This document shows, piece by piece, positions 1-64,000 of a stretch of 64,000 bases of DNA. Below the pieces are notes generated by a model. That model did no database searches and had not been told where the DNA came from. It was given only the letters and a program-made list of their open reading frames with translations. Both the position numbers and the translations under genes were made by a program. Numbering within the stretch: position 1 is the first letter of the stretch; every line of letters begins with the position of its first letter. The stretch comes from Xanthomonas phaseoli pv. phaseoli (GTDB lineage Bacteria; Pseudomonadota; Gammaproteobacteria; Xanthomonadales; Xanthomonadaceae): assembly GCA_022749655.1 (NCBI GenBank), contig CP094243.1, positions 1,736,001 to 1,800,000 on the forward strand, read 5' to 3'.

Positions 1-1643
1 CCGAACGCGAGCAGGGCATCACCATCGATGTGGCCTACCGCTATTTCGATACCGATCGTCGCAAGTTCATCGTGGCCGATTGCCCCGGGCACGCGCAGTA
101 CACGCGCAACATGGCCACCGGCGCGTCGACTGCCGATGTGGCGGTGGTGCTGGTGGATGCGCGCAAGGGCCTGCTGACGCAGACCCGCAGGCATAGCTAC
201 ATCGTGTCGTTGCTGGGCATCCGGCATGTGGTGCTGGCGGTCAACAAGATGGACCTGGTGGACTACGACGCGCAGGTGTTCGCCGATATTGCGGAAGGCT
301 ACGCCGCGCTCGCCGCGCAGCTGGGCATCGACCAGGTGCAGTGCATTCCGCTGTCGGCGCTGGCGGGCGAAAATCTGTCCAGCGCTTCGACGCGGATGCC
401 GTGGTACAGCGGCCCGCATCTGCTGCAGCACCTGGACACCGTGCAGTTGGAGCCGCCGGACGCCGCGAGCGGCCTGCGCCTGCCGGTGCAATGGGTCAAC
501 CGTCCCAACGCGCAGTTCCGTGGCTATGCGGGCACGATTGCGGCCGGCCAGGTGCAGGTGGGCGATGCAGTGGTGGTGGTGCCGTCCGGGCGCCGCACGC
601 AGGTGGCGAGCGTGCGCGATGCCAACGGCGAGGTGAGCAGCGCACGCGCCGGGCAGGCGGTGACGCTGACCTTGCGCGATGAGATCGATATCAGCCGTGG
701 CGACATCATCGCCGCCATCGACGACCCGCCGGAAGTGGCCGACCAGTTCGCCGCGCATCTGCTGTGGATGGACGATGCTGCGTTGCTGCCCGGCCGCCCG
801 TACTGGCTCAAGATCGGCACCCGCACGGTCACCGTGAGCATCAGCGACATCAAGCACAAGGTCGATGTGAACACGCAGGAGCGGCTGGCCGCCAAACGGC
901 TGGAGCTCAACGAAGTGGGTTACTGCAACCTGGCGCTGGACGAACCGATCGCGTTCTCGCCTTACGCGCGCAACCGCGTGCTCGGCGGGTTCATCCTGAT
1001 CGACCGGCAGAGCAATGCCACCGTGGCCGCCGGCACGCTGGAATTCGCGTTGCGCCGCGCCGGCAACGTGCACTGGCAGCATCTGGACGTGGATCGCGGC
1101 GCACGTGCGCGCATCAAGGGCCAGGCGCCACGCGTGTTGTGGTTCACCGGCCTGTCGGGTGCCGGCAAGTCCACTGTCGCCAACCTGGTCGACAAGCGCC
1201 TGCACGCCCTGGGCTATCACACCTTCATCCTGGACGGCGACAACGTGCGCCACGGGCTCAACCGCGATCTGGGCTTCACCGACGAAGACCGCGTGGAAAA
1301 CATCCGTCGTGTGGCGGAAGTGGCCCGCCTGATGGCCGATGCCGGCCTGATCGTGCTGGTGAGTTTCATTTCGCCGTTCCGCGCCGAGCGGCAACTGGCG
1401 CGCGAGCGCTTCGACCAGGGCGAGTTCGTCGAGGTCTTCGTGGACGTGCCGCTGGCGGTTGCCGAGGCGCGCGACGTGAAGGGGCTGTACCGCAAGGCGC
1501 GTGCCGGGCAGATTCCCAATTTCACCGGCATCGACTCGCCATACGAGGCACCCCAGACGCCGGAGATCCATCTTCACGCCGATGGTGAGAATGTAGAGGC
1601 GCTGGCGCACCATGTGCTCGAATATCTGGGGCTGGAACGCTAA
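1..1643 (+). CDS. cysNC: Bifunctional sulfate adenylyltransferase subunit 1 / APS kinase (CysN-CysC), 5' partial
   Basis: Assimilatory sulfate activation: the CysN part is the GTPase subunit of ATP sulfurylase (sulfate plus ATP to APS) and the CysC part phosphorylates APS to PAPS. The frame is already open at base 3 with [15 protein letters not shown] (G2 region), so the true start lies upstream of the window. DCPGH (G3) and NKMD (G4) follow, then elongation-factor-like beta-barrel domains. A linker leads to the APS kinase domain, with P-loop GLSGAGKST near 1150-1176 and the family segment [10 protein letters not shown]. Stop TAA is at 1641-1643. In X. oryzae the equivalent fusion is known as RaxQ, needed for sulfation of the RaxX/AvrXa21 signal; applying that name here is inference. 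The cysD partner would be expected just upstream. Confidence 0.95.
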
Positions 1644-1904
1644 GCGCGGCCAACACGGCAGGGCAGGCGGCCCTCAGGCAAGCGCGGTACGCGTGTGCAG
1701 CGGCGGTGTATGACCCCATACATGCCGTTGCTGCAGACCGGTTGCTCCCGTCTGGCGAATCCGCCGCCACGTCTTGGTCACGCTGACCAGCGCATCGTGC
1801 CAAGGACAGCAAGGGTCTTTGGTCATGGTGCAAAGCGCGCCCTTTCTGTCAATTCATGGCGGCTAGGTCGGTAAACTTTCGACGTACCCCGCCAGGATGT
1901 CCTG
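1644..1904. other. Intergenic, no gene seen
   Basis: About 260 bases between cysNC and the efflux adaptor. No credible coding frame, tRNA or clear terminator was found. It must contain the promoter of the efflux operon, but no convincing -35/-10 pair stands out. Confidence 0.5.
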
Positions 1905-1908
1905 ATGC

Positions 1909-2973
1909 TTGTTCTGCCCAGCGCGCGTTTGCGCCGCGCTCTTGTTGGCCGTTGTGCTGGTCGGTTGTAGCCGTCAGGCCAGCACGCCGGCCGCTGCCAA
2001 ACCCATTCCGGTCTCTGTGCAGGCGGTGGCCGCCCAGCCCTGGAACTCGACCGTACAGTCGATCGCCACCGTGCGCGCGCGCGAATCGGTGGCGCTCACC
2101 GCCGCGGTCAGCGATGTGGTGGAGCAGGTGTATTTCGACAGCGGCGACGAGGTCAAGGCCGGGCAATTGCTGCTGCGTCTGCGCGGCAATTCGCAGCAGG
2201 CCGCCTTGACCGCCGCACAGGCCACCTTCGAAGAAACCGACCAGTTGTACCGCCGCCAGTTGAGTCTGGTTGGCCAGCAACTGGTGGCCAAGTCCACCGT
2301 GGACACGCAACGCGCGCTGCGCGATGCCGCGCAGGCGCGCGTGCAGCAGATGCGCGCGGAAGTCATCGACCGCGAGGTGCGCGCGCCGTTTTCCGGCGTG
2401 CTGGGCATCCGCCAGATCAGCCCTGGCTCGCTGATCACCTCCAGCACGGTGATCGCCACGCTGGACGATGTGGCGCGCATGTACGTGGATTTCCAGGTTC
2501 CGGAATCGCAGTTCGGCCTGGTGCAACTCGGTAATGCGGTGAGCGGCAGCGCGGCGGCGTATCCGGGCGCGCAGTTCCAGGGCGAGGTGGTGACGATCGA
2601 TTCGCGGATCGATGAAACCACGCGCTCGGTGACGGTGCGCGCGGACTTCCCCAACGACGATCGCCGGCTGCGTCCGGGCATGCTGCTGGATGTGCGGCTG
2701 TTCCAGCCGGCGCGGCAGGCGGTGGTGATCCCGGAAATCGCGGTGGTGCAGGTGGGGCGCGAATCGTACGTGTTCCGGGTCAAGCCCGACAGCACCGTGG
2801 AGCGTGCCGATGTGCGGCTGGGCGAGCGCCGCGATGGCAAGGTGGAAATTCTCGAAGGCATCAAGGCCGGTGAGCGCATCGTGGTCGATGGCACCGGCAA
2901 GCTGCGCCCGGGCCTGAAGGTTGCCGATCAAGCGGCGCCCGCAGCGCCACGCCCGCAGGCGGCCGCACAATGA
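1909..2973 (+). CDS. RND efflux periplasmic adaptor subunit (membrane fusion protein)
   Basis: Periplasmic adaptor linking an inner-membrane RND pump to an outer-membrane channel. The N-terminus has a hydrophobic run ending LVGC, a lipobox giving a lipoprotein. It is followed by a biotinyl-lipoyl-like half domain, a coiled-coil hairpin rich in Gln/Ala (about residues 90-135), the second lipoyl half (VRAPFSGVLGIRQISPGSLI) and beta-barrel and membrane-proximal domains. The frame opens at a TTG at 1909. An ATG at 1905 is in a different frame and its product loses the lipobox, so either TTG is used or a small indel lies within the first 20 codons. The stop overlaps the ATG of the pump gene at 2970, so the two are co-transcribed. 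No outer-membrane factor gene is adjacent. Confidence 0.88.
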   Translation: MFCPARVCAALLLAVVLVGCSRQASTPAAAKPIPVSVQAVAAQPWNSTVQSIATVRARESVALTAAVSDVVEQVYFDSGDEVKAGQLLLRLRGNSQQAALTAAQATFEETDQLYRRQLSLVGQQLVAKSTVDTQRALRDAAQARVQQMRAEVIDREVRAPFSGVLGIRQISPGSLITSSTVIATLDDVARMYVDFQVPESQFGLVQLGNAVSGSAAAYPGAQFQGEVVTIDSRIDETTRSVTVRADFPNDDRRLRPGMLLDVRLFQPARQAVVIPEIAVVQVGRESYVFRVKPDSTVERADVRLGERRDGKVEILEGIKAGERIVVDGTGKLRPGLKVADQAAPAAPRPQAAAQ

Positions 2974-5900
2974 AACTCTCCGACCTGTCGATCACCCGCC
3001 CGGTGATGGCGGTGGTGATGAGCCTGCTGCTGATCGTGCTGGGGTGATGTCGTTCACCCGCCTTACCTTGCGCGAACTGCCGGCGATCGATCCGCCCATC
3101 GTCTCGGTGGATGTGGAATACACCGGCGCTTCTGCCGCAGTGGTGGAGAGTCGCATCACCCAGGTGCTGGAAGACGCGCTGGCCGGCATCGAGGGTATCT
3201 CCACCATCGAGGCGCGCAGCCGCAATGGTTCTTCGGACATCAGCATCGAGTTCGTGCAATCGCGCGATGTGGAAGCCGCTGCCAACGACGTGCGCGATGC
3301 GGTCAGCCGCGTGTCCGACCGCATGCCCGACCAGGCGCGTCCACCGGAGATTTCAAGGTCGAGGCCGATGCCGACCCCATCCTGTGGCTCAACATGAGCT
3401 CCAGCACGATGGACACGCTGCAGCTGTCCGACTACGCCGAGCGCTATTTGGTCGACCGCTTCTCCAGCCTGGATGGCGTGGCGCAAGTGCGCATTGGCGG
3501 GCGCCAGCGCTATGCGATGCGTATCTGGCTGGACCGCGACCAACTGGCCGCGCGCGCGCTCACCGTGGCCGATGTGGAAGCCGCGCTGCAGAACGAGAAC
3601 GTGGAATTGCCGGCCGGCAGCATCGAATCGGCGCAGCGCGATTTCACCTTGCGGGTGGAGCGCAGTTATCTCAAGCCGGAGGATTTTGCCAAGCTGCCGC
3701 TGAGCAAGGGCGACGATGGCTACGTCGTGCGGCTGGGCGACGTGGCCAAGGTGGAACTCACCTCGGCCGAGCGGCGCGCCTATTTCCAGAGCAATGGCGT
3801 GCCCAACGTGGGGCTGGGCATCGTGCGCAACTCCACCGCCAATGCGCTAGATGTGGCGCGCGAAAGCGCGCGCAGGCCGAAGAAGTGCAGAAGTCGCTCC
3901 CGAAGGGCACCAACATCTTCGTCGCCTTCGATACCACCACCTTCATCGATGCGGCGGTAGAGCGCGTCTATCACACGCTGGTGGAAGCGGTGGTGCTGGT
4001 GCTGGTGGTGATCTGGGTGTTCCTGGGCAGCGCGCGCGCCGCGCTGATTCCTGCGGTGACGGTGCCGGTGTGCCTGATTGCCGCGTTCATTGCACTGTAC
4101 GCGTTCGACTTTTCGATCAACCTGCTCACTCTGCTGGCCTTGGTGTTGTGTATCGGCCTGGTGGTGGACGATGCCATCGTGGTGGTGGAAAACATCCAGC
4201 GCCGGATCGATCTGGGCGAACCGCCGCTGGTGGCGGCCAAGCGCGGCACCGGGCAGGTGGCGTTCGCGGTGATTGCGACCACGGCCGTGCTGGTGGCGGT
4301 GTTCCTGCCGGTCGGTTTTCTGGAAGGCAATACCGGGCGGCTGTTCCGCGAACTGGCGGTGGCGCTGGCGGCGGCAGTGGCGATCTCGGCCTTCGTGGCG
4401 CTGACGCTGACGCCGATGATGTCGTCAAAGTTGTTGCGCGCGCACGGGCAGGCCAAGCCCAATCGCTTCCACCAATGGTTCGATGGGCGCATGCGGGCGG
4501 TGTCTGGTGCGTACGGGCGCTCGCTGGAGCGGCATGTGCACCGCACCTGGATCTTTGCGCTGCTGATGCTGTTGGCGCTGGGCGCCAGCGCATGGCTGAT
4601 GGGCCGCATTCCTTCCGAACTGGCGCCGGCCGAAGACCGCGGCAATTTACAGATCATGATCGACGGCCCGGAAGGTGCCGGCTTCGATTACACGGTGGGG
4701 CAGATGCATCAGGTGGAAGACATCCTGCGCCCCTTCGTAGGGCCGGACAAACCCATCGTGCGCGCCAATCCGCGCGTGCCCGGCGGCTTTGGCAGCAGCG
4801 AGGAAATGCACGCCGGCCGGGTCAGCGTGTTCTTGCAGGACTGGGAAAAGCGCACCCGCCCCACCACCGAAGTGGCCGATGAGGTGCAGCAGAAACTCAA
4901 TGTGCTCAGCGTGCGCGCGCGCGCACGCAGGTGAGCGGCGGACTGGTGCGTAGCCGCGGCCAGCCGTTCCAGCTGGTGCTGGGCGGGCCGGATTACGCGG
5001 AGATCGCGCAGTGGCGCGACCGCATCCTGCAGCGCATGGAAGCCAACCCAGGCCTGGTCGGCCCAGACTCGGATTACAAGGAAACCCGCCCGCAGATGCG
5101 CGTCAATATCGACCGCCTGCGTGCGGCCGATCTGGGTGTGCCGGTCACCGCCATCGGCGGCGCGCTGGAAGCATTGATGGGCTCGCGCCGCGTCACCACC
5201 TTCGTCGACAACGGCGAGGAATACGACGTGATGCTGCAGGCCGGGCGCGAAGGCCGCATGGCGCCGGAAGACCTCACCGCCATTCGCGTGCGTTCCAACC
5301 GTGGCGAGCTGATCCCGCTCTCCAACCTGGTGACCTTGAGCGAAGTGGCCGAAGCCGGCACCTTGAACCGTTTCAATCGCCTGCGCGCGATCACGATCAC
5401 CGCCGGCCTGGCACCGGGCTACCCGCTTGGCGATGCCATTGCCTGGGCGCAGCAGGCCGCGCAGGAGGAACTTCCCGAATATGCGCAGGTGGACTGGAAA
5501 GGCGAATCGCGCGAGTACCAGCAATCGGGCAGTGCGGTGTTGCTGACCTTCGGCATGGCGCTGCTGGTGGTGTATCTGGTGCTGGCCGCGCAATTCGAAA
5601 GCTTCGCGCACCCGTTGGTGATCATGCTCACCGTGCCGTTGGCGGTGCTGGGCGCGCTGGTGGGGCTGTGGCTGACCGGCGGCACGCTCAACCTGTTCAG
5701 TCAGATCGGCATCGTGATGCTGGTAGGACTGGCGGCCAAGAACGGCATCCTGATCGTGGAATTCGCCAACCAGTTGCGCGATGAGGGGCGCAGCGTGCAT
5801 GCGGCCATCGTGGAGTCGGCATCGGTGCGTCTGCGTCCGATCCTGATGACCTCGATTGCCACGGTGGTCGGCGCGATCCCGCTGGTGGTGGCCGGCGGAC

Positions 5901-6091
5901 CTGGCTCGGCCAGCCGCGCCACCATCGGCGTGGTGGTGATCTTCGGCGTCTCGCTGTCCACGTTGTTGTCGCTGTACGTGGTGCCGGCGTTCTACAGCCT
6001 GATCGCGCCGTTTACCAAGTCGCCCGAAGCGGTGGCACGCCAGCTGGAAACCCTGGAAGCGCAGACGCCTTCCGTGGGTGGGCATGCGTGA
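2970..6091 (+). CDS. RND efflux pump permease, AcrB/HAE1-like, broken by four apparent frameshifts
   Basis: Proton-driven inner-membrane multidrug transporter. ATG at 2970 gives the usual N-terminus (MKLSDLSITRPVMAVVMSLL) and overlaps the adaptor stop. Coding then jumps frame four times: at GGGG 3041-3044, near 3351-3356, at AAA 3863-3865, and in a GC-alternating run near 4905-4925. Each change fits one missing base. The pieces together cover a full-length pump of about 1,040 residues: porter domain, a TM4-like segment with LVVDDAIVVVENIQRR (the proton-relay Asp pair region), second porter half, and C-terminal TM helices to 6091. As assembled no full-length protein can be made. Four single-base losses in one gene suggest sequence error more than decay, but a true pseudogene cannot be excluded. 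Substrate unknown. Confidence 0.85.
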
Positions 6092-6434
6092 ACGAGGCCG
6101 GTGGCGCAACGGCTGCCGGCGTTCGCCGATACGGAAGGGGGCGCAAGACCATCGACGCCCTGGGCCGGCGTGTGCAGTCGTCCAGCCGAGCGCCCGGTGT
6201 CGCTGCGCGAGACGTTGCAGGCGGCGGCTATGTGCGCGCTGCGATCCGCCTCATACGGCTGTGCCGGGTAGGTCGGCGCTGCGAGCCCTCCTAACGCCGC
6301 CCGGCTGAAATAGGCGCCTGTCGTAGCCGATGTCGTAGGCGCGTCGTGGGTGCGAGCCGGTCGCCAACCAATGGCCCATGACAGTCATGGATGGATATGG
6401 TGCACTTCGACGATTGCCATCCCCGGAGTTGTCG
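6092..6434. other. Intergenic, no gene seen
   Basis: 343 bases between the pump and the aminopeptidase gene. It is GC-rich with no supported coding frame; the short open frames here lack any recognisable product. It presumably holds the aminopeptidase promoter. Confidence 0.4.
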
Positions 6435-9114
6435 ATGCGTCGTCTTGCCTGTTTGCTTGCTCCTTCTCTTCTCGCGTTGTGCTGCGGCAATGCGCTGGCG
6501 CAGTCGTCCGGCGAGCCGGTTCCCAATGGTCGTCTGCCGACCTGGGCAGTGCCGGAGCGTTATAGCCTCGCGCTCAAGATCGACCCGGAGCAGACCCAAT
6601 TCAGCGGCCGCACCACCATTCGCGTGCAGCTCAAGCAGGCGTCCGACCATCTCTGGCTGCACGGCAAGGAGTTGAAGGTCAGCAAGGTCACCGTCAAGCC
6701 CGCTAAGGGCAAAGGCAAGGCGCTGACTGCACGCTATGTGGAAGCCGATGCGCAAGCCGGCGTGGCGCGGCTGGATTTCGGCCGCACGCTCACACCGCAG
6801 ACGCTTACCGTGGAGATCGCCTACAGCGCGCCGCTCAACCAGCAGCTGCAGGGCCTGTACCAGGTGAAATACCAGGGCAAGGCGTATGCGATGACGCAGA
6901 TGGAACCGATCAGTGCGCGCTATGCGTTCCCGGGTTTCGACGAGCCGGCGTTCAAGACGCCGTTCGACATCAGCCTGACCGTGCCCAGCAATGACCAGGC
7001 GCTGGCCAACACCATCGCGACCTCGACCAAGCCGGCCGGCAAGGGCTGGAAGACGGTGACCTTCGCCCCGACAGTGCCGCTGCCGACCTATCTGGTCGCC
7101 TACGCCGCCGGCCCGTGGGACGTGGTGGATGTGGCGCCGATGCCGGCCACCCCGCAGCGCCCCACCGCCACGCCGTTGCGCGGCATTGCCGCCAAGGGCC
7201 AGGGCCCGCGCATCACCCCGGCGCTGGACCAGACCCCGGCCATCATCGCCGCGCTGGAGGACTACTACGCCTTCGGTTATCCGTTCGACAAGCTCGATCT
7301 GGTCGCTGCACCGGACTTCAGCGCCGGCGCAATGGAAAACCCGGGGTTTGTCACCTTCCGCGATTGGCTGCTGTTGCTGGACAAGGATTCGCCGGCCGAG
7401 AACGTGCAGCGCTCCTTCAACGTCAATGCGCACGAACTGGCGCATCAGTGGACCGGCGACACCGTGACCATGGCGTGGTGGGACGACCTGTGGCTCAACG
7501 AAGCCTTCGCCACCTGGATGCAGCAGAAGATCACCATGCAGCTGCATCCGGAATACCATGCCAACCTGGACCGCATCGGCGGCGCGCAGCATGCGATGGA
7601 GAACGACAGCCTGGTGAGCGCACGCAAGATTCGCCAGCCGATCACCGGCAATGGCGATATCGAAACCGCGTTCGACGGCATTACCTACCAGAAGGGCGCG
7701 GCAGTGCTGGCAATGTTCGAGGCCTTCGTTGGCGAAGACGTGTTCCGCGAGGGCATGCGCGCGTATATCGCCAAGCATCAGTTCGGTAACGCGACTGCCG
7801 ACGACCTGGTCGATGCGATCGCAGAAGCGGCCGGCAAGGGCGATGATTTCAAGGCCGCATTCCGCAGCTTCCTCAACCAGCCGGGCGTGCCGTATCTGCA
7901 GACCCAGGTGGCGCGCGAAGGCGGCAAGACCGTGGTCAAACTGCAGCAGCAACGTTACCTGCCGCTGGGCTCCACCGGCTCTGCGGCGCAACAGTGGGGC
8001 GTGCCGGTGTGCGTGAAGTACGGCAAGGGCAAGAACCAGGTCAGTACCGCCTGCCAGTTGCTCGAAAACGGCAGCGGCAGCATCGTGCTGGAGGGCGCCG
8101 GCAAGAACACCTGGGTGTTCCCGAATGCGCGTGGCGCCGGCTATTACCGTTTCTCGCTGCCCAAGAAGCAATTGGCGGCGCTGGGCAAGCAGGTCGGCCA
8201 GCTGGACGATAACGAACAGCTCGCCTACGCCGATGCGATCAATGCGGCGTACCGGCATGGCGATGCCGACAACGCGGCCGTGCTGGCAGCGCTCGCGCAG
8301 TTGGCGCCGTCGGCATCGGCCGACGTGTCCACCGCGCTGCTGGAACGCTTCGTGTGGATCTGGCGTTACCAGGCCACCACCGAGGCCCAGCGCGGCGCCT
8401 TGCGCAAGGCGGCCGAACAGTCGTACCTGCCGCGTCTGCGTGCGCTGGGTTATACGCGGCGCAGCGGTGAGTCGATCGACGACACCGCCCTGCGCACGTC
8501 GCTGGCCAGTGTGTTCGCCTTGCGTCTGCAGAATGCAGAGGTACGCAAGGCCCTGCTGGCGCAAGGCGATGCGGTGCTGGCCGGCGGCAATGGTGCGCTG
8601 GATTTTTCCGCCGCCAACCCTGACCTGCTCGGCACCGTGCTGGCAGTGACTGTCCAGGAACGCGGCGCACCGGCGGTGCAGAGGCTGATCGATGCACTGC
8701 GCACGCACGCCGACCCAGCCCAGCGCAACGCCATGATCGCCGCACTGGGTGCGGCAGGACCCGGGGCTGCTGAAGCAGGTGCGCGATTTCGCGCTGACCG
8801 ACGCGATCAAGGTGGGCGAGATGAAGAGCCTGCTGATGCGCGGGCACAGCGATGAGCGCTCGCATGATTCGATGTGGGCCTGGTTCACCGCCAACTTCGA
8901 CCGCATCGTGCAACGCAGTGGCTCGTTCGATGGTGGCGGATTGCCGGCGCTGGGTGCTTCCGGTGGCTGCAGTGTGGACGAGGCCGACCGCCTGGATGCG
9001 TTCTTCAAGCCGCGCCTGGCCAAGCTCAGTGGTGCGGACCGCGGCCTGGCGCAGACCGGCGAGACCATCCGCCTGTGCGCGGCACTGAAACAGGCGCAGA
9101 TCGCCCAGCGCTGA
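6435..9114 (+). CDS. M1 family metallo-aminopeptidase, exported, frameshift near 3' end
   Basis: Zinc aminopeptidase that trims N-terminal residues from peptides. The ATG at 6435 is chosen because it opens a clean signal peptide (MRRLACLLAPSLLALCCG, cleavage after NALAQ); ATG at 6378 would bury it. Exopeptidase motif GAMEN is at residues 298-302. The gluzincin zinc site HELAH is at residues 333-337 with the third ligand Glu356 in LNEAFATW. The C-terminal ERAP1-like helical domain runs to the end. Near 8752 the frame changes: after AALGAA coding continues in the next frame from DPGLLKQVRDFAL to the stop at 9114, consistent with a two-base loss or one-base gain. Exported M1 peptidases in xanthomonads are usually annotated as nutritional peptidases; no specific substrate can be read here. 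Confidence 0.9.
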
Positions 9115-9169
9115 GTTGCGGCGTGCGGCCAGTGTGCGCAGTATCGCGGGAGTCGATGCTGCGCATGCC

Positions 9170-9751
9170 ATGACCAACGCAATGGACCAATCGCTGATGG
9201 TGCACGGGGAAGGCTTCGTGCTGCGCCGCTGGCGCCGGGACGACCTGGATGCCTTGGTGCGGCATGCCAACGAGCCGCTGGTGCCGCGCGGATTGAGCGA
9301 GCGATTCCCTCACCCATATACCCGTGCCGACGGCGAAGCGTTCCTGGCCGGACGGGTTGTCGATTTGCGCGACCCGGTGCTGGCCATCGAGATCGATGGC
9401 CAGGCCTGCGGCACGATCGCAGTGCGCCCAGGGCAGGGCGAACGTCGCTACTCGGCCGAGCTGGGGTATTGGCTCGGTCGCAGCTATTGGGGCCGCGGCT
9501 GGATGACCCGGATCGTGGGCACGTATGTCGCCTGGGCGATGCAGACGCGACCGCTGTATCGGGTGCAGGCCACCGTGCTCGATAGCAATCCTGCATCGGC
9601 CGCGGTGTTGCTGCGCAATGGCTTCGTCGAAGAAGGCGTCAGCCGCTGTGCGCTGCTCAAGCCGGATGGGCTGCACGATCTGCGGGTGTTCGCGCGGGTG
9701 GATCCAGCTGCTGCGCTTTGCGTGCCCGTGTGCGCGTCCAACCCTGCGTGA
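9170..9751 (+). CDS. GNAT family N-acetyltransferase (RimJ/RimL-like)
   Basis: Acetyl-CoA dependent N-acetyltransferase of the RimJ/RimL type. The protein shows the typical opening (LRRWRRDDLDALVRHANE), the central beta-bulge strand AELGYWLGRSYWGRGWMT with the GRGW acetyl-CoA pyrophosphate loop, and the C-terminal VLDSNPASAAVLLRNGFVEEG segment where RimJ/L proteins have NxxSxxVLxKxGF. ATG 9170 is preferred; ATG 9182 is equally possible, and the longer frame from 9116 lacks support. It begins 55 bases after the aminopeptidase. The acceptor (protein N-terminus or a small amine) cannot be told from sequence. Confidence 0.85.
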   Translation: MTNAMDQSLMVHGEGFVLRRWRRDDLDALVRHANEPLVPRGLSERFPHPYTRADGEAFLAGRVVDLRDPVLAIEIDGQACGTIAVRPGQGERRYSAELGYWLGRSYWGRGWMTRIVGTYVAWAMQTRPLYRVQATVLDSNPASAAVLLRNGFVEEGVSRCALLKPDGLHDLRVFARVDPAAALCVPVCASNPA

Positions 9752-10038
9752 TCGCACGCGCATGATTGCCAGCTGCAGGACGGGGAAATGCCCGCCGCAC
9801 GAGGTGCGCAGATCCTGCTGGCCTCCGGGTCGCGTCGACGCCCCCTGCAGGCGGCACGACGTTCAACATGCCTCAGCGCGGCCGCGTGTATGGACCATCG
9901 CGCCAGTGGCTTACCATCGTCGTCACTGCTTGTGCGGCAGCGGCGCTGCCGGTGCTGCAACCTGATCGACGCGCAGACGGCGAACGGCCGGAAACAGCCG
10001 TTGCGCACTGCACGCAACACGAACTTCTGGATCCGACA
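9752..10038. other. Intergenic, no gene seen
   Basis: 287 bases upstream of the rRNA methyltransferase. The frame is open in phase with the methyltransferase back to 9766, but that extension is low-complexity and unlike the family, so it is treated as non-coding leader. Confidence 0.4.
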
Positions 10039-10956
10039 ATGACACAGCATGATGGACGCGGCGGACGGCCGCCACGCGATGGCGGCTCCGGCCCCTCGCA
10101 CAACCCCTGGGGCCGCGCCGCGCCGCGCACACCTGCACCGTGCAGCGCCGCACCCCGCGCTGCAGCGCAGCACACTCCTGCTGCCACCCCACCTGCCGCT
10201 GCAGCGAATAGCAACGCGCGTGAGGTGCGGCTGTACGGCATCAACGCCGTGCAGGCCGTGTTCCAGGCGCGTCCGCAGGCGCTGCGCAAGCTGTACCTGA
10301 GCGAGGCGCGTATTCCGCAGTTCAAGGCGCTGCTGGCGTGGTGCGTGACCCAGCGCATCGGCTATCGCGTGGTGGAAGAGGCCGATCTGAGCAAGCTCGC
10401 CGCCAGTGCACACCATGAGGGCGTGGTGGCCGAGGTGCTGCGCGTCGCCCCGCAACCCTTGCAGGAATGGCTGGCTGCGTTGCCGCAGGGCCCGGTGCTG
10501 GCGCTGTGGCTGGATGGGGTGGGCAACCCGCATAACTTCGGGGCGATATTGCGCTCGTCGGCGCACTTCGGCGTGGCCGGTCTGTTGTTGCCGGCCGGTT
10601 CCACGTTGGGCCTGTCGGGCGCGGCGGCACGCGTGGCAGAAGGCGGCGCCGAAGCGGTACCGCTGGTGCAACTGCCTGACACTGCAACGGCGATGACGCA
10701 GCTGCGCCAGGCCGGCTTTGCGATTGCCGCCACACTCGTCGACGGTGGCCAGGACGTCTTCGCCGCCGCGTTGCCGCAGCGCCTGGTGTACGTGATGGGC
10801 GCAGAAAGCGACGGCATGGACCGCGCATTTGCGCGCGATTGCGATCTGCAGTTGTCGATCCGCGGCAGCGGCAAGGTGGAAAGTCTCAATGTCGCCTCGG
10901 CCACTGCGGTCTTCCAGGCCGCCTGGCACGCGCGCGTGCTCACCGGAGAACACTGA
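10039..10956 (+). CDS. TrmH/SpoU family RNA 2'-O-methyltransferase
   Basis: SAM-dependent ribose 2'-O-methyltransferase of the SPOUT (trefoil-knot) class. After a disordered Pro/Ala/Arg-rich N-terminal tail (about 55 residues) comes a substrate-binding domain (REVRLYGINAVQAVFQARPQ). Then the catalytic domain shows motif 1 (GVGNPHNFGAILRSSAHFG with the catalytic Asn/Arg), motif 2 (YVMGAESDGM) and motif 3 (SGKVESLNVASATAVFQAAW). Length 305 aa. The tail makes it longer than E. coli RlmB; whether it targets 23S rRNA like RlmB or another RNA is not decidable. The stop TGA overlaps the ATG of the carboxylesterase (TGATG), implying translational coupling. Confidence 0.88.
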   Translation: MTQHDGRGGRPPRDGGSGPSHNPWGRAAPRTPAPCSAAPRAAAQHTPAATPPAAAANSNAREVRLYGINAVQAVFQARPQALRKLYLSEARIPQFKALLAWCVTQRIGYRVVEEADLSKLAASAHHEGVVAEVLRVAPQPLQEWLAALPQGPVLALWLDGVGNPHNFGAILRSSAHFGVAGLLLPAGSTLGLSGAAARVAEGGAEAVPLVQLPDTATAMTQLRQAGFAIAATLVDGGQDVFAAALPQRLVYVMGAESDGMDRAFARDCDLQLSIRGSGKVESLNVASATAVFQAAWHARVLTGEH

Positions 10957-12460
10957 TGCTGCGTCTTTGTGCGTTGTTGCTTGCGACCGGTTGCCTGCTC
11001 GGTGCGAATGCGTCCGCCGCCACGCCGGCGGCACCTCCCAGGTGCGCACCGACCATGGTGCGGTGCGTGGCCAATGGCAGGACGATGGCAGTGCGGTTTT
11101 CCGCGCGATCCCCTTCGCTGCGCCGCCACTGGGCGCGCTGCGCTGGCGCCCGCCGCAGCCGATCGCCGCATGGACGCAGGTGCGCGACGCCACTCAGGCT
11201 GCCACGCCGTGCGTGCAGCCGGCGCTGGGCTGGAACAACGCCATGGCCAAGCGCGGCACCGAAGATTGCCTCTATGTCGAAGTGCAGACACCGCAGCTGC
11301 ATCCGGCCAGGCCGCTGCCGGTATTCGTGTGGATCCACGGTGGCGCGAACGTGGCGGGCGGCGCCGATGGACATCTGCCCACCAACCTGGTGGCGCAGGG
11401 CATGCTGGTGGTGACGCTGCAATACCGGCTGGGCGCATTGGGGTTCCTGTCGTTGCCGGAGCTGGCCGATGGCGACAACGAAGCCGCCGGCAACTACGCC
11501 TTGCTCGACCAGATCGCTGCCTTGCAATGGGTGCGCGACAACATCGCGCAGTTCGGCGGCGACCCCGCGCGGGTGACCATCGCCGGGCAGTCGGCCGGCG
11601 GCCAGGACGTGGGCTTGCTGATGCTCAGCCCGCTCGCACGCGGCCTGTTCTCGGCAGCCATCGAACAGAGCGGCACTGCCGGCTTCGGCCTGCCGGCGCG
11701 CAGCTTGGAAGACAATCGCGCGCTGGGCGTGCGCATTGCCGAACGCGCCGGCATCGACGAGCCGGCCACACGGCTGGCGCAACTACGCGCGTTGCCGGCC
11801 GACCGACTGCTCAAGGCCGCGCAGGGCGTGGATGTGCCGGCCTTGGATGACGACGGCTATATCTGGTTGCAGGCGGTCGTCGACGGGCGCGTGCTGCCGC
11901 GTGCGCCGGCCGAGCTGCTGGCTGCCGGCGCGCAGGCAAAGGTGCCGCTGTTGATCGGTTACGTGGTGCAGGAACTGCGCTATGGCGGTGAGGAAGGCGC
12001 CGAGAAGCGGGTGCGCCGCGACTATCCCGACCACGCCGAGACCATCCTGCAAACGCATCGCGCCGCCACCGCGCAGCGCGCCGAACGGCAAGGCAATGTG
12101 TCCATGCAGTTGTCCACCGATCTAACCTTCCGTTGCCCGGCGGTGACCGTGGCGCAACGCCAGGCTGCGTTGGGCGCGCCGGTGTGGCATTACGTGTTCG
12201 ATACCGCCGTGCCCGGCGGGCAGGTGACGCATAGCGCCGAGTTGCCGTTCCTGTTCAAGAACCTGCCGATCGGCCAGCCGCCGGTGTCCCTGCAGCGCTA
12301 TTGGGCCGCGTTCGTGCAGCATGGCAATCCGAATGCCAAGGGTCTGCCGGCCTGGCCGGCATTTGCGCCGACGCATGCGGGGCTGCAGTTCGACGCGCAT
12401 GGCGTGCAACCCATCAAGGACGCGCGCCCGGCGGTGTGTGTGGGCGTGGATATGCCATAA
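10956..12460 (+). CDS. Type B carboxylesterase, exported, frameshift after signal peptide
   Basis: Serine carboxyl-ester hydrolase of the alpha/beta-hydrolase fold (cholinesterase-like). ATG 10956 gives a signal peptide (MLRLCALLLATGCLLGANAS) but that frame is lost around 11024-11036. The mature protein continues in the next frame as GTSQVRTDHGAVRGQW, consistent with one missing base. Supporting motifs are EDCLYVEVQTP (family EDCLYLN), the oxyanion-hole segment WIHGGANVAGG, the nucleophile elbow IAGQSAGGQDVG, and the late catalytic His in THSAELPFLF. The start overlaps the stop of the methyltransferase gene. Likely periplasmic or secreted; substrate unknown. Confidence 0.87.
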
Positions 12461-12576
12461 CGCCATCCGTGGTGCGAAACGCGCGCACCGCTGCGGTGCG
12501 CGCGTGTGATGCCATGACCAAGCGCCTGCGCGTACCGCGAAGGTGCGTGAGGCACTTCGTCCTGAGATGGCGGCCG

Positions 12577-14541
12577 TTACTTTCTCTGCAACCTGATCGC
12601 CGCGCCGCCATTTGCCGCCAAGTTCAGCTGCAAGGTGTCGTTGCGGGTGAGTGTGCGGGTGTCGATGCGCACGTCCGTCGGCGCCTGTCCATCGGCGTAG
12701 ATGGTGGCTGTCCAGTTGCCCTTGCCCAAGAACGATAACGGCACCTCCATCGTGCGCGCCTGCTCGTTGGTCATTGCACCCACATACCAGTCCTTGCCGC
12801 TACGCCGCGCCAGCGCGATGTGCTCGCCGATGGCGCCATCCAGCGCGCGCGTCTCGTCCCAGCTTGCCGGCACATCACGCAAGAACTGCGCGGCAGGTAC
12901 GTTTTCGTATTGCTCGGGACTGTCGGCCACCACCGCAAACGGACTCTCGTAGACCACGTACATCGCCAATTGCTGCGCGCGTGTGGTCATCACCTGCGGC
13001 CCGACGTGTTGTGGCTTGAACTCGGCCGGACGGACATTGCGGAAGCCGCCAGGCGTGTAATCCATCGGCCCGAGCAACATGCGCGTAAACGGCAGGGTGA
13101 GGTTGTGGGTTGCGGTGATGCGCGCGCTCCACTTGTTGTACTCGGCGCCGAGCACGCCCTCCTGGGTGAGGTAGTTCGGATAGGTGCGGGTCAGCCCGGT
13201 CGGGTGATACGCACCGTGCAGATCCACCAGCAGCCTGTGCTCGGCAGCCTTGCTCAGAAGACGATGATAGAAGTCCACCATCTGCTGATCGTCGCGGTCC
13301 ATGAAATCGACCTTGATGCCCTTGATGCCCAGCTGCTGGTACCAGGTGAGCGCTTGGTCCATGTGCGCATCGAGCGCGCGCCAGTGCGCCCACAGCCACA
13401 ACCCGACATCGCGCTTGCGTGCGTAGTTCACCAAGCCAGGCAGATCGAGTTGCTCGACCGGGCGGAGAATGTCTGCATCGGCGTTGTACTGGCCATCGCC
13501 GGTGCTGCCGTAATACCAGCCGTCGTCGATCAGCATGTATTGCAGCTTCAACTGCTGCGCATGGTCGATATAACGCTGGACGGTGGCGGTATTCATTCCC
13601 GGGTTCGCCACCCCGCTGGCCAGACTGCCCGACCACCAATCCCACGCCGATTTGCCCGCGCGCACCCAACTCGCATCGAAGGCGGGCGGCGGATTCAGCG
13701 CGGAAATCAGGTTGGATTCGATCAGGCTTGCGGGATTGTCGGCCAGCATGATGACGCGCCACGGCGTGGCGAAATCGCGGCCCTTGGCATCGATGCTGAC
13801 CGCCACCGTGGGGTCGTCCAGGCGTGGCGACAGTTTTGCCGACACGCCCAGGCCGCCATCGGAACGACCGGTGAGATACAACCCGGCGTAATCGCGCAGA
13901 TTCGCTTCGCCGATCGCAAGCGTGGTGCCGCCGGCGTCGGTCTGGCACACCAGCGGTAACTCGATCAAATTGTGGGCACGCAATTTCGATGCGGCGATGG
14001 CATCGTATTCGCCCTCGTGACTGGTTCCGAAGCGGCCCAGATTCAAGTTCCAACAGCGGTAATCGCGCGGGAACGCGAAGCTGGTGAGTTCGTCGCGAAT
14101 GCGCACCTGGCCCGTATCCGGCAGGACGTAACGCAGTGCAACGCCGTCGTCATACGCACGCAGTTCGATGCCGAGCTTGCGATGTTGCGTATCGGTCAGT
14201 TGCACGCGCAGTGCTCGATAGTGGTCGCGTGCCTGTCGCGTCTTTCCGACCGGCAAGGTGAAGCGGCTGTCGTGCAGTTCGGTCGTGCTGCCTTGCAGCG
14301 TCATGTCACGGCCGAGCTTGTTGCCTCGGCCCAGATCCAGCCCGAGCGGTGCATCGTCGAGCACCAATGTGTTGCGATACAGCACGCGATAGCTGGGCAC
14401 GCCATCGGCGCGCAGCGTGAATTCCACTTGCATGCGTGCATCGGGCGATTGCACGCGCAAGCTCTGTGCTGCAGCGGGTGCAGCGATCAAACACAGCAAT
14501 GCACATGCCGCCGGGACTGCGGACTGGATCAGGTTTCGCAT
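12577..14541 (-). CDS. Glycoside hydrolase family 97 enzyme, exported
   Basis: GH97 glycosidase, a family containing inverting alpha-glucosidases (SusB) and retaining alpha-galactosidases. It has a signal peptide (cleavage near AAPAAAQ), an N-terminal beta-sandwich, and a (beta/alpha)8 barrel with SAWDWWSG, YMLIDDGWYYG, IKGIKVDFMDRDDQ and LVDLHGAYHPTGLTRTYPN, then a C-terminal beta domain; 654 aa, full length. The Asp in KVDFMDRDD lies where the retaining members have their nucleophile, so an alpha-galactosidase-like retaining enzyme is favoured by inference. The start at 14541 follows a strong ribosome site (GGAGGGA). It is divergent from the GH2 gene and shares a 218-base promoter region carrying a palindrome. 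Confidence 0.9.
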   Translation of the reverse strand: MRNLIQSAVPAACALLCLIAAPAAAQSLRVQSPDARMQVEFTLRADGVPSYRVLYRNTLVLDDAPLGLDLGRGNKLGRDMTLQGSTTELHDSRFTLPVGKTRQARDHYRALRVQLTDTQHRKLGIELRAYDDGVALRYVLPDTGQVRIRDELTSFAFPRDYRCWNLNLGRFGTSHEGEYDAIAASKLRAHNLIELPLVCQTDAGGTTLAIGEANLRDYAGLYLTGRSDGGLGVSAKLSPRLDDPTVAVSIDAKGRDFATPWRVIMLADNPASLIESNLISALNPPPAFDASWVRAGKSAWDWWSGSLASGVANPGMNTATVQRYIDHAQQLKLQYMLIDDGWYYGSTGDGQYNADADILRPVEQLDLPGLVNYARKRDVGLWLWAHWRALDAHMDQALTWYQQLGIKGIKVDFMDRDDQQMVDFYHRLLSKAAEHRLLVDLHGAYHPTGLTRTYPNYLTQEGVLGAEYNKWSARITATHNLTLPFTRMLLGPMDYTPGGFRNVRPAEFKPQHVGPQVMTTRAQQLAMYVVYESPFAVVADSPEQYENVPAAQFLRDVPASWDETRALDGAIGEHIALARRSGKDWYVGAMTNEQARTMEVPLSFLGKGNWTATIYADGQAPTDVRIDTRTLTRNDTLQLNLAANGGAAIRLQRK

Positions 14542-14603
14542 GATTCCCTCCTCCTGGGATTGCCAACCCTAACCCAGAAAGGTTGTTGTCGATATCCAGC
14601 TGG

Positions 14604-14615
14604 GGTAACGTTACC
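14604..14615. promoter_or_regulatory. Candidate LacI-family operator GGTAACGTTACC
   Basis: A perfect 12-bp palindrome with a central CG step, the usual design of LacI/GalR operators. It lies between the divergent GH97 and GH2 genes, 63 bases before the GH97 start and 145 before the GH2 start. A LacI-family regulator is encoded at the other end of the same locus (21671-22723). That this protein binds here is inference from context. Confidence 0.5.
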
Positions 14616-14759
14616 TCGCACCATGGCCGCTGAAACAGGGGCGGCAGCCACGGGCGGCATCACGGAGGTCATGACGCAGAACGTCTGCACGACGGGTTGC
14701 CGATTGCATCGAAGCGGTGTGCACCGTTGCGTGGCAGTAGAGCTTGGGAGAGGCCTCTA

Positions 14760-17700
14760 ATGCTGATGGTTCGCAGGGCGTTCCGCCGCGGAGCGCTGTG
14801 GTTGTTGTGTGCTTGCATGGGTTGCACTGCAGTGGAGGCAGCGCCAGCCGACGATCCGCCCGGTCCGTATGACGTGCGCGTGCTTGCCGGTGGCGTTGCG
14901 CTGACCAAGAAACTCGCCGCCCAGACGCCGTGGTTGTCTGCCGATGCGGACTGGAGCGTCTTCGGATGGGTGCGCCCATCACGTTCGATCACAGGTCCCG
15001 CGTTGATAGCGGGCATCGGCGATCCGCAAGGGGCCGGCCGCTATTTCGTGATCGATGGCGGCACGCTCGGTTTTGCGCAGGGCGCCGACAATGTTCTGCG
15101 CAGTACGCAGGCCTTGCATGCGGACAACTGGACGCAAGTGGCCGCAGTTGCCCAGGGCGAACGCCTGACCCTGTACGCCAACGGCCGCAAGGTCGCCAGC
15201 GGTCGTGTGCAGCGGGCGGCCGTCGCGCCGACGCTGGTATTCGGTCCACGCCAGCAAGCTGCGGCGTATACGCAGCACTTCGGCGGCGATATCGCGGGCT
15301 TTACCGCACAGGCGGGCGCGCTGGATGCACAGGCCATTGCACGGCTTGCCGCAAACGCGCCGGATCCGGCACTGCAACGCTTCGAAGACGCATCGCCAGG
15401 CTGGCGCGTGCAGACCAAGCAGATGGCCGGCCAGCTTGCGCCGCAGCCGGCTGCAACGCTGCCGCGCAGTAGCGCCGCGTTCTCGACGCCGGTTGCACAG
15501 CCAGTCCCGGATGCGCCTGCGCTGCAATCGCTGGATGCCGCATCCTGGCGTGTAGGTGCATGGCAACTGGCCGCAGCACCCGAGCTTGGTCAAGCGACCG
15601 GCGCCACGCTGTCGCGCCGCGATGACACGACCGGCAACGCGGCGTGGCGTGTGGCGACCGTGCCGGGCACCGTGCTCACCACGCTGGTCGACCGTGGCGT
15701 GTATCCGGATCCGGACATCGGCCTCAACAACATGGCCATTCCCGAAGCGCTGAGCCGTCAGGACTGGTGGTACCGCAGCAGTTTCGACCTGCCTGCCGCC
15801 GCGCAAGGCAAGCGTCTGGAGCTGTTGTTCAACGGCATCAACTATGCCGGCGATATTTGGGTCAACGGCGTGCAGGTCGGGCACACCCGCGGCGCATTCG
15901 CGCGCGGTCGTTTCGATGTCAGCAAGCAGCTCACGCCAGGTCGCAACGTCATTGCGGTACGGGTATCGCCGCCACCGCATCCTGGCATTGCGCACGAACA
16001 ATCGATGAGCGCAGGCGTCGGCGAAAACGGTGGCATGCAGGCCTTGGATGGTCCGACCTTCATCGCCAGCGAGGGGTGGGACTGGATTCCCGCAGTGCGC
16101 GACCGCAATGCCGGTCTGTGGCAGGGCGTGCAGTTGCACGCCAGCGGACCGCTCGCACTTGGCGACATCCAGGTGGTGACCGCGCGCTTGGCGCCGGACC
16201 ATCGACGCGCCGAACTGGAAATCAACGTGCCGCTGCGCAACGACACGCCTGCCGCAGTGCAGGGCAGCGTGCAGTTGGCCTTCGGCGATGTGACCATCCA
16301 GCGCCAGGTCACGGTGCCGGCCGGCGGCATTACGCTGAAGTTCACCGCAGGCGATACGCCGCAGTTGCGCATTCTCAACCCGCGGCTGTGGTGGCCTAAC
16401 GGCTACGGGGAGCCTGCGCTGTACACGCTGCAGGCGGGCGTCGATGTGGCAGGCGCGCGCTCGGATGCGCAGCAGCTGCGCTTCGGTATTCGCGAGGTGA
16501 CTTACGAACTTTCGTTATTCGACGACGATGGCGCATTGCGCCGTGTGCTGGTCGATCTCAACCAGGCCCGCCAGCGTGGCGAACGCATCGTCGATGTACG
16601 CCATGCGGCGATTCGGCCGGTACCCGGTGGTAACGCGCAGTCGCTGTATCCCGGTGCGCTGGGTTCGCCGGCAGTGCAACAGCTGGACGATTCCACGCTG
16701 GCCCCGCATCTGGTCATTCGCATCAACGGTGTGCGCATTGCGGTGAAGGGCGGTAACTGGGGCATGGACGATTGGCGCAAGCGCGTTTCGCGTGAGCGGC
16801 TGGAGCCGTACTTCCGCCTGCAGCGCGATGCGCATTTCAATGTGGTGCGCAACTGGGTCGGGCAGAACACCGAAGCAAGCTTCTTCGAGCTGGCCGACGA
16901 ATACGGCATGTTGGTGCTCAACGATTTCTGGCAGTCCACGCAGAACTACAACATGGAGCCGGCCGACGCGGCGTTGTTCCTGGACAACGCGGCCGAGGTG
17001 ATCAAGCGCTTCCGCAATCATCCGTCCATCGTGTTGTGGTTCGGGCGCAACGAAGGCGTGCCCGCCCCCATCCTGAATGAAGGCCTGGACAAGCTGGTCG
17101 CCGAACTCGACGGCACGCGCTGGTACACCGGCAGTTCCAACGAGATCAATTTGCAGGGCAGTGGGCCGTACAACTATCGCGAGCCGGTGGCGTACTTCAA
17201 CAAGCTGGCGCAGGGTTTCTCGGTGGAGGTAGGCACGCCATCGTTCTCCACGCTGGAGTCGTTCAAGGCTTCAGTGCCGGCCGTTGGCGACCAATGGCCG
17301 ATCAGCGATGCCTGGGCGTACCACGACTGGCATCAGTCCGGTAACGGCGATACCACGAGTTTCATGCGCACGCTGACCGACAAGCTGGGCGCACCGACCA
17401 GCCTGGCCGATTTCGAGCGCAAGGCCCAGCTGCTCAATTACGAAACCCACCGCGCCATCTTCGAAGGCTTCAACGCGCAGCTGTGGAGTAAGAATAGCGG
17501 TCGCCTGCTGTGGATGAGCCACCCGGCGTGGCCGAGCAACATGTGGCAGGTGTATAGCCATGACTACGACACCCACGCCGCGTATTACGGCGTGCGCAAC
17601 GCCGCCGAGACGCTGCATGTGCAGATGAATCTGCCCGGGCACGAGGTGGTGGTGGTCAACAATGCTGCCACTGCGGTGCGTGGATTGCGTGTGCGTGCAC

Positions 17701-18230
17701 AGGTGTACGCCAACGACGGCAGGCTGCTGCAACAGCGCGAACAGGCACTGGATGCCGCGGCGGTGGCGGTGTCGGCACCCGTGCTGCAGTTGGCACCGTT
17801 GCTGAAGGACACCAACGGGTTGGGCTTTGTGCGGCTGCAGTTGCTCGATCGCGATGCAGTGGTGCGCTCGCGCAACTTCTACTGGGTGGCGCGCGATGCT
17901 GTGGCGATGCGTGGGCTGGAGGCGCTCGCAAAGGTGCCGCTACAGCTCACCATGCAAGTGCAGCAGGGCAACGAGGAGGCCGTGCTGCGCGCCACCGTCC
18001 GCAACCCGTCGCAGCAGGTGGCCCTCAATACCAAGCTGACCCTGGTGGATGGACAAGGCCAGCGCATCCTGCCGGCCTATTACAGCGACAACTACCTCAG
18101 CCTGGTGCCAGGCGAAGAGCGCGTGGTGGAAATTCGCGGCCCGTCCGCTGCCACCTTGCGCAACGCCACGCTGCAATTGCGTGGCTGGAATGCCGAACCA
18201 TCCACAGGCGTCGCCAACGGTTCTCCGTAG
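14760..18230 (+). CDS. Glycoside hydrolase family 2 enzyme (beta-mannosidase / exo-glucosaminidase-like) with N-terminal LamG-like domain
   Basis: Exported GH2 glycosidase, 1,156 aa. ATG 14760 follows GGGAGAGG and gives a signal peptide ending near AVEAAPA. Residues about 40-210 form a concanavalin/LamG-like beta-sandwich (WSVFGWVRPS, LTLYANGRKVASG). The GH2 core follows: sugar-binding jelly roll (WRVATVPGTVLTTLVDRG, DWWYRSSFDLP), immunoglobulin-like domain, and TIM barrel with RNWVGQNTEASFFELADEYG and IVLWFGRNEG, where the Asn-Glu pair fits the acid/base, plus further Ig-like domains. Overall it resembles mannosylglycoprotein endo-beta-mannosidases and exo-beta-glucosaminidases rather than beta-galactosidases. 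It lies upstream of the receptor gene in the same orientation, so the product is probably imported or processed with it. Exact specificity is not readable. Confidence 0.88.
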   Translation: MLMVRRAFRRGALWLLCACMGCTAVEAAPADDPPGPYDVRVLAGGVALTKKLAAQTPWLSADADWSVFGWVRPSRSITGPALIAGIGDPQGAGRYFVIDGGTLGFAQGADNVLRSTQALHADNWTQVAAVAQGERLTLYANGRKVASGRVQRAAVAPTLVFGPRQQAAAYTQHFGGDIAGFTAQAGALDAQAIARLAANAPDPALQRFEDASPGWRVQTKQMAGQLAPQPAATLPRSSAAFSTPVAQPVPDAPALQSLDAASWRVGAWQLAAAPELGQATGATLSRRDDTTGNAAWRVATVPGTVLTTLVDRGVYPDPDIGLNNMAIPEALSRQDWWYRSSFDLPAAAQGKRLELLFNGINYAGDIWVNGVQVGHTRGAFARGRFDVSKQLTPGRNVIAVRVSPPPHPGIAHEQSMSAGVGENGGMQALDGPTFIASEGWDWIPAVRDRNAGLWQGVQLHASGPLALGDIQVVTARLAPDHRRAELEINVPLRNDTPAAVQGSVQLAFGDVTIQRQVTVPAGGITLKFTAGDTPQLRILNPRLWWPNGYGEPALYTLQAGVDVAGARSDAQQLRFGIREVTYELSLFDDDGALRRVLVDLNQARQRGERIVDVRHAAIRPVPGGNAQSLYPGALGSPAVQQLDDSTLAPHLVIRINGVRIAVKGGNWGMDDWRKRVSRERLEPYFRLQRDAHFNVVRNWVGQNTEASFFELADEYGMLVLNDFWQSTQNYNMEPADAALFLDNAAEVIKRFRNHPSIVLWFGRNEGVPAPILNEGLDKLVAELDGTRWYTGSSNEINLQGSGPYNYREPVAYFNKLAQGFSVEVGTPSFSTLESFKASVPAVGDQWPISDAWAYHDWHQSGNGDTTSFMRTLTDKLGAPTSLADFERKAQLLNYETHRAIFEGFNAQLWSKNSGRLLWMSHPAWPSNMWQVYSHDYDTHAAYYGVRNAAETLHVQMNLPGHEVVVVNNAATAVRGLRVRAQVYANDGRLLQQREQALDAAAVAVSAPVLQLAPLLKDTNGLGFVRLQLLDRDAVVRSRNFYWVARDAVAMRGLEALAKVPLQLTMQVQQGNEEAVLRATVRNPSQQVALNTKLTLVDGQGQRILPAYYSDNYLSLVPGEERVVEIRGPSAATLRNATLQLRGWNAEPSTGVANGSP

Positions 18231-18308
18231 CGAGGTCTGCGTGTTGCCGCGCCGTGTCGTGCACGGCGCTTGCACTGACGCACCGCCTGGTGCCGTCAGC
18301 CAATACCG

Positions 18309-18327
18309 CATTGCCGTGCCGGCAATG
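18309..18327. promoter_or_regulatory. Inverted repeat before the TonB-dependent receptor
   Basis: Eight-base arms CATTGCCG and CGGCAATG separated by TGC, 45 bases before the receptor start. It has no T tail, so it could be an operator or an mRNA hairpin. It does not match the palindrome at 14604. Confidence 0.35.
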
Positions 18328-18371
18328 TCAGTCGAACCGGTCGTGGAGTGTCGTCATCCCTGGGAGGGGAC

Positions 18372-21307
18372 ATGAACAAACTGCATTCGAATACCCGCCA
18401 CACCCCATTGGCGGCCGCACTCGCGGCTGCGCTCACCCTGCTTGCCGGCGGCGCAAGCGCACAGGACACCGCCACCACTGCAGGCGTCACCGAACTGGAC
18501 AAGGTAATGGTCAAGGGCGTGCGCGGCGCACAGGCCGAGGCCATCGAGAACAAGCGCAGCGCCGCGCAGATCATCGATTCGATTTCTGCCGAAGACATCG
18601 GCAAATTGCCCGACGTCACCATCACCGATTCCCTGCAGCGCGTGCCGGGCGTGCAGATCCGGCGCTCGGCCGGCGAAGGATCGCAGCTCAATATCCGTGG
18701 CATGCCGCAGGTGCAGACCACCATGAACGGTGAGCTGTACTTGAGTGCCGGTGGTGGCGATCAGTATGGCCAGCCGAACATCGGCCGCGCGCAGCCGGAT
18801 TTCGTGGATATTCCGCCCACGCTGTTCAGTGGCGTGGATGTGATCAAGTCGCCCACTGCCGCCGATCTGGATGGTGGCATCAGCGGCACCGTCTCGCTGA
18901 AGACGCGGCGTCCGTTCGATCTGCCGGAAGGCTGGACTTTCAGCGGTCAGGCCGAAGGCTCGTATGGCGACCGCGTGCAGAAAGCCAACGCGTTGTATTC
19001 GGGATTGGCCAGTTTCCGTACCGCGCGTTGGGGCGCGTTGCTGGCGGTGTCGTATTCGGATGCCACGCTGGAAAACAAGCACCCCAGCGTGTATTCCAAC
19101 GGCGCGCAGAAATCCACCGAACAGAATGTCGGCTTCGACTTCAACGGCGATGGACGTATCGGCAACAACACCGATCCGGGCAATTTGCCGCGTGACTATT
19201 TCTACAATTGGGTCGCCACCGAGCTGGATAACCGCAGCACCGATCGCCAGCGCACCGGCCTCAACGGCTCGTTCCAGTTCAACATCAACGATGCGTGGAC
19301 GGTGCTGGCGGACGCCGCCTACACCAAGCTCGAAGACCACGACACCTCGGTAGCCGCGCAGTTGCATACCGGTTGGGCGACCAATCAGCTGCAGCCGGGG
19401 TCGGTCGTCGATCCCAACGGGGTGCTGGAGTACGGCAATTTTCGCTACAACCGCTTCCAGGCGCACTCGATGGCCGGGGTGGCTGATTCGGATGCGCTCA
19501 ACACCAATCTGGAATTGCGCTACGACGACGGCGGGCCGTTCCGTGCCTCGTTCCGCTGGGTGCATGGCGATGCGCAGCGCACCTACGACGAAGCGCGTGC
19601 CGATGCAGTGGTGACACGCGGCGACCAGATTCCACGTGCCGGCGGCGTGACCCAGTGGGCCAACGTCAATGGCTCCCCACGGTGGATGCATCGGTGGATT
19701 TCCGCGGCACCTATCCGGCGGTCAACCTGGCGACCGATGTGTCCAATCCAGACAACTGGCAGCTGATGTCCACCTGGGCGCAGGGCAACAAGATCGAGGC
19801 CAAGATGGATGCGTTCCGCGCCGATGGCACTTTCGAGTTCGACGAGGGCGTGGTGCGCGGCTTCCAGTTCGGTATTCGCTATGGCGAACGCGATTTCAAG
19901 CTCGATACCTATCGGTATCTGTCGCCGGTGTCGTCCAGCTGCGCCGACCCGAACCGTTCGCTGTACTACTACAAGGATCCGCTGATCGTGGATACCTGCA
20001 GCGGCGTGTCCGAGGCGCGCTTGCTGCCGTTCAATTCGATTCCCGGTTATTGGGCGTATTTCAACGACTTCGATCCGCTCAAGGTCACCGGCCTGGGTAG
20101 CCAGGGCCTGCCTGCAATCAACCCGCAGGCGATGAAAGACCCGGTCGCTTATCTCAATAGCCTGTATCCGGGCAACGTGGCGTATCAGCAGGCAGCCGAT
20201 TCCTACCAGGTCACCGAAAAAACCAGCTCGGCCTATTTCATGGCCAACCTGGAAGGCGGTACCGGCACGCGCGTGCCGTGGACAGCCAACATCGGTGCAC
20301 GCATCGTGCAGACCAAGCTGGCGATCGACCAGTACCTGAGCAGCGGCAACGTCTATATCGGCAATGTCGAATGGAATGGCGTCAGTCCTGCGATCGGCAC
20401 CAACCGTCTGAATCGCCAGTACACCGATGTGCTGCCCAGCGCGAACCTGTCGCTGGACATCACCGATGCGCAGAAGCTGCGTTTCGCCTACAACAAGGCG
20501 GTTGCGCGTCAGGACCTGCCCGATCTGGGCCGTGGTCTGGTGAGCTTCTACGCGGTGAATGGCACACCGCCGCGTAACCCGTCGCTACCATCGGATGCGG
20601 TGCTGTTCCTCAATGGCCGTTCGGGCAATCCGGATCTGGATCCGTACCGCGCCACCAACTACAACGCCTCGTGGGAATGGTATTTCGCCGACGCCTCGTT
20701 GATCAGCGTGGGTGCGTTCCTGATCGATGTGAAGTCGTTCCCCACCACCGTCACCAATATCGAGCCCTTGCCCGATGCCGATGGCGTCGTGCGCGCGGGT
20801 GGCCCGGTCGAGCGCATCGTCAATGGCGGCGGCGGCAAGATCAAGGGCTTCGAAATCGGCTACCAGCAGGCCTTCGATTTCCTGCCGGGCTGGCTGAGCG
20901 GCTTCGGGACCAACATCAACTACACCTTCTCCGATGCCGATACCGACAACACCGATATCGACGGCAACACGCTGCCGATCGGCGACAACTCCAAGCATCA
21001 GGCCAACGCGGTGCTGTGGTATCAGAAGGACAAGCTGCAGGCGCGCGTGGCCTACAACTGGCGCAGCAAGCGCTTCAGCCAGGTCAACAGTTCTGCATGG
21101 GGCGACGAGCTGGCGATCTGGAATGATGACGTCGGTTACCTGGACGCATCGTTGAGCTACGACGTCAACGATCACCTGACCTTGTACGCCCAGGCCACCA
21201 ACCTGACTGGCGAAAGCGAACGCCGTTACGCGCAATGGACCAATCACTACTTCGACCAGAACATCTTCGAGCGTCGCTACTACGCGGGTCTGCGCTTGCG
21301 CTTTTGA
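18372..21307 (+). CDS. TonB-dependent outer-membrane receptor, frameshift at 19675-19678
   Basis: Outer-membrane active transporter of the oligosaccharide-receptor type common in Xanthomonas carbohydrate loci. ATG 18372 follows GGGAGGGG. The signal peptide is cleaved near GASAQDT. The plug domain shows DKVMVKGVRGAQAEAIENKR, IIDSISAEDIGKLPDVTITDSLQRVPGVQI and LNIRGMPQ. A beta-barrel of about 700 residues follows and ends with an aromatic residue (YAGLRLRF), the usual sorting signal. Coding shifts frame at CCCC 19675-19678: the first frame runs into noise while NGSPTVDASVDFRGTY continues in the next, consistent with one lost C. The neighbouring GH2/GH97 genes and LacI gene suggest uptake of plant-derived oligosaccharides. 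Confidence 0.9.
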
Positions 21308-21334
21308 TGCCATGCACTGATGCAAGACGCTGCT

Positions 21335-21366
21335 GTGCGGCACGGTGTACGCGCGCCGTGCCGCAC
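21335..21366. terminator. Hairpin downstream of the receptor gene
   Basis: Perfect 11-bp arms GTGCGGCACGG and CCGTGCCGCAC with a 10-base loop, starting 28 bases after the receptor stop. There is no T run, so it may be an mRNA-stabilising hairpin rather than a terminator. Confidence 0.5.
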
Positions 21367-21473
21367 ATGCGGTTCTCCTCGTTCCTCTCCAAGCGGTCAT
21401 TGCGCGTTCTTCCCGTCGCCGTTTGATACGGCGCTGCAGTACGTTCGGCGGTGACGTCGAATACCCTCCCATT

Positions 21474-21509
21474 CGGCTACATCGTCGGGAAGCGATGTGG
21501 CCGTTTTTT
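21474..21509 (+). terminator. Rho-independent terminator
   Basis: Arms CGGCTACATCG and CGATGTGGCCG (one mismatch) with an 8-base loop are followed directly by TTTTTT. It is placed to end the receptor transcript. The rest of 21308-21670 shows no gene. Confidence 0.75.
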
Positions 21510-21670
21510 GTGTGATTGCGTGGGCGTCTGCGCACTCATGCCGGCAGTTGAGTGCTACAACCGTCAGCCTGGGTGCTCATGAAGGGGCAGTCGGCGGCGA
21601 CGGCGCAGCGTGCGCGCCGACTGATGGGTGGCATCGATGCCGAACCGGACGGTGATCGCCTGCTGCGGCG

Positions 21671-22723
21671 CTATGTCTTCGGCGGCCCTGCCGTCGAGCC
21701 GCGCTTGACCAGCGTGTACTTCATCACCTGATGCACGCCGGGTGCGGTGTCGCCCTTGCGGCGTTGACGGACCGCGTCGGCCAGCAGTGACACAGCAGCG
21801 CGCCCCATCGCGGTGACGGGTTGATGCACGGTGGTGAGTTCTGGCCAGATGGTGGTGGCCACCGGGGTATCGTCGAAGCCGGCGATGGAGACATCTTCGG
21901 GCACGCGCAAGCCCAGTCCGTGTGCGACCGCCACCGCTGCGGCCGCCATGTCGTCGTTGCTGCAGAAGATCGCGGTGGGTGGTCGCGGCTGCGCCAACAG
22001 GCCGCGCGCGGCGAGTAACCCGGAGTGATAGGTGAACAGGCCCTCGGCGATCAAACCCTCTGCGACCGCCACGCCGGCAGCGTGCAGGCTGTCGAGATAG
22101 CCGTTGGCGCGCAGCGCGCTCGGGGTGTGTTTCGGGTCGCCCTTGATCAACGCGATGCGACGATGCCCGAGCTCGATCAGGTGGTCGACGATGGCGCGTG
22201 CAGCCTGGTAGTCGTCGATCCGCACCGAGCTGATTTGCGCCATCGGTGCGCCGCTGGCCACCGCTACGACCGGAATGCCGCGCGCATCGAGTTCGGTGAT
22301 GGTCTGGCGCGAGTCGCACAACGGCGGTGGCAGGATCACCCCATCGACCCCGGCTGCGAGCAGACGCTCGGTGGCCGCACGCTGGCTGCGGATGGCACCG
22401 CACTTTTCCACCATGACCTGGCTGCCGGTGAGGCTGCTTTGCTCGAGCAGGCCGAGCATGAATTGATTGAGATATGCCGCGCTCGGGTTGCTATACAGCA
22501 CGCCGATACGCAGCAGCCCGCTGGTCCGCAACGAACGGCCGGCCAGATTGGGCCGGTAGCCCAATGCCTGTACCGAGGCCTCCACGCGCGCGCGCATCGC
22601 TTCGCCCACATGCGGGTGACGGTTGATCACACGCGAAGCGGTCATCGGCGAGACGCCGGCGTGTTTGGCGACATCCAACAACGTCGCCGCATTGTTCGCA
22701 CTGCGTTGCCGCTTGACCACCAT
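21671..22723 (-). CDS. LacI family transcriptional regulator
   Basis: Sugar-responsive repressor, 350 aa. The N-terminal helix-turn-helix reads TLLDVAKHAGVSPMTASRVI, followed by the hinge helix region ALGYRPNLAGRSLRT. A periplasmic-binding-protein-like effector domain follows, with IFCSNDDMAAAAVAVAHGLG, VSIAGFDDTPVATTIWPELTTV and an HQPV motif as in the family. It is convergent with the receptor gene, separated by a terminator. It probably senses a sugar released by the GH97/GH2 enzymes and controls this locus, with the palindrome at 14604-14615 as a candidate site. That pairing is inferred. Confidence 0.92.
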   Translation of the reverse strand: MVVKRQRSANNAATLLDVAKHAGVSPMTASRVINRHPHVGEAMRARVEASVQALGYRPNLAGRSLRTSGLLRIGVLYSNPSAAYLNQFMLGLLEQSSLTGSQVMVEKCGAIRSQRAATERLLAAGVDGVILPPPLCDSRQTITELDARGIPVVAVASGAPMAQISSVRIDDYQAARAIVDHLIELGHRRIALIKGDPKHTPSALRANGYLDSLHAAGVAVAEGLIAEGLFTYHSGLLAARGLLAQPRPPTAIFCSNDDMAAAAVAVAHGLGLRVPEDVSIAGFDDTPVATTIWPELTTVHQPVTAMGRAAVSLLADAVRQRRKGDTAPGVHQVMKYTLVKRGSTAGPPKT

Positions 22724-23078
22724 TGTGTGTGCTCATCCTGGAGTAAGAGCGAATGCGCGCGCTACCGGTTCGACGTGTAAAGCGACCACAAAAAGCAACC
22801 GACCAATCACCTTGTTCAGTACCGGCGAAGACTGCAGGTCGCCGCGGAAGACACCGCGCACGCACCGCCGCCAAGCCAGTAATGTCTGTCTAACCGGTGC
22901 GCCCCGCGCGCAGTGGCAGCCGCTTCATCGCAACTGCGCACTCGCCAGACGAACGCGCCGATTTGCGCAAGCAACAGCGCCAGGCATCGTGCAATTCCTG
23001 CATGCGCTTGGCGCTCGAAGATCGGCAAAGCATTGCCAGATCCGGCGTTCGGCGCATGCGCCGCATCGTCCTCGCCAC
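22724..23078. other. Intergenic, no gene seen
   Basis: 355 bases upstream of the lacI-type gene and downstream of the M28 peptidase gene. Short open frames occur on both strands but none has a recognisable product. No palindrome matching the 14604 site was seen. Confidence 0.45.
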
Positions 23079-24500
23079 TCACTCGCTCGGCGGTTGCACA
23101 CTCTTGGCGCGGCTGCCGAAATCGCCATCGGCTTCTGCGGCGAGATACGCGAACACGGTGTAGGCGGCCACGTTCTGCGCGAGCGCCTTGGGGTCGATCT
23201 TGTCCAGCGTGTCGTCGGCGGTGTGGTGCAGGTCGAAGTAGTCGGTGCCATCCTGCGCCAGCCACCCCCAGGCGCCACCCTTGGCGGAAATCGGCCCGAC
23301 ATCCGGCCCGGGACCACCCTTGCTCGGTTCATACGCGATGCCCAATGGTGCCAGCACCTCGGCAATCTGCTTGGTCGCCGCGCGAGTCTTCCGGTGCGGC
23401 AGCACCGGTGTTGAACGCGTAGATGCGCCCGGCGCCGAAGTCGCTTTCCGCGCCGATCTGGTGCAGTGCCATGTCCTTGGCATCGGTGCCGTGCGCGGCG
23501 GCATACGCCTTGCCGCCATACAGCCCTTGCTCTTCGTTGGCGAAGGCCACCACACGGATGCTGCGCTTGGGTGGCTGCTTGAGTTGCCCGATCAGGTGGC
23601 CTGCCGCCATGGTGATCGCCACGCCGGCGCCGTCGTCGATGGCGCCGGTGCCCAGATCCCACGAATCCAGATGTCCGCCGATCACCACCACTTCCTTGGG
23701 CTTGCTGCGCCCGGTGATCTCGCCGATCACGTTGTACGAGGTCGCCGTGCCGTCCCAGCCGCAATCCAGCGTCAGGCGCAGGCGCGTGCTGCCCAGCGCG
23801 GTGAGCCGCGCGAGCTGGTTGGCATCGGGCACCGACAGCGCTGCAGCCGGCACCGGGGTCAGGCCCTCATCGAAACGGGTGATGCCGGTATGCGGCACGC
23901 GGTGCGAATCGGTACCGGCCGAGCGCATGACAAATCCCACTGCACCCTTGCGTATCGCTTCGGACGGACCCTTGCTGCGCACGGCGCCGCCATTGCCGTA
24001 ATCCTTGCCGTCGCGCGCCTTGACCATCTGGTAATCGACGAACGCGATCTTGCCGGCCAGCGAGCCGGCTGGCGCGGCCTGCAACGCAGCCAACGTATCG
24101 AAACGCACCACCTCGCCCTCGACAGTGCCGCCCGGGCTGCCGCCCAATGCGGTGATGGTCAGCGGCTGCGCATGCGCACCGAGCACGGCAGCGTGTTCGC
24201 TGCGACGCTCCCATTTGGGAAAGGTCACCGGCTCGGTCCATACCTTGTCAAAACCCAGCGAAGCGAATTTCGCCTTGGCCCAGGCCACCGCACGCGGGTC
24301 TGCTTCGCCACCGGCAATGCGCGGGCCCACTTCGGTGGTCAACGATTGGACCACCGCAAAGCCGGTGTTGTCGGCCAGCGCCTGCTCGCGTCGCGTAACT
24401 GCGCTGCGGTACGCAATGCGCTGTCGGGGATGCTGGTCTGCGCGGCGAGCGCGCAGGAGCAGGCGAGTAGGGCACAGATGGCAACAGCGAGACGGCGCAT
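23079..24500 (-). CDS. M28 family zinc peptidase, exported, two frame breaks
   Basis: Zinc aminopeptidase/carboxypeptidase of clan MH. ATG at 24500 gives a signal peptide (MRRLAVAICALLACSCALAA). The frame changes near 24375-24395, after which VQSLTTEVGPRIAGGEADPR leads into a PA (protease-associated) region, and again near 23385-23400. Zinc ligands appear in order: His and Asp in GGHLDSWDLGTGAIDDGAG, Glu pair in ANEEQGLYGG, and the late His in DYFDLHHTADDTLDKID. Stop TGA is at 23079-23081. With breaks repaired it is a full-length family member of about 470 residues. The breaks are probably sequence errors, since all catalytic segments are conserved. Confidence 0.87.
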
Positions 24501-24622
24501 GCAGGGCGGCTCCAACGACAAGGGGACCCCGAGCTTATCAGCGCAAGGTCCCCGTCTGCGTGCGAAAGGTCATCCTTCTGCGCGAAGTTGCGCCACAGCC
24601 TGCATCAGTTGGTTGTGCCCGC

Positions 24623-25054
24623 TTACAGCGCGCCTGGCGGCTTGAGCGTGTCGTTCTTGAGCGCGTCGCGAATCTCGCGCAGCAACAGCACTTCTTCGCT
24701 CGGGCCCTTCGGGGCATCGGGCTTGCGATGGGTCACGCGGTTGATCAACTTGACCACCAGGAAGATCGCGAAGGCGATGATCAGGAACTGCACGACGGTG
24801 TTGATGAAGTCGCCGTAGCCAATGGCAACGGCCGGGATTTCCTTGCCGGTGGCATCGACGCCGGCCGGCTTGAGTACCCACGCCAGGCGCGAAAAATCCA
24901 CATTGCCGATGGCCCAACCGATCGGCGGCATGATGATCTTCTCCACCAGTGCGGTGACGATCTTGCCGAACGCCGCACCGATGACCACACCGACCGCCAG
25001 GTCGATGACATTGCCGCGCATTGCGAATTGCTTGAATTCGCTGACCATTCCCAT
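24623..25054 (-). CDS. mscL: Large-conductance mechanosensitive channel
   Basis: Pentameric inner-membrane channel that opens on hypo-osmotic shock. 143 aa from ATG 25054, preceded by GGAG. The protein shows the MscL signature [20 protein letters not shown] (N-terminal amphipathic helix and TM1 pore constriction), a periplasmic loop ([19 protein letters not shown]), TM2 ([20 protein letters not shown]) and a charged C-terminal helix bundle ([16 protein letters not shown]). Length and architecture are standard. Monocistronic by spacing. Confidence 0.97.
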
Positions 25055-25114
25055 AGTGCACTCCAACTGCGGTCGCGGACCAACTGCCGCAGCCCGATCG
25101 TAGCCGGCCCGATG

Positions 25115-25827
25115 TCAGCCGGCGATGATGCCGTGGCGCTCGGCGACGTTCTCCAGGCGCGCACTGAACTGGTCGCCCGGCAGCAACGGGCCGACGCCGG
25201 CCGGCGTGCCCATGAAGATCAGATCGCCCGCGCGCAGTGCATAGAGTTTGGACAACTCGTGCAGGATCTCCGGCACGTTCCAGATCATTTGATCCAGCAA
25301 CGACTGCTGCCGCACCTGGCCGTTGACCTCCAGCGACAGATTCAGCGCCTCCAGCGCGCCGACTTCGCCGGCATGCACCAGCTCGCTGATCGGCGCGGAG
25401 TGATCGAAGCCCTTTGCGATATCCCACGGCAGGCCCTTGGCCTTGGCAGCGGCCTGCAGATCGCGACGGGTCAGATCCAGGCCCACGCCGTAGCCGTAGA
25501 TCAACGCTTCTGCCTGTTCCACCGGCAACTCGCCGGCCGGCGCATCGCTGCCCAGCGCCACCACCAGTTCCACCTCATGGTGCAGTTCCTTGGTGCCGGG
25601 CGGGTAGGGAATGTGGTCGCCGTGGCCGACCACGATGGCATCGGCAGGCTTCATGAAAAAGGTCGGCTGGCCACGCTCGGCCTTGAGGCGGGTGCGGTGG
25701 CGCCCATCTCGCGCGCGTGGTCGGCGAAGTTGCGCCCCACGCAGTAGATGCGGTGCACCGGAAAACTGCCGCCGCCCACCACTGGAATGCGCGGAACATC
25801 GGCGGCGGGAATCACATCGTGGGTCAT
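25115..25827 (-). CDS. Fumarylacetoacetate hydrolase family protein, frameshift near 25684
   Basis: FAH-superfamily enzyme, a divalent-metal fold that cleaves or decarboxylates beta-dicarbonyl acids (fumarylpyruvate hydrolase or oxaloacetate decarboxylase type). ATG at 25827 starts MTHDVIPAADVPRIPV and the segment YCVGRNFADHAREMG typical of the short FAH members. Near 25682-25686 the frame changes by one base; coding resumes at KAERGQPTFFMKPADAIV. Metal-binding ELHHEVELVV and substrate-loop YGYGVGLDLTRRDLQ follow, ending in the characteristic IFMGTPAGVGPLLPGD. About 230 aa when joined. Exact substrate not assignable. Confidence 0.88.
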
Positions 25828-26291
25828 GCACGCATCCTCAACATACGGGCACACGAGTCTAGCGGCTTGCCTGTGTACGACGGAACCGTGACGCTTGCAT
25901 CCAGTGCACGACACGGCGGGGCTGGCAGCGCTGCAAGGCGTCAGCCAGCCGCATCGACGCGTGAATGGCCACGGGGGCAACCAGACGATTGCGGACCCAC
26001 CACAGACCCTGCAGCGCGCCGCCGGCATTTGATGCGAGCGCAGTGCGCATTGATGCGGTGTCGACCAAAAGTGCGCGCAGGGCGATGAACTGGTGCTCGA
26101 TGCAGCGATGTGCGTCTGACCCATCAGCGCAGCGCATCACCCGGCGCTGTGGCACTGCCCAGCCCGCGGCAAGCCAGCACACGCCACGTGTGGCTTGCTG
26201 GAATCAAATCATCATCGATGCGGGCGTCGACCACACCCGGCACCTGCTGCGCAGGCCGAGCCGGCGGCGCAGCCATGCAGTCAGCCAGGTG
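25828..26291. other. Intergenic, no supported gene
   Basis: 464 bases. An open frame on the minus strand (25859-26182) would give an Arg/Ala-rich peptide with no recognisable domain and no ribosome site, so it is not called. No RNA gene or repeat was recognised. Confidence 0.4.
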
Positions 26292-26567
26292 TCAGTGCGA
26301 CAACGGCAATGCGGGCTTGCGCACCACGTGGTACTCGGCCTCGACCACGCGTGCCTGCTGCGGCGTGCGGCGGTTCGACTTGCTCAACAGCTTCCAGGCA
26401 ATGCCGCCCAGGATCATTGCTGCGCCAACGAACACGCTGAAGAAAATCAGCACCGCAAGGATCACCAGGCCAGCCAGGCCGGCGGCAACGCGCACCAATG
26501 GGTGACGCGGCTTGCGCGGCGCAAACAGGTGATGGAAGTTGCCGAATTGGAAGATGCGTGCGGGCAT
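26292..26567 (-). CDS. Small conserved-type membrane protein, function unknown
   Basis: 91 aa. A basic N-terminal part (PRKPRHPLVR) precedes one long hydrophobic segment (residues about 27-58, GLAGLVILAVLIFFSVFVGA) and a hydrophilic basic tail, suggesting a single or hairpin inner-membrane protein. No known family is recognised. The codon use and membrane profile look like a real gene rather than chance. Confidence 0.6.
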   Translation of the reverse strand: MPARIFQFGNFHHLFAPRKPRHPLVRVAAGLAGLVILAVLIFFSVFVGAAMILGGIAWKLLSKSNRRTPQQARVVEAEYHVVRKPALPLSH

Positions 26568-26832
26568 GGCGGTGGGCTGCCGGGCAGGAAACGAGCGCGC
26601 AGTATCGTTGCGGTTTCATGTCATTGAGTGAAAAGTTCGTTAATTGAGGCGGCGATTTGCGAAGGCGATCACGTGCGGCATGCATGGATGGCGGCGCATA
26701 AGGCCGGTTGTGTCCGGTTGTCCGAGGAATCGCGTTGTCCGCGCTCACCAGGGGGCTGCCTGAGGCTGCCAGTGCTGCCCGGCCCGCATGCCACAATCCA
26801 GGCCTCATCGCCCATCGTTTCCGGTCGCCTGC

Positions 26833-27174
26833 ATGTCGTTGCCATCGCCCACCACGCTTGCCACGTTGACGCAGATTCCCGACGCCGGGTTTCTGGAAGT
26901 CGAAGCACTCCTGGATAGCGGTACCGAATCGCTGGTGCTGTATCGCGAAGGCGCCCAGGTCCGTGCCTGGTTGAACATCTGCCCGCATGCCGGCCGCCGG
27001 CTGGACTGGGCGCCGGGGCAGTTCCTCAAGACCAAGGAAGGGCAATTGGTCTGCGCCGCGCACGGCGCGGCCTTCGAACTCAGTGGTGGCGAGTGCATCA
27101 GCGGGCCGTGTCGCGGCCAATCACTGTTTGCGGTGCCGGTGCGGGTCGACAATGAGCAGGTGCTGCTGGGGTAA
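26833..27174 (+). CDS. Rieske [2Fe-2S] domain protein
   Basis: Small single-domain Rieske ferredoxin-like protein of 113 aa from ATG 26833; upstream ATG 26788 adds an unlikely tail. The cluster ligands are visible as CPHAGRRLD (Cys-x-His) and CAAHGAAFE (Cys-x2-His), with the usual strand spacing and the closing GPCRGQSLFAVPVRVDN. Such stand-alone Rieske proteins act as electron carriers for oxygenases or reductases, but no partner oxygenase lies next to it. It converges on the transporter gene, ending 60 bases before that gene's stop. Confidence 0.88.
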   Translation: MSLPSPTTLATLTQIPDAGFLEVEALLDSGTESLVLYREGAQVRAWLNICPHAGRRLDWAPGQFLKTKEGQLVCAAHGAAFELSGGECISGPCRGQSLFAVPVRVDNEQVLLG

Positions 27175-27233
27175 GCGCCAGGGAACGATTGCCGAGGACG
27201 CTTTGTCAGCGGCCCGAAAAGCGCAACGCTGGA

Positions 27234-29096
27234 TTAGCGCGCCGCCCACCAGAACATCAGGTTGATCATCGACACCATCACCACGATGTAGATCAGCGAC
27301 AGCGGTGCGCCCACGCGCCACAACTCGCGCGGTTGATAATTGGCGGGGCCGGCCACCATCGAGATCACCGGGTTGGACGCGGTCATCAGATTGTTGGACG
27401 CCGACAACGCCACGATCAGCGCGAACGCGGTCGGGTTGCCGTTTGCGGCCAGCGCCAGATTCACCGCAATGGGCACCATCACGATGGTCGCACCCACATG
27501 GCTGATCACCAGCGAGAAGGCGGTGGTCAATAGCGCCAGGCTGATTTCCAGCGCCCACACCGGAATGCCTTCGGGCAGGCGGTCGATGGTGTGGCCGGCC
27601 ACCCAGGCCGCGGTGCCGCTGCTGTCCATGGCCCAGCCCAGCGGAATCAGCCCGGCCATCATGAAGATGGTTTTCCAGTTGATCGATGCGTAGGCCTCGT
27701 CCATGCGCAGCACGCCGCTGACCAGCATGCAGGCCACGCCGGTCATCAGCGTCAGTGCCACCGGCAGGCGCGACGTCAGCGCAATCAGGATGGTAAAGGC
27801 GAAGATCGCCATCGCGATCTTGAACTTGTGCGGGCGCTGCTCGCCTTTTGGGAAGTCGGTCACCGGCACGAAATCGCGGCTTTCCGCCGCCTGCACCAGG
27901 TCCTGCCAGATGCTGTGGAAGACCAGCATGTCGCCGGCGCGCAGCGGCACGTTGCGCACGTCTTCGCGGATGACCTGCTTGTCGCGGTTGATCGCCAGCA
28001 GGCTGATGCCGGCCTGCTTGCGCAGGCGCAATTCGCCGGCGCTCTTGCCGATCAACCGGGAGTTCGGCGGAATCAACGCTTCGGAAATGCCGGCCAGGCT
28101 GGGATTGAACAAATCGCCCAGGTTGCGCAGGCGCGAGGACATGCGCAGGAACTGGTTTTGCGCAAAGTCGGCCACTTCCTGGCGCGGGCCCATCGCGCCG
28201 AGCACGCTGCCGACCCAGATACGCATATCGGCCGGCGGTGCCAGACGGGTGTCGTTACCGGTCTTGAGCGCAAGCAGCAACGGTGCATCGTGCAGGGCTT
28301 CGGCCTCGCCCAGGGTCATACCCACCAGTGGGCTCTCGGCAGTGACGGTCAGCTCGAACACATCGCCGTCGATGCCGTAGGTCTTGGCGAAATAGCTTTC
28401 GGTGCGCGAGGGCGTCACGCCTTCGTTGATCAGGCGTTCTTCTTCGATCAGCTTGCGGTCGCCGTAGAAGCGGAAGTACAGCAGTGCGGCGATCAGCAGC
28501 GCCACGCCGATCGGCAGCGGCGCGAACATCGTCAGCGGCTCGATGCTGGCCATACCCGAGGGCAGGTTGTTGTTGGCCGAGACCAGCAGGTCGTTGAGCA
28601 GGATCAGCGGCGAATTGCCCACCATGGTGAGCGCGCCGCCCATCACGATGGCAGCGGCGATCGGCAGCAACATGCGCTGCAAGGTGAGCCCGGTGCGTGC
28701 GGCCAGGCGCGAGGCGACCGGCAGGTACAACGCCATCACCGACGGGTTCTGCATGAACGACGAATTCAAGCCGGAAATGGCCAGCGTCATCATCATCAGG
28801 CGCTGCTCGCTGCCATGCGAACGCCGCAGCAACCAGGTAGCCAACCGGTTCAACGCACCGGTGCGCTCCAGCCCCGCGCCCAGGATGGTGGTGGCGATGA
28901 TGCTCATCACCGCATTACCGGAGAAACCACCGAACAGTTCCTCCGGCGCCACCAGCCCGGTGACGCCCAACACCACCAGCACGATCAACGCCACCACGTC
29001 GGCGCGGATGCGCTCGAACAAAAACATCGCCATCGTGAAACCGACCAGCCCGAGGACGAGCTTCATGTCGTTGGTCAGCGTCAGCGCGGTGTCCAT
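27234..29096 (-). CDS. SLC13/DASS-type anion transporter with two TrkA-C (RCK-C) domains
   Basis: Inner-membrane transporter, 620 aa. Hydrophobic N-terminal half (LVLGLVGFTMAMFLFERIR, GLNSSFMQNPSVMALYLPVA with the SNT-like helix-hairpin motif of the ion-transporter superfamily). A soluble middle with two RCK-C-like domains follows (DGDVFELTVTAESPLVGMTLGEAE and LIGKSAGELRLRKQAGISLLAIN). A second hydrophobic half ends at residue 620. This is the layout of bacterial SLC13-like permeases with regulatory RCK-C inserts, often annotated as sodium/sulfate or dicarboxylate symporters. The substrate is not decided by the sequence. The start at 29096 has no clear ribosome site; M11 (29066) is an alternative. 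Confidence 0.85.
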   Translation of the reverse strand: MDTALTLTNDMKLVLGLVGFTMAMFLFERIRADVVALIVLVVLGVTGLVAPEELFGGFSGNAVMSIIATTILGAGLERTGALNRLATWLLRRSHGSEQRLMMMTLAISGLNSSFMQNPSVMALYLPVASRLAARTGLTLQRMLLPIAAAIVMGGALTMVGNSPLILLNDLLVSANNNLPSGMASIEPLTMFAPLPIGVALLIAALLYFRFYGDRKLIEEERLINEGVTPSRTESYFAKTYGIDGDVFELTVTAESPLVGMTLGEAEALHDAPLLLALKTGNDTRLAPPADMRIWVGSVLGAMGPRQEVADFAQNQFLRMSSRLRNLGDLFNPSLAGISEALIPPNSRLIGKSAGELRLRKQAGISLLAINRDKQVIREDVRNVPLRAGDMLVFHSIWQDLVQAAESRDFVPVTDFPKGEQRPHKFKIAMAIFAFTILIALTSRLPVALTLMTGVACMLVSGVLRMDEAYASINWKTIFMMAGLIPLGWAMDSSGTAAWVAGHTIDRLPEGIPVWALEISLALLTTAFSLVISHVGATIVMVPIAVNLALAANGNPTAFALIVALSASNNLMTASNPVISMVAGPANYQPRELWRVGAPLSLIYIVVMVSMINLMFWWAAR

Positions 29097-29102
29097 TGGG
29101 GG

Positions 29103-29209
29103 CCGGGATTCGTGATTCGGGAGTGGGGATTGGTTAAAAGCGCTGAAGCGTCTGGTTGCCGGGGATGCTGCTGTTACGAATCCCCAATCCCCACTCCCGA
29201 ATCCCGGTC
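29103..29209. repeat. Inverted pair of GGGATTCGGGA-type dispersed repeats
   Basis: Left copy 29103-29133 and right copy 29178-29209 are near-perfect inverted copies of CCGGGATTCGGGAGTGGGG plus GATTGG; the left copy carries an extra 8 bases. The same family of sequence recurs at 60846-60872 and 61023-61052. The pair could fold into a hairpin between trmB and the transporter gene. The right copy encodes the last codons of trmB. Confidence 0.7.
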
Positions 29210-29931
29210 ATACAGCAAATCCCACACGCCGTGCCCAAGCTTCTGGCCGCGCGTCTCGAAGTGGGTCTGCGGGCGCCAGGCCGGGCGTTCGACGTGGCCA
29301 CGCGGGCCGGCGCGATTGACCAGGCCCGGGGTGGCATCGAGTATGTCCCACATCTGTTCGGCGTAATCGGCCCAGTCGGTGGCCGCGTGCAGGCGGCCGC
29401 CCTCGCGCAGCTTGCGCACCAGCAACTGCGCGAACGCCGGCTGGATCAGGCGACGCTTGTTATGCCGCTTCTTGTGCCAGGGGTCCGGAAAGTAGATGCG
29501 CACTTCGTCCAGCGCGCCATCGGCGATCTCGTGTTCCAGCACTTCCACCGCATCGTGGTGATACAGGCGCACATGCGTGCTGCCGTCTTCCTCCAGCGCG
29601 TTGAGCAGGCGGCCCACGCCGGGGCATGCACCTCGATGCCGATGTAGTCGCGGCTCGGATCCTGCTGCGCGGCAAAGCGCAATGCAGCGCCATTGCCGAA
29701 GCCGATTTCCAGCACCTTGTGCGCATCGCGTCCGAAGGTGGCGGCCAGATCGCGCGGCGCACCGGTGTAGTCCAGCCCGAAGCGAGGCCACAGGTCGTCG
29801 AAGGCGCGCTGCTGCGCGGGGGTGAAACGGCCCTGGCGCAACACGAAGCTGCGCACTTGGCGGCGGCCTTCTTCGATGGTGAAAGGTTTGGGCGGCATCT
29901 TCGCGCCGTCGCTGGTGAAAGGATCAGTCAT
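29174..29931 (-). CDS. trmB: tRNA (guanine-N7)-methyltransferase, frameshift near 29622
   Basis: Methylates G46 of tRNA with SAM. ATG 29931 starts [17 protein letters not shown]. The SAM-binding motif reads [19 protein letters not shown]. At GGGG 29621-29624 the frame changes by one missing base; coding resumes with [15 protein letters not shown]. The family signature [22 protein letters not shown] and the tail [17 protein letters not shown] follow. The final residues after LLYDRDS are encoded by the dispersed repeat, which also supplies the stop. Length about 250 aa when joined, normal for TrmB. Confidence 0.9.
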
Positions 29932-30181
29932 GAATTAAGTCATCGACGAAACGAACGCCCCTCTACCACCGGGGCGAGGAGGCACAGTTTGCGCGCCATG
30001 GGCGCGCGTGCCTGGGAGCGCCCGCGACGCAGGCGCGGGCCGGGGCGCGGAGCGGGGGTTGGGGTGAGGGTACGGCGTGACGGGGCGCTCACAGCAAAGC
30101 GCGATCTGGCGGCGGTCATATCCGGCACGCCGCACCACCAATCATTGCGCCTCGGCCGCAATGTCAATGCAGACCACCCAC
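29932..30181. other. Intergenic between thiG and trmB
   Basis: 250 bases with no supported gene. It contains GC-rich inverted segments but no clear terminator with a T tail. Confidence 0.4.
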
Positions 30182-30976
30182 TCATCCAATCACACCATCC
30201 ACCGGGCTCGACGCCGAGGCATAGCGCTTGCGCGGAATCCGCCCGGCCAGAAACGCCTCGCGGCCGGCTTCGATCGCCTTGCGCATCGCGCTGGCCATCA
30301 GGATCGGATCGCGCGCGCCGGCAATGGCGGTGTTCATCAGCACGCCGTCGCAGCCCAGCTCCATGGCAATTGCCGCATCCGAGGCGGTGCCCACGCCGGC
30401 ATCGACGATGATCGGCACCTTGGCGTTTTCGATGATTTCCAACAGGTTGTACTTGTTCTGGATGCCCAGCCCCGAGCCGATCGGCGCGGCCAGCGGCATC
30501 ACCGCCACGCAGCCGATCTCTTCCAGCCGCTTGGCCAGGATCGGGTCGTCGGAGGTGTAGACCATCACCTCGAAACCATCGGCGACCAGTTGTTCGGCAG
30601 CCTTGAGCGTCTGCACCACGTCCGGGTACAGCGTGCGCTCGTCACCCAGCACTTCCAGCTTGGTGAGGTTGTGGCCATCCAGCAATTCGCGCGCCAGCCG
30701 GCAAGTGCGTACCGCATCTTCGGCGGTGTAGCAGCCGGCGGTGTTGGGCAGCAGCGTGTAGCGATCCGGCGGCAGCACATCTAGCAGGCTGGGCGCGTTG
30801 GGGTCCTGGCCGATGTTCACCCGGCGAATGGCGACGGTGACGATTTCGGCCGCGGCGGCTTCGGTGGCCAGGCGGGTTTCGTCCAGGTCCTTGAACTTGC
30901 CGGTGCCGGTAAGCAGGCGCGAACGGTAGTGTTTGCCGGCGATGACCAGCGCATCAGAGGGGGCGGGATTCGTCAT
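30182..30976 (-). CDS. thiG: Thiazole synthase
   Basis: Makes the thiazole phosphate moiety of thiamine from DXP, dehydroglycine and ThiS thiocarboxylate. 264 aa from ATG 30976; the open frame runs further upstream but overlaps thiS and lacks homology. Landmarks are [56 protein letters not shown] (Schiff-base Lys region), [17 protein letters not shown] and the phosphate-binding [16 protein letters not shown]. It follows thiS by 49 bases, the usual thiSG order. Confidence 0.96.
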
Positions 30977-31025
30977 GCCGCAATTATCACCGATCGGGCG
31001 CGGATGCGCCGGCTTGCGCGGCGCA

Positions 31026-31226
31026 TCAGCCGCCGCCCAGCGCATGCACGATTTCCACCACATCGCCCTCGCGTAGTAAGTGATCTGCATGCCGTCCGCG
31101 CGGCACGATTTCGCCATTGACCTCTACCGCAACGCGGCGTTGTGCTAGGCCTTCCTGCTCCAGCAGGGTGGCCAGCGGCAAATTGTCCGGAAGCGCGCGC
31201 GGGGTGCCGTTGAGTTGGATGTTCAT
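31026..31226 (-). CDS. thiS: Sulfur carrier protein ThiS
   Basis: Ubiquitin-like sulfur carrier of 66 aa that donates sulfur to ThiG as a C-terminal thiocarboxylate. It has the beta-grasp pattern ([44 protein letters not shown]) and ends HALGGG. The usual terminus is Gly-Gly, so one extra glycine is present here, as in several homologues. First gene of a thiSG operon. No TPP riboswitch was recognised upstream. Confidence 0.94.
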
Positions 31227-31380
31227 GTCATCATTGTTGCATCGCGTGCCGCTCCGGCGCGCGTTTTTGCGTTATGCGGCAATGCAGCGTGAGCGCGGGC
31301 GGCGAGGGTGAAACCATGTGCCATTCGCCAGCGTACGTATGCACGCCGGCCCGGTCCCACTCACTCAAGCAGGCATTCCG

Positions 31381-33195
31381 ATGGCTTCAACACTTCGCCC
31401 GATCCGCTCCCTGATGGCTATGGCCATCGCTATCGCGGCCGCCCCGGCCATGGCCGAGTCGGCCTTCGACCAGACCGTGTTCTTCGGCGACAGCCTCACC
31501 GACAGCGGTTATTACAACCCGCTGCTGCCGGCCGCTTCGCGCGCGGTCACCGGCAAGTTCACCACCAACCCGGGTTGGGTGTGGGCCGAATATGTCGGCG
31601 ACCATTTCGGCACCAATGCCGCGCCCAACGGCAACGGCCAGACCGGCGACAACTACGCTGCCGGCGGTGCGCGCATCCAGGCCAGCTCGGTCAGCGCACT
31701 CGGCGCTGCACCGTCGGTAACCAGCCAGATCAACACCTACCTCACCGCCAATGGCGGCCGCGCCAACCCCAATGCGCTGTACACCGTGTGGGGCGGCGCC
31801 AACGACCTGCTCGCCGCGTCGCTCGCCCCGGCACAGGCGCAGGCCATCATCGGCAGCGCGGTGACCGCCCAGGTCGGTGCCGTGGCCACCTTGCAGAATG
31901 CCGGCGCGCGTTACGTCATGGTGCCGACCATTCCGGACGTCGGCCTCACCCCGCGCTTCCGCGCCGGCGGCGCCGTGGGAATGGCGCAAGGCACCGCTGC
32001 GGCTACCGCCTACAACACCGCCTTGTTCAATGGCCTGCAGTCCGCCGGCCTGCGCGTGATTCCGGTCGACACCTTCCACATGCTGCAGGAAATCGTCGCC
32101 AACCCGGGCACCTATGGCTTCAGCAATGTCACCAGCACCGCCTGCAACCCGGCCGTGCCGCTGCCTGCCTGTAACCCGACCAGCCTGGTCGCCGCCAATG
32201 CGCAGAACACCTATGTGTTCGCCGATGGCATTCACCCGACCACGGCGGTGCACCAGATCCTGGGCGAATACGCCATCTCGTTGCTGGAAGCGCCGCGTCT
32301 GCAGCAGGTGCTGACGCATTCGGCGCAGGCTGGCGGCCGCGCGCGCGCCGACCAGGTGGCCTGGCATCTGGACGGCAAGCCCGACGCCGATGGCATGCGT
32401 TGGTGGGGCAGCGTGCGTGGCGACATGCAGCGCTACGACCACGCCGACCTGTACGACGGCATGGCCCCGGCCGGCTTGTTCGGCGTGGATTGGACTGCAG
32501 GCGACCTGGTGTTCGGTGGCTTTGCCGGTTTCGGCCGCATGGACGCCGACTTCGGCAACCGCAACGGCAGCTTCAAGCAGGACGACACCACGCTGGGCGG
32601 CTTCTTCGGCTGGTATACCGGCCCGGTGTGGGTCAATGCCCAGGTCAGCTATAGCTGGCTGAGCTACGACGTGGACCGCGAAGTCCAGCTTGGGCCAGCG
32701 ACCCGCGTGCACAGCGGCTCCCCGACGGCAGCAACCTTACCGCCGCCCTCAACGCCGGGTATTCGCTGGGCGAAGGCAACCTCAAGTACGGCCCGGTGGC
32801 CGGCCTGACCTGGCAGAAGATCAAGCTCGACGGCTATACGGAAAGCAACGACAGCGCCACCGCGCTGGGCTACGCCAACCAGCATCGATTCGCTGGTCGG
32901 CCGCGTCGGCTTCCAGGTGCGTCTGGACGGTGCCATGGTCAAGCCGTACCTGCAGGCAACCTACGACCACGAGTTCAAGGACGGCGGCGAAGCCAGCGCC
33001 TGGCTGCAGTCGATGCCCGAAGTGGGCATGTACACCGTCCCGGGGCAGAACTTCGATCGCAATTACGCCACCGTCGTGCTGGGTGCCCGTACCGGGCTGT
33101 GGGGCCTGCAGAGCAACATCGGCCTGAGCACCACCACGGCCCAGCGCAGCGCCCGCGACGCCACCTTGTTCGTGAACTTCAGCGGCAACTTCTGA
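31381..33195 (+). CDS. GDSL-family autotransporter esterase/lipase, two frame breaks
   Basis: Type V secreted esterase: an N-terminal SGNH/GDSL hydrolase passenger followed by an outer-membrane beta-barrel. ATG 31381 gives a signal peptide cleaved near APAMAES. Catalytic blocks are FFGDSLTDSG (Ser), the Gly block, GGANDLL (Asn) and FADGIHPT (Asp-His). The barrel starts around residue 340. At CCCC 32720-32723 the frame changes (one C missing), and near 32882-32886 it changes again (two bases missing, around NQ-SIDSLVGRVGF). The last strand ends FVNFSGNF, with terminal Phe. About 605 aa when joined, normal for EstA-type autotransporters. Confidence 0.9.
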
Positions 33196-33313
33196 GGCGC
33201 GGTAGGCCGCAGTTAGCTCACACGCAACACACGAGGGCCGGGCAACCGGCCCTCGTCTTATCGGCGCACATTGCGCCGGACACCTGCACCCGCATAAACT
33301 CTGCCAGCGCCAT

Positions 33314-33387
33314 GCGGGCGTAGCTCAATGGTAGAGCTGTAGCTTCCCAAGCTACTGACGTGGGTTCGATTCCCATCGCCCGCTCCA
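33314..33387 (+). tRNA. tRNA-Gly (anticodon CCC)
   Basis: 74 bases fold as a standard cloverleaf: acceptor GCGGGCG paired with CGCCCGC, D-arm GCTC/GAGC, anticodon stem GTAGC/GCTAC with loop TTCCCAA giving anticodon CCC, T-arm GTGGG/CCCAT with loop TTCGATT, discriminator T and encoded CCA. Its 3' end is the attachment site of the island that follows. Confidence 0.95.
33370..33387 (+). repeat. attL: left 18-bp core at tRNA-Gly 3' end
   Basis: TTCCCATCGCCCGCTCCA, the end of the T-loop plus the acceptor 3' strand. An identical copy in the same orientation lies at 42756-42773. This is the classic signature of tyrosine-recombinase integration into a tRNA gene that leaves the gene intact. Confidence 0.9.
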
Positions 33388-33467
33388 GTCTTGCGATGTT
33401 CCGCGCTAAGCTCTTGATTGTGCTGATTATTTCGCTTGGTTGAAGACCGCCTCGAACGACCTCCCAA

Positions 33468-33490
33468 GGTATCGTTTGAGGTATCGTTTT
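33468..33490 (+). repeat. Paired GGTATC repeats, possible integrase arm sites (left)
   Basis: GGTATCGTTT at 33468 and GGTATCGTTTT at 33480, exactly 12 bases apart, 80 bases inside attL and touching the integrase start. A matching pair with the same spacing and orientation lies at 42673-42696 near attR. Function as arm-type integrase sites is inferred. Confidence 0.45.
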
Positions 33491-35160
33491 GCCAAAGCCC
33501 CTCTTGCTGCATCGGCCGTCAGGCCTCTACGTGCGATTCTTGGTTCCTGTTGATTTGCGGGGGCAGGTCGGCTCGCGTTTTTGGTTCGTCCTCTCCATCT
33601 TCGCCCCGGCGATACTGCGCGTCTGGTGTCTGCCTACATGGGGATGGCACTATCGAACGCGTTCCAAGCGTTGAGGCAGGGGAAGCCGGTGGATCTGGAC
33701 GAAGTGCTGCGGCGCATCCGAGAGCAAGGACTGCGCGAACTCACATTGACCGATGTGATGCTGCCTAATGGCACGCGTCTGGGCAAGGCCCAGATCGACA
33801 CGCCCGAGGACGCAGCGCTGTTTGCTGAGTTGTTGCGTGAGCCTGCCTCCGAGCTTGCCGCACCTGCCAAGCCAAGCGGGTGGCGCACCGGGAAGGCCAA
33901 GGCGTCTGGCCCGCTGCTGTCCAAAGCGATTGCGGATCACTTGGGGGACTTGGGTCGCGCGAAGCTCCACAGCAAGACAGTGCTTGAAAGCCGCCACTCA
34001 TTGCGTTTGTTTGCTGGTGCGGTGGGGCAAGACTTGGCAGTGTCCGAATTGACGGCAGACCATGTGCGGGCATTTTTCGATGTCGTGCGGTGGTGGCCGT
34101 CGAATGCGACCAAGCGAGCGCCCTACAAGGACCTTGCGGTCATGGACGTGGTCGCCCTTGCCCAAGCCAATCAAGTTCCGGAGCCAGCCGCCTGGACGGT
34201 TGCCAAGCACCGTCAGCGCTTATCGGTGTTCTTGGTGTCGCTGGTGTCGGCAGGGCTTCTGGGAAGCAATCCGTTGGCCGGTATCCGTGCGATTTCGACG
34301 CCTGACGCAGACGACACGGGTGAGCCCTTCACCGATGACCAGTTGAAGGCCATCTTCGATCCGGTGGCTTTTCCTGCGTGGGCCAAGAAGTATCCGCACA
34401 GGTGGTTCGGTCCGATGCTTGGGCTTTACTCAGGGGCTCGTGTTAACGAGATCGCGCAGCTTCGGGTGGAGGACATCGACACGATCGATGGTGTGCCGGG
34501 CTTCTTCGTGCGACAGGGTGGGAAGGGGCAGAGCGTCAAGAACAAGAACAGTCGCCGTTTTGTGCCGTTGGCCAAGCCGGTGATCGATGCCGGTTTTCTT
34601 GTCTACATCGATGAAGTGCGCCAAGCGGGGCACACGCAAATCTTTCCGCATCTACCCAATAGCACCGGACTGGGCTTTGGTCGACAGTTGAGCCGACAGT
34701 TTTCGGTCTACATTAAACGCCAAGGGATCACGGCGAAGGGGCAAGGCTTTCATGGCTTTCGCCACACCGTTGCTTCGCGTTTGGATGAGGCGGGTGTATC
34801 GGCCTCAGCCATTGCGGCAATCACAGGTCATGCGCGGGGGCAGGGCGTGTTAGGGAACCTCTGAACAAAGCCCTGGACCGCGAGCAAATTGGGAATTTCG
34901 GTTGATCGTGGCGATTTCCAGTACTTGAAATCAAGCACTTGCACGAGATGGCAATTGCCCCGGCTCTCAATCGTAAGCTCGCGAAATAGTTGTTCAGAGC
35001 TTCCTTAGAGAAGTTTTATATCGATCGACGGACTTTGCCCGATCGTGTGGCGACGTTGGCACGCTTTATTGTTCCGACGAGGCTTCCTGATTACATTGCA
35101 GGTCAGTTCTATGCTGCTTTTAAAACTTCTAATTCAAGAACTGTGGGAGTTAACAAGTGA
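33489..35160 (+). pseudogene. Tyrosine recombinase (island integrase), split by a MITE
   Basis: Site-specific recombinase. The likely start is TTG 33489 (PKPLLLHRPSGLYVRFLVPV). The frame changes at TTTTT 33578-33582 (one T missing), continuing VRPLHLRPGDTARLV. Core-binding domain about 33.9-34.3 kb. Catalytic domain has Arg in LYSGARVNEIAQLRVEDI and His-x-x-Arg in FHGFRHTVASRL, then ITGHARGQGVL at 34849, where a 151-bp insertion with TTAG duplication interrupts it. Removing the insert and one TTAG restores GVLEKFYIDRRTLPDR, bringing back the nucleophilic Tyr, and the frame then ends at TGA 35158-35160. As it stands the protein stops without Tyr and should be inactive. It overlaps the next gene (GTGA), a natural operon junction. 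Confidence 0.88.
34850..35008. mobile_element. 151-bp IS5-type MITE with TTAG target duplication
   Basis: The element spans 34854-35004. Terminal inverted repeats are GGAACCTCTGAACAA (left) and GGAAGCTCTGAACAA (right, read inward), one mismatch in 15. Flanking TTAG at 34850-34853 and 35005-35008 is the YTAR-type duplication of the IS5 group. There is no coding capacity, so it is a non-autonomous derivative needing a transposase elsewhere. Confidence 0.85.
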
Positions 35161-35720
35161 GCGGTGAAAAAATAAGTCCGACCGATAATGAGAGAGTCAC
35201 GATCCAATCAGTGATAAAAGATTCGGGCGGGGTTCTCATAGTTAGGATAGATGTCTACGACAGGACGGGGCGCGTGGCGTCGAGTCAGCCCGTTGGCAGG
35301 TTTCGCGTCATATCGAAGAGTGGGATCAATCCTTCCGTCTATAAAACTTTTGACTCGGCTACCGAGGCGTGGGGTTGGATGGATGCTATTGACAGAAATG
35401 GAGTCTCAGAAGGGGCAGGCATCAATGAGGATTTTCTGAATTCTGCTTACGAAAGCGAACAGGTCAAGGAAGGTTTTGAAGATAAGAATTTTATCGGCGG
35501 AGAGGTCAATATTCTTAGGCGTCCTTTGGATGATTTGGAGGACGCGGACTATGCGCTAAGTCAATCTCAGTTTAAGAATAAATTTCTACTGTTGATCCCT
35601 GATGAAAATCTCTCTACTCTTCTTGGGTGTGAAATCAAAGAGGCGCTTATGAATATGTTGTCGCCGGAAGGAAATCCAGAGCCTGTTGTGAGTTCCGTCT
35701 TTAGGCGGAAGATGATTTAA
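35157..35720 (+). CDS. Hypothetical island protein
   Basis: 187 aa, acidic, no signal peptide or membrane segment, no recognised family. The GTG start overlaps the integrase stop by GTGA, so it was co-translated with the integrase before the MITE landed. AT-rich codon use differs sharply from the chromosomal genes, consistent with transfer. Small genes coupled to integrases are often directionality or accessory factors, but nothing in this sequence shows a DNA-binding motif. Confidence 0.65.
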   Translation: MSGEKISPTDNERVTIQSVIKDSGGVLIVRIDVYDRTGRVASSQPVGRFRVISKSGINPSVYKTFDSATEAWGWMDAIDRNGVSEGAGINEDFLNSAYESEQVKEGFEDKNFIGGEVNILRRPLDDLEDADYALSQSQFKNKFLLLIPDENLSTLLGCEIKEALMNMLSPEGNPEPVVSSVFRRKMI

Positions 35721-35721
35721 T

Positions 35722-35925
35722 TTATTCTTTAATTTGTCTAGGGACACGGGATATATCCTGATCCTTCCACTTGGGGACGCTCAGTGGGGCCCAGTGCAGT
35801 TCGTGCCTTTGCCAGTGACCAATACACAACTCGGTTGCCTTGTCGGCTTCCGCCTTGGCTTCTTCCGCTGATAGGCGGGTAAGTGCGGCAAGAAATGCCT
35901 TATTCCAAAATTGTTCAACTTTCAT
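35722..35925 (-). CDS. Small hypothetical island protein
   Basis: 67 aa (MKVEQFWNKAFLAALTRLSA at the start), mixed charge, predicted mostly helical in the first 45 residues, no recognised domain. Convergent with the preceding gene, with their stops one base apart. Looks like a phage/island-type small ORF; function unknown. Confidence 0.5.
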   Translation of the reverse strand: MKVEQFWNKAFLAALTRLSAEEAKAEADKATELCIGHWQRHELHWAPLSVPKWKDQDISRVPRQIKE

Positions 35926-36187
35926 ATGGATGGTGTCGATGAGGGTGGTTTGCTTTTTGTAATCGAATGATGGAGCATGTCAAGCCGTCGGTTCTATATA
36001 ATTTATGTTTCAGTGGCGACGGGAATGCAATGTCATTTCGCCTAAAAAAAGCGTCAAGCGGCGTAAGACTTGCGGAACAATTTCAGTTATCGAGAACGCA
36101 AGTTGAGCTTGTGATCGAAAAGTAGGGCTTTACTGGGCTCGACTTTTTGCGAATAATTTACTAATCAATTGACTGGATAAATTTCGA
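35926..36187. other. AT-rich non-coding island segment
   Basis: 262 bases, clearly AT-richer than the genome, with no supported gene. It probably contains promoters for the flanking divergent genes. Confidence 0.4.
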
Positions 36188-36273
36188 ATGAAGAACGCGT
36201 CTCTGAGTGCCCTTGCCGCTGCCAAGGAAAAATTGGCAGAAGAAATTCGTAAGTTGGAAGAGCAGGAAGCTCT
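36188..36273 (+). pseudogene. N-terminal stub of an H-NS-like gene, cut by an IS3 element
   Basis: Starts [20 protein letters not shown] and continues RKLEEQEAL, a coiled-coil oligomerisation segment. It resembles the start of the complete H-NS family gene at 44579 (AAARAQLLEELRKLEQEEAQ). After 29 codons the IS3 element begins at 36274, and neither the DNA-binding domain nor any rest of the gene is found beyond. H-NS family membership is by similarity to that neighbour and is inferred. Confidence 0.5.
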
Positions 36274-36703
36274 GGTAATCCCCCGCCCATTAGCAGACGC
36301 CAGAAGTGGAATTTTCTCGTATCCTTTCTCGAGGAGGTTCCATGAAGAAGTCCCGCTTTACCGACAGCCAGATCATCGCCGTGCTCAAGCAGGCCCAGGC
36401 CGGTGCGCCCGTGCCGGAGCTGTGCCGCGAGCACGGCATCAGCTCGGCCACGTTCTACAAGTGGCGCAGCAAGTTCGGCGGCATGGACGTGTCCATGGTC
36501 GCGCGCATGAAGGAGCTGGAGGAGGAGAACCGCCGGCTCAAGAAGATGTACGCCGAGGCGCAGCTCAGTACCGACCTGCTGAAGGAAGCGCTCGCAAAAA
36601 AATGGTGAGGCCATCTCAGCGACGCGAGATGGCCCAATCGGCAGTCACGAGCGGGCGTACGAACATCCGCCACGCCTGCCAGGCCTTCGCGGTGAGCGAG
36701 ACC
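36274..36703 (+). mobile_element. IS3 family (IS407-like) element, left fragment
   Basis: Begins GGTAATCCCCCGCCCATTAG, the same terminus as the complete copy at 51963-53156, to which it is almost identical. It keeps orfA and the first codons of orfB, then stops where the IS256 element begins at 36704. The missing right part is not found after the IS256 copy, so a deletion accompanied or followed that insertion. Confidence 0.88.
36342..36608 (+). CDS. IS3 family transposase OrfA
   Basis: 88-aa helix-turn-helix protein ([35 protein letters not shown]) followed by a leucine-zipper-like helix ([18 protein letters not shown]). Ribosome site GAGGAGG lies just upstream. The end holds a run of seven A (36596-36602), a slippery site for -1 frameshifting into orfB, of which only 36602-36703 remains. 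Confidence 0.9.
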
Positions 36704-38032
36704 GGGCGTGTCCTAGATTTTGTGTAACCGGGCCACAGGCAGGAGACTGCCACCTAACCCGGAGACACCATGAGCCCACGCACACATGAGGTACCCGACG
36801 AGCTGCTTAGCAGCCTGTTGGTCAACTACACCAAACCCGAGGATCTGATCGGCGAGAACGGCCTGCTCAAGCAGCTGACCAAGCGGTTGGTGGAGCGGGC
36901 GCTGGACGCGGAGATGACCGAACACCTCGGTCATGACAAGCATGAGCCGGTCGCCAACGCGGCCGGCAACACGCGCAACGGACGCAGCCGCAAGACGCTC
37001 AAGGGCGAGTTCGGCGAGCTGCCGATCGAGATTCCGCGTGATCGCCACGGCAGCTTCGCGCCACAGCTGATCCCCAAGCACCAGACCCGCTGGGCCGGCT
37101 TCGATGACAAGATCTTGTCGTTGTACGCGCGCGGCATGACCGTGCGCGAGATCCAGTCGCACCTGGAGGAGATGTACGGCACCGAGGTGTCGCCGAGTCT
37201 GATTTCCTCAGTCACCGATGCGGTCGTCGAGGAGGTCAAGGCGTGGCAGGCGCGGCCACTGGATCCGGTCTATCCGATCGTCTATCTGGACTGCATCCAC
37301 GTCAAAGTGCGCGAGGGCGCGGTGCGGGTCAAGGCGGTGTACCTGGCCATCGGCATCACCATGGGCGGCGAGAAGGAAGTGCTGGGCCTATGGCTGGCGC
37401 AGGCCGAGGGTGCCAAGTTTTGGCTGCAAGTCGTGACGGAGCTACGCAACCGCGGGGTGCAGGACATCTTCATTGCCTGCGTCGATGGCCTGAAGGGGTT
37501 TCCCGAGGCGATCGAGGCGGTGTTCCCGCAGACCACCGTGCAGCTGTGCATCGTGCACATGGTGCGGCACAGCCTGAACTACGTCTCGTGGAAACGCCGC
37601 GCCGAGGTTGCCGCCGATCTCAAGCGCATTTACGCCTGCGCCACCGTCGAGGAGGCCGAGCAGGCACTGACCGAGTTCGAGGCCAAGTGGGACGCCCAGT
37701 ACCCGCCCATCAGCCAGTCATGGCGGCGCAATTGGTCACGACTGATCCCGTTCTTCGACTACCCACCGGAGATCCGCAAGGTGATCTATACGACCAACGC
37801 CATCGAGTCGGTCAACATGAGCCTGCGCAAGCTGACCAAGAACCGCGGCGCGTTCCCCAGCGACGAAGCCTTGATGAAACTGTTCTACCTGGCTCTGCGC
37901 AACATCACCAAGAAATGGACGCTGCCGATCCGCGACTGGAAGGCTGCGCTGAACCGCTTTACGATCCAGTTCGAGGGGCGACTTCCTCAGCGGTAACCCA
38001 AACCACGGTTACACAAAATTCTGCACACGCTC
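36704..38032 (+). mobile_element. IS256 family insertion sequence
   Basis: 1,329 bp. Terminal inverted repeats read GGGCGTGTCCTAGATTTTGT (left) and GAGCGTGTGCAGAATTTTGT (right, read inward), both continuing GTAACC. Flanks GCGAGACC and TGGTCATC do not match, so there is no intact 8-bp duplication; the adjacent IS3 copy is truncated at the left junction, pointing to an adjacent deletion. Confidence 0.9.
36770..37996 (+). CDS. IS256 family (mutator-type) transposase
   Basis: 408 aa, full length. DDE transposase of the mutator superfamily. Acidic residues appear in IVYLDCIHVKVREG and ACVDGLKGFPEAIEAVFPQT, and the family block PFFDYPPEIRKVIYTTNAIE continues SVNMSLRK near the C-terminus. No frame damage, so it may still be active. 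Confidence 0.96.
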   Translation: MSPRTHEVPDELLSSLLVNYTKPEDLIGENGLLKQLTKRLVERALDAEMTEHLGHDKHEPVANAAGNTRNGRSRKTLKGEFGELPIEIPRDRHGSFAPQLIPKHQTRWAGFDDKILSLYARGMTVREIQSHLEEMYGTEVSPSLISSVTDAVVEEVKAWQARPLDPVYPIVYLDCIHVKVREGAVRVKAVYLAIGITMGGEKEVLGLWLAQAEGAKFWLQVVTELRNRGVQDIFIACVDGLKGFPEAIEAVFPQTTVQLCIVHMVRHSLNYVSWKRRAEVAADLKRIYACATVEEAEQALTEFEAKWDAQYPPISQSWRRNWSRLIPFFDYPPEIRKVIYTTNAIESVNMSLRKLTKNRGAFPSDEALMKLFYLALRNITKKWTLPIRDWKAALNRFTIQFEGRLPQR

Positions 38033-38225
38033 TGGTCATCCAATGCTTAGCTTAGCCACGCGCAGCGCTTCGCTCGGGAAGACGGCGCTGGGACTGGAGT
38101 AGCGTTGACGAGTAATGCCGCTTGATAAAAATGTTCCAGGCAGTATCCCCAACTGAGCAGCCGGGGCATGCCGGGCACTTGTGAAGCGGCAGGATGTGTG
38201 GCTCTGAGATGGTGTGACGATCTAA
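38033..38225. other. Unassigned remnant between IS256 and the effector gene
   Basis: About 190 bases with no supported gene; the junction with the IS256 end suggests it is leftover sequence after deletion. Confidence 0.35.
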
Positions 38226-39123
38226 TCAAGTGCTTAACCGATATGCGGCCTCACATGCCGTGAGGCTTATATTTTTGCGGACAGGTAGCCCATGTTCCTG
38301 CCTGATGGAGTTTTCGCTCGGTTGCCTGGTCTTTCGATATTCGTATTTTCCGACGCCGACGGCCCTGAGTTCCTCCTTTTCCGGCTTCGGATGTTTCGTC
38401 GTAGCGATCTCCACCCTTGTAGGCTCTCGACGTGCCCGCCAATAGATGCTGAGCATGGATAAGCTCGTGTGCAAGAACTACAAACGACTCCTCGGGATCC
38501 GATCCAAGACGAAGAGGGGAGCCGTTTGAATTCAGTTCGATATGACTCTGCGGGCTCCATTCTATAATGGCATTGCATCCCTTTCCTTTTCTTGCTCGTT
38601 CCTTGGCGAGCTCTAGGTTATCGGCGAAAGTCTCTGGATCATATTTTTCAACTTCGCTCGCGCTAAGTACGGCTCTGGTATTGGGCTGCGCTTCAGCGCC
38701 GATCTCCGCTATGGTCACTTTTCGATTCTTGCGAGCGCTGATAGCGCTCAAGCCTTGAAGAAGAGCGCTGCCTGAGCTGCCGGCCGCAATCTTCTCAAGC
38801 GCTGATTCAACTTGGTTCTTGTATGGCTCTTCTCGAGCGCTTGTCTGAGTGGAAATATAGATTCCTGGAAAGTTCGTTGACTGATTGGCATGTGAGTATG
38901 TGTCGTCGAAGTGTCTGTAGGAGTTGCACTTGAATGGTAACGGTGAGGAGGCTGACATGTCGCCGGCATGTGAAATCCTGTCATCAATGGCGAATGCATG
39001 TTCCATTTCGGGCTCTGTGGATTGAGTTGTCGCAGAGCAGTTCAACCTCCGCGACGCGGTTGAATTAATCAGATTTATATTCAAAGCAGCGATATGTGTG
39101 CCTCGGAACTTTCTGGCATCCAA
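38226..39123 (-). CDS. xopG: XopG-like type III effector (zinc metalloprotease, HELIH), frameshift at 38377-38380
   Basis: Predicted effector of the XopG/HopH1 family, proteins with a clostridial-neurotoxin-like HExxH zinc site. The Ser/Asn/Thr-rich N-terminus (STASRRLNCSATTQSTEPEM) suits a type III signal. The central part has VLSASEVEKYDPETFADNLE and the metalloprotease site VVLAHELIHAQHLLAG with downstream YDETSEAGK. After that the frame changes at AAAA (plus-strand TTTT 38377-38380): removing one A joins EAGK to EELRAVGVGKYEYRKTRQPSE and the end AAYRLST at 38226. As written the C-terminus is scrambled. The start could also be the internal ATG at 39006. AT-rich, inside the island. No plant-inducible-promoter box was found upstream. 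Name by remembered family features, not a search. Confidence 0.75.
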
Positions 39124-39310
39124 TAGGGCGCGACACCGATGGCGCGACGAATGCTAAGAGCGCAATCTGACCTTGCCGGACGTGGGACCCAATGGTCGCT
39201 CACCCTACGGGGCGCTTGAGCAGCGCCATCTCGGCACCTGAAGGGGCTAGCTGTCTTGCGTTGGCCGCGGCGTCTCAAGCAGTGCGACCGCACTGCCGAT
39301 ACTCAGGCCC

Positions 39311-39535
39311 ATGGACAGAGCCGAGCTTCGCCGTCACCTCGAACGCCTGGATGCTGCGGTGCCCGCCCTGCGGGCCTCCAGTCCTGATCGCCGTCATTTT
39401 TGGCAAGCCTTTGCCAATATGGCTGCTGCCATCGAGAGCAAGGCGATGATGAGCGAGGACGCGCAGTTCGTCGGCCGTCGGGCCGAGGAAATCTTGTCGT
39501 GGCACGGACTGGGAAGCATAGACGAACACGTCTGA
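39311..39535 (+). CDS. Small hypothetical protein (74 aa)
   Basis: MDRAELRRHLERLDAAVPAL then RASSPDRRHFWQAFANMAAA: an amphipathic, probably all-helical acidic protein. GC-rich codon use unlike the AT-rich effector gene next to it, fitting the ICE/plasmid-type module that follows (RadC-like protein, small ORF). No known family recognised. Confidence 0.6.
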   Translation: MDRAELRRHLERLDAAVPALRASSPDRRHFWQAFANMAAAIESKAMMSEDAQFVGRRAEEILSWHGLGSIDEHV

Positions 39536-39933
39536 GCCCGTTGGGGTCGACCAGCCCATCCCGATGCCTGCGTGCTTCTCATGCGCAGCGATGCGAACGT
39601 CAGGCAAGCACAGGTCCGCAGAAGGCTCATCACTGACAGCCAAGCTCAAGCATCGCCTGATGACATCAATCGACCCCGTCCATTCGAATGCCGTTTGGTC
39701 CGAAAGCCTTGTGGGGCTGCATGGGGCTGTATCCACCAGCGCTGGGCCTCTGAAAGGGACCTTAGCTTCGCTGCCCCTATCCGCAAGGCCAGGCCTCCTT
39801 CTCGACGCTGACGCTCTGTTGCGGCCCTTCGCTGCGCGCCGCTACCGCGGTGCTCACTCCTGGGTGCGGTAGGGCCGGACGCTTCGCCTGTCGGTTCCCA
39901 CGAGGCGCACAACGCGCTGGTGGAGAAGAACCG
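39536..39933. other. Non-coding stretch before the RadC-like gene
   Basis: About 400 bases. Open frames exist on both strands but have no recognisable product or ribosome site. The GC-rich end near 39840-39930 likely holds the promoter of the RadC-like gene. Confidence 0.4.
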
Positions 39934-40413
39934 ATGAAGCGCACCCAAGACCTGAAGGCTCAATACCAACTCCAGATGGACGAGGAGGGCATCTTGCTCG
40001 CCGCCGCGACCATCCTGGAGCAACGCCTTCAACGCCAAGGCCGAATCCACAGCCCCGACCAAGCCGGCAGCTACCTGGTCGCCCGCTGCGCCCACCTGCC
40101 GCACGAAGTCTTCGGCGTCGTCTTCCTCGACACCAAGCACCACATCCTGGCCGCCGAGCATCTGTTCACTGGCACCATCGACGGCTGCGAAGTCCATCCC
40201 CGGGTCGTCGCCAAACGTGCCCTGGGGCTCAACGCCGTCGCCCTCATCCTCTTCCACAACCACCCGAGCGGGAACCCTGAGCCCAGCGAAGCAGACTGCA
40301 AGGTCACCCAACGCCTGCAGGAAGCCCTCGGCCTCCTGGACATCCGGATCCTTGACCACCTGGTCATCGGTGGTCAGAAGAGCGTCAGCCTGGCTAGCAG
40401 GGGGTGGGCATAG
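39934..40413 (+). CDS. RadC-like JAB/MPN domain protein, mobile-element type
   Basis: 159 aa from ATG 39934 (ribosome site GGAGAAG). The C-terminal MPN domain has the JAMM-type metal motif HNHPSGNPEPSEAD and the family segment VFGVVFLDTKHHILAAEHLF. It lacks the helix-hairpin-helix start of chromosomal RadC, like the short RadC proteins common on ICEs and plasmids. Biochemical role unknown; the old DNA-repair label is not supported for the family. Confidence 0.9.
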   Translation: MKRTQDLKAQYQLQMDEEGILLAAATILEQRLQRQGRIHSPDQAGSYLVARCAHLPHEVFGVVFLDTKHHILAAEHLFTGTIDGCEVHPRVVAKRALGLNAVALILFHNHPSGNPEPSEADCKVTQRLQEALGLLDIRILDHLVIGGQKSVSLASRGWA

Positions 40414-40483
40414 CCCGCCCCCTTCACTTCCCCGGTCTGCCGACGCTAGACTGCGAAGGCAGATCCACATCCATGGAGCAGGA

Positions 40484-40675
40484 ATGAAGGCGTTTCACGT
40501 GCGTGGGATCGTGTGGGAGACCGACGGCAAGCGTCCGTCATTGCCCGCTGAAGCCACGGTCGAATGCGAGAGCGAAGAAGACATCGCCGATGCGCTTAGC
40601 GATGCTTACGGATGGTTGGTGAGTGACTTTACTGTCGTGGGCAGATCCAGTAGCGGTCGCGGGCCAAGCGCTTAA
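40484..40675 (+). CDS. Small hypothetical protein (63 aa)
   Basis: ATG 40484 follows GGAGCAGGA. Acidic beta-rich sequence (VRGIVWETDGKRPSLPAEAT, DAYGWLVSDFTVVGR). It sits 70 bases after the RadC-like gene in the same direction, an arrangement typical of ICE accessory modules. No function known. Confidence 0.6.
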   Translation: MKAFHVRGIVWETDGKRPSLPAEATVECESEEDIADALSDAYGWLVSDFTVVGRSSSGRGPSA

Positions 40676-40892
40676 TTCGGATTTAGAGATGCGAGCCATC
40701 CTGCTTGTTAGGCTAATGGAACTACTTGGACCCAAGGACCATACAAGCTGCTTCTCTTCGCCTGCGAGGCTCGGGTGGAGCTGCGGAGCTTTGATCTCCT
40801 GCTCCAAATCTGGTTTGCAAAAAGGCCTCCACGATTGACAAATCAGCACCCGTCTTTAGGATTGCCTTACTGGAAAAGAGCGAAATTGTGAC

Positions 40893-41405
40893 ATGAGCGA
40901 GGGTAAGGACGGAAACTTTTATAGCCCTCTGCGTTACCCAGGTGGCAAAGGCAGAATAGGGCCTTGGCTCGCAAGGCTGATGCGTGAAAATGGCTTGGAA
41001 GGAGGATGCTATGTCGAGCCTTACGCGGGTGGGGCTGGGGCTGCACTTTAATTTGCTTCTGCGAGGGCATGCTAAGCGAATTGTGATCAATGACGCAGAC
41101 CCAGCTATTCACGCTTTCTGGGAGACTTTAGTTGATCGCCCTGACGAATTGATACGCCTCATTTGGGCGCATGCTCCCACGATGGAAACCCGGCGCTGGT
41201 CCCAGCAGGTGCTGCGGGATTTAGCGAACCACACAACTGCTGAGGTCGGTTTCGCCGCTTTCTTCTTGAATCGAACCAGTCGGTCGGGAATTCTAAATGG
41301 GGGCGTTATTGGGGGAAAGAGCAAGCCGGCCCTTACAAGTTGGACGCGCGCTATAACCGTCAGAGATTGGTCGCGCGCATTGAAGCGGTTGCGGCTTATT
41401 CTGAC
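40893..41405 (+). pseudogene. D12-class DNA adenine N6-methyltransferase, truncated by IS3
   Basis: Start MSEGKDGNFYSPLRYPGGKG matches the N-terminus of Dam/D12 methyltransferases, then motif I (YVEPYAGGAGAAL). Frame breaks: an extra T at TTT 41047-41049, after which LLLRGHAKRIVINDADPAIH continues, and a missing G at GGGGG 41311-41315, after which GKEQAGPYKLDARYNRQRLV continues. The IS3 element begins at 41406, before the catalytic DPPY motif, and no remainder follows on the far side. The gene is dead by truncation regardless of the frame breaks. An orphan methyltransferase: no restriction partner is seen. Confidence 0.82.
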
Positions 41406-41431
41406 TGATACGCCCAGGGTTCCGTAGACAC

Positions 41432-42286
41432 TCAAGACCCTCGTTGCGCGTAGCGCCGTTCAAACTCTACAGGGGACAGGTCACCAGTTGAACCGTGGCG
41501 GCGGTTGGGGTTGTAGAACATCTCGATGTAGTCGAATACCTCGGCGCGTGCGGCGTCCTTGGTGGGATAGATTCGTCGCCTGATCCGCTCGCGTTTGAGC
41601 AGGCCGAAGAAGCTCTCCACGGGTGCGTTGTCGTGGCAGTTGCCACGCCGACTCATGCTGCACACCAAGCCATGGGACGCCAGGAAACTCTGCCAGTCAT
41701 CGCTGGTGTAGACCGACCCTTGGTCTGAGTGAACCAAGCAACCAGCATTGGGTTTGCGCCGCCACACCGCAGACAACAAGGCCTGCACGACCAACTCGGT
41801 GTCGGCCCGATCGCGCATCGCCCAGCCGACGACCTGCCTGGAAAACAGATCGATCACCACAGCCAGGTACATCCAGCCTTCGTGCGTGCGGATGAAGGTG
41901 AAATCGCTCGCCCAGGCCGTGTCCGGCTCGGTCACGTCGAACTGTCGGTCAAGCAGGTTGGCCGCCGCCTTGCACTGCATCCCTCCATGGAAGCGCGGTT
42001 TGCGACCATAGCCCACCTGGGCACGCAATCCCTCGGCGCGCATCAATCGATGCACCCGATGGCGACTGCAACGCTCACCCAGATCGCGTAGATCCTTGGC
42101 GATCTTGCGATGCCCATACACACTGCCGCTGGCCAGCCAGTGGTGCTTGATCAGCCCCAGCAGGCGTTCGTCTTCCTTGGCGCGCTCACTGTCCGGCGAC
42201 TTTAGCCACGCGTAGTATCCAGCCCGGTTCACCCGCAACACCCGGCACATCGCACACACCCTGAACTCCCCGCAGTGGGCTTGCAT
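41432..42286 (-). CDS. IS3 family transposase OrfB (integrase catalytic domain)
   Basis: 284 aa. N-terminal HTH_21-like region (CAMCRVLRVNRAGYYAWLK; GSVYGHRKIAKDLRDLGERC). The rve DDE core has D in TAWASDFTFIRT, D in LVHSDQGSVYTS and E in NAPVESFFGLLKRERI. Complete. Normally expressed by -1 frameshifting from OrfA. Confidence 0.93.
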   Translation of the reverse strand: MQAHCGEFRVCAMCRVLRVNRAGYYAWLKSPDSERAKEDERLLGLIKHHWLASGSVYGHRKIAKDLRDLGERCSRHRVHRLMRAEGLRAQVGYGRKPRFHGGMQCKAAANLLDRQFDVTEPDTAWASDFTFIRTHEGWMYLAVVIDLFSRQVVGWAMRDRADTELVVQALLSAVWRRKPNAGCLVHSDQGSVYTSDDWQSFLASHGLVCSMSRRGNCHDNAPVESFFGLLKRERIRRRIYPTKDAARAEVFDYIEMFYNPNRRHGSTGDLSPVEFERRYAQRGS

Positions 42287-42575
42287 GAAGGCGTACTTTG
42301 CCTTTACCCCTTGGCAAAGTACGCGGCGGCCTTTTTAGGATGTCGCGCTCCTCGGTCACTCGACGCAACTCTGCCTTCAGCCGCCGAACCTCGGCGCTCT
42401 GGTCCACCTCGGCGCGCTGTACCACGCCGGGCTTGCCGAACTTGCGCAGCCAGGCGTACAGGCTGTGCGTCGTGACACCCAGCCGCTCGGCGACGTCTGC
42501 CACCTTGAACCCACGATCCGTCACTTGCCGGACCGCCTCGATCTTGAACTCATCCGTATACCGCTTGCTGCTCAT
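42287..42575 (-). CDS. IS3 family transposase OrfA
   Basis: Starts MSSKRYTDEFKIEAVRQVTD with an HTH (DVAERLGVTTHSLYAWLRKFG) and a coiled coil (EVRRLKAELRRVTEERDIL). At ATCCTAAAAAGG (minus strand, near 42340) the usual ILKKAAAYFAKG end is out of frame by one base: five A are present where six would give the standard OrfA end. This is either one more lost base or variation at the frameshift site. Confidence 0.8.
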
Positions 42576-42672
42576 AGACATCTCCGAATCGACTATTTTC
42601 CATGGCCATGAGATGTCTAGGAAACCCTGGGCGTATCACCTTGAAGCGCTGCCGCCCGCTTGGCTATGATCG

Positions 42673-42696
42673 GGTATCACGCGGGGTATCATTTTT
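42673..42696 (+). repeat. Paired GGTATC repeats near attR
   Basis: GGTATCAC at 42673 and GGTATCATTTTT at 42685, 12 bases apart, the same spacing, order and strand as the pair at 33468/33480. It lies 60 bases inside attR. Candidate integrase arm sites, or a relic of another related integrase 5' end. Confidence 0.45.
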
Positions 42697-42755
42697 GGAT
42701 CACCCCACTCCGGGATAAGCTAGGAAAATCAATTGGTTGGCGTGGTAGGATTCTG

Positions 42756-42773
42756 TTCCCATCGCCCGCTCCA
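42756..42773 (+). repeat. attR: right 18-bp core
   Basis: TTCCCATCGCCCGCTCCA, identical to the last 18 bases of tRNA-Gly at 33370-33387. Preceding bases differ from the tRNA, so this is only the crossover core and not a second tRNA gene. Confidence 0.9.
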
Positions 42774-43307
42774 TATTCGGCGCGTCTTTTGCCAGAGCGC
42801 ATCGCTCCGCAGTTCACTTTCCTCGATTGCATGCAGCCGAGCATCGGTTGATCGGGCGCTGTGCGATCGCGCATCACGCTGAGCCGCAGCGCATTGAGAT
42901 CCATCATCGCGCGTTCGGTATTGGCGGCGCCCCGCGCGATACATGACGCATCGTGCTCAGCGAGCGGTGCAATGTGTGCTGAAGAAATCTACATCTAGCA
43001 CCAGTCTGGCCAAGCTTCGGCTGAATTCCTGCGGCGAATCGCTACAGAGCGCGCTTGTCTACCTGCGCGCCATCCAGCACGTCGCGTGCTCGCTCTGTGC
43101 ATGCAAGACATCTGAAGCATGCGCAAACAACGAGGAAAAAGGATAGGCATCGCGGGTGGATTGGCATACAGTGCCGGCCGCTGCGCTGGCATTGGTTGCC
43201 GGCGCAGATGTCAGGTTCGATGGAATGCTTGACCAGGCCGACCGGCTGCAGTGGCAACAAGGCAAGACACGCGGAGCGCAGTCTGCCGATTAGACGGGAA
43301 GTGGCTG
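42774..43307. other. Non-coding chromosomal stretch right of the island
   Basis: 534 bases without a supported gene; short frames on both strands have no recognised product. Compositionally back to the GC-rich backbone in its first half. Confidence 0.4.
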
Positions 43308-43990
43308 TTGAAGTTGTTGAAACGTTGGGTTTTGTCGGTGCTGGTATTTTTGCTTTACCTGTCAGTGCTGCGGAGCTGGTCGGTCGTGCGACGGTGACCG
43401 ATGGCGACACCATCACCATTGCCCATCAGCGCATCCGCCTGTGGGGAATCGATGCGCCGGAGAGCGCGCAGCAGTGCGGCGCACACGATGGCAGCGCCTG
43501 GCCGTGCGGCCGCCGCGCTGCAGCGGCATTGGATGGCTATCTGCTGGACAAGACCGTGTATTGCCAGCCGAAAGATACCGATCGCTATGGCCGCACAGTG
43601 GCCGAATGCTTCGTGCAGGGGCAGTCCGTCAATGCCTGGATGGTGCGCTCTGGCTGGGCGGTCGCCTATCGTCAACATGCCACCGCGTTCGAGGCGGACG
43701 AGCGCATCGCGCAGCAGCAGCGGCGCAATCTCTGGCAGGGCGCGTTTCAGATGCCGGCAGACTACCGCCGCGACAAGAAGGCGCGGACAGCAACCACACG
43801 CCAGGTTGCAACGTCGGCGCCAGGCAATTGCGCGATCAAGGGCAATATCTCCAGTGACGGCAAAAAGATCTTTCATGTCCCGGGCCAGCGCGATTACGCA
43901 AAGACGCGCATCTCGCCAGCGAAGGGCGAGCGTTTCTTCTGTTCGGTGAATGAAGCGGCTGCTGCCGGGTGGAGACCGGCGCAGCGGTGA
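43308..43990 (+). CDS. Exported SNase-like thermonuclease, frame break in signal peptide
   Basis: Staphylococcal-nuclease-fold protein. The domain starts VGRATVTDGDTITIAHQRIR and shows LWGIDAPE, the catalytic-type Arg segment TDRYGRTVAECFVQGQSVNAWM and WMVRSGWAVAY. The C-terminal extension with two Cys (GNCAIKGNISSDGKKIFHVP; FFCSVNEAAAAGWRPA) resembles the small domain often appended to bacterial SNases. In frame, the region before ELVG lacks a start. If one T is restored in TTTTT 43347-43351, TTG 43308 (ribosome site GGGAAG) gives a textbook signal peptide: KLLKRWVLSVLVFFALPVSA. This strongly suggests a one-base loss there. Confidence 0.85.
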
Positions 43991-44097
43991 TGGTGCTGCG
44001 GCGTCCCGATGCCCCGGCATCCGGGCTTCTGAATTTTCTTGCCTAGAGTCAGGAGATCCCGATTGAGCCGGCGCTAGCGCCGCCGCATAGTGCAGGC

Positions 44098-44490
44098 ATG
44101 GCCACCCATTCCCAACTCGTCGGCGCGCTGATCAAGGGGATGCGTCGTGCCGAGTCTGCGTGGGTGGCGTCGATCGCCTATGGCGCCGGGCTGGCAAGGC
44201 AGGTGCGCACCGGCCATGTCACGCCGGACAATGCGGGCAAGGTCTTGGACATGTTCGCGCTCGATCCCGAGCAGATCCGCGAACTCGGGCTGATCGGGGT
44301 GGAGGAGCTGGGCGAGGCGGTCTACCACGCCTGGTCGATCAATGCCGGCGAATTGGATCGGGTGGTGCAGTGGTTTCGCACGCCACGGGTGGAATTTGTC
44401 GGCAAACATTGCAGCGAACTGATCCGCGCCGGGCGGATCGGCCCGGTCCTGACCATGGCCCGCGAGCACGCACTGCTGCGCCATCGCTGA
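44098..44490 (+). CDS. Hypothetical protein (130 aa)
   Basis: MATHSQLVGALIKGMRRAES is the N-terminus; the body is helical with ALDPEQIRELGLIGVEELGE and VVQWFRTPRVEFVGKHCSEL. No signal peptide, membrane segment or known domain recognised. Codon use is chromosomal. It stands 88 bases before the H-NS gene in the same direction; a link is possible but unproven. Confidence 0.7.
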   Translation: MATHSQLVGALIKGMRRAESAWVASIAYGAGLARQVRTGHVTPDNAGKVLDMFALDPEQIRELGLIGVEELGEAVYHAWSINAGELDRVVQWFRTPRVEFVGKHCSELIRAGRIGPVLTMAREHALLRHR

Positions 44491-44578
44491 GCGCCGGCAG
44501 ACCCGCGCGGGCGGGCGCTTTACGCTGGGCGGCCCAGCGGCAATACTCGTTGACCCGCCCATACCTTATGTTTTGCCA

Positions 44579-44971
44579 ATGCGCCAGGATTCGCCCGCTT
44601 CACCCACCGCCGCCGCCCGGGCACAACTACTGGAAGAGCTGCGCAAGCTTGAGCAGGAAGAAGCGCAGCTGAAATACGCCCAGACGCTGGAAGCCTTCGA
44701 CCAGGTGATCGAGGTGCTTACCCAGTTCGGCAACCGTTTCAATGCCAAGCAAAAATCCCAGATCGCCTCGCTGGCGATGACCGGCAAGACCAAGGGGCCG
44801 CTGTCTTCCACTGGCGAAGTGGTCGCCAAGTACTGGATTCCGCATTCCGGCGAAACCTGGTCCGGCCGTGGTCGTACACCGAAGGCGTTCAAGGCCTGGG
44901 AAGGCACCAGCTCTTATAAAGAGTGGAAAGCCAATCATCCGGACAAGCGCTTCCCGCTGTATCCGGGTTGA
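44579..44971 (+). CDS. H-NS family nucleoid-associated regulator
   Basis: 130 aa. N-terminal coiled coil for oligomerisation (AAARAQLLEELRKLEQEEAQ, continuing LKYAQTLEAFDQVIEVL), flexible linker, and a C-terminal DNA-binding motif (YWIPHSGETWSGRGRTPKAF), matching the H-NS core Tx-Sx-x-G-R-G/Q-P-x-W/A pattern, here SGRGRTPKAF. Such proteins silence AT-rich acquired DNA, relevant beside an AT-rich island. X. oryzae XrvA is a family member with a virulence role; whether this is XrvA is uncertain. ATG 44579 chosen over TTG 44573. Confidence 0.85.
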   Translation: MRQDSPASPTAAARAQLLEELRKLEQEEAQLKYAQTLEAFDQVIEVLTQFGNRFNAKQKSQIASLAMTGKTKGPLSSTGEVVAKYWIPHSGETWSGRGRTPKAFKAWEGTSSYKEWKANHPDKRFPLYPG

Positions 44972-45361
44972 GTCGCCCGACATGTGATGTCGAAGGCCCG
45001 CAATGGGTGAGGCATTGCTTTTGGCCTTCGATGTTTTGATGAACGTTTGGCGCACCAGTACCTTGCTGTTGAGTGTCGTAAGCCGCGTGCCTTCAAACGA
45101 CGCAGTGGGTGCCGGATCTCCAAGCAAAGCCCACGAGCTCAATACTTGCGAAAAAGCATTTGCCGTTTTTTCGCGCAAACCCCGCGATGGATGTTTACGC
45201 CTGCTAATTCCCGATCCAGGGAGTAAGCGATGATGACGTGGTCCAACGTGAGGGGTCGCGCAGATTCGCTTGGGTGTTGCCATCGGCACCATCACCCTGG
45301 CCATGCGCAAGCCGGGTAGCGCACGCAGGACCAATCCGTCATTCCGACGACGGAAACGAAA
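44972..45361. other. Intergenic, no gene seen
   Basis: 390 bases between the H-NS gene and the glgX terminator. No supported coding frame. Confidence 0.4.
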
Positions 45362-45400
45362 ACGCTTGCTGCCTATCCGATACCGGTAGGCAGCAAGCGT
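45362..45400 (-). terminator. Terminator of glgX
   Basis: Perfect 14-bp arms ACGCTTGCTGCCTA and TAGGCAGCAAGCGT around an 11-base loop. Read on the minus strand it is followed by GTTTTCGTTTCC. It begins 30 bases after the glgX stop. Confidence 0.8.
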
Positions 45401-45429
45401 CGCTTCTGATGTGCGTTGCTGGGACAGCC

Positions 45430-47561
45430 TTACTGGTCGCTCTTGCACTCGAAGACCGACACGCTACGCGGCGGGGCCAGGAATTCGCTGGCACCGGCCG
45501 GCATCATGTCCACTTCCAGCGCTTCGTCGGTGGAGAGCACCAGCTTCCAGTGCACCGGCTCATCGGAGGAGGGCAGGGTAAACGTCACGCCCTCGTGGTA
45601 GGCGTTGATGACGATGAGCAAGGTGTCGTCGTTGGCCAGTTCCTTGACCCCCGAGGTCTGCGCCTTGCCTTCCAGCAGCAGGCCCACAGAGCGCGCGGCC
45701 GGATCGGTCCAGTGCGCATCGTCCATTTCGATGCCGCCCGGATTGAGCCAGGTTAGATCGCGCAGCCCGGCTTCTTCGTTGTACTGCCCGTTGAGAAAGC
45801 GGCCCCGCGACAGGATCGGGTAGCGCTTGCGCAGACGGGTCAGTGCCTTCACGAATTCGGTCAGGCGGCCGTCGGTGGGATCGTTTTCCCAATCCAGCCA
45901 GGTGATTTCGTTGTCCTGGCAATAGGTATTGTTGTTGCCCCCTGGGTCTGCGCGCGCTCGTCGCCGCTGAGCATCATCGGCGTGCCTTGCGATAGCAGCA
46001 GCGTGGCCAGCAGGTTCTTCATCTGGCGCTCGCGAATCTGCAACACCTCGGCGTTCTCGGTGTCGCCTTCTTCGCCGTAGTTGCAGGAGCCATCGTTCGA
46101 CGAACCGTCGCGGTTGTCCTCGCCGTTATCGATGTTGTGCTTTTCGTTGTAGCTGACCAGGTCGCGCAAGGTGAAGCCATCGTGCGCGGTGATGAAGTTC
46201 ACCGACGCCCACGGGCGCCGGCCGCGACGATCGAATAGATCGGCCGAACCGGTGAAGCGGGTCGCGAACTCCGCCAGCTTGCCGTCTTCGCCTTTCCAGA
46301 ATTCGCGCGCATTGTCGCGGAACTTGTCGTTCCACTCCGACCAACCCGGCGGGAAGTGACCCACCTGATAACCACCCGGGCCGCAGTCCCACGGCTCGGC
46401 GATCAGCTTGACCTCCGACAGCAGCGGGTCCTGGTTGCAGGCATCCAGGAAGCCGCCGCGTTGATCGAAGCCGCTCGGCTCGCGGCCAAGAATGGTGGCC
46501 AGATCGAAGCGGAAGCCATCCACATGCATTTCGCCTGCCCAGTAGCGCAGCGAGTCGTTGACGAACTGGATCACCCGCGAATTGCTCAGATTCAGCGTAT
46601 TTCCGGTGCCGGTATCGTTGATGTAGTAGCGCTTGTCGTCGGCCAAGCGGTAATAGCTGGCGTTGTCGATGCCCTTGAACGACAGGGTCGGCCCCAGCTC
46701 GCTGCCTTCGGCGGTGTGGTTGTAGACCACGTCCAGAATCACTTCCAGGCCCTGCTTGTGCATGGCCTTGACCATGTCGCGGAACTCATCGCGATGACCG
46801 CTGGACAGGTAGCGCGACTTCAGCGCGAAAAAGCCGATGGTGTTGTAGCCCCAGTAATTGCGCAGCCCCTTGTCGAGCAGATGCTGATCGTCCAGGTACG
46901 CATGTACCGGCAACAACTCCACCGCGGTGATGCCCAAGTCCTTGATGTATTGGAGGACCTGCGGCTGGGCCAGGCCGGCGAAGGTGCCACGCACCGCCTC
47001 GGGCACCTGTGGATTGCGCATCGTGTAGCCGCGTACATGGGTTTCGTAGATGACCGTTTCGTTCCACGGCTTGAGCAGGCGTGTGTCGTCTCCCCAGTCG
47101 TAGGTGTCTTCGACCACCACGCACTTGGGCATGAATGGCGCGCTGTCGCGCTCGTCGAAGCTCAGGTCGCCATCGGGGTGGCCCACGGTGTAGCCGTAGA
47201 GCTCGTCGGACCAGACCAGGTCGCCTTCCAGCTCGCGCGCATACGGGTCCAGCAGCAACTTGTTGTGGTTGAAGCGATGACCTTCGGTCGGCGCGTAGGG
47301 ACCGTGCACGCGGTAGCCATAGCGCTGGCCCGGCTTGGCATCGGGAAGATACCCGTGCCAGATTTCGTTGGTGTACTCCGGCAGGTCGACGCGGGTTTCG
47401 TTGCCCTGTTCGTCGAACAGGCATAGCTCGACCCGCGTGGCATGCGCGGAAAACAGCGCGAAATTGGTGCCCTTGCCGTCGAAGACGGCGCCGCGTGGAA
47501 ACGGGCGCCCCTGACGGATGCGGGAGGGGTTGGCATAGGCCGCGCTTGCTGGACGTCGCAT
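45430..47561 (-). CDS. glgX: Glycogen debranching enzyme, frameshift at 45938-45942
   Basis: Isoamylase-type GH13 enzyme that removes alpha-1,6 branches from glycogen limit dextrin. The CBM48 domain (GAVFDGKGTNFALFSAHATR) precedes the barrel. GH13 regions are DVVYNHTAEG, VDGFRFDLATIL (nucleophile Asp), LIAEPWD (acid Glu) and FITAHDGFTL (stabilising Asp). At the run CCCCC 45938-45942 (minus-strand G5, six needed) the frame shifts, from DERAQTQG to GNNNTYCQDNEITWLDWEND, which runs to the stop at 45430. Joined length about 710 aa, normal for GlgX. Start taken at ATG 47561; 47606 is an alternative. Confidence 0.92.
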
Positions 47562-48052
47562 GGAGAGTCTCGGAGGTGCCGGCACGCCGGCATTGAGGGG
47601 CCTCAAGCATTGCGTCTACCGCTGTGCAAAACGCGTTACGGCAACAGGTGTGCGGCGTGAGGGCGGCCGTCGCGATCGCTCACGCGGCGCGCCGCTGCAA
47701 CGACGCGCCGGCGGGCCAGCTTACGGCCAAGCGCGAGTCATCGGGCAAGCCACCCACCGGTTGTGATCGGGACGACGGCATAGCGAGCGCTTTTCGCCAC
47801 TACGCGCATGCGTTGCTTGAGCGACGCGCCAGCGCCCTGCTAGCATCGGCCCGGTTGAGGCCGTGCAGCACAATGTTGTTCGGACTTGTCGCGGTACCGT
47901 CGCTCTTCCGTTCTCGGGACCGTCGCAGTCGGCCTGATCGCAGCGTACATCGCGGGCTGCCGCGAACGCGCAATCGGCCTGCGCTGTACGGACTTGGGTC
48001 ACTTCGTCATCAGACTCTGCCCATGTCCAAGCCGCGCCGTGTGCCTGCCGCG
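47562..48052. other. Intergenic between glgX and rimK
   Basis: About 490 bases between divergent genes. The rimK frame is open far upstream (to 47624), but that part is Arg/Ala-rich and unlike RimK, so it is treated as leader. Promoters for both genes must lie here. Confidence 0.4.
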
Positions 48053-48940
48053 ATGAAAATCGCCATCCTTTCCCGCAACAGCAAGCTCTATTCGACCCGG
48101 CGGCTGATCGAAGCCGGACGCAAGCGTGGTCACACCGTGCGCATCCTCGACCCGCTGCGTTGCTACATGCGCATCGCCGCCGACGGCTTCAGCCTGCACT
48201 ACAAGGGCAAGTCGATCACCGGCTTCGATGCAGTGATCCCGCGCATCGGCGCCTCGATCACCCGCTATGCCACGGCAGTGCTGCGCCAGCTCGAGTTCAT
48301 GGGCACCTACACGCCCAATCCGTCGGACGCCATCCTGCGCTCGCGCGACAAACTGCGCGCGCATCAGTTGTTGGCCGCGCAGGGCATCGACATGCCGGTC
48401 ACCGTGTTCGGCGACAACCCCGACGACACCCAGGATCTGCTCTCCATGCTCGGCCCACCGCCGCACGTGGTGAAGTTGAACGAGGGTGCGCAAGGCGCCG
48501 GGGTGATCCTGACCGAAAAGGCCAGCGCTTCGCGCGGCGTAGTCGAAGCGCTGCGCGGGCTGTACGCCAACTTCATCGTGCAGGAGTTCATCGGTGAGGC
48601 CGAAGGCGCCGACCTGCGCTGCTTCGTGGTCGGCGACAGGGTCGTGGCGGCGATGCGCCGGCAGGCGGCCGAGGGCGATTTCCGGTCCAATCTGCACCTG
48701 GGCGGCACTGCCGCCGTGGCCGAGGCAACCGCGCAGGAACAGGAGGTCGCGGTGCGCTCGGCACGCGCCTTGGGCTTGGCAGTGGCAGGGGTGGACCTGA
48801 TCCGGTCAAGACGCGGCCCGCTGGTGCTGGAGGTCAACTCGACCCCGGGTCTGGAAGGGGTGGAAGGCGTGTGCGGCGTGGATGTGGCCGAGGCGATTGT
48901 CCAGCACCTGGAGCAGTCGGTCCGCCGATCAGCTGGTTAA
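48053..48940 (+). CDS. rimK: Ribosomal protein S6--L-glutamate ligase (ATP-grasp)
   Basis: ATP-grasp ligase that adds glutamate residues to the C-terminus of ribosomal protein S6; 295 aa. ATG 48053 gives [20 protein letters not shown], matching the E. coli start. Family landmarks: [43 protein letters not shown]-grasp loop [33 protein letters not shown] and the Mg-binding [15 protein letters not shown]. An upstream ATG at 48023 is possible but would add ten non-conserved residues. Confidence 0.95.
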
Positions 48941-49040
48941 CGGGTTTACCAAAAATTAACGAAAATCTAATTACGGCCTCGCTAGCCTCTTCCGACCGTA
49001 GCTCCGCTCTCGGCAGTGACGGTGATCGGGATGAACTTTT

Positions 49041-49073
49041 GGCCCAAGTGCGATGTCGCACTTGGGCCTTTTT
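49041..49073 (+). terminator. Rho-independent terminator
   Basis: Perfect 13-bp arms GGCCCAAGTGCGA and TCGCACTTGGGCC with a 2-base centre, followed by TTTTT. About 100 bases after the rimK stop; it could also shield the downstream gene from read-through. Confidence 0.85.
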
Positions 49074-49149
49074 ATGGACGGCTTGCCGCTGTTTGGGTTC
49101 GCGTCTACATTCGCCAATGTTAAATGGGTCGGGCACAAGGAGGCGTCGC

Positions 49150-49590
49150 ATGGCAAAGCGTTGGAGTATTGCGGGACTGCTGCTCGCCACTGGCCTGATG
49201 AGTGGTCATGCCCTGGCCGTTGCTCGATCTGGACAAGCCGTTCCAGCCTCAGGCCGCGCAGGTCCGTACCGATCTTGCCGACGGCGAGAAGTACTCGAGA
49301 TCAGTCAGGATGAGCGCGCTAAGGTGGGCGCTGCGCTTGATCGGATCGAAGCAGTATTCCAGACGCAGCCGGATCTCCAGGCACTGCAGCCAGCGCAATT
49401 GGCCGCCGTTCGCAACGATCAGGAGCTCGTCACCAGAATTTTGACCAGGGCGCGCGAAGATAGCCGGCTGATTTGTCGGCGCGAGCGCGCGACTGGGTCG
49501 CGGATGAGTACGAAACAGTGCATGACGGCTGCCCAGCGGCGCCGTCAGACCACGGTGAGTCAAGACGAAATTTCTCGGCGCCAGCGCTAA
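49150..49590 (+). CDS. Exported hypothetical protein, two compensating frame breaks
   Basis: ATG 49150 opens a signal peptide (MAKRWSIAGLLLATGLMSGH, cleavage after ALA). Near 49212-49222 sense coding appears to move to another frame, where PLLDLDKPFQPQAAQVRTDL and ADGEKYS follow, and it returns near 49295 with EISQDERAKVGAALDRIEAV. Reading straight through also stays open, giving a less natural Arg-rich middle. The C-terminal half has two Cys and many Arg. Its stop is 24 bases before the response regulator, so it may be the first gene of that operon, perhaps a periplasmic partner of the sensor. Function unknown. Confidence 0.6.
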   Translation: MAKRWSIAGLLLATGLMSGHALAVARSGQAVPASGRAGPYRSCRRREVLEISQDERAKVGAALDRIEAVFQTQPDLQALQPAQLAAVRNDQELVTRILTRAREDSRLICRRERATGSRMSTKQCMTAAQRRRQTTVSQDEISRRQR

Positions 49591-49614
49591 AACAGCTTAA
49601 CGAACGAGGTTCCA

Positions 49615-50291
49615 GTGCGAATTCTAGTAATTGAAGATAACAGCGACATTGCCGCAAACCTTGGCGATTACCTCGAAGACCGTGGTCATACGGTGGACTT
49701 CGCCGCCGACGGGGTGACTGGCCTCCACCTTGCCGTGGTGCACGAGTTCGACGCCATCGTGCTCGACCTCAACCTGCCCGGCATGGATGGCATCGAGGTC
49801 TGCCGCAAGCTGCGCAACGAGGCGCGCAAGCAGACCCCGTGTTGATGCTGACCGCGCGCGATTCGCTGGACAACAAGCTGGCCGGCTTCGACTCCGGCGC
49901 CGACGACTATCTGATCAAGCCGTTCGCGCTGCAGGAAGTGGAAGTGCGCCTCAACGCGCTGTCGCGTCGTGGCAAGGGCGTGCACACCCGCGTGCTGGAA
50001 ACCGGCGATCTGGAATACAACCTGGATACGCTGGAAGTGCGGCGCCGCGGCAAGCTGCTCCAGCTCAACCCGACTGCGCTGAAGATCCTGCAGGCGCTGA
50101 TGGAAGCCTCGCCGGCGGTGGTCACACGCCAGGAACTGGAAACCCGCGTGTGGGGCGAAGAACTGCCCGATTCGGATTCGTTGCGCGTGCATATCCACGG
50201 CCTGCGCGCCGTGGTCGACAAGCCGTTCGATGTGCCGATGATCCAGACCCGCCACGGCATCGGCTACCGCATCGCCTCGCCCGATGCCTGA
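49615..50291 (+). CDS. OmpR/PhoB-type response regulator, frameshift near 49840
   Basis: Two-component regulator. GTG 49615 follows GAGGT. The receiver domain has MRILVIEDNSDIAANLGDYL with the acidic pocket, phospho-acceptor Asp in DAIVLDLNLPGMDG, Thr in LMLTARDS and Lys in YLIKPFA. The winged-helix output domain has LNPTALKILQALMEASPAVV and VHIHGLRAVVDKPF, ending TRHGIGYRIA. At ACCCCGTG (about 49836-49841) one G is missing: KQTP should run straight into VLMLTARDS. The stop overlaps the kinase start by 8 bases. RaxR, ColR and PhoP are all of this class; which one this is cannot be told. Confidence 0.9.
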
Positions 50292-51618
50292 AAGTACGAG
50301 CGAGACGCGGCCGGCGCGTAGGCGCGGCCGCTATCGGCGGCGCCTGCGCAGCCGCATCATCCTGTCGTTCGTGTTGTTGGGCTTCTGCCTGACAACGCTG
50401 TTCGCCTTCGCCACCAACTGGGCGCGCTCGCGCTTGGAAAACCAGCTGGTGGAAGATGTGATGAACCGCAACATCGACGCTTTCGCGCAACGCTTTTACT
50501 CCGATCCGATGCGCAACCCCGATCTGCCGTTGCAGCAGATGCGCGGGCGCGTGGTCAAAAGCGACAAGTTCGAAGCGCTACGCCGCGAACAACCGGAGTG
50601 GTATCAGCTGCCCGACGGCATCCACACCATCACCGGCGTGGACGAAAGCGGCAATACCTATTCGTACAAGCTTGCGGTGCGCAAGACACCGAGCGAATGG
50701 TTCTTCCTCGCCTACGACATGACCCAGGCGCTGAAGGGCGAGATCCAGCTCAAGCGTACCCTGGTCCTGTCGGTATTGGTGTTCAGCGGGTTTTCGTTGC
50801 TGATCGGCTGGTGGTCCGCGTCCAAGGTGATGCGCCCGGTCTCCGATCTGGCCGCACGCCTGCGTGCCTATCGCGGCGGCACCAGCCAACCCAAGCCACT
50901 GGCTGCGCACTTCCCGGACGACGAGGTCGGCCAGCTCGCCGAAGCGCTCGACGACTACTCGGCGCGTCTGACCGAAGTGGTGCAGCGCGACCGCGAATTC
51001 AACGCCGACGTCAGCCACGAACTGCGCACGCCGCTGGCGGTGATCCGCGGCGCCACCGAGCTGCTGCTCACCAAGCCCAACCTGGACGAAAAGGTGTTGC
51101 AGCGGCTGCAACGCATCCAGCGCGCAGAGCAGCAATGCAGCGATTTGATCGGCTCGCTGCTGTTGCTCTCGCGCAACGAGCGCTGGCAGGGCAGCAGCAA
51201 CGTCGCCAAGGTGGCCGAACAACTGATCGATTCGCACCGCGCCCAGCTCGGCGGAAAGCCCCTGGAACTCGTGCTGGAAGGCGGGCGCGACCTGGTCATC
51301 GATGCACCGGAATCGGCCCTGTCGGTCGCGCTCGGCAACTTGATCGGCAACGCCGTCAAATACACCCAGGATGGCCAGGTGCGCGTGCGCGTGCTGGGCG
51401 ATGCCGTCGAAGTGATCGATTCGGGCCCCGGCCTGAGCGAGGAAGACGCCGCCAAGCTGTTCCAGCGCGGCTACCGCGGCACCCACGCCGGGCACTCGCA
51501 GGGTGGTGGCATCGGTCTATCGATCGTCAGCCGTCTTTGCGATCTGTACGGCTGGCGGGTCAGCGTGCGCCCAGGCCAGCAGCGCGGCGTCATCGCAACA
51601 TTGGCCTTCCATCGCTGA
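50284..51618 (+). CDS. Sensor histidine kinase, partner of the preceding regulator
   Basis: 444 aa inner-membrane kinase. A basic N-terminus precedes TM1 (IILSFVLLGFCLTTLFAFAT). A periplasmic sensor of about 120 residues follows, then TM2 (TLVLSVLVFSGFSLLIGWWS), a HAMP segment, the phosphoacceptor H-box DVSHELRTPLAVIRGATELL, N-box LGNLIGNAVKYTQ, the G1 box IDSGPGLS and the late G-box HSQGGGIGLSIV. ATG 50284 overlaps the regulator stop, so expression is coupled. Signal unknown. Candidates in xanthomonads include RaxH- and ColS-type kinases; no assignment is made. Confidence 0.92.
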   Translation: MPESTSETRPARRRGRYRRRLRSRIILSFVLLGFCLTTLFAFATNWARSRLENQLVEDVMNRNIDAFAQRFYSDPMRNPDLPLQQMRGRVVKSDKFEALRREQPEWYQLPDGIHTITGVDESGNTYSYKLAVRKTPSEWFFLAYDMTQALKGEIQLKRTLVLSVLVFSGFSLLIGWWSASKVMRPVSDLAARLRAYRGGTSQPKPLAAHFPDDEVGQLAEALDDYSARLTEVVQRDREFNADVSHELRTPLAVIRGATELLLTKPNLDEKVLQRLQRIQRAEQQCSDLIGSLLLLSRNERWQGSSNVAKVAEQLIDSHRAQLGGKPLELVLEGGRDLVIDAPESALSVALGNLIGNAVKYTQDGQVRVRVLGDAVEVIDSGPGLSEEDAAKLFQRGYRGTHAGHSQGGGIGLSIVSRLCDLYGWRVSVRPGQQRGVIATLAFHR

Positions 51619-51635
51619 CCACCACACGCACTCCC

Positions 51636-51658
51636 GTAGGAGCGCACCCGGGCGCGAC
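51636..51658. repeat. REP-like repeat GTAGGAGCGCACCCGGGCGCGAC
   Basis: A short imperfect hairpin sequence beginning GTAGGAGC and ending GCGCGAC, the form of extragenic palindromes in Xanthomonas and Pseudomonas. It lies just after the kinase gene. Assignment rests on pattern memory. Confidence 0.4.
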
Positions 51659-51723
51659 GGCCTTACCCATTGCGCCCCCAGGGCAGCGCCTCCAGACAAC
51701 AACAACCACACCCAAAACCCAGC

Positions 51724-51962
51724 TCAGCGCTCCACCACCGTCACCACCAACTTGCCCGCACGTGCCGTGGTCTGCAGCTTGCAGCCAACCGCAAAGCCCA
51801 ATTGTTCCAGCCACAGCCCGCGCAAGCGCACGCTAGGGATGCGCTGGCTGTGTGGCCGGCCGGGTTCTGCATCGTAGAACGCATAGCCCACGGTGCAGCG
51901 CGAGGGCGTGCGCGCCTTGCGCGGTGGGCGCGGCGGTAGATCGTCCGCGCGAGGTCTGTTAT
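51724..51962 (-). pseudogene. SymE-like toxin gene, 5' end lost at an IS3 boundary
   Basis: Minus-strand frame of 79 codons with no start, ending TGA at 51724-51726. It reads SRCTVGYAFYDAEP, then RIPSLRLRGLWLEQLGFAVG and CKLQTTARAGKLVVTVVER. This matches the SymE AbrB-like core (E. coli SymE has [27 protein letters not shown]). The upstream end coincides with the IS3 terminus, and the frame enters the IS and stops there. SymE proteins are SOS-linked RNA-endonuclease-type toxins normally controlled by an antisense RNA; many xanthomonad copies neighbour rhs genes, as here. Non-functional remnant. Confidence 0.7.
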
Positions 51963-52000
51963 GGGTAATCCCCCACTTCTAGCGGTCGCCAGAAGTGGAG

Positions 52001-52828
52001 CTAAGCGGCCATCGCCAACTTCATGGCAGGCGTGATGCCGCCGAGCGCCATATTCGGACGCTCGTGGTTGTACGTCCATAGCCAGCGGGTGGCTTTGTCC
52101 TGCACCTGGTCGATGGTGTCGAACAGGGTTTGGGCGAGCCAGGCGTAGCGGATGGTGCGGTTGTAGCGTTCAACGTAGGCGTTCTGCTGTGGCTTGCCCG
52201 GCTGGATGTGCTCGACCCGGATACCATGCCGCTGCGCCCAGGACAGCAACGCGCCACTGATGTATTCAGGGCCGTTGTCGCAGCGGATCACGGCGGGCTT
52301 GCCGCGCCACTCGATGATCTGCTCCAGCGATCGGATCACACGGGCTGACGGCAGCGACAGATCCACCTCGATCCCCAGCCCCTCGCGATTGAAGTCGTCG
52401 AGCACATTGAACAGCCGGAAGCTGCGGCCGTCGGCCAACTGGTCGTGCATGAAGTCCATCGACCAGACCTGGTTGATAGCCTCCGGCACCGCCAGAGGCT
52501 CGGGCCGCTCACGCACCAGCCGCTTCCTCGGCTTGATCCGCAGGTTCAACTCCAGCTCGCGGTAGATCCGGTAGACCCGCTTGTGATTCCAGCCAAAGCC
52601 CTTCACGTTGCGCAGGTACAGGTAGCACAGGCCAAAGCCCCAGTCGCGATGGGCGGTCGTCAGGCGGACCAGCCAGTCGGCGATCCGGGCGTTCTGCTCG
52701 CTGGCCTTGGCCTGGTAGCGGAAGCAGGTCTCGCTCACCGCGAAGGCCTGGCAGGCGTGGCGGATGTTCGTACGCCCGCTCGTGACTGCCGATTGGGCCA
52801 TCTCGCGTCGCTGAGATGGCCTCACCAT
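52001..52828 (-). CDS. IS3 family transposase OrfB
   Basis: 275 aa from ATG 52828, which overlaps the orfA stop (ATGGTGA). The DDE integrase core has D in [21 protein letters not shown] in [14 protein letters not shown] and E in [16 protein letters not shown]. Full length and undamaged. The open frame continues upstream without a stop into the Rhs fragment by chance, so a spurious Rhs-transposase fusion would be predicted by naive calling. Confidence 0.93.
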
Positions 52829-53088
52829 TTTTTTGCGAGCGCTTCCTTCAGCAGGTCGGTACTGAGCTGCGCCTCGGCGTACATCTTCTTGAGCCGGCGG
52901 TTCTCCTCCTCCAGCTCCTTCATGCGCGCGACCATGGACACGTCCATGCCGCCGAACTTGCTGCGCCACTTGTAGAACGTGGCCGAGCTGATGCCGTGCT
53001 CGCGGCACAGCTCCGGCACGGGCGCACCGGCCTGGGCCTGCTTGAGCACGGCGATGATCTGGCTGTCGGTAAAGCGGGACTTCTTCAT
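52822..53088 (-). CDS. IS3 family transposase OrfA
   Basis: 88-aa HTH protein, identical in form to the copy at 36342-36608, with the A7 slippery run near its end for -1 frameshifting into OrfB. Confidence 0.92.
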
Positions 53089-53156
53089 GGAACCTCCTCG
53101 GGAAAGGGGACGAGAAAATTCCACTTCTGGCGTCTGCTAATGGGCGGGGATTACCC

Positions 53157-54205
53157 CCATATTTGTACGAAAAGGCAAGACTTCGCCCATTCGCATCAGT
53201 CGCTATTGAAACTTTCCCCTCACTGTAGCGAAAGGTTATAAAATCGCCGTCAGGGTAGTCGATTTTCTGCAAGTTGCCAGCTGCATCAAACTCTTCAATG
53301 GTCTGATCGGGAGCGTGGACATGCCAGCTCACCAGCGCCCCGTCCTCCCTAACTTCCTCGAGTACGTAGCGCACGTCGCTTTCTGCATGCCATTCGCCAC
53401 TTCCCACGTCCTTGAACAAATAAGAGTTGCCACTTGGTCTTGTTAGCAGAACTGTTTTTGCGCCCGATGCTAAGTTGGCTCTGATGGACCGCATGTAAGA
53501 ATGCCGCCACTCAATGCCTAGCGGAGAGCCGGCATCAAGCCCGATATTTCCGCTGGTGTAAAAGCGAGCGAATTGGAGCTTGGTTGCGGGTGCAGAGAAA
53601 TCTATATCTTTCTGTAGCTTGGTGCCAGTAAAAAAATTGACCGGATTTCCTGCGGTGCAAGAGCCAGATGTTGGTGCATCACATTCGTTGTTCTTGCCCG
53701 GGTCAACTGGCCGACGAATGCATGTCATTATGTTATTTGGATTGGGATCAAATCCGGCTGGGCATTGCCAATGTTTTGCCAACAATGTAGGGAAATAACC
53801 GCTGCTTGAAGGTCGGCAAGTGGAATTGTCTGTGGTGCAATTATTTGCGCTTGAAAATCCAGCCGCAATGTAAGGGCGAAGTTCTGGTCCCTCCGGCCCT
53901 GTGTAGCTGATAACCACTATTGATGCGGGTTGTCCATTCCATAGTCCGTTGCCTTGTCCTTCACATTGGAGGATTCGGCAGCCAGCGCCATAATTGTCAA
54001 TCTCAGGGTTGAATTCACCGGGTAGCGGTGGGATTTTGCTAACTTCGAAGTCTTGAGCGAGTACAGCAGACGTAGGAAGGCAGAGCGCTGTCATTAAAAC
54101 AAGTTTTGATGCTTGTTGCAGCGCGATTGCCGTGAACCGCTTTTGAGAAATTAACGGTGAATTATTTGACTGGGTGATAAATGAATTACTGCTTCTGGCG
54201 TGCAT
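53157..54205 (-). pseudogene. Rhs-family protein, N-terminal part, truncated by IS3
   Basis: About 350 codons of a secreted Rhs/YD-repeat protein. ATG 54205 opens a long n-region and hydrophobic segment ([17 protein letters not shown]). A Cys-rich section follows, then the DUF6531-type Rhs start ([35 protein letters not shown]) and the first YD-like units ([37 protein letters not shown]), where the IS3 element cuts in. The core shell and the polymorphic C-terminal toxin are missing. The segment is AT-richer than its surroundings, as usual for rhs loci. Probable inactive remnant of a contact-dependent toxin locus. Confidence 0.85.
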
Positions 54206-54386
54206 TGCTCTCTTCCTTGATGGCTAAAATAATGGCTGGGGCAAAGGGTGTATTCATGCAACTATGCCCGAAGTGTCACTTGGGCGCATTGTCTGCACTC
54301 CTGCAATGCGAAAAGTAGCGTTTTTCGCCGATGCTCGTGACATGGTTTGCAACCACGGCCGCACCATCGTTGCCTACGATCAAGCG
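54206..54386. other. Intergenic
   Basis: 181 bases between the rhs fragment start and the coaE stop; AT-rich near the rhs side. No gene seen. Confidence 0.4.
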
Positions 54387-54997
54387 CTAATGCTCTGAAG
54401 CGGCTACCCGATAGACAACATCCAACCTGCGCGCTTCCTGCTCCAATTGTTCCGGAGTGCGGTCATTGCTAACAACATCGTCTGCGATGGCTTCTCGCTG
54501 TTCGCGCGTTGCCTGCGCGGCGATCATCCGATTCGCCAACTCGGGGTTGCGCCATCGCGCCGCATTAGGCGCGCGTGCTGCAAGGCGGCGGGGACATCGA
54601 CGACTAGGATGCGGTCCAGCCACGGGTAGGTGGCACGTCCCCCGGCTTCAGCAAGCAGCGGGATGGCCACGATGGTGTACGGCCCCGGGGTAGCCAGTGC
54701 CGCGCGACGCAGTTCGGCGCGGATGGCGGGGTGAGTGATGGCTTCCAGCGCCTTCCGTTGGAGTGGATCGGCAAAGACAATTTGGCGCAAGGCGGAGCGA
54801 TCTAGCGCGCCATCCGGCAACAAGATGGCGCGTCCAAAGCGATCGGCGATGGCATCAAGAATGGGGCCGGGCTCCACAACCTGCCGCGCAACCACATCCG
54901 CATCGATCACCGGTACACCCAGTTTCTCGAACTCCGCGGCTAGCGCGCTCTTGCCGGACGCGATGCCGCCCGTAAGACCGACGATGAAATCACTCAT
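54387..54997 (-). CDS. coaE: Dephospho-CoA kinase, frameshift at 54543-54546
   Basis: Last step of CoA synthesis: phosphorylates dephospho-CoA. ATG 54997 starts MSDFIVGLTGGIASGKSALA with the P-loop, then VPVIDADVVARQVVEPG, THPAIRAELRR and IPLLAEAGG. At CCCC (plus-strand GGGG 54543-54546) one base is missing: DGATP should continue PELANRMIAAQATREQREAI and then DDVVSNDRTPEQLEQE to the stop. The gene is essential in bacteria, so this break is almost surely a sequence error. It is the third gene of the pilC-pilD-coaE operon, 10 bases after pilD, as in Pseudomonas. Confidence 0.93.
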
Positions 54998-55007
54998 CGT
55001 GCCAGGG

Positions 55008-55871
55008 TCAACGCAGACCCGCGAAGTGCAGATAGCTGTCCACCAGGTCGTTGCCCCAGAAGAACACCACCCAGCCGGCAATGGCCAGGTAGGGGCCGAA
55101 CGGGATGGGGGTGGCGCGGTCGCGGCCCTTGGCGACCAGCCAGATCGAGCCGAGGATGGCGCCGACCAGCGAAGAGATCAGGATGATGGGCAGGATGCCT
55201 TTGAGCCCACACCAGGCGCCGAGCGCGGCCAGTAGCTTGAAATCGCCGTGGCCCATGCCCTCCTTGCCGGTGAGCTGTTTGAACAACCACCATACGGTCC
55301 ATAGCGAAACATAGCCCACCGCCGCGCCCAACAGGGCGGGCTTGGCCGGCATGTAAAGGTTATCCATCGACCCGACCAGCCCCAACCACATCAGCGGCAG
55401 AGTCAACTGGTCCGGCAGTAGCTTGTGACGCAGGTCGATGCCCGACATCGCCACCAGGAAGCAACTCAACACGATCGCGCCGAAGCCCTGCCAGCCGAAG
55501 CCGAAGCGCCACACGCTGGCGACGCACAGGATGGAGGTGAGCAACTCGACCAACGGATACTGAATCGAGATCGGCTTGCCGCTGTAGCGCGACTTGCCGC
55601 GCAGCATCGCCCAGCTCAGGACCGGAATGTTTTCCCACCACTTGAGCTTGTCGCCTGTCACCGGGTCGTGCGAGGGCTCCACCACGATCCCCGGCGGCGG
55701 CGGCTCGTAGATATCGGGCAGCTCCAAAATCTCGCGCGCATCCCGCCGCCACTGCCATTCCATGCGCTTGGGTAAGCGCAGGATCACCACGTTCAGGAAG
55801 CTGCCGATCAGCAGTCCCAGTCCGGCCGCGGCGGGAAAGCCGAGGCCGGGATGCTGGTCGAGAAATGCCAT
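55008..55871 (-). CDS. pilD: Type IV prepilin peptidase / N-methyltransferase
   Basis: Inner-membrane aspartyl protease that cuts prepilin leaders and methylates the new N-terminus; it serves type IV pili and type II secretion. 287 aa, eight TM segments expected. LGLLIGSFLNVVILRLPKRM starts the family block; NIPVLSWAMLRGKSRYSGKP follows. Catalytic aspartates are in AMSGIDLRHKLLPD and GMGHGDFKLLAALGAWCG. The usual four-Cys zinc motif in the first cytoplasmic loop is absent: the positions read PPPPGIVVEPSH and KSRYSGKP. This absence is known for the Xanthomonas XpsO peptidase. It begins 6 bases after the pilC stop. Confidence 0.95.
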   Translation of the reverse strand: MAFLDQHPGLGFPAAAGLGLLIGSFLNVVILRLPKRMEWQWRRDAREILELPDIYEPPPPGIVVEPSHDPVTGDKLKWWENIPVLSWAMLRGKSRYSGKPISIQYPLVELLTSILCVASVWRFGFGWQGFGAIVLSCFLVAMSGIDLRHKLLPDQLTLPLMWLGLVGSMDNLYMPAKPALLGAAVGYVSLWTVWWLFKQLTGKEGMGHGDFKLLAALGAWCGLKGILPIILISSLVGAILGSIWLVAKGRDRATPIPFGPYLAIAGWVVFFWGNDLVDSYLHFAGLR

Positions 55872-55877
55872 TACGTC

Positions 55878-57133
55878 TTATCCAACCACCGAGGCGAGCT
55901 TGAAGATGGGCAGGTACATGCCGATGACCATGCCGCCGACGATGGTACCAATGAACACCATGATCAGGGGTTCGATCAGGCTGCTGAGCGCATCGACCGC
56001 GTTGTTGACTTCCTGCTCGAAATACTCAGCCACCTTGAACAACATGGCATCCAGCGCGCCCGCTTCTTCGCCGATGGCGGTCATCTGCACCACCATGTGC
56101 GGAAACAGGTTGACCTGTTTCATCGCTACGTTGACCGGGTAGCCCACCGAGACGTCTTCGCGCATGCGCAGTACTGCTTTTTCGTAGACCGAGTTGCCTG
56201 TAGCACCGGCCACGATGCCCAGCGCCTCGACTAGCGGTACGCCGGCCTTGAATGTAACCGCCGTTGTCCGGGCGAATCTTGCAATTGAGCTGTTATGCAT
56301 GATCTGGCCAATGATTGGCGCTTTTAGCACTAAACGGTCCATGCCATGTTGCATTGCTGGTGAACGTTTGTACGCGAAAACAGAACCGATTGCAGCGCCA
56401 ATAAGTGCGAACAGCATCAGCCACCACCAAGACACCATAAAGCGAGACAGGTTGACGATCATCTGTGTGAAAGCAGGCAGCTCAGCGCCAAAGCCTTTGA
56501 AGACATCTTCAAATTGGGGGACCACCCAAACAAGCAGGATTGCACTGACCAACATCGCCACCGCCATTACCATGGCAGGGTAGAACAGGGCCTTCTTGAT
56601 CTTGCCTTTTAGGGCTTCAAGGTTCTCTTTGTAAGTGGCGACGGTGTCGAGCACAGTTTCCAGTACGCCTGCGCCTTCGCCTGCTTTGACCAAATTCCGA
56701 TAGAGCTCATCAAATTGCACCGGGTGCTTGCTTACGGCTTCGTAAAGCGATGCCCCGCCTTCGATATCTGTCCTGATCTGGCCAACCATTGTGCGCATGC
56801 GCGGATTTTTCTGGCCGCTACCAATGATCTCTAGCGCGCCGACAATCGGCACGCCCGATTTCATCATGGTTGCCATCTGTCGGCTGAAAAATGAAATGTC
56901 TTTTGCGGAGACCTTCTTTCCTGCAGCGCCGAATAGTGGCTTCGGCTTAACTTTCACAACGAGGGGGTAATGCCCTGGCGTCGCAGCTCGGCACGCAGCA
57001 GATTTGCATTGCGGGCCGTTTGTTCGCCTTTCATCTTGACGCCGCGCTTGTCTGTTCCCTCCCAGATAAACGGGCTCATCTGCTCCGCCGGTGCGGCGGT
57101 CTTCGTCTTGACTGCGTTACGTACTGCTGACAT
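55878..57133 (-). CDS. pilC: Type IV pilus inner-membrane platform protein, frameshift near 56960
   Basis: Polytopic platform protein on which the PilB/PilT motors act. ATG 57133 starts MSAVRNAVKTKTAAPAEQMS and FIWEGTDKRGVKMKGEQTAR. Near 56958-56962 one G is lost: GITPSV should run into VKVKPKPLFGAAGKKVSAKD. Then come two T2SF domains (ISFFSRQMATMMKSGVPIVG; TTAVTFKAGVPLVEALGIVA) with TM helices between and at the end (MVFIGTIVGGMVIGMYLPIF). About 418 aa joined, standard size. First gene of pilC-pilD-coaE, divergent from the pilin gene. Confidence 0.94.
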
Positions 57134-57383
57134 GTGAATTCCCCATCCACCATCCCCAGGCGGATACCTGAAGGATGGTAACCCGTTACTGGATCGCTGG
57201 CACCTAATTTTCAGGTAGCAGATAGCTCCCCAACCGCCAGCCTGGACCTGACGTTCTGCGTCACCTAGTGACCCGCGAGGGCTCGGCAAGAAGTGGGTCG
57301 CAGTTCGCGTTTCTGCCTCTGTGCACCGCTGCGGTACTGCTGCATCATCTGATCCGGGAGCACTTTGACGGCGTGCAGAAAAC

Positions 57384-57399
57384 TGGCACGCTTTCTGCT
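57384..57399 (+). promoter_or_regulatory. Sigma-54 type promoter of the first pilin gene
   Basis: TGGCACGCTTTCTGCT: a -24 TGGCAC and -12 element CTGCT (consensus TTGCT) with the required GG-N10-GC spacing. It lies about 89 bases before the pilin ATG. Type IV pilin genes are typically RpoN/PilR dependent, and pilR/pilS lie in this window. Confidence 0.7.
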
Positions 57400-57487
57400 A
57401 CAGGTACTCTGCACGTGGCACCTCGCTACGCGGCGCCCAAAGGGAGTGCTCCGTGGGCGAAGACATTAATTACTCTAGGGGATATTT

Positions 57488-57928
57488 ATGAAGAAGCAAC
57501 ACGGTTTCACTCTGATCGAACTCATGATCGTCATCGCGATCATTGCAATCTTGGCCGCCATTGCACTGCCGCAGTACCAGAACTATGTCGCAAAGTCGCA
57601 GGTCACTGCTGGTCTGGCCGAGCTGAGCCCGGGCAAGACGCAGTACGAAACTCTTTTGAACGAAGGCAAGGGCTCGACGCTGACGACTGCTGATGCAGTT
57701 GGTCTGCAGGCCTCGTCGACCACCAATCGCTGTTCGACGATTACGGTGTTGGCTCCGGATGCTACAACCGGTGCGCAGACTAACGCTTTGAGCTGCACGC
57801 TGGCCGGTAGCCCGCGTATTGTTGGTAAGAAGATCACTTGGGCTCGTGATACCAACGGTGTTTGGACCTGCTCGACTGATATCGCGACTGGTGATAAGGC
57901 AAAGTTCGCTCCAGCTACCTGTCAGTAA
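57488..57928 (+). CDS. pilA: Type IV pilin (major pilin candidate)
   Basis: 146-aa prepilin. Short basic leader MKKQHG, cleavage before Phe, then the invariant [20 protein letters not shown] with Glu5. The globular domain has four cysteines (NRCST, LSCTL, WTCST, TCQ at the end); the last pair fits the C-terminal disulfide loop of type IVa pilins. Downstream of a sigma-54 promoter and followed by a strong terminator, so it is the likely major subunit. Confidence 0.95.
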
Positions 57929-57944
57929 TATTTGAACCTCTCAT

Positions 57945-57975
57945 TAAAAACCCCGACTTAGGTCGGGGTTTTTTT
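57945..57975 (+). terminator. Rho-independent terminator after the first pilin
   Basis: AAAAACCCCGAC-TTAG-GTCGGGGTTTTTTT: 12-bp stem including A/T pairs, 4-base loop and a T7 tail, 16 bases after the stop codon. It would uncouple the two pilin genes. Confidence 0.92.
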
Positions 57976-58036
57976 GATCATTTCGCCGACTTTATCGTAA
58001 CGGGTCCTAGTGAATTCGCAGCTGAGGGGAGCTGAT

Positions 58037-58492
58037 ATGCGGATTGAGTTCTTCGCCAATAAGGAGATTAAAGGCTTCACACTGATCGAATTGATGATTG
58101 TAATCGCTATAATCGCCCTGCTTGCTTCCATAGCGATCCCGCAATATCAGACCTACGTTGCCAAATCGCAGGTGGCAGCCGGCTTGGCCGAAGTCAGCCC
58201 CGGGAAGACGCGCTACGAGATTTTGGTCAATGACAGCGAGGGCAGCACACTAACTTCAGCCTCCGCAATTGGTTTGACTGCGACTGCTACCAGTCGATGC
58301 AGTGGCATTAGTGTGCTTGCACCTGATGCTAGTGGTGCTCAAGCACACGCTATAGATTGCACGTTGCGCGGCAATCCACGTGTCAATGGCGCCAAGCTCA
58401 CGTGGGCCCGGGATGCAAATGGTATTTGGACATGCAGCACGGATTTGCCCCCGGTAGACAAAGATCGCTTCGCTCCTGCATCATGCCGCTAG
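58037..58492 (+). CDS. Second type IV pilin, divergent paralogue
   Basis: 151 aa from ATG 58037 (ribosome site GAGGGGA). Unusual 13-residue leader [13 protein letters not shown] before [20 protein letters not shown]. The globular domain parallels the first pilin segment by segment ([37 protein letters not shown]) and keeps its cysteines (SRCSG, IDCTL, WTCST, SCR). A tandem duplicate that has diverged mainly in surface regions and leader. The intact terminator between them and lack of a sigma-54 site here imply separate or weaker expression. Some Xanthomonas strains carry two such pilins. Confidence 0.92.
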
Positions 58493-58553
58493 TTTGTCTC
58501 GTGTTAGAGCTTGGTGGCTGTATTTTTGGTCTGACATGGGCCACTCGGAAACA

Positions 58554-60291
58554 ATGATGAATAGCGCCGTGACCGCAAATTTGGTGGGAATTACGGGCAT
58601 CGCGCGCCGTCTGGTACAGGACGGCGCTGTCGAAGAGGCAGTTGCGCGATCTGCGATGGATCAGGCATCTGCGGCAAAAGTTCCTCTGCCGCAATGGTTT
58701 GCTGAGAAGAAGTTGGTCACTGCTTCCCAGCTCGCCGCTGCTAATGCGGTCGAGTTCGGTATGCCGCTGCTGGATGTGTCGGCGTTCGACGCCAGCCAAA
58801 ACGCGGTCAAGCTGGTGAGTGAGGAACTACTCCAGAAGCACCAAGTCCTGCCGCTGTTCAAGCGCGGCAACCGGCTGTTCGTGGGGTGAGCAATCCGACC
58901 CAGACCCGGGCGCTGGATGACATCAAGTTCCACACGAACTTGGTAGTTGAGCCCATCCTTGTGGATGAAGATCAGATCCGTCGCACCCTGGAGCAATGGC
59001 AGGCCAGCAATGCTGCACTGGGCTCCGCGCTCGGTGACGACGAGGAGGGCATGGGGATCTCGACGTCTCGGCCGGCGACGAGGACATGGGCGCCGGCGGG
59101 GATTCCGGGGTCGATGCCAAGGGCGACGACACGCCGGTGGTGAAGTTCGTCAACAAGGTGCTGGTGGATGCGATCAGGCGGGGAGCCTCGGACATCCATT
59201 TCGAGCCGTATGAAGACGATTACCGGGTGCGCTTGCGCATCGACGGCTTGCTCAAGAACGTGGCCAAGGCGCCGGTGAAGCTGAATCAGCGCATCGCAGC
59301 GCGCCTGAAGGTGATGTCGCAGCTGGATATCGCCGAGAAGCGGGTGCCGCAGGATGGGCGCATCAAGCTCAACCTGTCCAAGACCAAGCAGATCGACTTC
59401 CGTGTCAGTACCTTGCCGACCCTGTTCGGTGAGAAGGTGGTGCTACGTATCCTGGACGGCAGCGCGGCCAAGCTGGGTATCGACAAGCTGGGCTATGAGG
59501 CGGACCAGCAGAAGTTGTTCCTGGAAGCGATCCACAAGCCGTACGGGATGGTACTGGTGACCGGGCCGACTGGCTCGGGCAAGACGGTCTCGCTGTACAC
59601 GGCGCTGGGTATCCTCAATGACGAGACGCGCAATATCTCCACTGCGGAAGACCCGGTCGAAATCCGCTTGCCTGGTGTCAACCAGGTGCAGCAGAACAAC
59701 AAGCGTGGCATGACCTTCGCCGCAGCCTTGCGCTCGTTCCTGCGACAGGATCCGGACATCATCATGGTCGGCGAAATCCGCGACCTGGAGACCGCCGAGA
59801 TCGCGATCAAGGCGGCCCAGACCGGTCACATGGTGCTGTCGACGTTGCACACCAACGATGCGCCACAGACCATTGCGCGTCTGATGAACATGGGCATCGC
59901 GCCGTACAACATCACCTCGTCGGTGACCCTGGTCATCGCGCAGCGGCTGGCGCGGCGCTTGTGCAACAACTGCAAGCGCAAGTCGACGCTGCCTGATAAC
60001 GCATTGCTGGCCGAAGGATTCACGCCTGCCCAGCTTGCCGCCGGGATCGAGCTGTATGAGGCGGTTGGCTGCGACGAGTGCACCGAAGGCTACAAGGGGC
60101 GGACCGGTATCTACCAGGTGATGCCGATGACCGACGAGATCAGTGCGATCGTGCTGGAAGGCGGCAATGCAATGCAGATCGCCGAGGCCGCGCAGGCGAT
60201 CGGTATCCGAGATTTGCGTCAATCGGCGCTGATGAAGGCTGCGAATGGGGTCACCAGCCTGGCAGAGATCAACCGGGTCACCAAGGACTAA
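58554..60291 (+). CDS. pilB: Type IV pilus extension ATPase, two frameshifts
   Basis: Hexameric ATPase powering pilus assembly. ATG 58554 (or 58557) starts the N-terminal regulatory domain ([40 protein letters not shown]). One G is missing at GGGG 58883-58886 (LFVG to [20 protein letters not shown]) and one at GGGG 59053-59056 (EGMG to [20 protein letters not shown]). The motor domain has [20 protein letters not shown], Walker [16 protein letters not shown], Asp box, Walker [21 protein letters not shown], His box [20 protein letters not shown] and zinc tetracysteine CNNCKRK / CDECTEG. About 577 aa when joined. The 3' end is repeated three times downstream. Confidence 0.94.
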
Positions 60292-60840
60292 AAGGCCCTC
60301 ATCCGCCCTCCGGGCATCTTCTCCCGCAAGCGGGAGAAGAGGGCTGCACTGCGATGCAGATCGCCGATGCAGCGCAGAAGATCGGTATCGGCGATTTGCG
60401 CCAGTCGGCGTTTGATGAGGGCTGCGCATTGGGTCACCAGCCTTGCCGAGATCAATCGTGTGACGAAGGACTAAGCGCCCTCATCCGCCCTCCGGGCACC
60501 TTCTCCCGCAAGCGGGAGAAGAGGGCTGCACTGCGATGCAGGTCGCCGATGCAGCACAGAAGATCGGTATCGGCGATTTGCGGCAGTGGGCGTTGATGAC
60601 GGCTGCGCATTGGGTGACCAGCCTGGCCGAGATCAATCGTGTGACGAAAGACTAAGCGCCCTCATCCGCCCTTCGGGCACCTTCTCCCGTAAGCGGGAGA
60701 AGAGGTCTGTACTGCGATGCAGATCGCCGATGTAGCGCATAAGATCGGTATCGGCGATTTGCGCCAGTCGGCGTTGATGAGGGCTGCGCATTGGGCGACC
60801 GGCCTGGCGCAAATCAATCGAGTAACCAAGGACGAAGGGC
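60169..60840 (+). repeat. Degenerate tandem array of the pilB 3' end plus hairpin
   Basis: Four units starting at 60169, 60351, 60533 and 60714, period about 182 bases. Each holds the last 41 codons of pilB (ATGCAGATCGCCGA to ACCAAGGACTAA) followed by about 60 bases with CCCTCATCCGCCC and a CTTCTCCCG-CAAG-CGGGAGAAG hairpin (first at 60318-60339). Unit 1 belongs to the real gene; the others are diverged and partly frameshifted. The last unit lacks the hairpin and runs into the GGGATTAGGGATT repeat. Confidence 0.88.
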
Positions 60841-60845
60841 TGGGA

Positions 60846-61052
60846 ATCGGGATTAGGGATTAGGGATGAGGGAATTGGAACAGCTGGCGGACCCGTACGG
60901 TCCAGGCTGTTTTGTCTGGACAACAGCGTCGAGCATTGCAGCCGACGACCGGGAGCTGACGCATGAGCCGGTCCATCGCAGTGTCTCCCACACAGGCCAT
61001 CGAGGCCGGCAACTGCGCTTTTACGATTCCCGATTCCCCACTCCCGATTCCC
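60846..61052. repeat. Inverted pair of GGGAATCGGGA-type dispersed repeats
   Basis: GGGAATCGGGATTAGGGATT at 60846 onward and the inverse CGATTCCCGATTCCCCACTC at 61024 onward flank about 150 bases with no supported gene, between the pilB array and pilR. Same repeat family as at 29103-29209. Confidence 0.65.
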
Positions 61053-61059
61053 TGCTCTG

Positions 61060-62454
<1,395 letters not shown>

Positions 62455-62784
62455 GGGACGCACGATAGCCCAGCGTGATGATGGTCGACAATTGTCGAGC
62501 GGGTCGCCGCCCAACCGTTCACCTGCTGCGCGGGCGCATCGTTGCGGTTTTCAGCACGTTTGCAAGGCGCCGATGCCAGTCGGCGATGCGGGGCTGTAGA
62601 TGTGCTGCGTCGCCAAACGCGTCTGCATACGAAAGCCTTGCTTGCGCAGGCCCGCAAGCCCTGCAAGCCAACTACCGCATGGCGTTTGCGTCTTCGCCAA
62701 TTGCAACGGTCTGCTATCGATCACGCTGCTCGCTCTGCTCGTTATTGTCACATCAGGCATCCCGCTCGACCGATCGCCAGGTCC
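62455..62784. other. Intergenic between pilS and pilR
   Basis: 330 bases without a supported gene. pilS and pilR are usually closely spaced, so this gap is longer than expected; no terminator with a T tail was recognised. Confidence 0.4.
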
Positions 62785-64000
62785 TTACTTGCCGAGCAAT
62801 CCGTTGGGTCCTTGCAACGAAATCCGGAAGCACGCGCCGCCGCCGGGGACCGAGACGTAGTCCAGTTGCGCCTGGTTGGCGCGGCAGAGTTCCTGGGCGA
62901 TGTACAGGCCCAGGCCGGTGCCATGCTCGGAGGTGGTATAGAACGGGCGGAACAGTTGTGCCGCCACCGCTTCCGGAATGCCTGGACCGCGGTCGATCAC
63001 ATCGATCACTGCCATGCGCTCGAGGCGCTCGACGTGCAGCTTGACCCGTGCCGGTTCGTCCATCACCCGGCCGTACTTGAGTGCGTTGTGCACCAGCGCG
63101 GTGAGGATCTGATGCAGGTGCTTGGGGTCGACCAACGCATGCACGGAGCTGCCCTGGATGCTGGCCTCCAGGATGTCGGTTTCCATCGACAAGGTCTGGC
63201 GGTATTCGACCACGAAGCGGCGTACAAATGCGGCCAGGTCTAGATTGTCCGGGGTGGCCCGTTCCCGGCGCGCCAGTGCGAGCACGCTCTCGACGATGCC
63301 GTTGGTGCGCTGGCATTGCTGGTGGATGATCTGCAGCAGGCGGCGGTCGGCATCGCCGATGTCCGGCGACTCCTCCAGCAACTGCGAGGCGTAGCTGATG
63401 GCGGCCAGCGGGTTGCGGATCTCGTGCGCCAGGCTGGCCGAGAAACGCCCCATGGCCGACAGGGTCAGCGACTCGGCGCGGCGCGATACCACGGTGGCAT
63501 CGTCCAGAAACACCAGCACCAGATCGCTGTCGGCGAGCAGGCGCACGAAGCGCGGCTGCACTTCCGGGCGGTCGGCGCCGAGTTGCAGCGGGGCTTCTTC
63601 CTGGCGCCAGCCGCTACGCCAGCGCTGCAGCCGGCGCGCCAGTTCCGGGGTGAGCGCCACCAGCGACAGGTCGGTGGACGGGGGCCGTTGGTCGCCATCG
63701 CCCAGCAAGCTCAGCGCCGCTTCGTTGGCCAACGAGATGTGGTTGTGGGTATCCACCACCAGCACGCCGGTGCGCATGCGCCGGATGATCAGTTCGTTGA
63801 TCTCGTACAGATTGGCGACCTGGGCGCCGCGTTCTTCGGCCAGCATCTGGTTGCGACGGGCGCGGGCGGCGATTTGTTCGCAGATGAAGGCCACCGCGAC
63901 GTAGCTGGTGGCAAACATCGCAAGCTCGGCCACCGGCCGGGTGGCGCCGCCGCCTTCGAGCAGGGTCCACAGGTATTCCAGCAGGATGGCGGCGCTGGCG
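62785..64000 (-). CDS. pilS: Sensor histidine kinase PilS, 5' partial
   Basis: Membrane kinase partner of PilR. The window ends inside the N-terminal membrane region (the frame is still open at 64000). Visible parts are a PAS-type segment (INELIIRRMRTGVLVVDTHN, HISLANEAALSLLG), H-box FSASLAHEIRNPLAAISYAS with the phospho-His, N-box TALVHNALKYGR, G1 IDRGPGIPEAV, F-box FRPFYTT and G2 EHGTGLGLYIAQEL. Stop TAA at 62785-62787. In Pseudomonas PilS monitors pilin in the membrane; the same role is likely here. Confidence 0.93.
   Translation of the reverse strand, partial: ASAAILLEYLWTLLEGGGATRPVAELAMFATSYVAVAFICEQIAARARRNQMLAEERGAQVANLYEINELIIRRMRTGVLVVDTHNHISLANEAALSLLGDGDQRPPSTDLSLVALTPELARRLQRWRSGWRQEEAPLQLGADRPEVQPRFVRLLADSDLVLVFLDDATVVSRRAESLTLSAMGRFSASLAHEIRNPLAAISYASQLLEESPDIGDADRRLLQIIHQQCQRTNGIVESVLALARRERATPDNLDLAAFVRRFVVEYRQTLSMETDILEASIQGSSVHALVDPKHLHQILTALVHNALKYGRVMDEPARVKLHVERLERMAVIDVIDRGPGIPEAVAAQLFRPFYTTSEHGTGLGLYIAQELCRANQAQLDYVSVPGGGACFRISLQGPNGLLGK

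What the first reader, a model, noticed from the sequence alone, without database searches (positions are those of the whole stretch)
34850..35008. A 151-bp MITE splits the island integrase just before its catalytic tyrosine
15-bp terminal inverted repeats (one mismatch) and a TTAG target duplication define an IS5-type MITE. Excising it with one TTAG restores ...GVL-EKFYIDRRTLPDR... and an open frame to the natural overlap with the next gene. The insertion removes the nucleophile and should lock the island in place, an elegant domestication event.
Basis: partly seen in the sequence, partly recalled or inferred. Interest (0 to 1): 0.8.

Follow-up and report, generated by a model that had tools for sequence, protein, structure and literature searches.

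The report
Transposon fragment interrupting an island integrase
A 151-base non-coding hopping element has landed in, and cut the end off, the enzyme gene that belongs to a small virulence island in a Xanthomonas-like genome; it is a clean but ordinary case of a mobile island decaying.

Summary
A 151-bp element (34854-35004) with 15-bp inverted ends (one mismatch) lies between two TTAG copies. The genome has five further matches, two of them identical over 151/151 bases. Two related genomes keep the integrase uninterrupted at this point; one of them has a single TTAG there. The insertion ends the integrase three codons past the junction and removes a tyrosine present in 20 of 20 aligned relatives. 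[quoted passage not shown] is well supported.

"Domestication that locks the island" is only partly supported. The integrase has a second defect, a frame break in its 5' part, which may be real (the gene may have been dead already) or an assembly error. The island carries xopG, and a similar IS-rich xopG locus near tRNA genes is in print. The genome has no full IS with exactly the MITE's ends; a resident IS5-family element with 19 full-length copies matches 14 of 15 bases at one end and 11-12 at the other.

Unexpected: the other five copies sit within 35 kb, in and around a type III secretion locus whose SctC was found in this genome alone of 35 searched.

The parts
34850..34853 (.). TTAG target copy, left
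34854..35004 (+). 151-bp MITE; inverted ends 34854-34868 and 34990-35004; no protein-coding gene evident
   Evidence: folds better than 198 of 200 shuffles, z -3.06
35005..35008 (.). TTAG target copy, right
33581..34864 (+). Integrase, main piece; 427-aa open frame, PF00589, truncated by a stop inside the MITE; true start not settled
33480..33600 (+). Integrase 5' part, in another frame than the main piece when compared with 5 of 5 close relatives; real lesion or assembly error (extent approximate)
35008..35160 (+). Integrase C-terminal piece with the conserved tyrosine, cut off from the main piece
35157..35720 (+). 187-aa open frame overlapping the integrase end; no Pfam or NCBIfam match
33314..33387 (+). 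tRNA-Gly (CCC), attachment site; its 3' end is the left repeat (33362-33387)
42748..42773 (+). Probable right attachment repeat: 26 nt, 88% alike, last 18 nt identical to the tRNA 3' end; island about 9.4 kb
38251..39123 (-). XopG/HopH-family effector gene (island cargo), described only
36770..37996 (+). IS256-family transposase on the island
41432..42286 (-). IS3-family transposase on the island

Best explanation
A 151-bp non-autonomous element of an IS5-related MITE family that is widespread in the genus inserted at a TTAG target inside the integrase gene of a small tRNA-Gly xopG island. Shown: the insertion, the TTAG duplication, uninterrupted natural sites in relatives, truncation three codons past the junction, and loss of the fully conserved tyrosine. 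Inferred: it was moved in trans by an IS5-family transposase; the truncated integrase cannot form the covalent DNA intermediate, so the island cannot excise by its own enzyme; the copy came from the near-identical copies around the type III secretion locus at 544-579 kb. The integrase also carries a 5' frame break, so the MITE is one of perhaps two lesions in a decaying integrase and not a demonstrated domestication.
For: Five further matches in the genome, two identical over 151/151. 15 of 35 genus genomes have matches. Of 33 loci examined 23 had both ends; 14 of 23 have identical 4-bp flanks and 17 of 23 have YTAR on both sides. The two integrase pieces abut in G006 and G022; G006 has one TTAG there and G022 TTGG. 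tRNA-Gly (CCC) lies in front of the integrase in 6 of 6 relatives' loci examined. Tyrosine conserved in 20 of 20. Resident IS with 19 full-length copies among 33 matches encodes an IS5-family transposase.
Against: No full IS with exactly the MITE's ends in the genome; the resident IS shares only end sequence, nothing inside, and its right end matches the MITE ends at only 11-12 of 15 bases. Only 2 of 5 complete copies in the genome have a perfect duplication. The 5' frame break gives another cause of inactivity. Nucleophile role rests on conservation; no solved structure matched. No test of transposition, excision or integrase activity.
Confidence: 0.85

Rival explanations
1. The integrase was already dead through the 5' frame break; the MITE landed later in a pseudogene and locked nothing.
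For: The 5' part is out of frame compared with 5 of 5 close relatives. Damage to this integrase occurs elsewhere: of those 5 relatives G009 is split and G014's match stops at residue 285, G017 runs off its contig, G006 and G022 are intact.
Against: The frame break may be an assembly error: completeness is 90.46 while 33 of the other 34 genomes are at 99-100, and reference frames split more often in the window (3 of 11 and 3 of 13 found) than between the references (1 of 8 and 1 of 14), small counts. Small-gap rates differ only modestly: 5.6 and 4.4 per kb against 3.9.
Confidence: 0.35
2. Selected domestication: loss of the integrase was favoured because it fixes the xopG cargo.
For: The insertion removes the tyrosine and the island carries an effector gene.
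Against: No population data, no evidence of selection; MITE and IS insertions are abundant here and damage to such integrases is seen in relatives.
Confidence: 0.08
3. The 151-bp segment is normal integrase sequence or an artefact of assembly.
For: None found, beyond the general doubt about this assembly's small gaps.
Against: Relatives are uninterrupted; the segment occurs at other loci with its own target duplications.
Confidence: 0.01

Closest known systems
IS5-family MITEs of bacteria (family knowledge recalled)
   Same: Short, without a transposase gene, inverted ends, 4-bp YTAR target, many copies, related full elements in the genome
   Different: The resident full IS shares ends only, not interior, and not exactly
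xopG locus of Xanthomonas fuscans 4834-R (PMC3826837, passages seen)
   Same: xopG flanked by insertion sequences including a mutator-type transposase, near tRNA genes, proposed as a small pathogenicity island
   Different: The passages seen do not mention a MITE in the integrase; my find for 'MITE' in that paper gave 0 occurrences
tRNA-targeting tyrosine integrases (PF00589)
   Same: Domain match, tRNA-Gly 3' end as target, att-like repeat, conserved tyrosine in relatives
   Different: This copy is truncated by the MITE and out of frame in its 5' part

Membership tests
IS5-type MITE | Short element with terminal inverted repeats and no transposase gene | tested here: met
   151 bp, 15-bp ends, 14 of 15 alike
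IS5-type MITE | YTAR 4-bp target duplication (motif recalled) | tested here: met
   TTAG at this copy; 14 of 23 paired copies with identical flanks, 17 of 23 with YTAR on both sides
IS5-type MITE | Multiple copies | tested here: met
   6 matches in the genome; 15 of 35 genus genomes
IS5-type MITE | Autonomous IS5-family element with matching ends in the same genome | tested here: inconclusive
   Resident IS5-family element: left end 14 of 15, right end 11-12 of 15; an X. hortorum IS has the exact left end
IS5-type MITE | Mobilised in trans by that transposase | not testable with these tools
   needs an experiment
Tyrosine integrase of a tRNA island | Catalytic-domain match | tested here: met
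   PF00589, E 3.4e-14
Tyrosine integrase of a tRNA island | Nucleophilic tyrosine in the same open frame | tested here: not met
   Cut off by the MITE; present in 20 of 20 relatives. So: a broken member
Tyrosine integrase of a tRNA island | tRNA 3'-end target and a direct repeat at the far end | tested here: met
   26-nt repeat, 88%, last 18 nt identical; no second exact 18-nt copy in the G006 stretch and none in G022's, so not confirmed in relatives

The most novel reading that the evidence does not exclude
The MITE subfamily entered this lineage as a passenger of a type III secretion island, multiplied there, and spread outward with the help of resident IS5-family transposase, disabling the integrase of a second virulence island (xopG): one acquired island shaping the mobility of another.
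Probability: 0.2. Interest if true: 0.45.

Novelty: new member of a known kind. Interest (0 to 1): 0.25.

Why it matters
A clean example of a miniature transposon disabling the recombinase of a virulence island, with natural uninterrupted sites for comparison. The clustering of the other copies at a type III secretion locus suggests a testable route by which such elements travel. It does not change the understanding of islands or MITEs.

Tried and rejected
Plasmid collection: 1 of 72,556 records matched, about 70% identical, 11 places; no donor found. Solved structures: no match at E up to 0.1, so the tyrosine was assigned by conservation. MITE as internal-deletion product of the resident IS5 element: rejected, only the ends match. 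Segment as normal integrase sequence: rejected. Paper searches were seen as listings only; one paper, PMC3826837, was seen in passages. I saw no report of this MITE in an island integrase in those, which is a narrow search. Same-species sister strains were not testable: the collection holds one genome per species.

Full report
What is there. The window lies in a genome of 5,333,767 bases in 3 contigs. Genus Xanthomonas is my inference: among the hits of an exact-end scan are X. hortorum, X. arboricola and X. dyei, and the island cargo is a XopG-family gene. The species is not identified. At 34850-35008 a 151-bp element stands between two TTAG copies, with 15-bp inverted ends alike at 14 of 15 bases. 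Folded as RNA it does better than 198 of 200 shuffles (z -3.06).

It is a repeated mobile element. The genome holds six matches: five complete copies and one partial. Two copies are identical to the window's over 151 bases; the other two complete ones match at 141 and 137 of 151. In the genus 15 of 35 genomes (own included) have matches; outside the own genome these are 66-83% identical, apart from short end matches of 22-24 bases at 96-100%. Of 33 loci examined (6 own, 27, whose loci were capped at 30), 23 had both ends paired; 14 of 23 have identical 4-bp flanks and 17 of 23 have YTAR on both sides. In the own genome 2 of 5 complete copies have a perfect duplication, so the others were rearranged or have decayed.

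Mobiliser. With up to one mismatch the end pattern occurs 36 times in the genome against 0 for the backward control; the 9 exact matches all lie at MITE copies. Many of the rest are left ends of an IS of about 1,162 bp (21 loci looked at), which has 33 matches in the genome, 19 of them full length. Its 327-aa transposase is IS5 family (NF033581, E 1.3e-107). Its left end matches each MITE end at 14 of 15 bases, its right end at 11 and 12 of 15, and no interior match was found. An X. hortorum IS has the exact left end. Mobilisation in trans by an IS5-type transposase is therefore likely, not shown, and the MITE is not a simple deletion product of the resident IS.

The interrupted gene. The open frame 33581-34864 matches PF00589 (E 3.4e-14) and stops three codons past the junction. 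The piece 35008-35160 carries EKFYIDRRTLPDR and overlaps the next open frame's start. Searched apart, the two pieces match directly adjacent stretches of intact integrases in G006 (485 aa) and G022 (495 aa). G006 has a single TTAG at the site and G022 has TTGG. tRNA-Gly (CCC) precedes the integrase in 6 of 6 relatives' loci examined. The tyrosine just after the junction is present in 20 of 20 aligned relatives (21 loci offered, one gave no frame under the script's filter; many rows are close kin). Its role as nucleophile rests on that conservation and on its place after the HxxR and GH motifs (motifs recalled); no solved structure matched.

A second lesion. The integrase's 5' part is in another frame than the rest when compared with 5 of 5 close relatives: G006, G009, G014, G017, G022. 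It may be real, and then the MITE may have entered a dead gene. It may be an assembly error: completeness is 90.46, while 33 of the other 34 genomes are at 99-100 and one at 81; reference frames split more often in the window (3 of 11 and 3 of 13 found) than between the two references (1 of 8 and 1 of 14); small gaps run at 5.6 and 4.4 per kb against 3.9. These differences are modest. The gene just upstream (31.3-33.2 kb) also looks frame-broken.

The island. It begins at the 3' end of tRNA-Gly (33314-33387) and probably ends at a 26-nt repeat at 42748-42773, 88% alike with the last 18 nt identical, about 9.4 kb. Against that boundary: G+C stays low (0.60-0.64) for the 3 kb beyond it, compared with 0.67 before the tRNA, and no second exact 18-nt copy was found in the G006 stretch, nor any exact copy in G022's. 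The island holds a 187-aa open frame without a Pfam or NCBIfam match, an IS3-like orfA (label recalled; PF01527), an IS256 transposase, a XopG-family gene, a RadC-like gene and an IS3 transposase. G006 shares parts of the interior and G022 little, so the site takes varying cargo. A xopG locus with many ISs near tRNA genes was described in X. fuscans 4834-R (PMC3826837, passages), so the island type is not new. Of the 5 close relatives, G006 and G022 have intact integrases, G009 is split, G014's match stops early and G017 runs off its contig.

An unexpected distribution. The other five matches lie within 35 kb, at 544-579 kb of contig 1. That stretch encodes type III secretion proteins: SctC, SctJ and SctR above their NCBIfam cut-offs, an SctN (above the broader FliI/YscN cut-off only), parts of SctV and SctU below cut-off, and a chaperone above the SycD/LcrH cut-off whose best match, SicA, is below its own. 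'SPI-1-like' rests on the SicA name and on recall. The SctC protein was found in 1 of 35 genomes at E <= 1e-40, this one. The simplest reading is that this subfamily multiplied at that locus and one copy reached the integrase; the direction is inferred. SPI-1-like systems in Xanthomonas are in print (titles and term counts; a reference seen).

How it works. Shown: insertion, duplication, truncation, loss of the conserved tyrosine. Inferred: transposition in trans by an IS5-type enzyme; an integrase unable to cut and rejoin DNA; an island unable to excise by its own enzyme. Not shown: that the island was mobile before, that the MITE came before the 5' break, that no other integrase can act on the att sites, or that selection favoured it.

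Verdict. A neat but ordinary case of mobile-element decay; interest 0.25.

Noticed in passing
G000 contig 1, 544-579 kb (loci L124, L125): Five of the genome's six MITE matches lie in or beside a type III secretion locus whose SctC was found in only this one of 35 genus genomes.
   Followed up: partly
window 31318-33195: The gene upstream of the tRNA appears split over frames, while relatives have one open frame to the same C-terminus.
   Followed up: partly
plasmid record CP077786.1 (Xanthomonas perforans): 11 places match the MITE family at about 70% identity for the best: the family also rides on a plasmid.
   Followed up: no
window 52001-54205: A 734-aa open frame begins like an RHS-type protein and continues into IS3-like transposase sequence, as if an IS had inserted (read from the ORF listing; labels recalled).
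   Followed up: no
window 43055-43990: A nuclease-like (SNase domain) gene lies just beyond the probable right end of the island.
   Followed up: no
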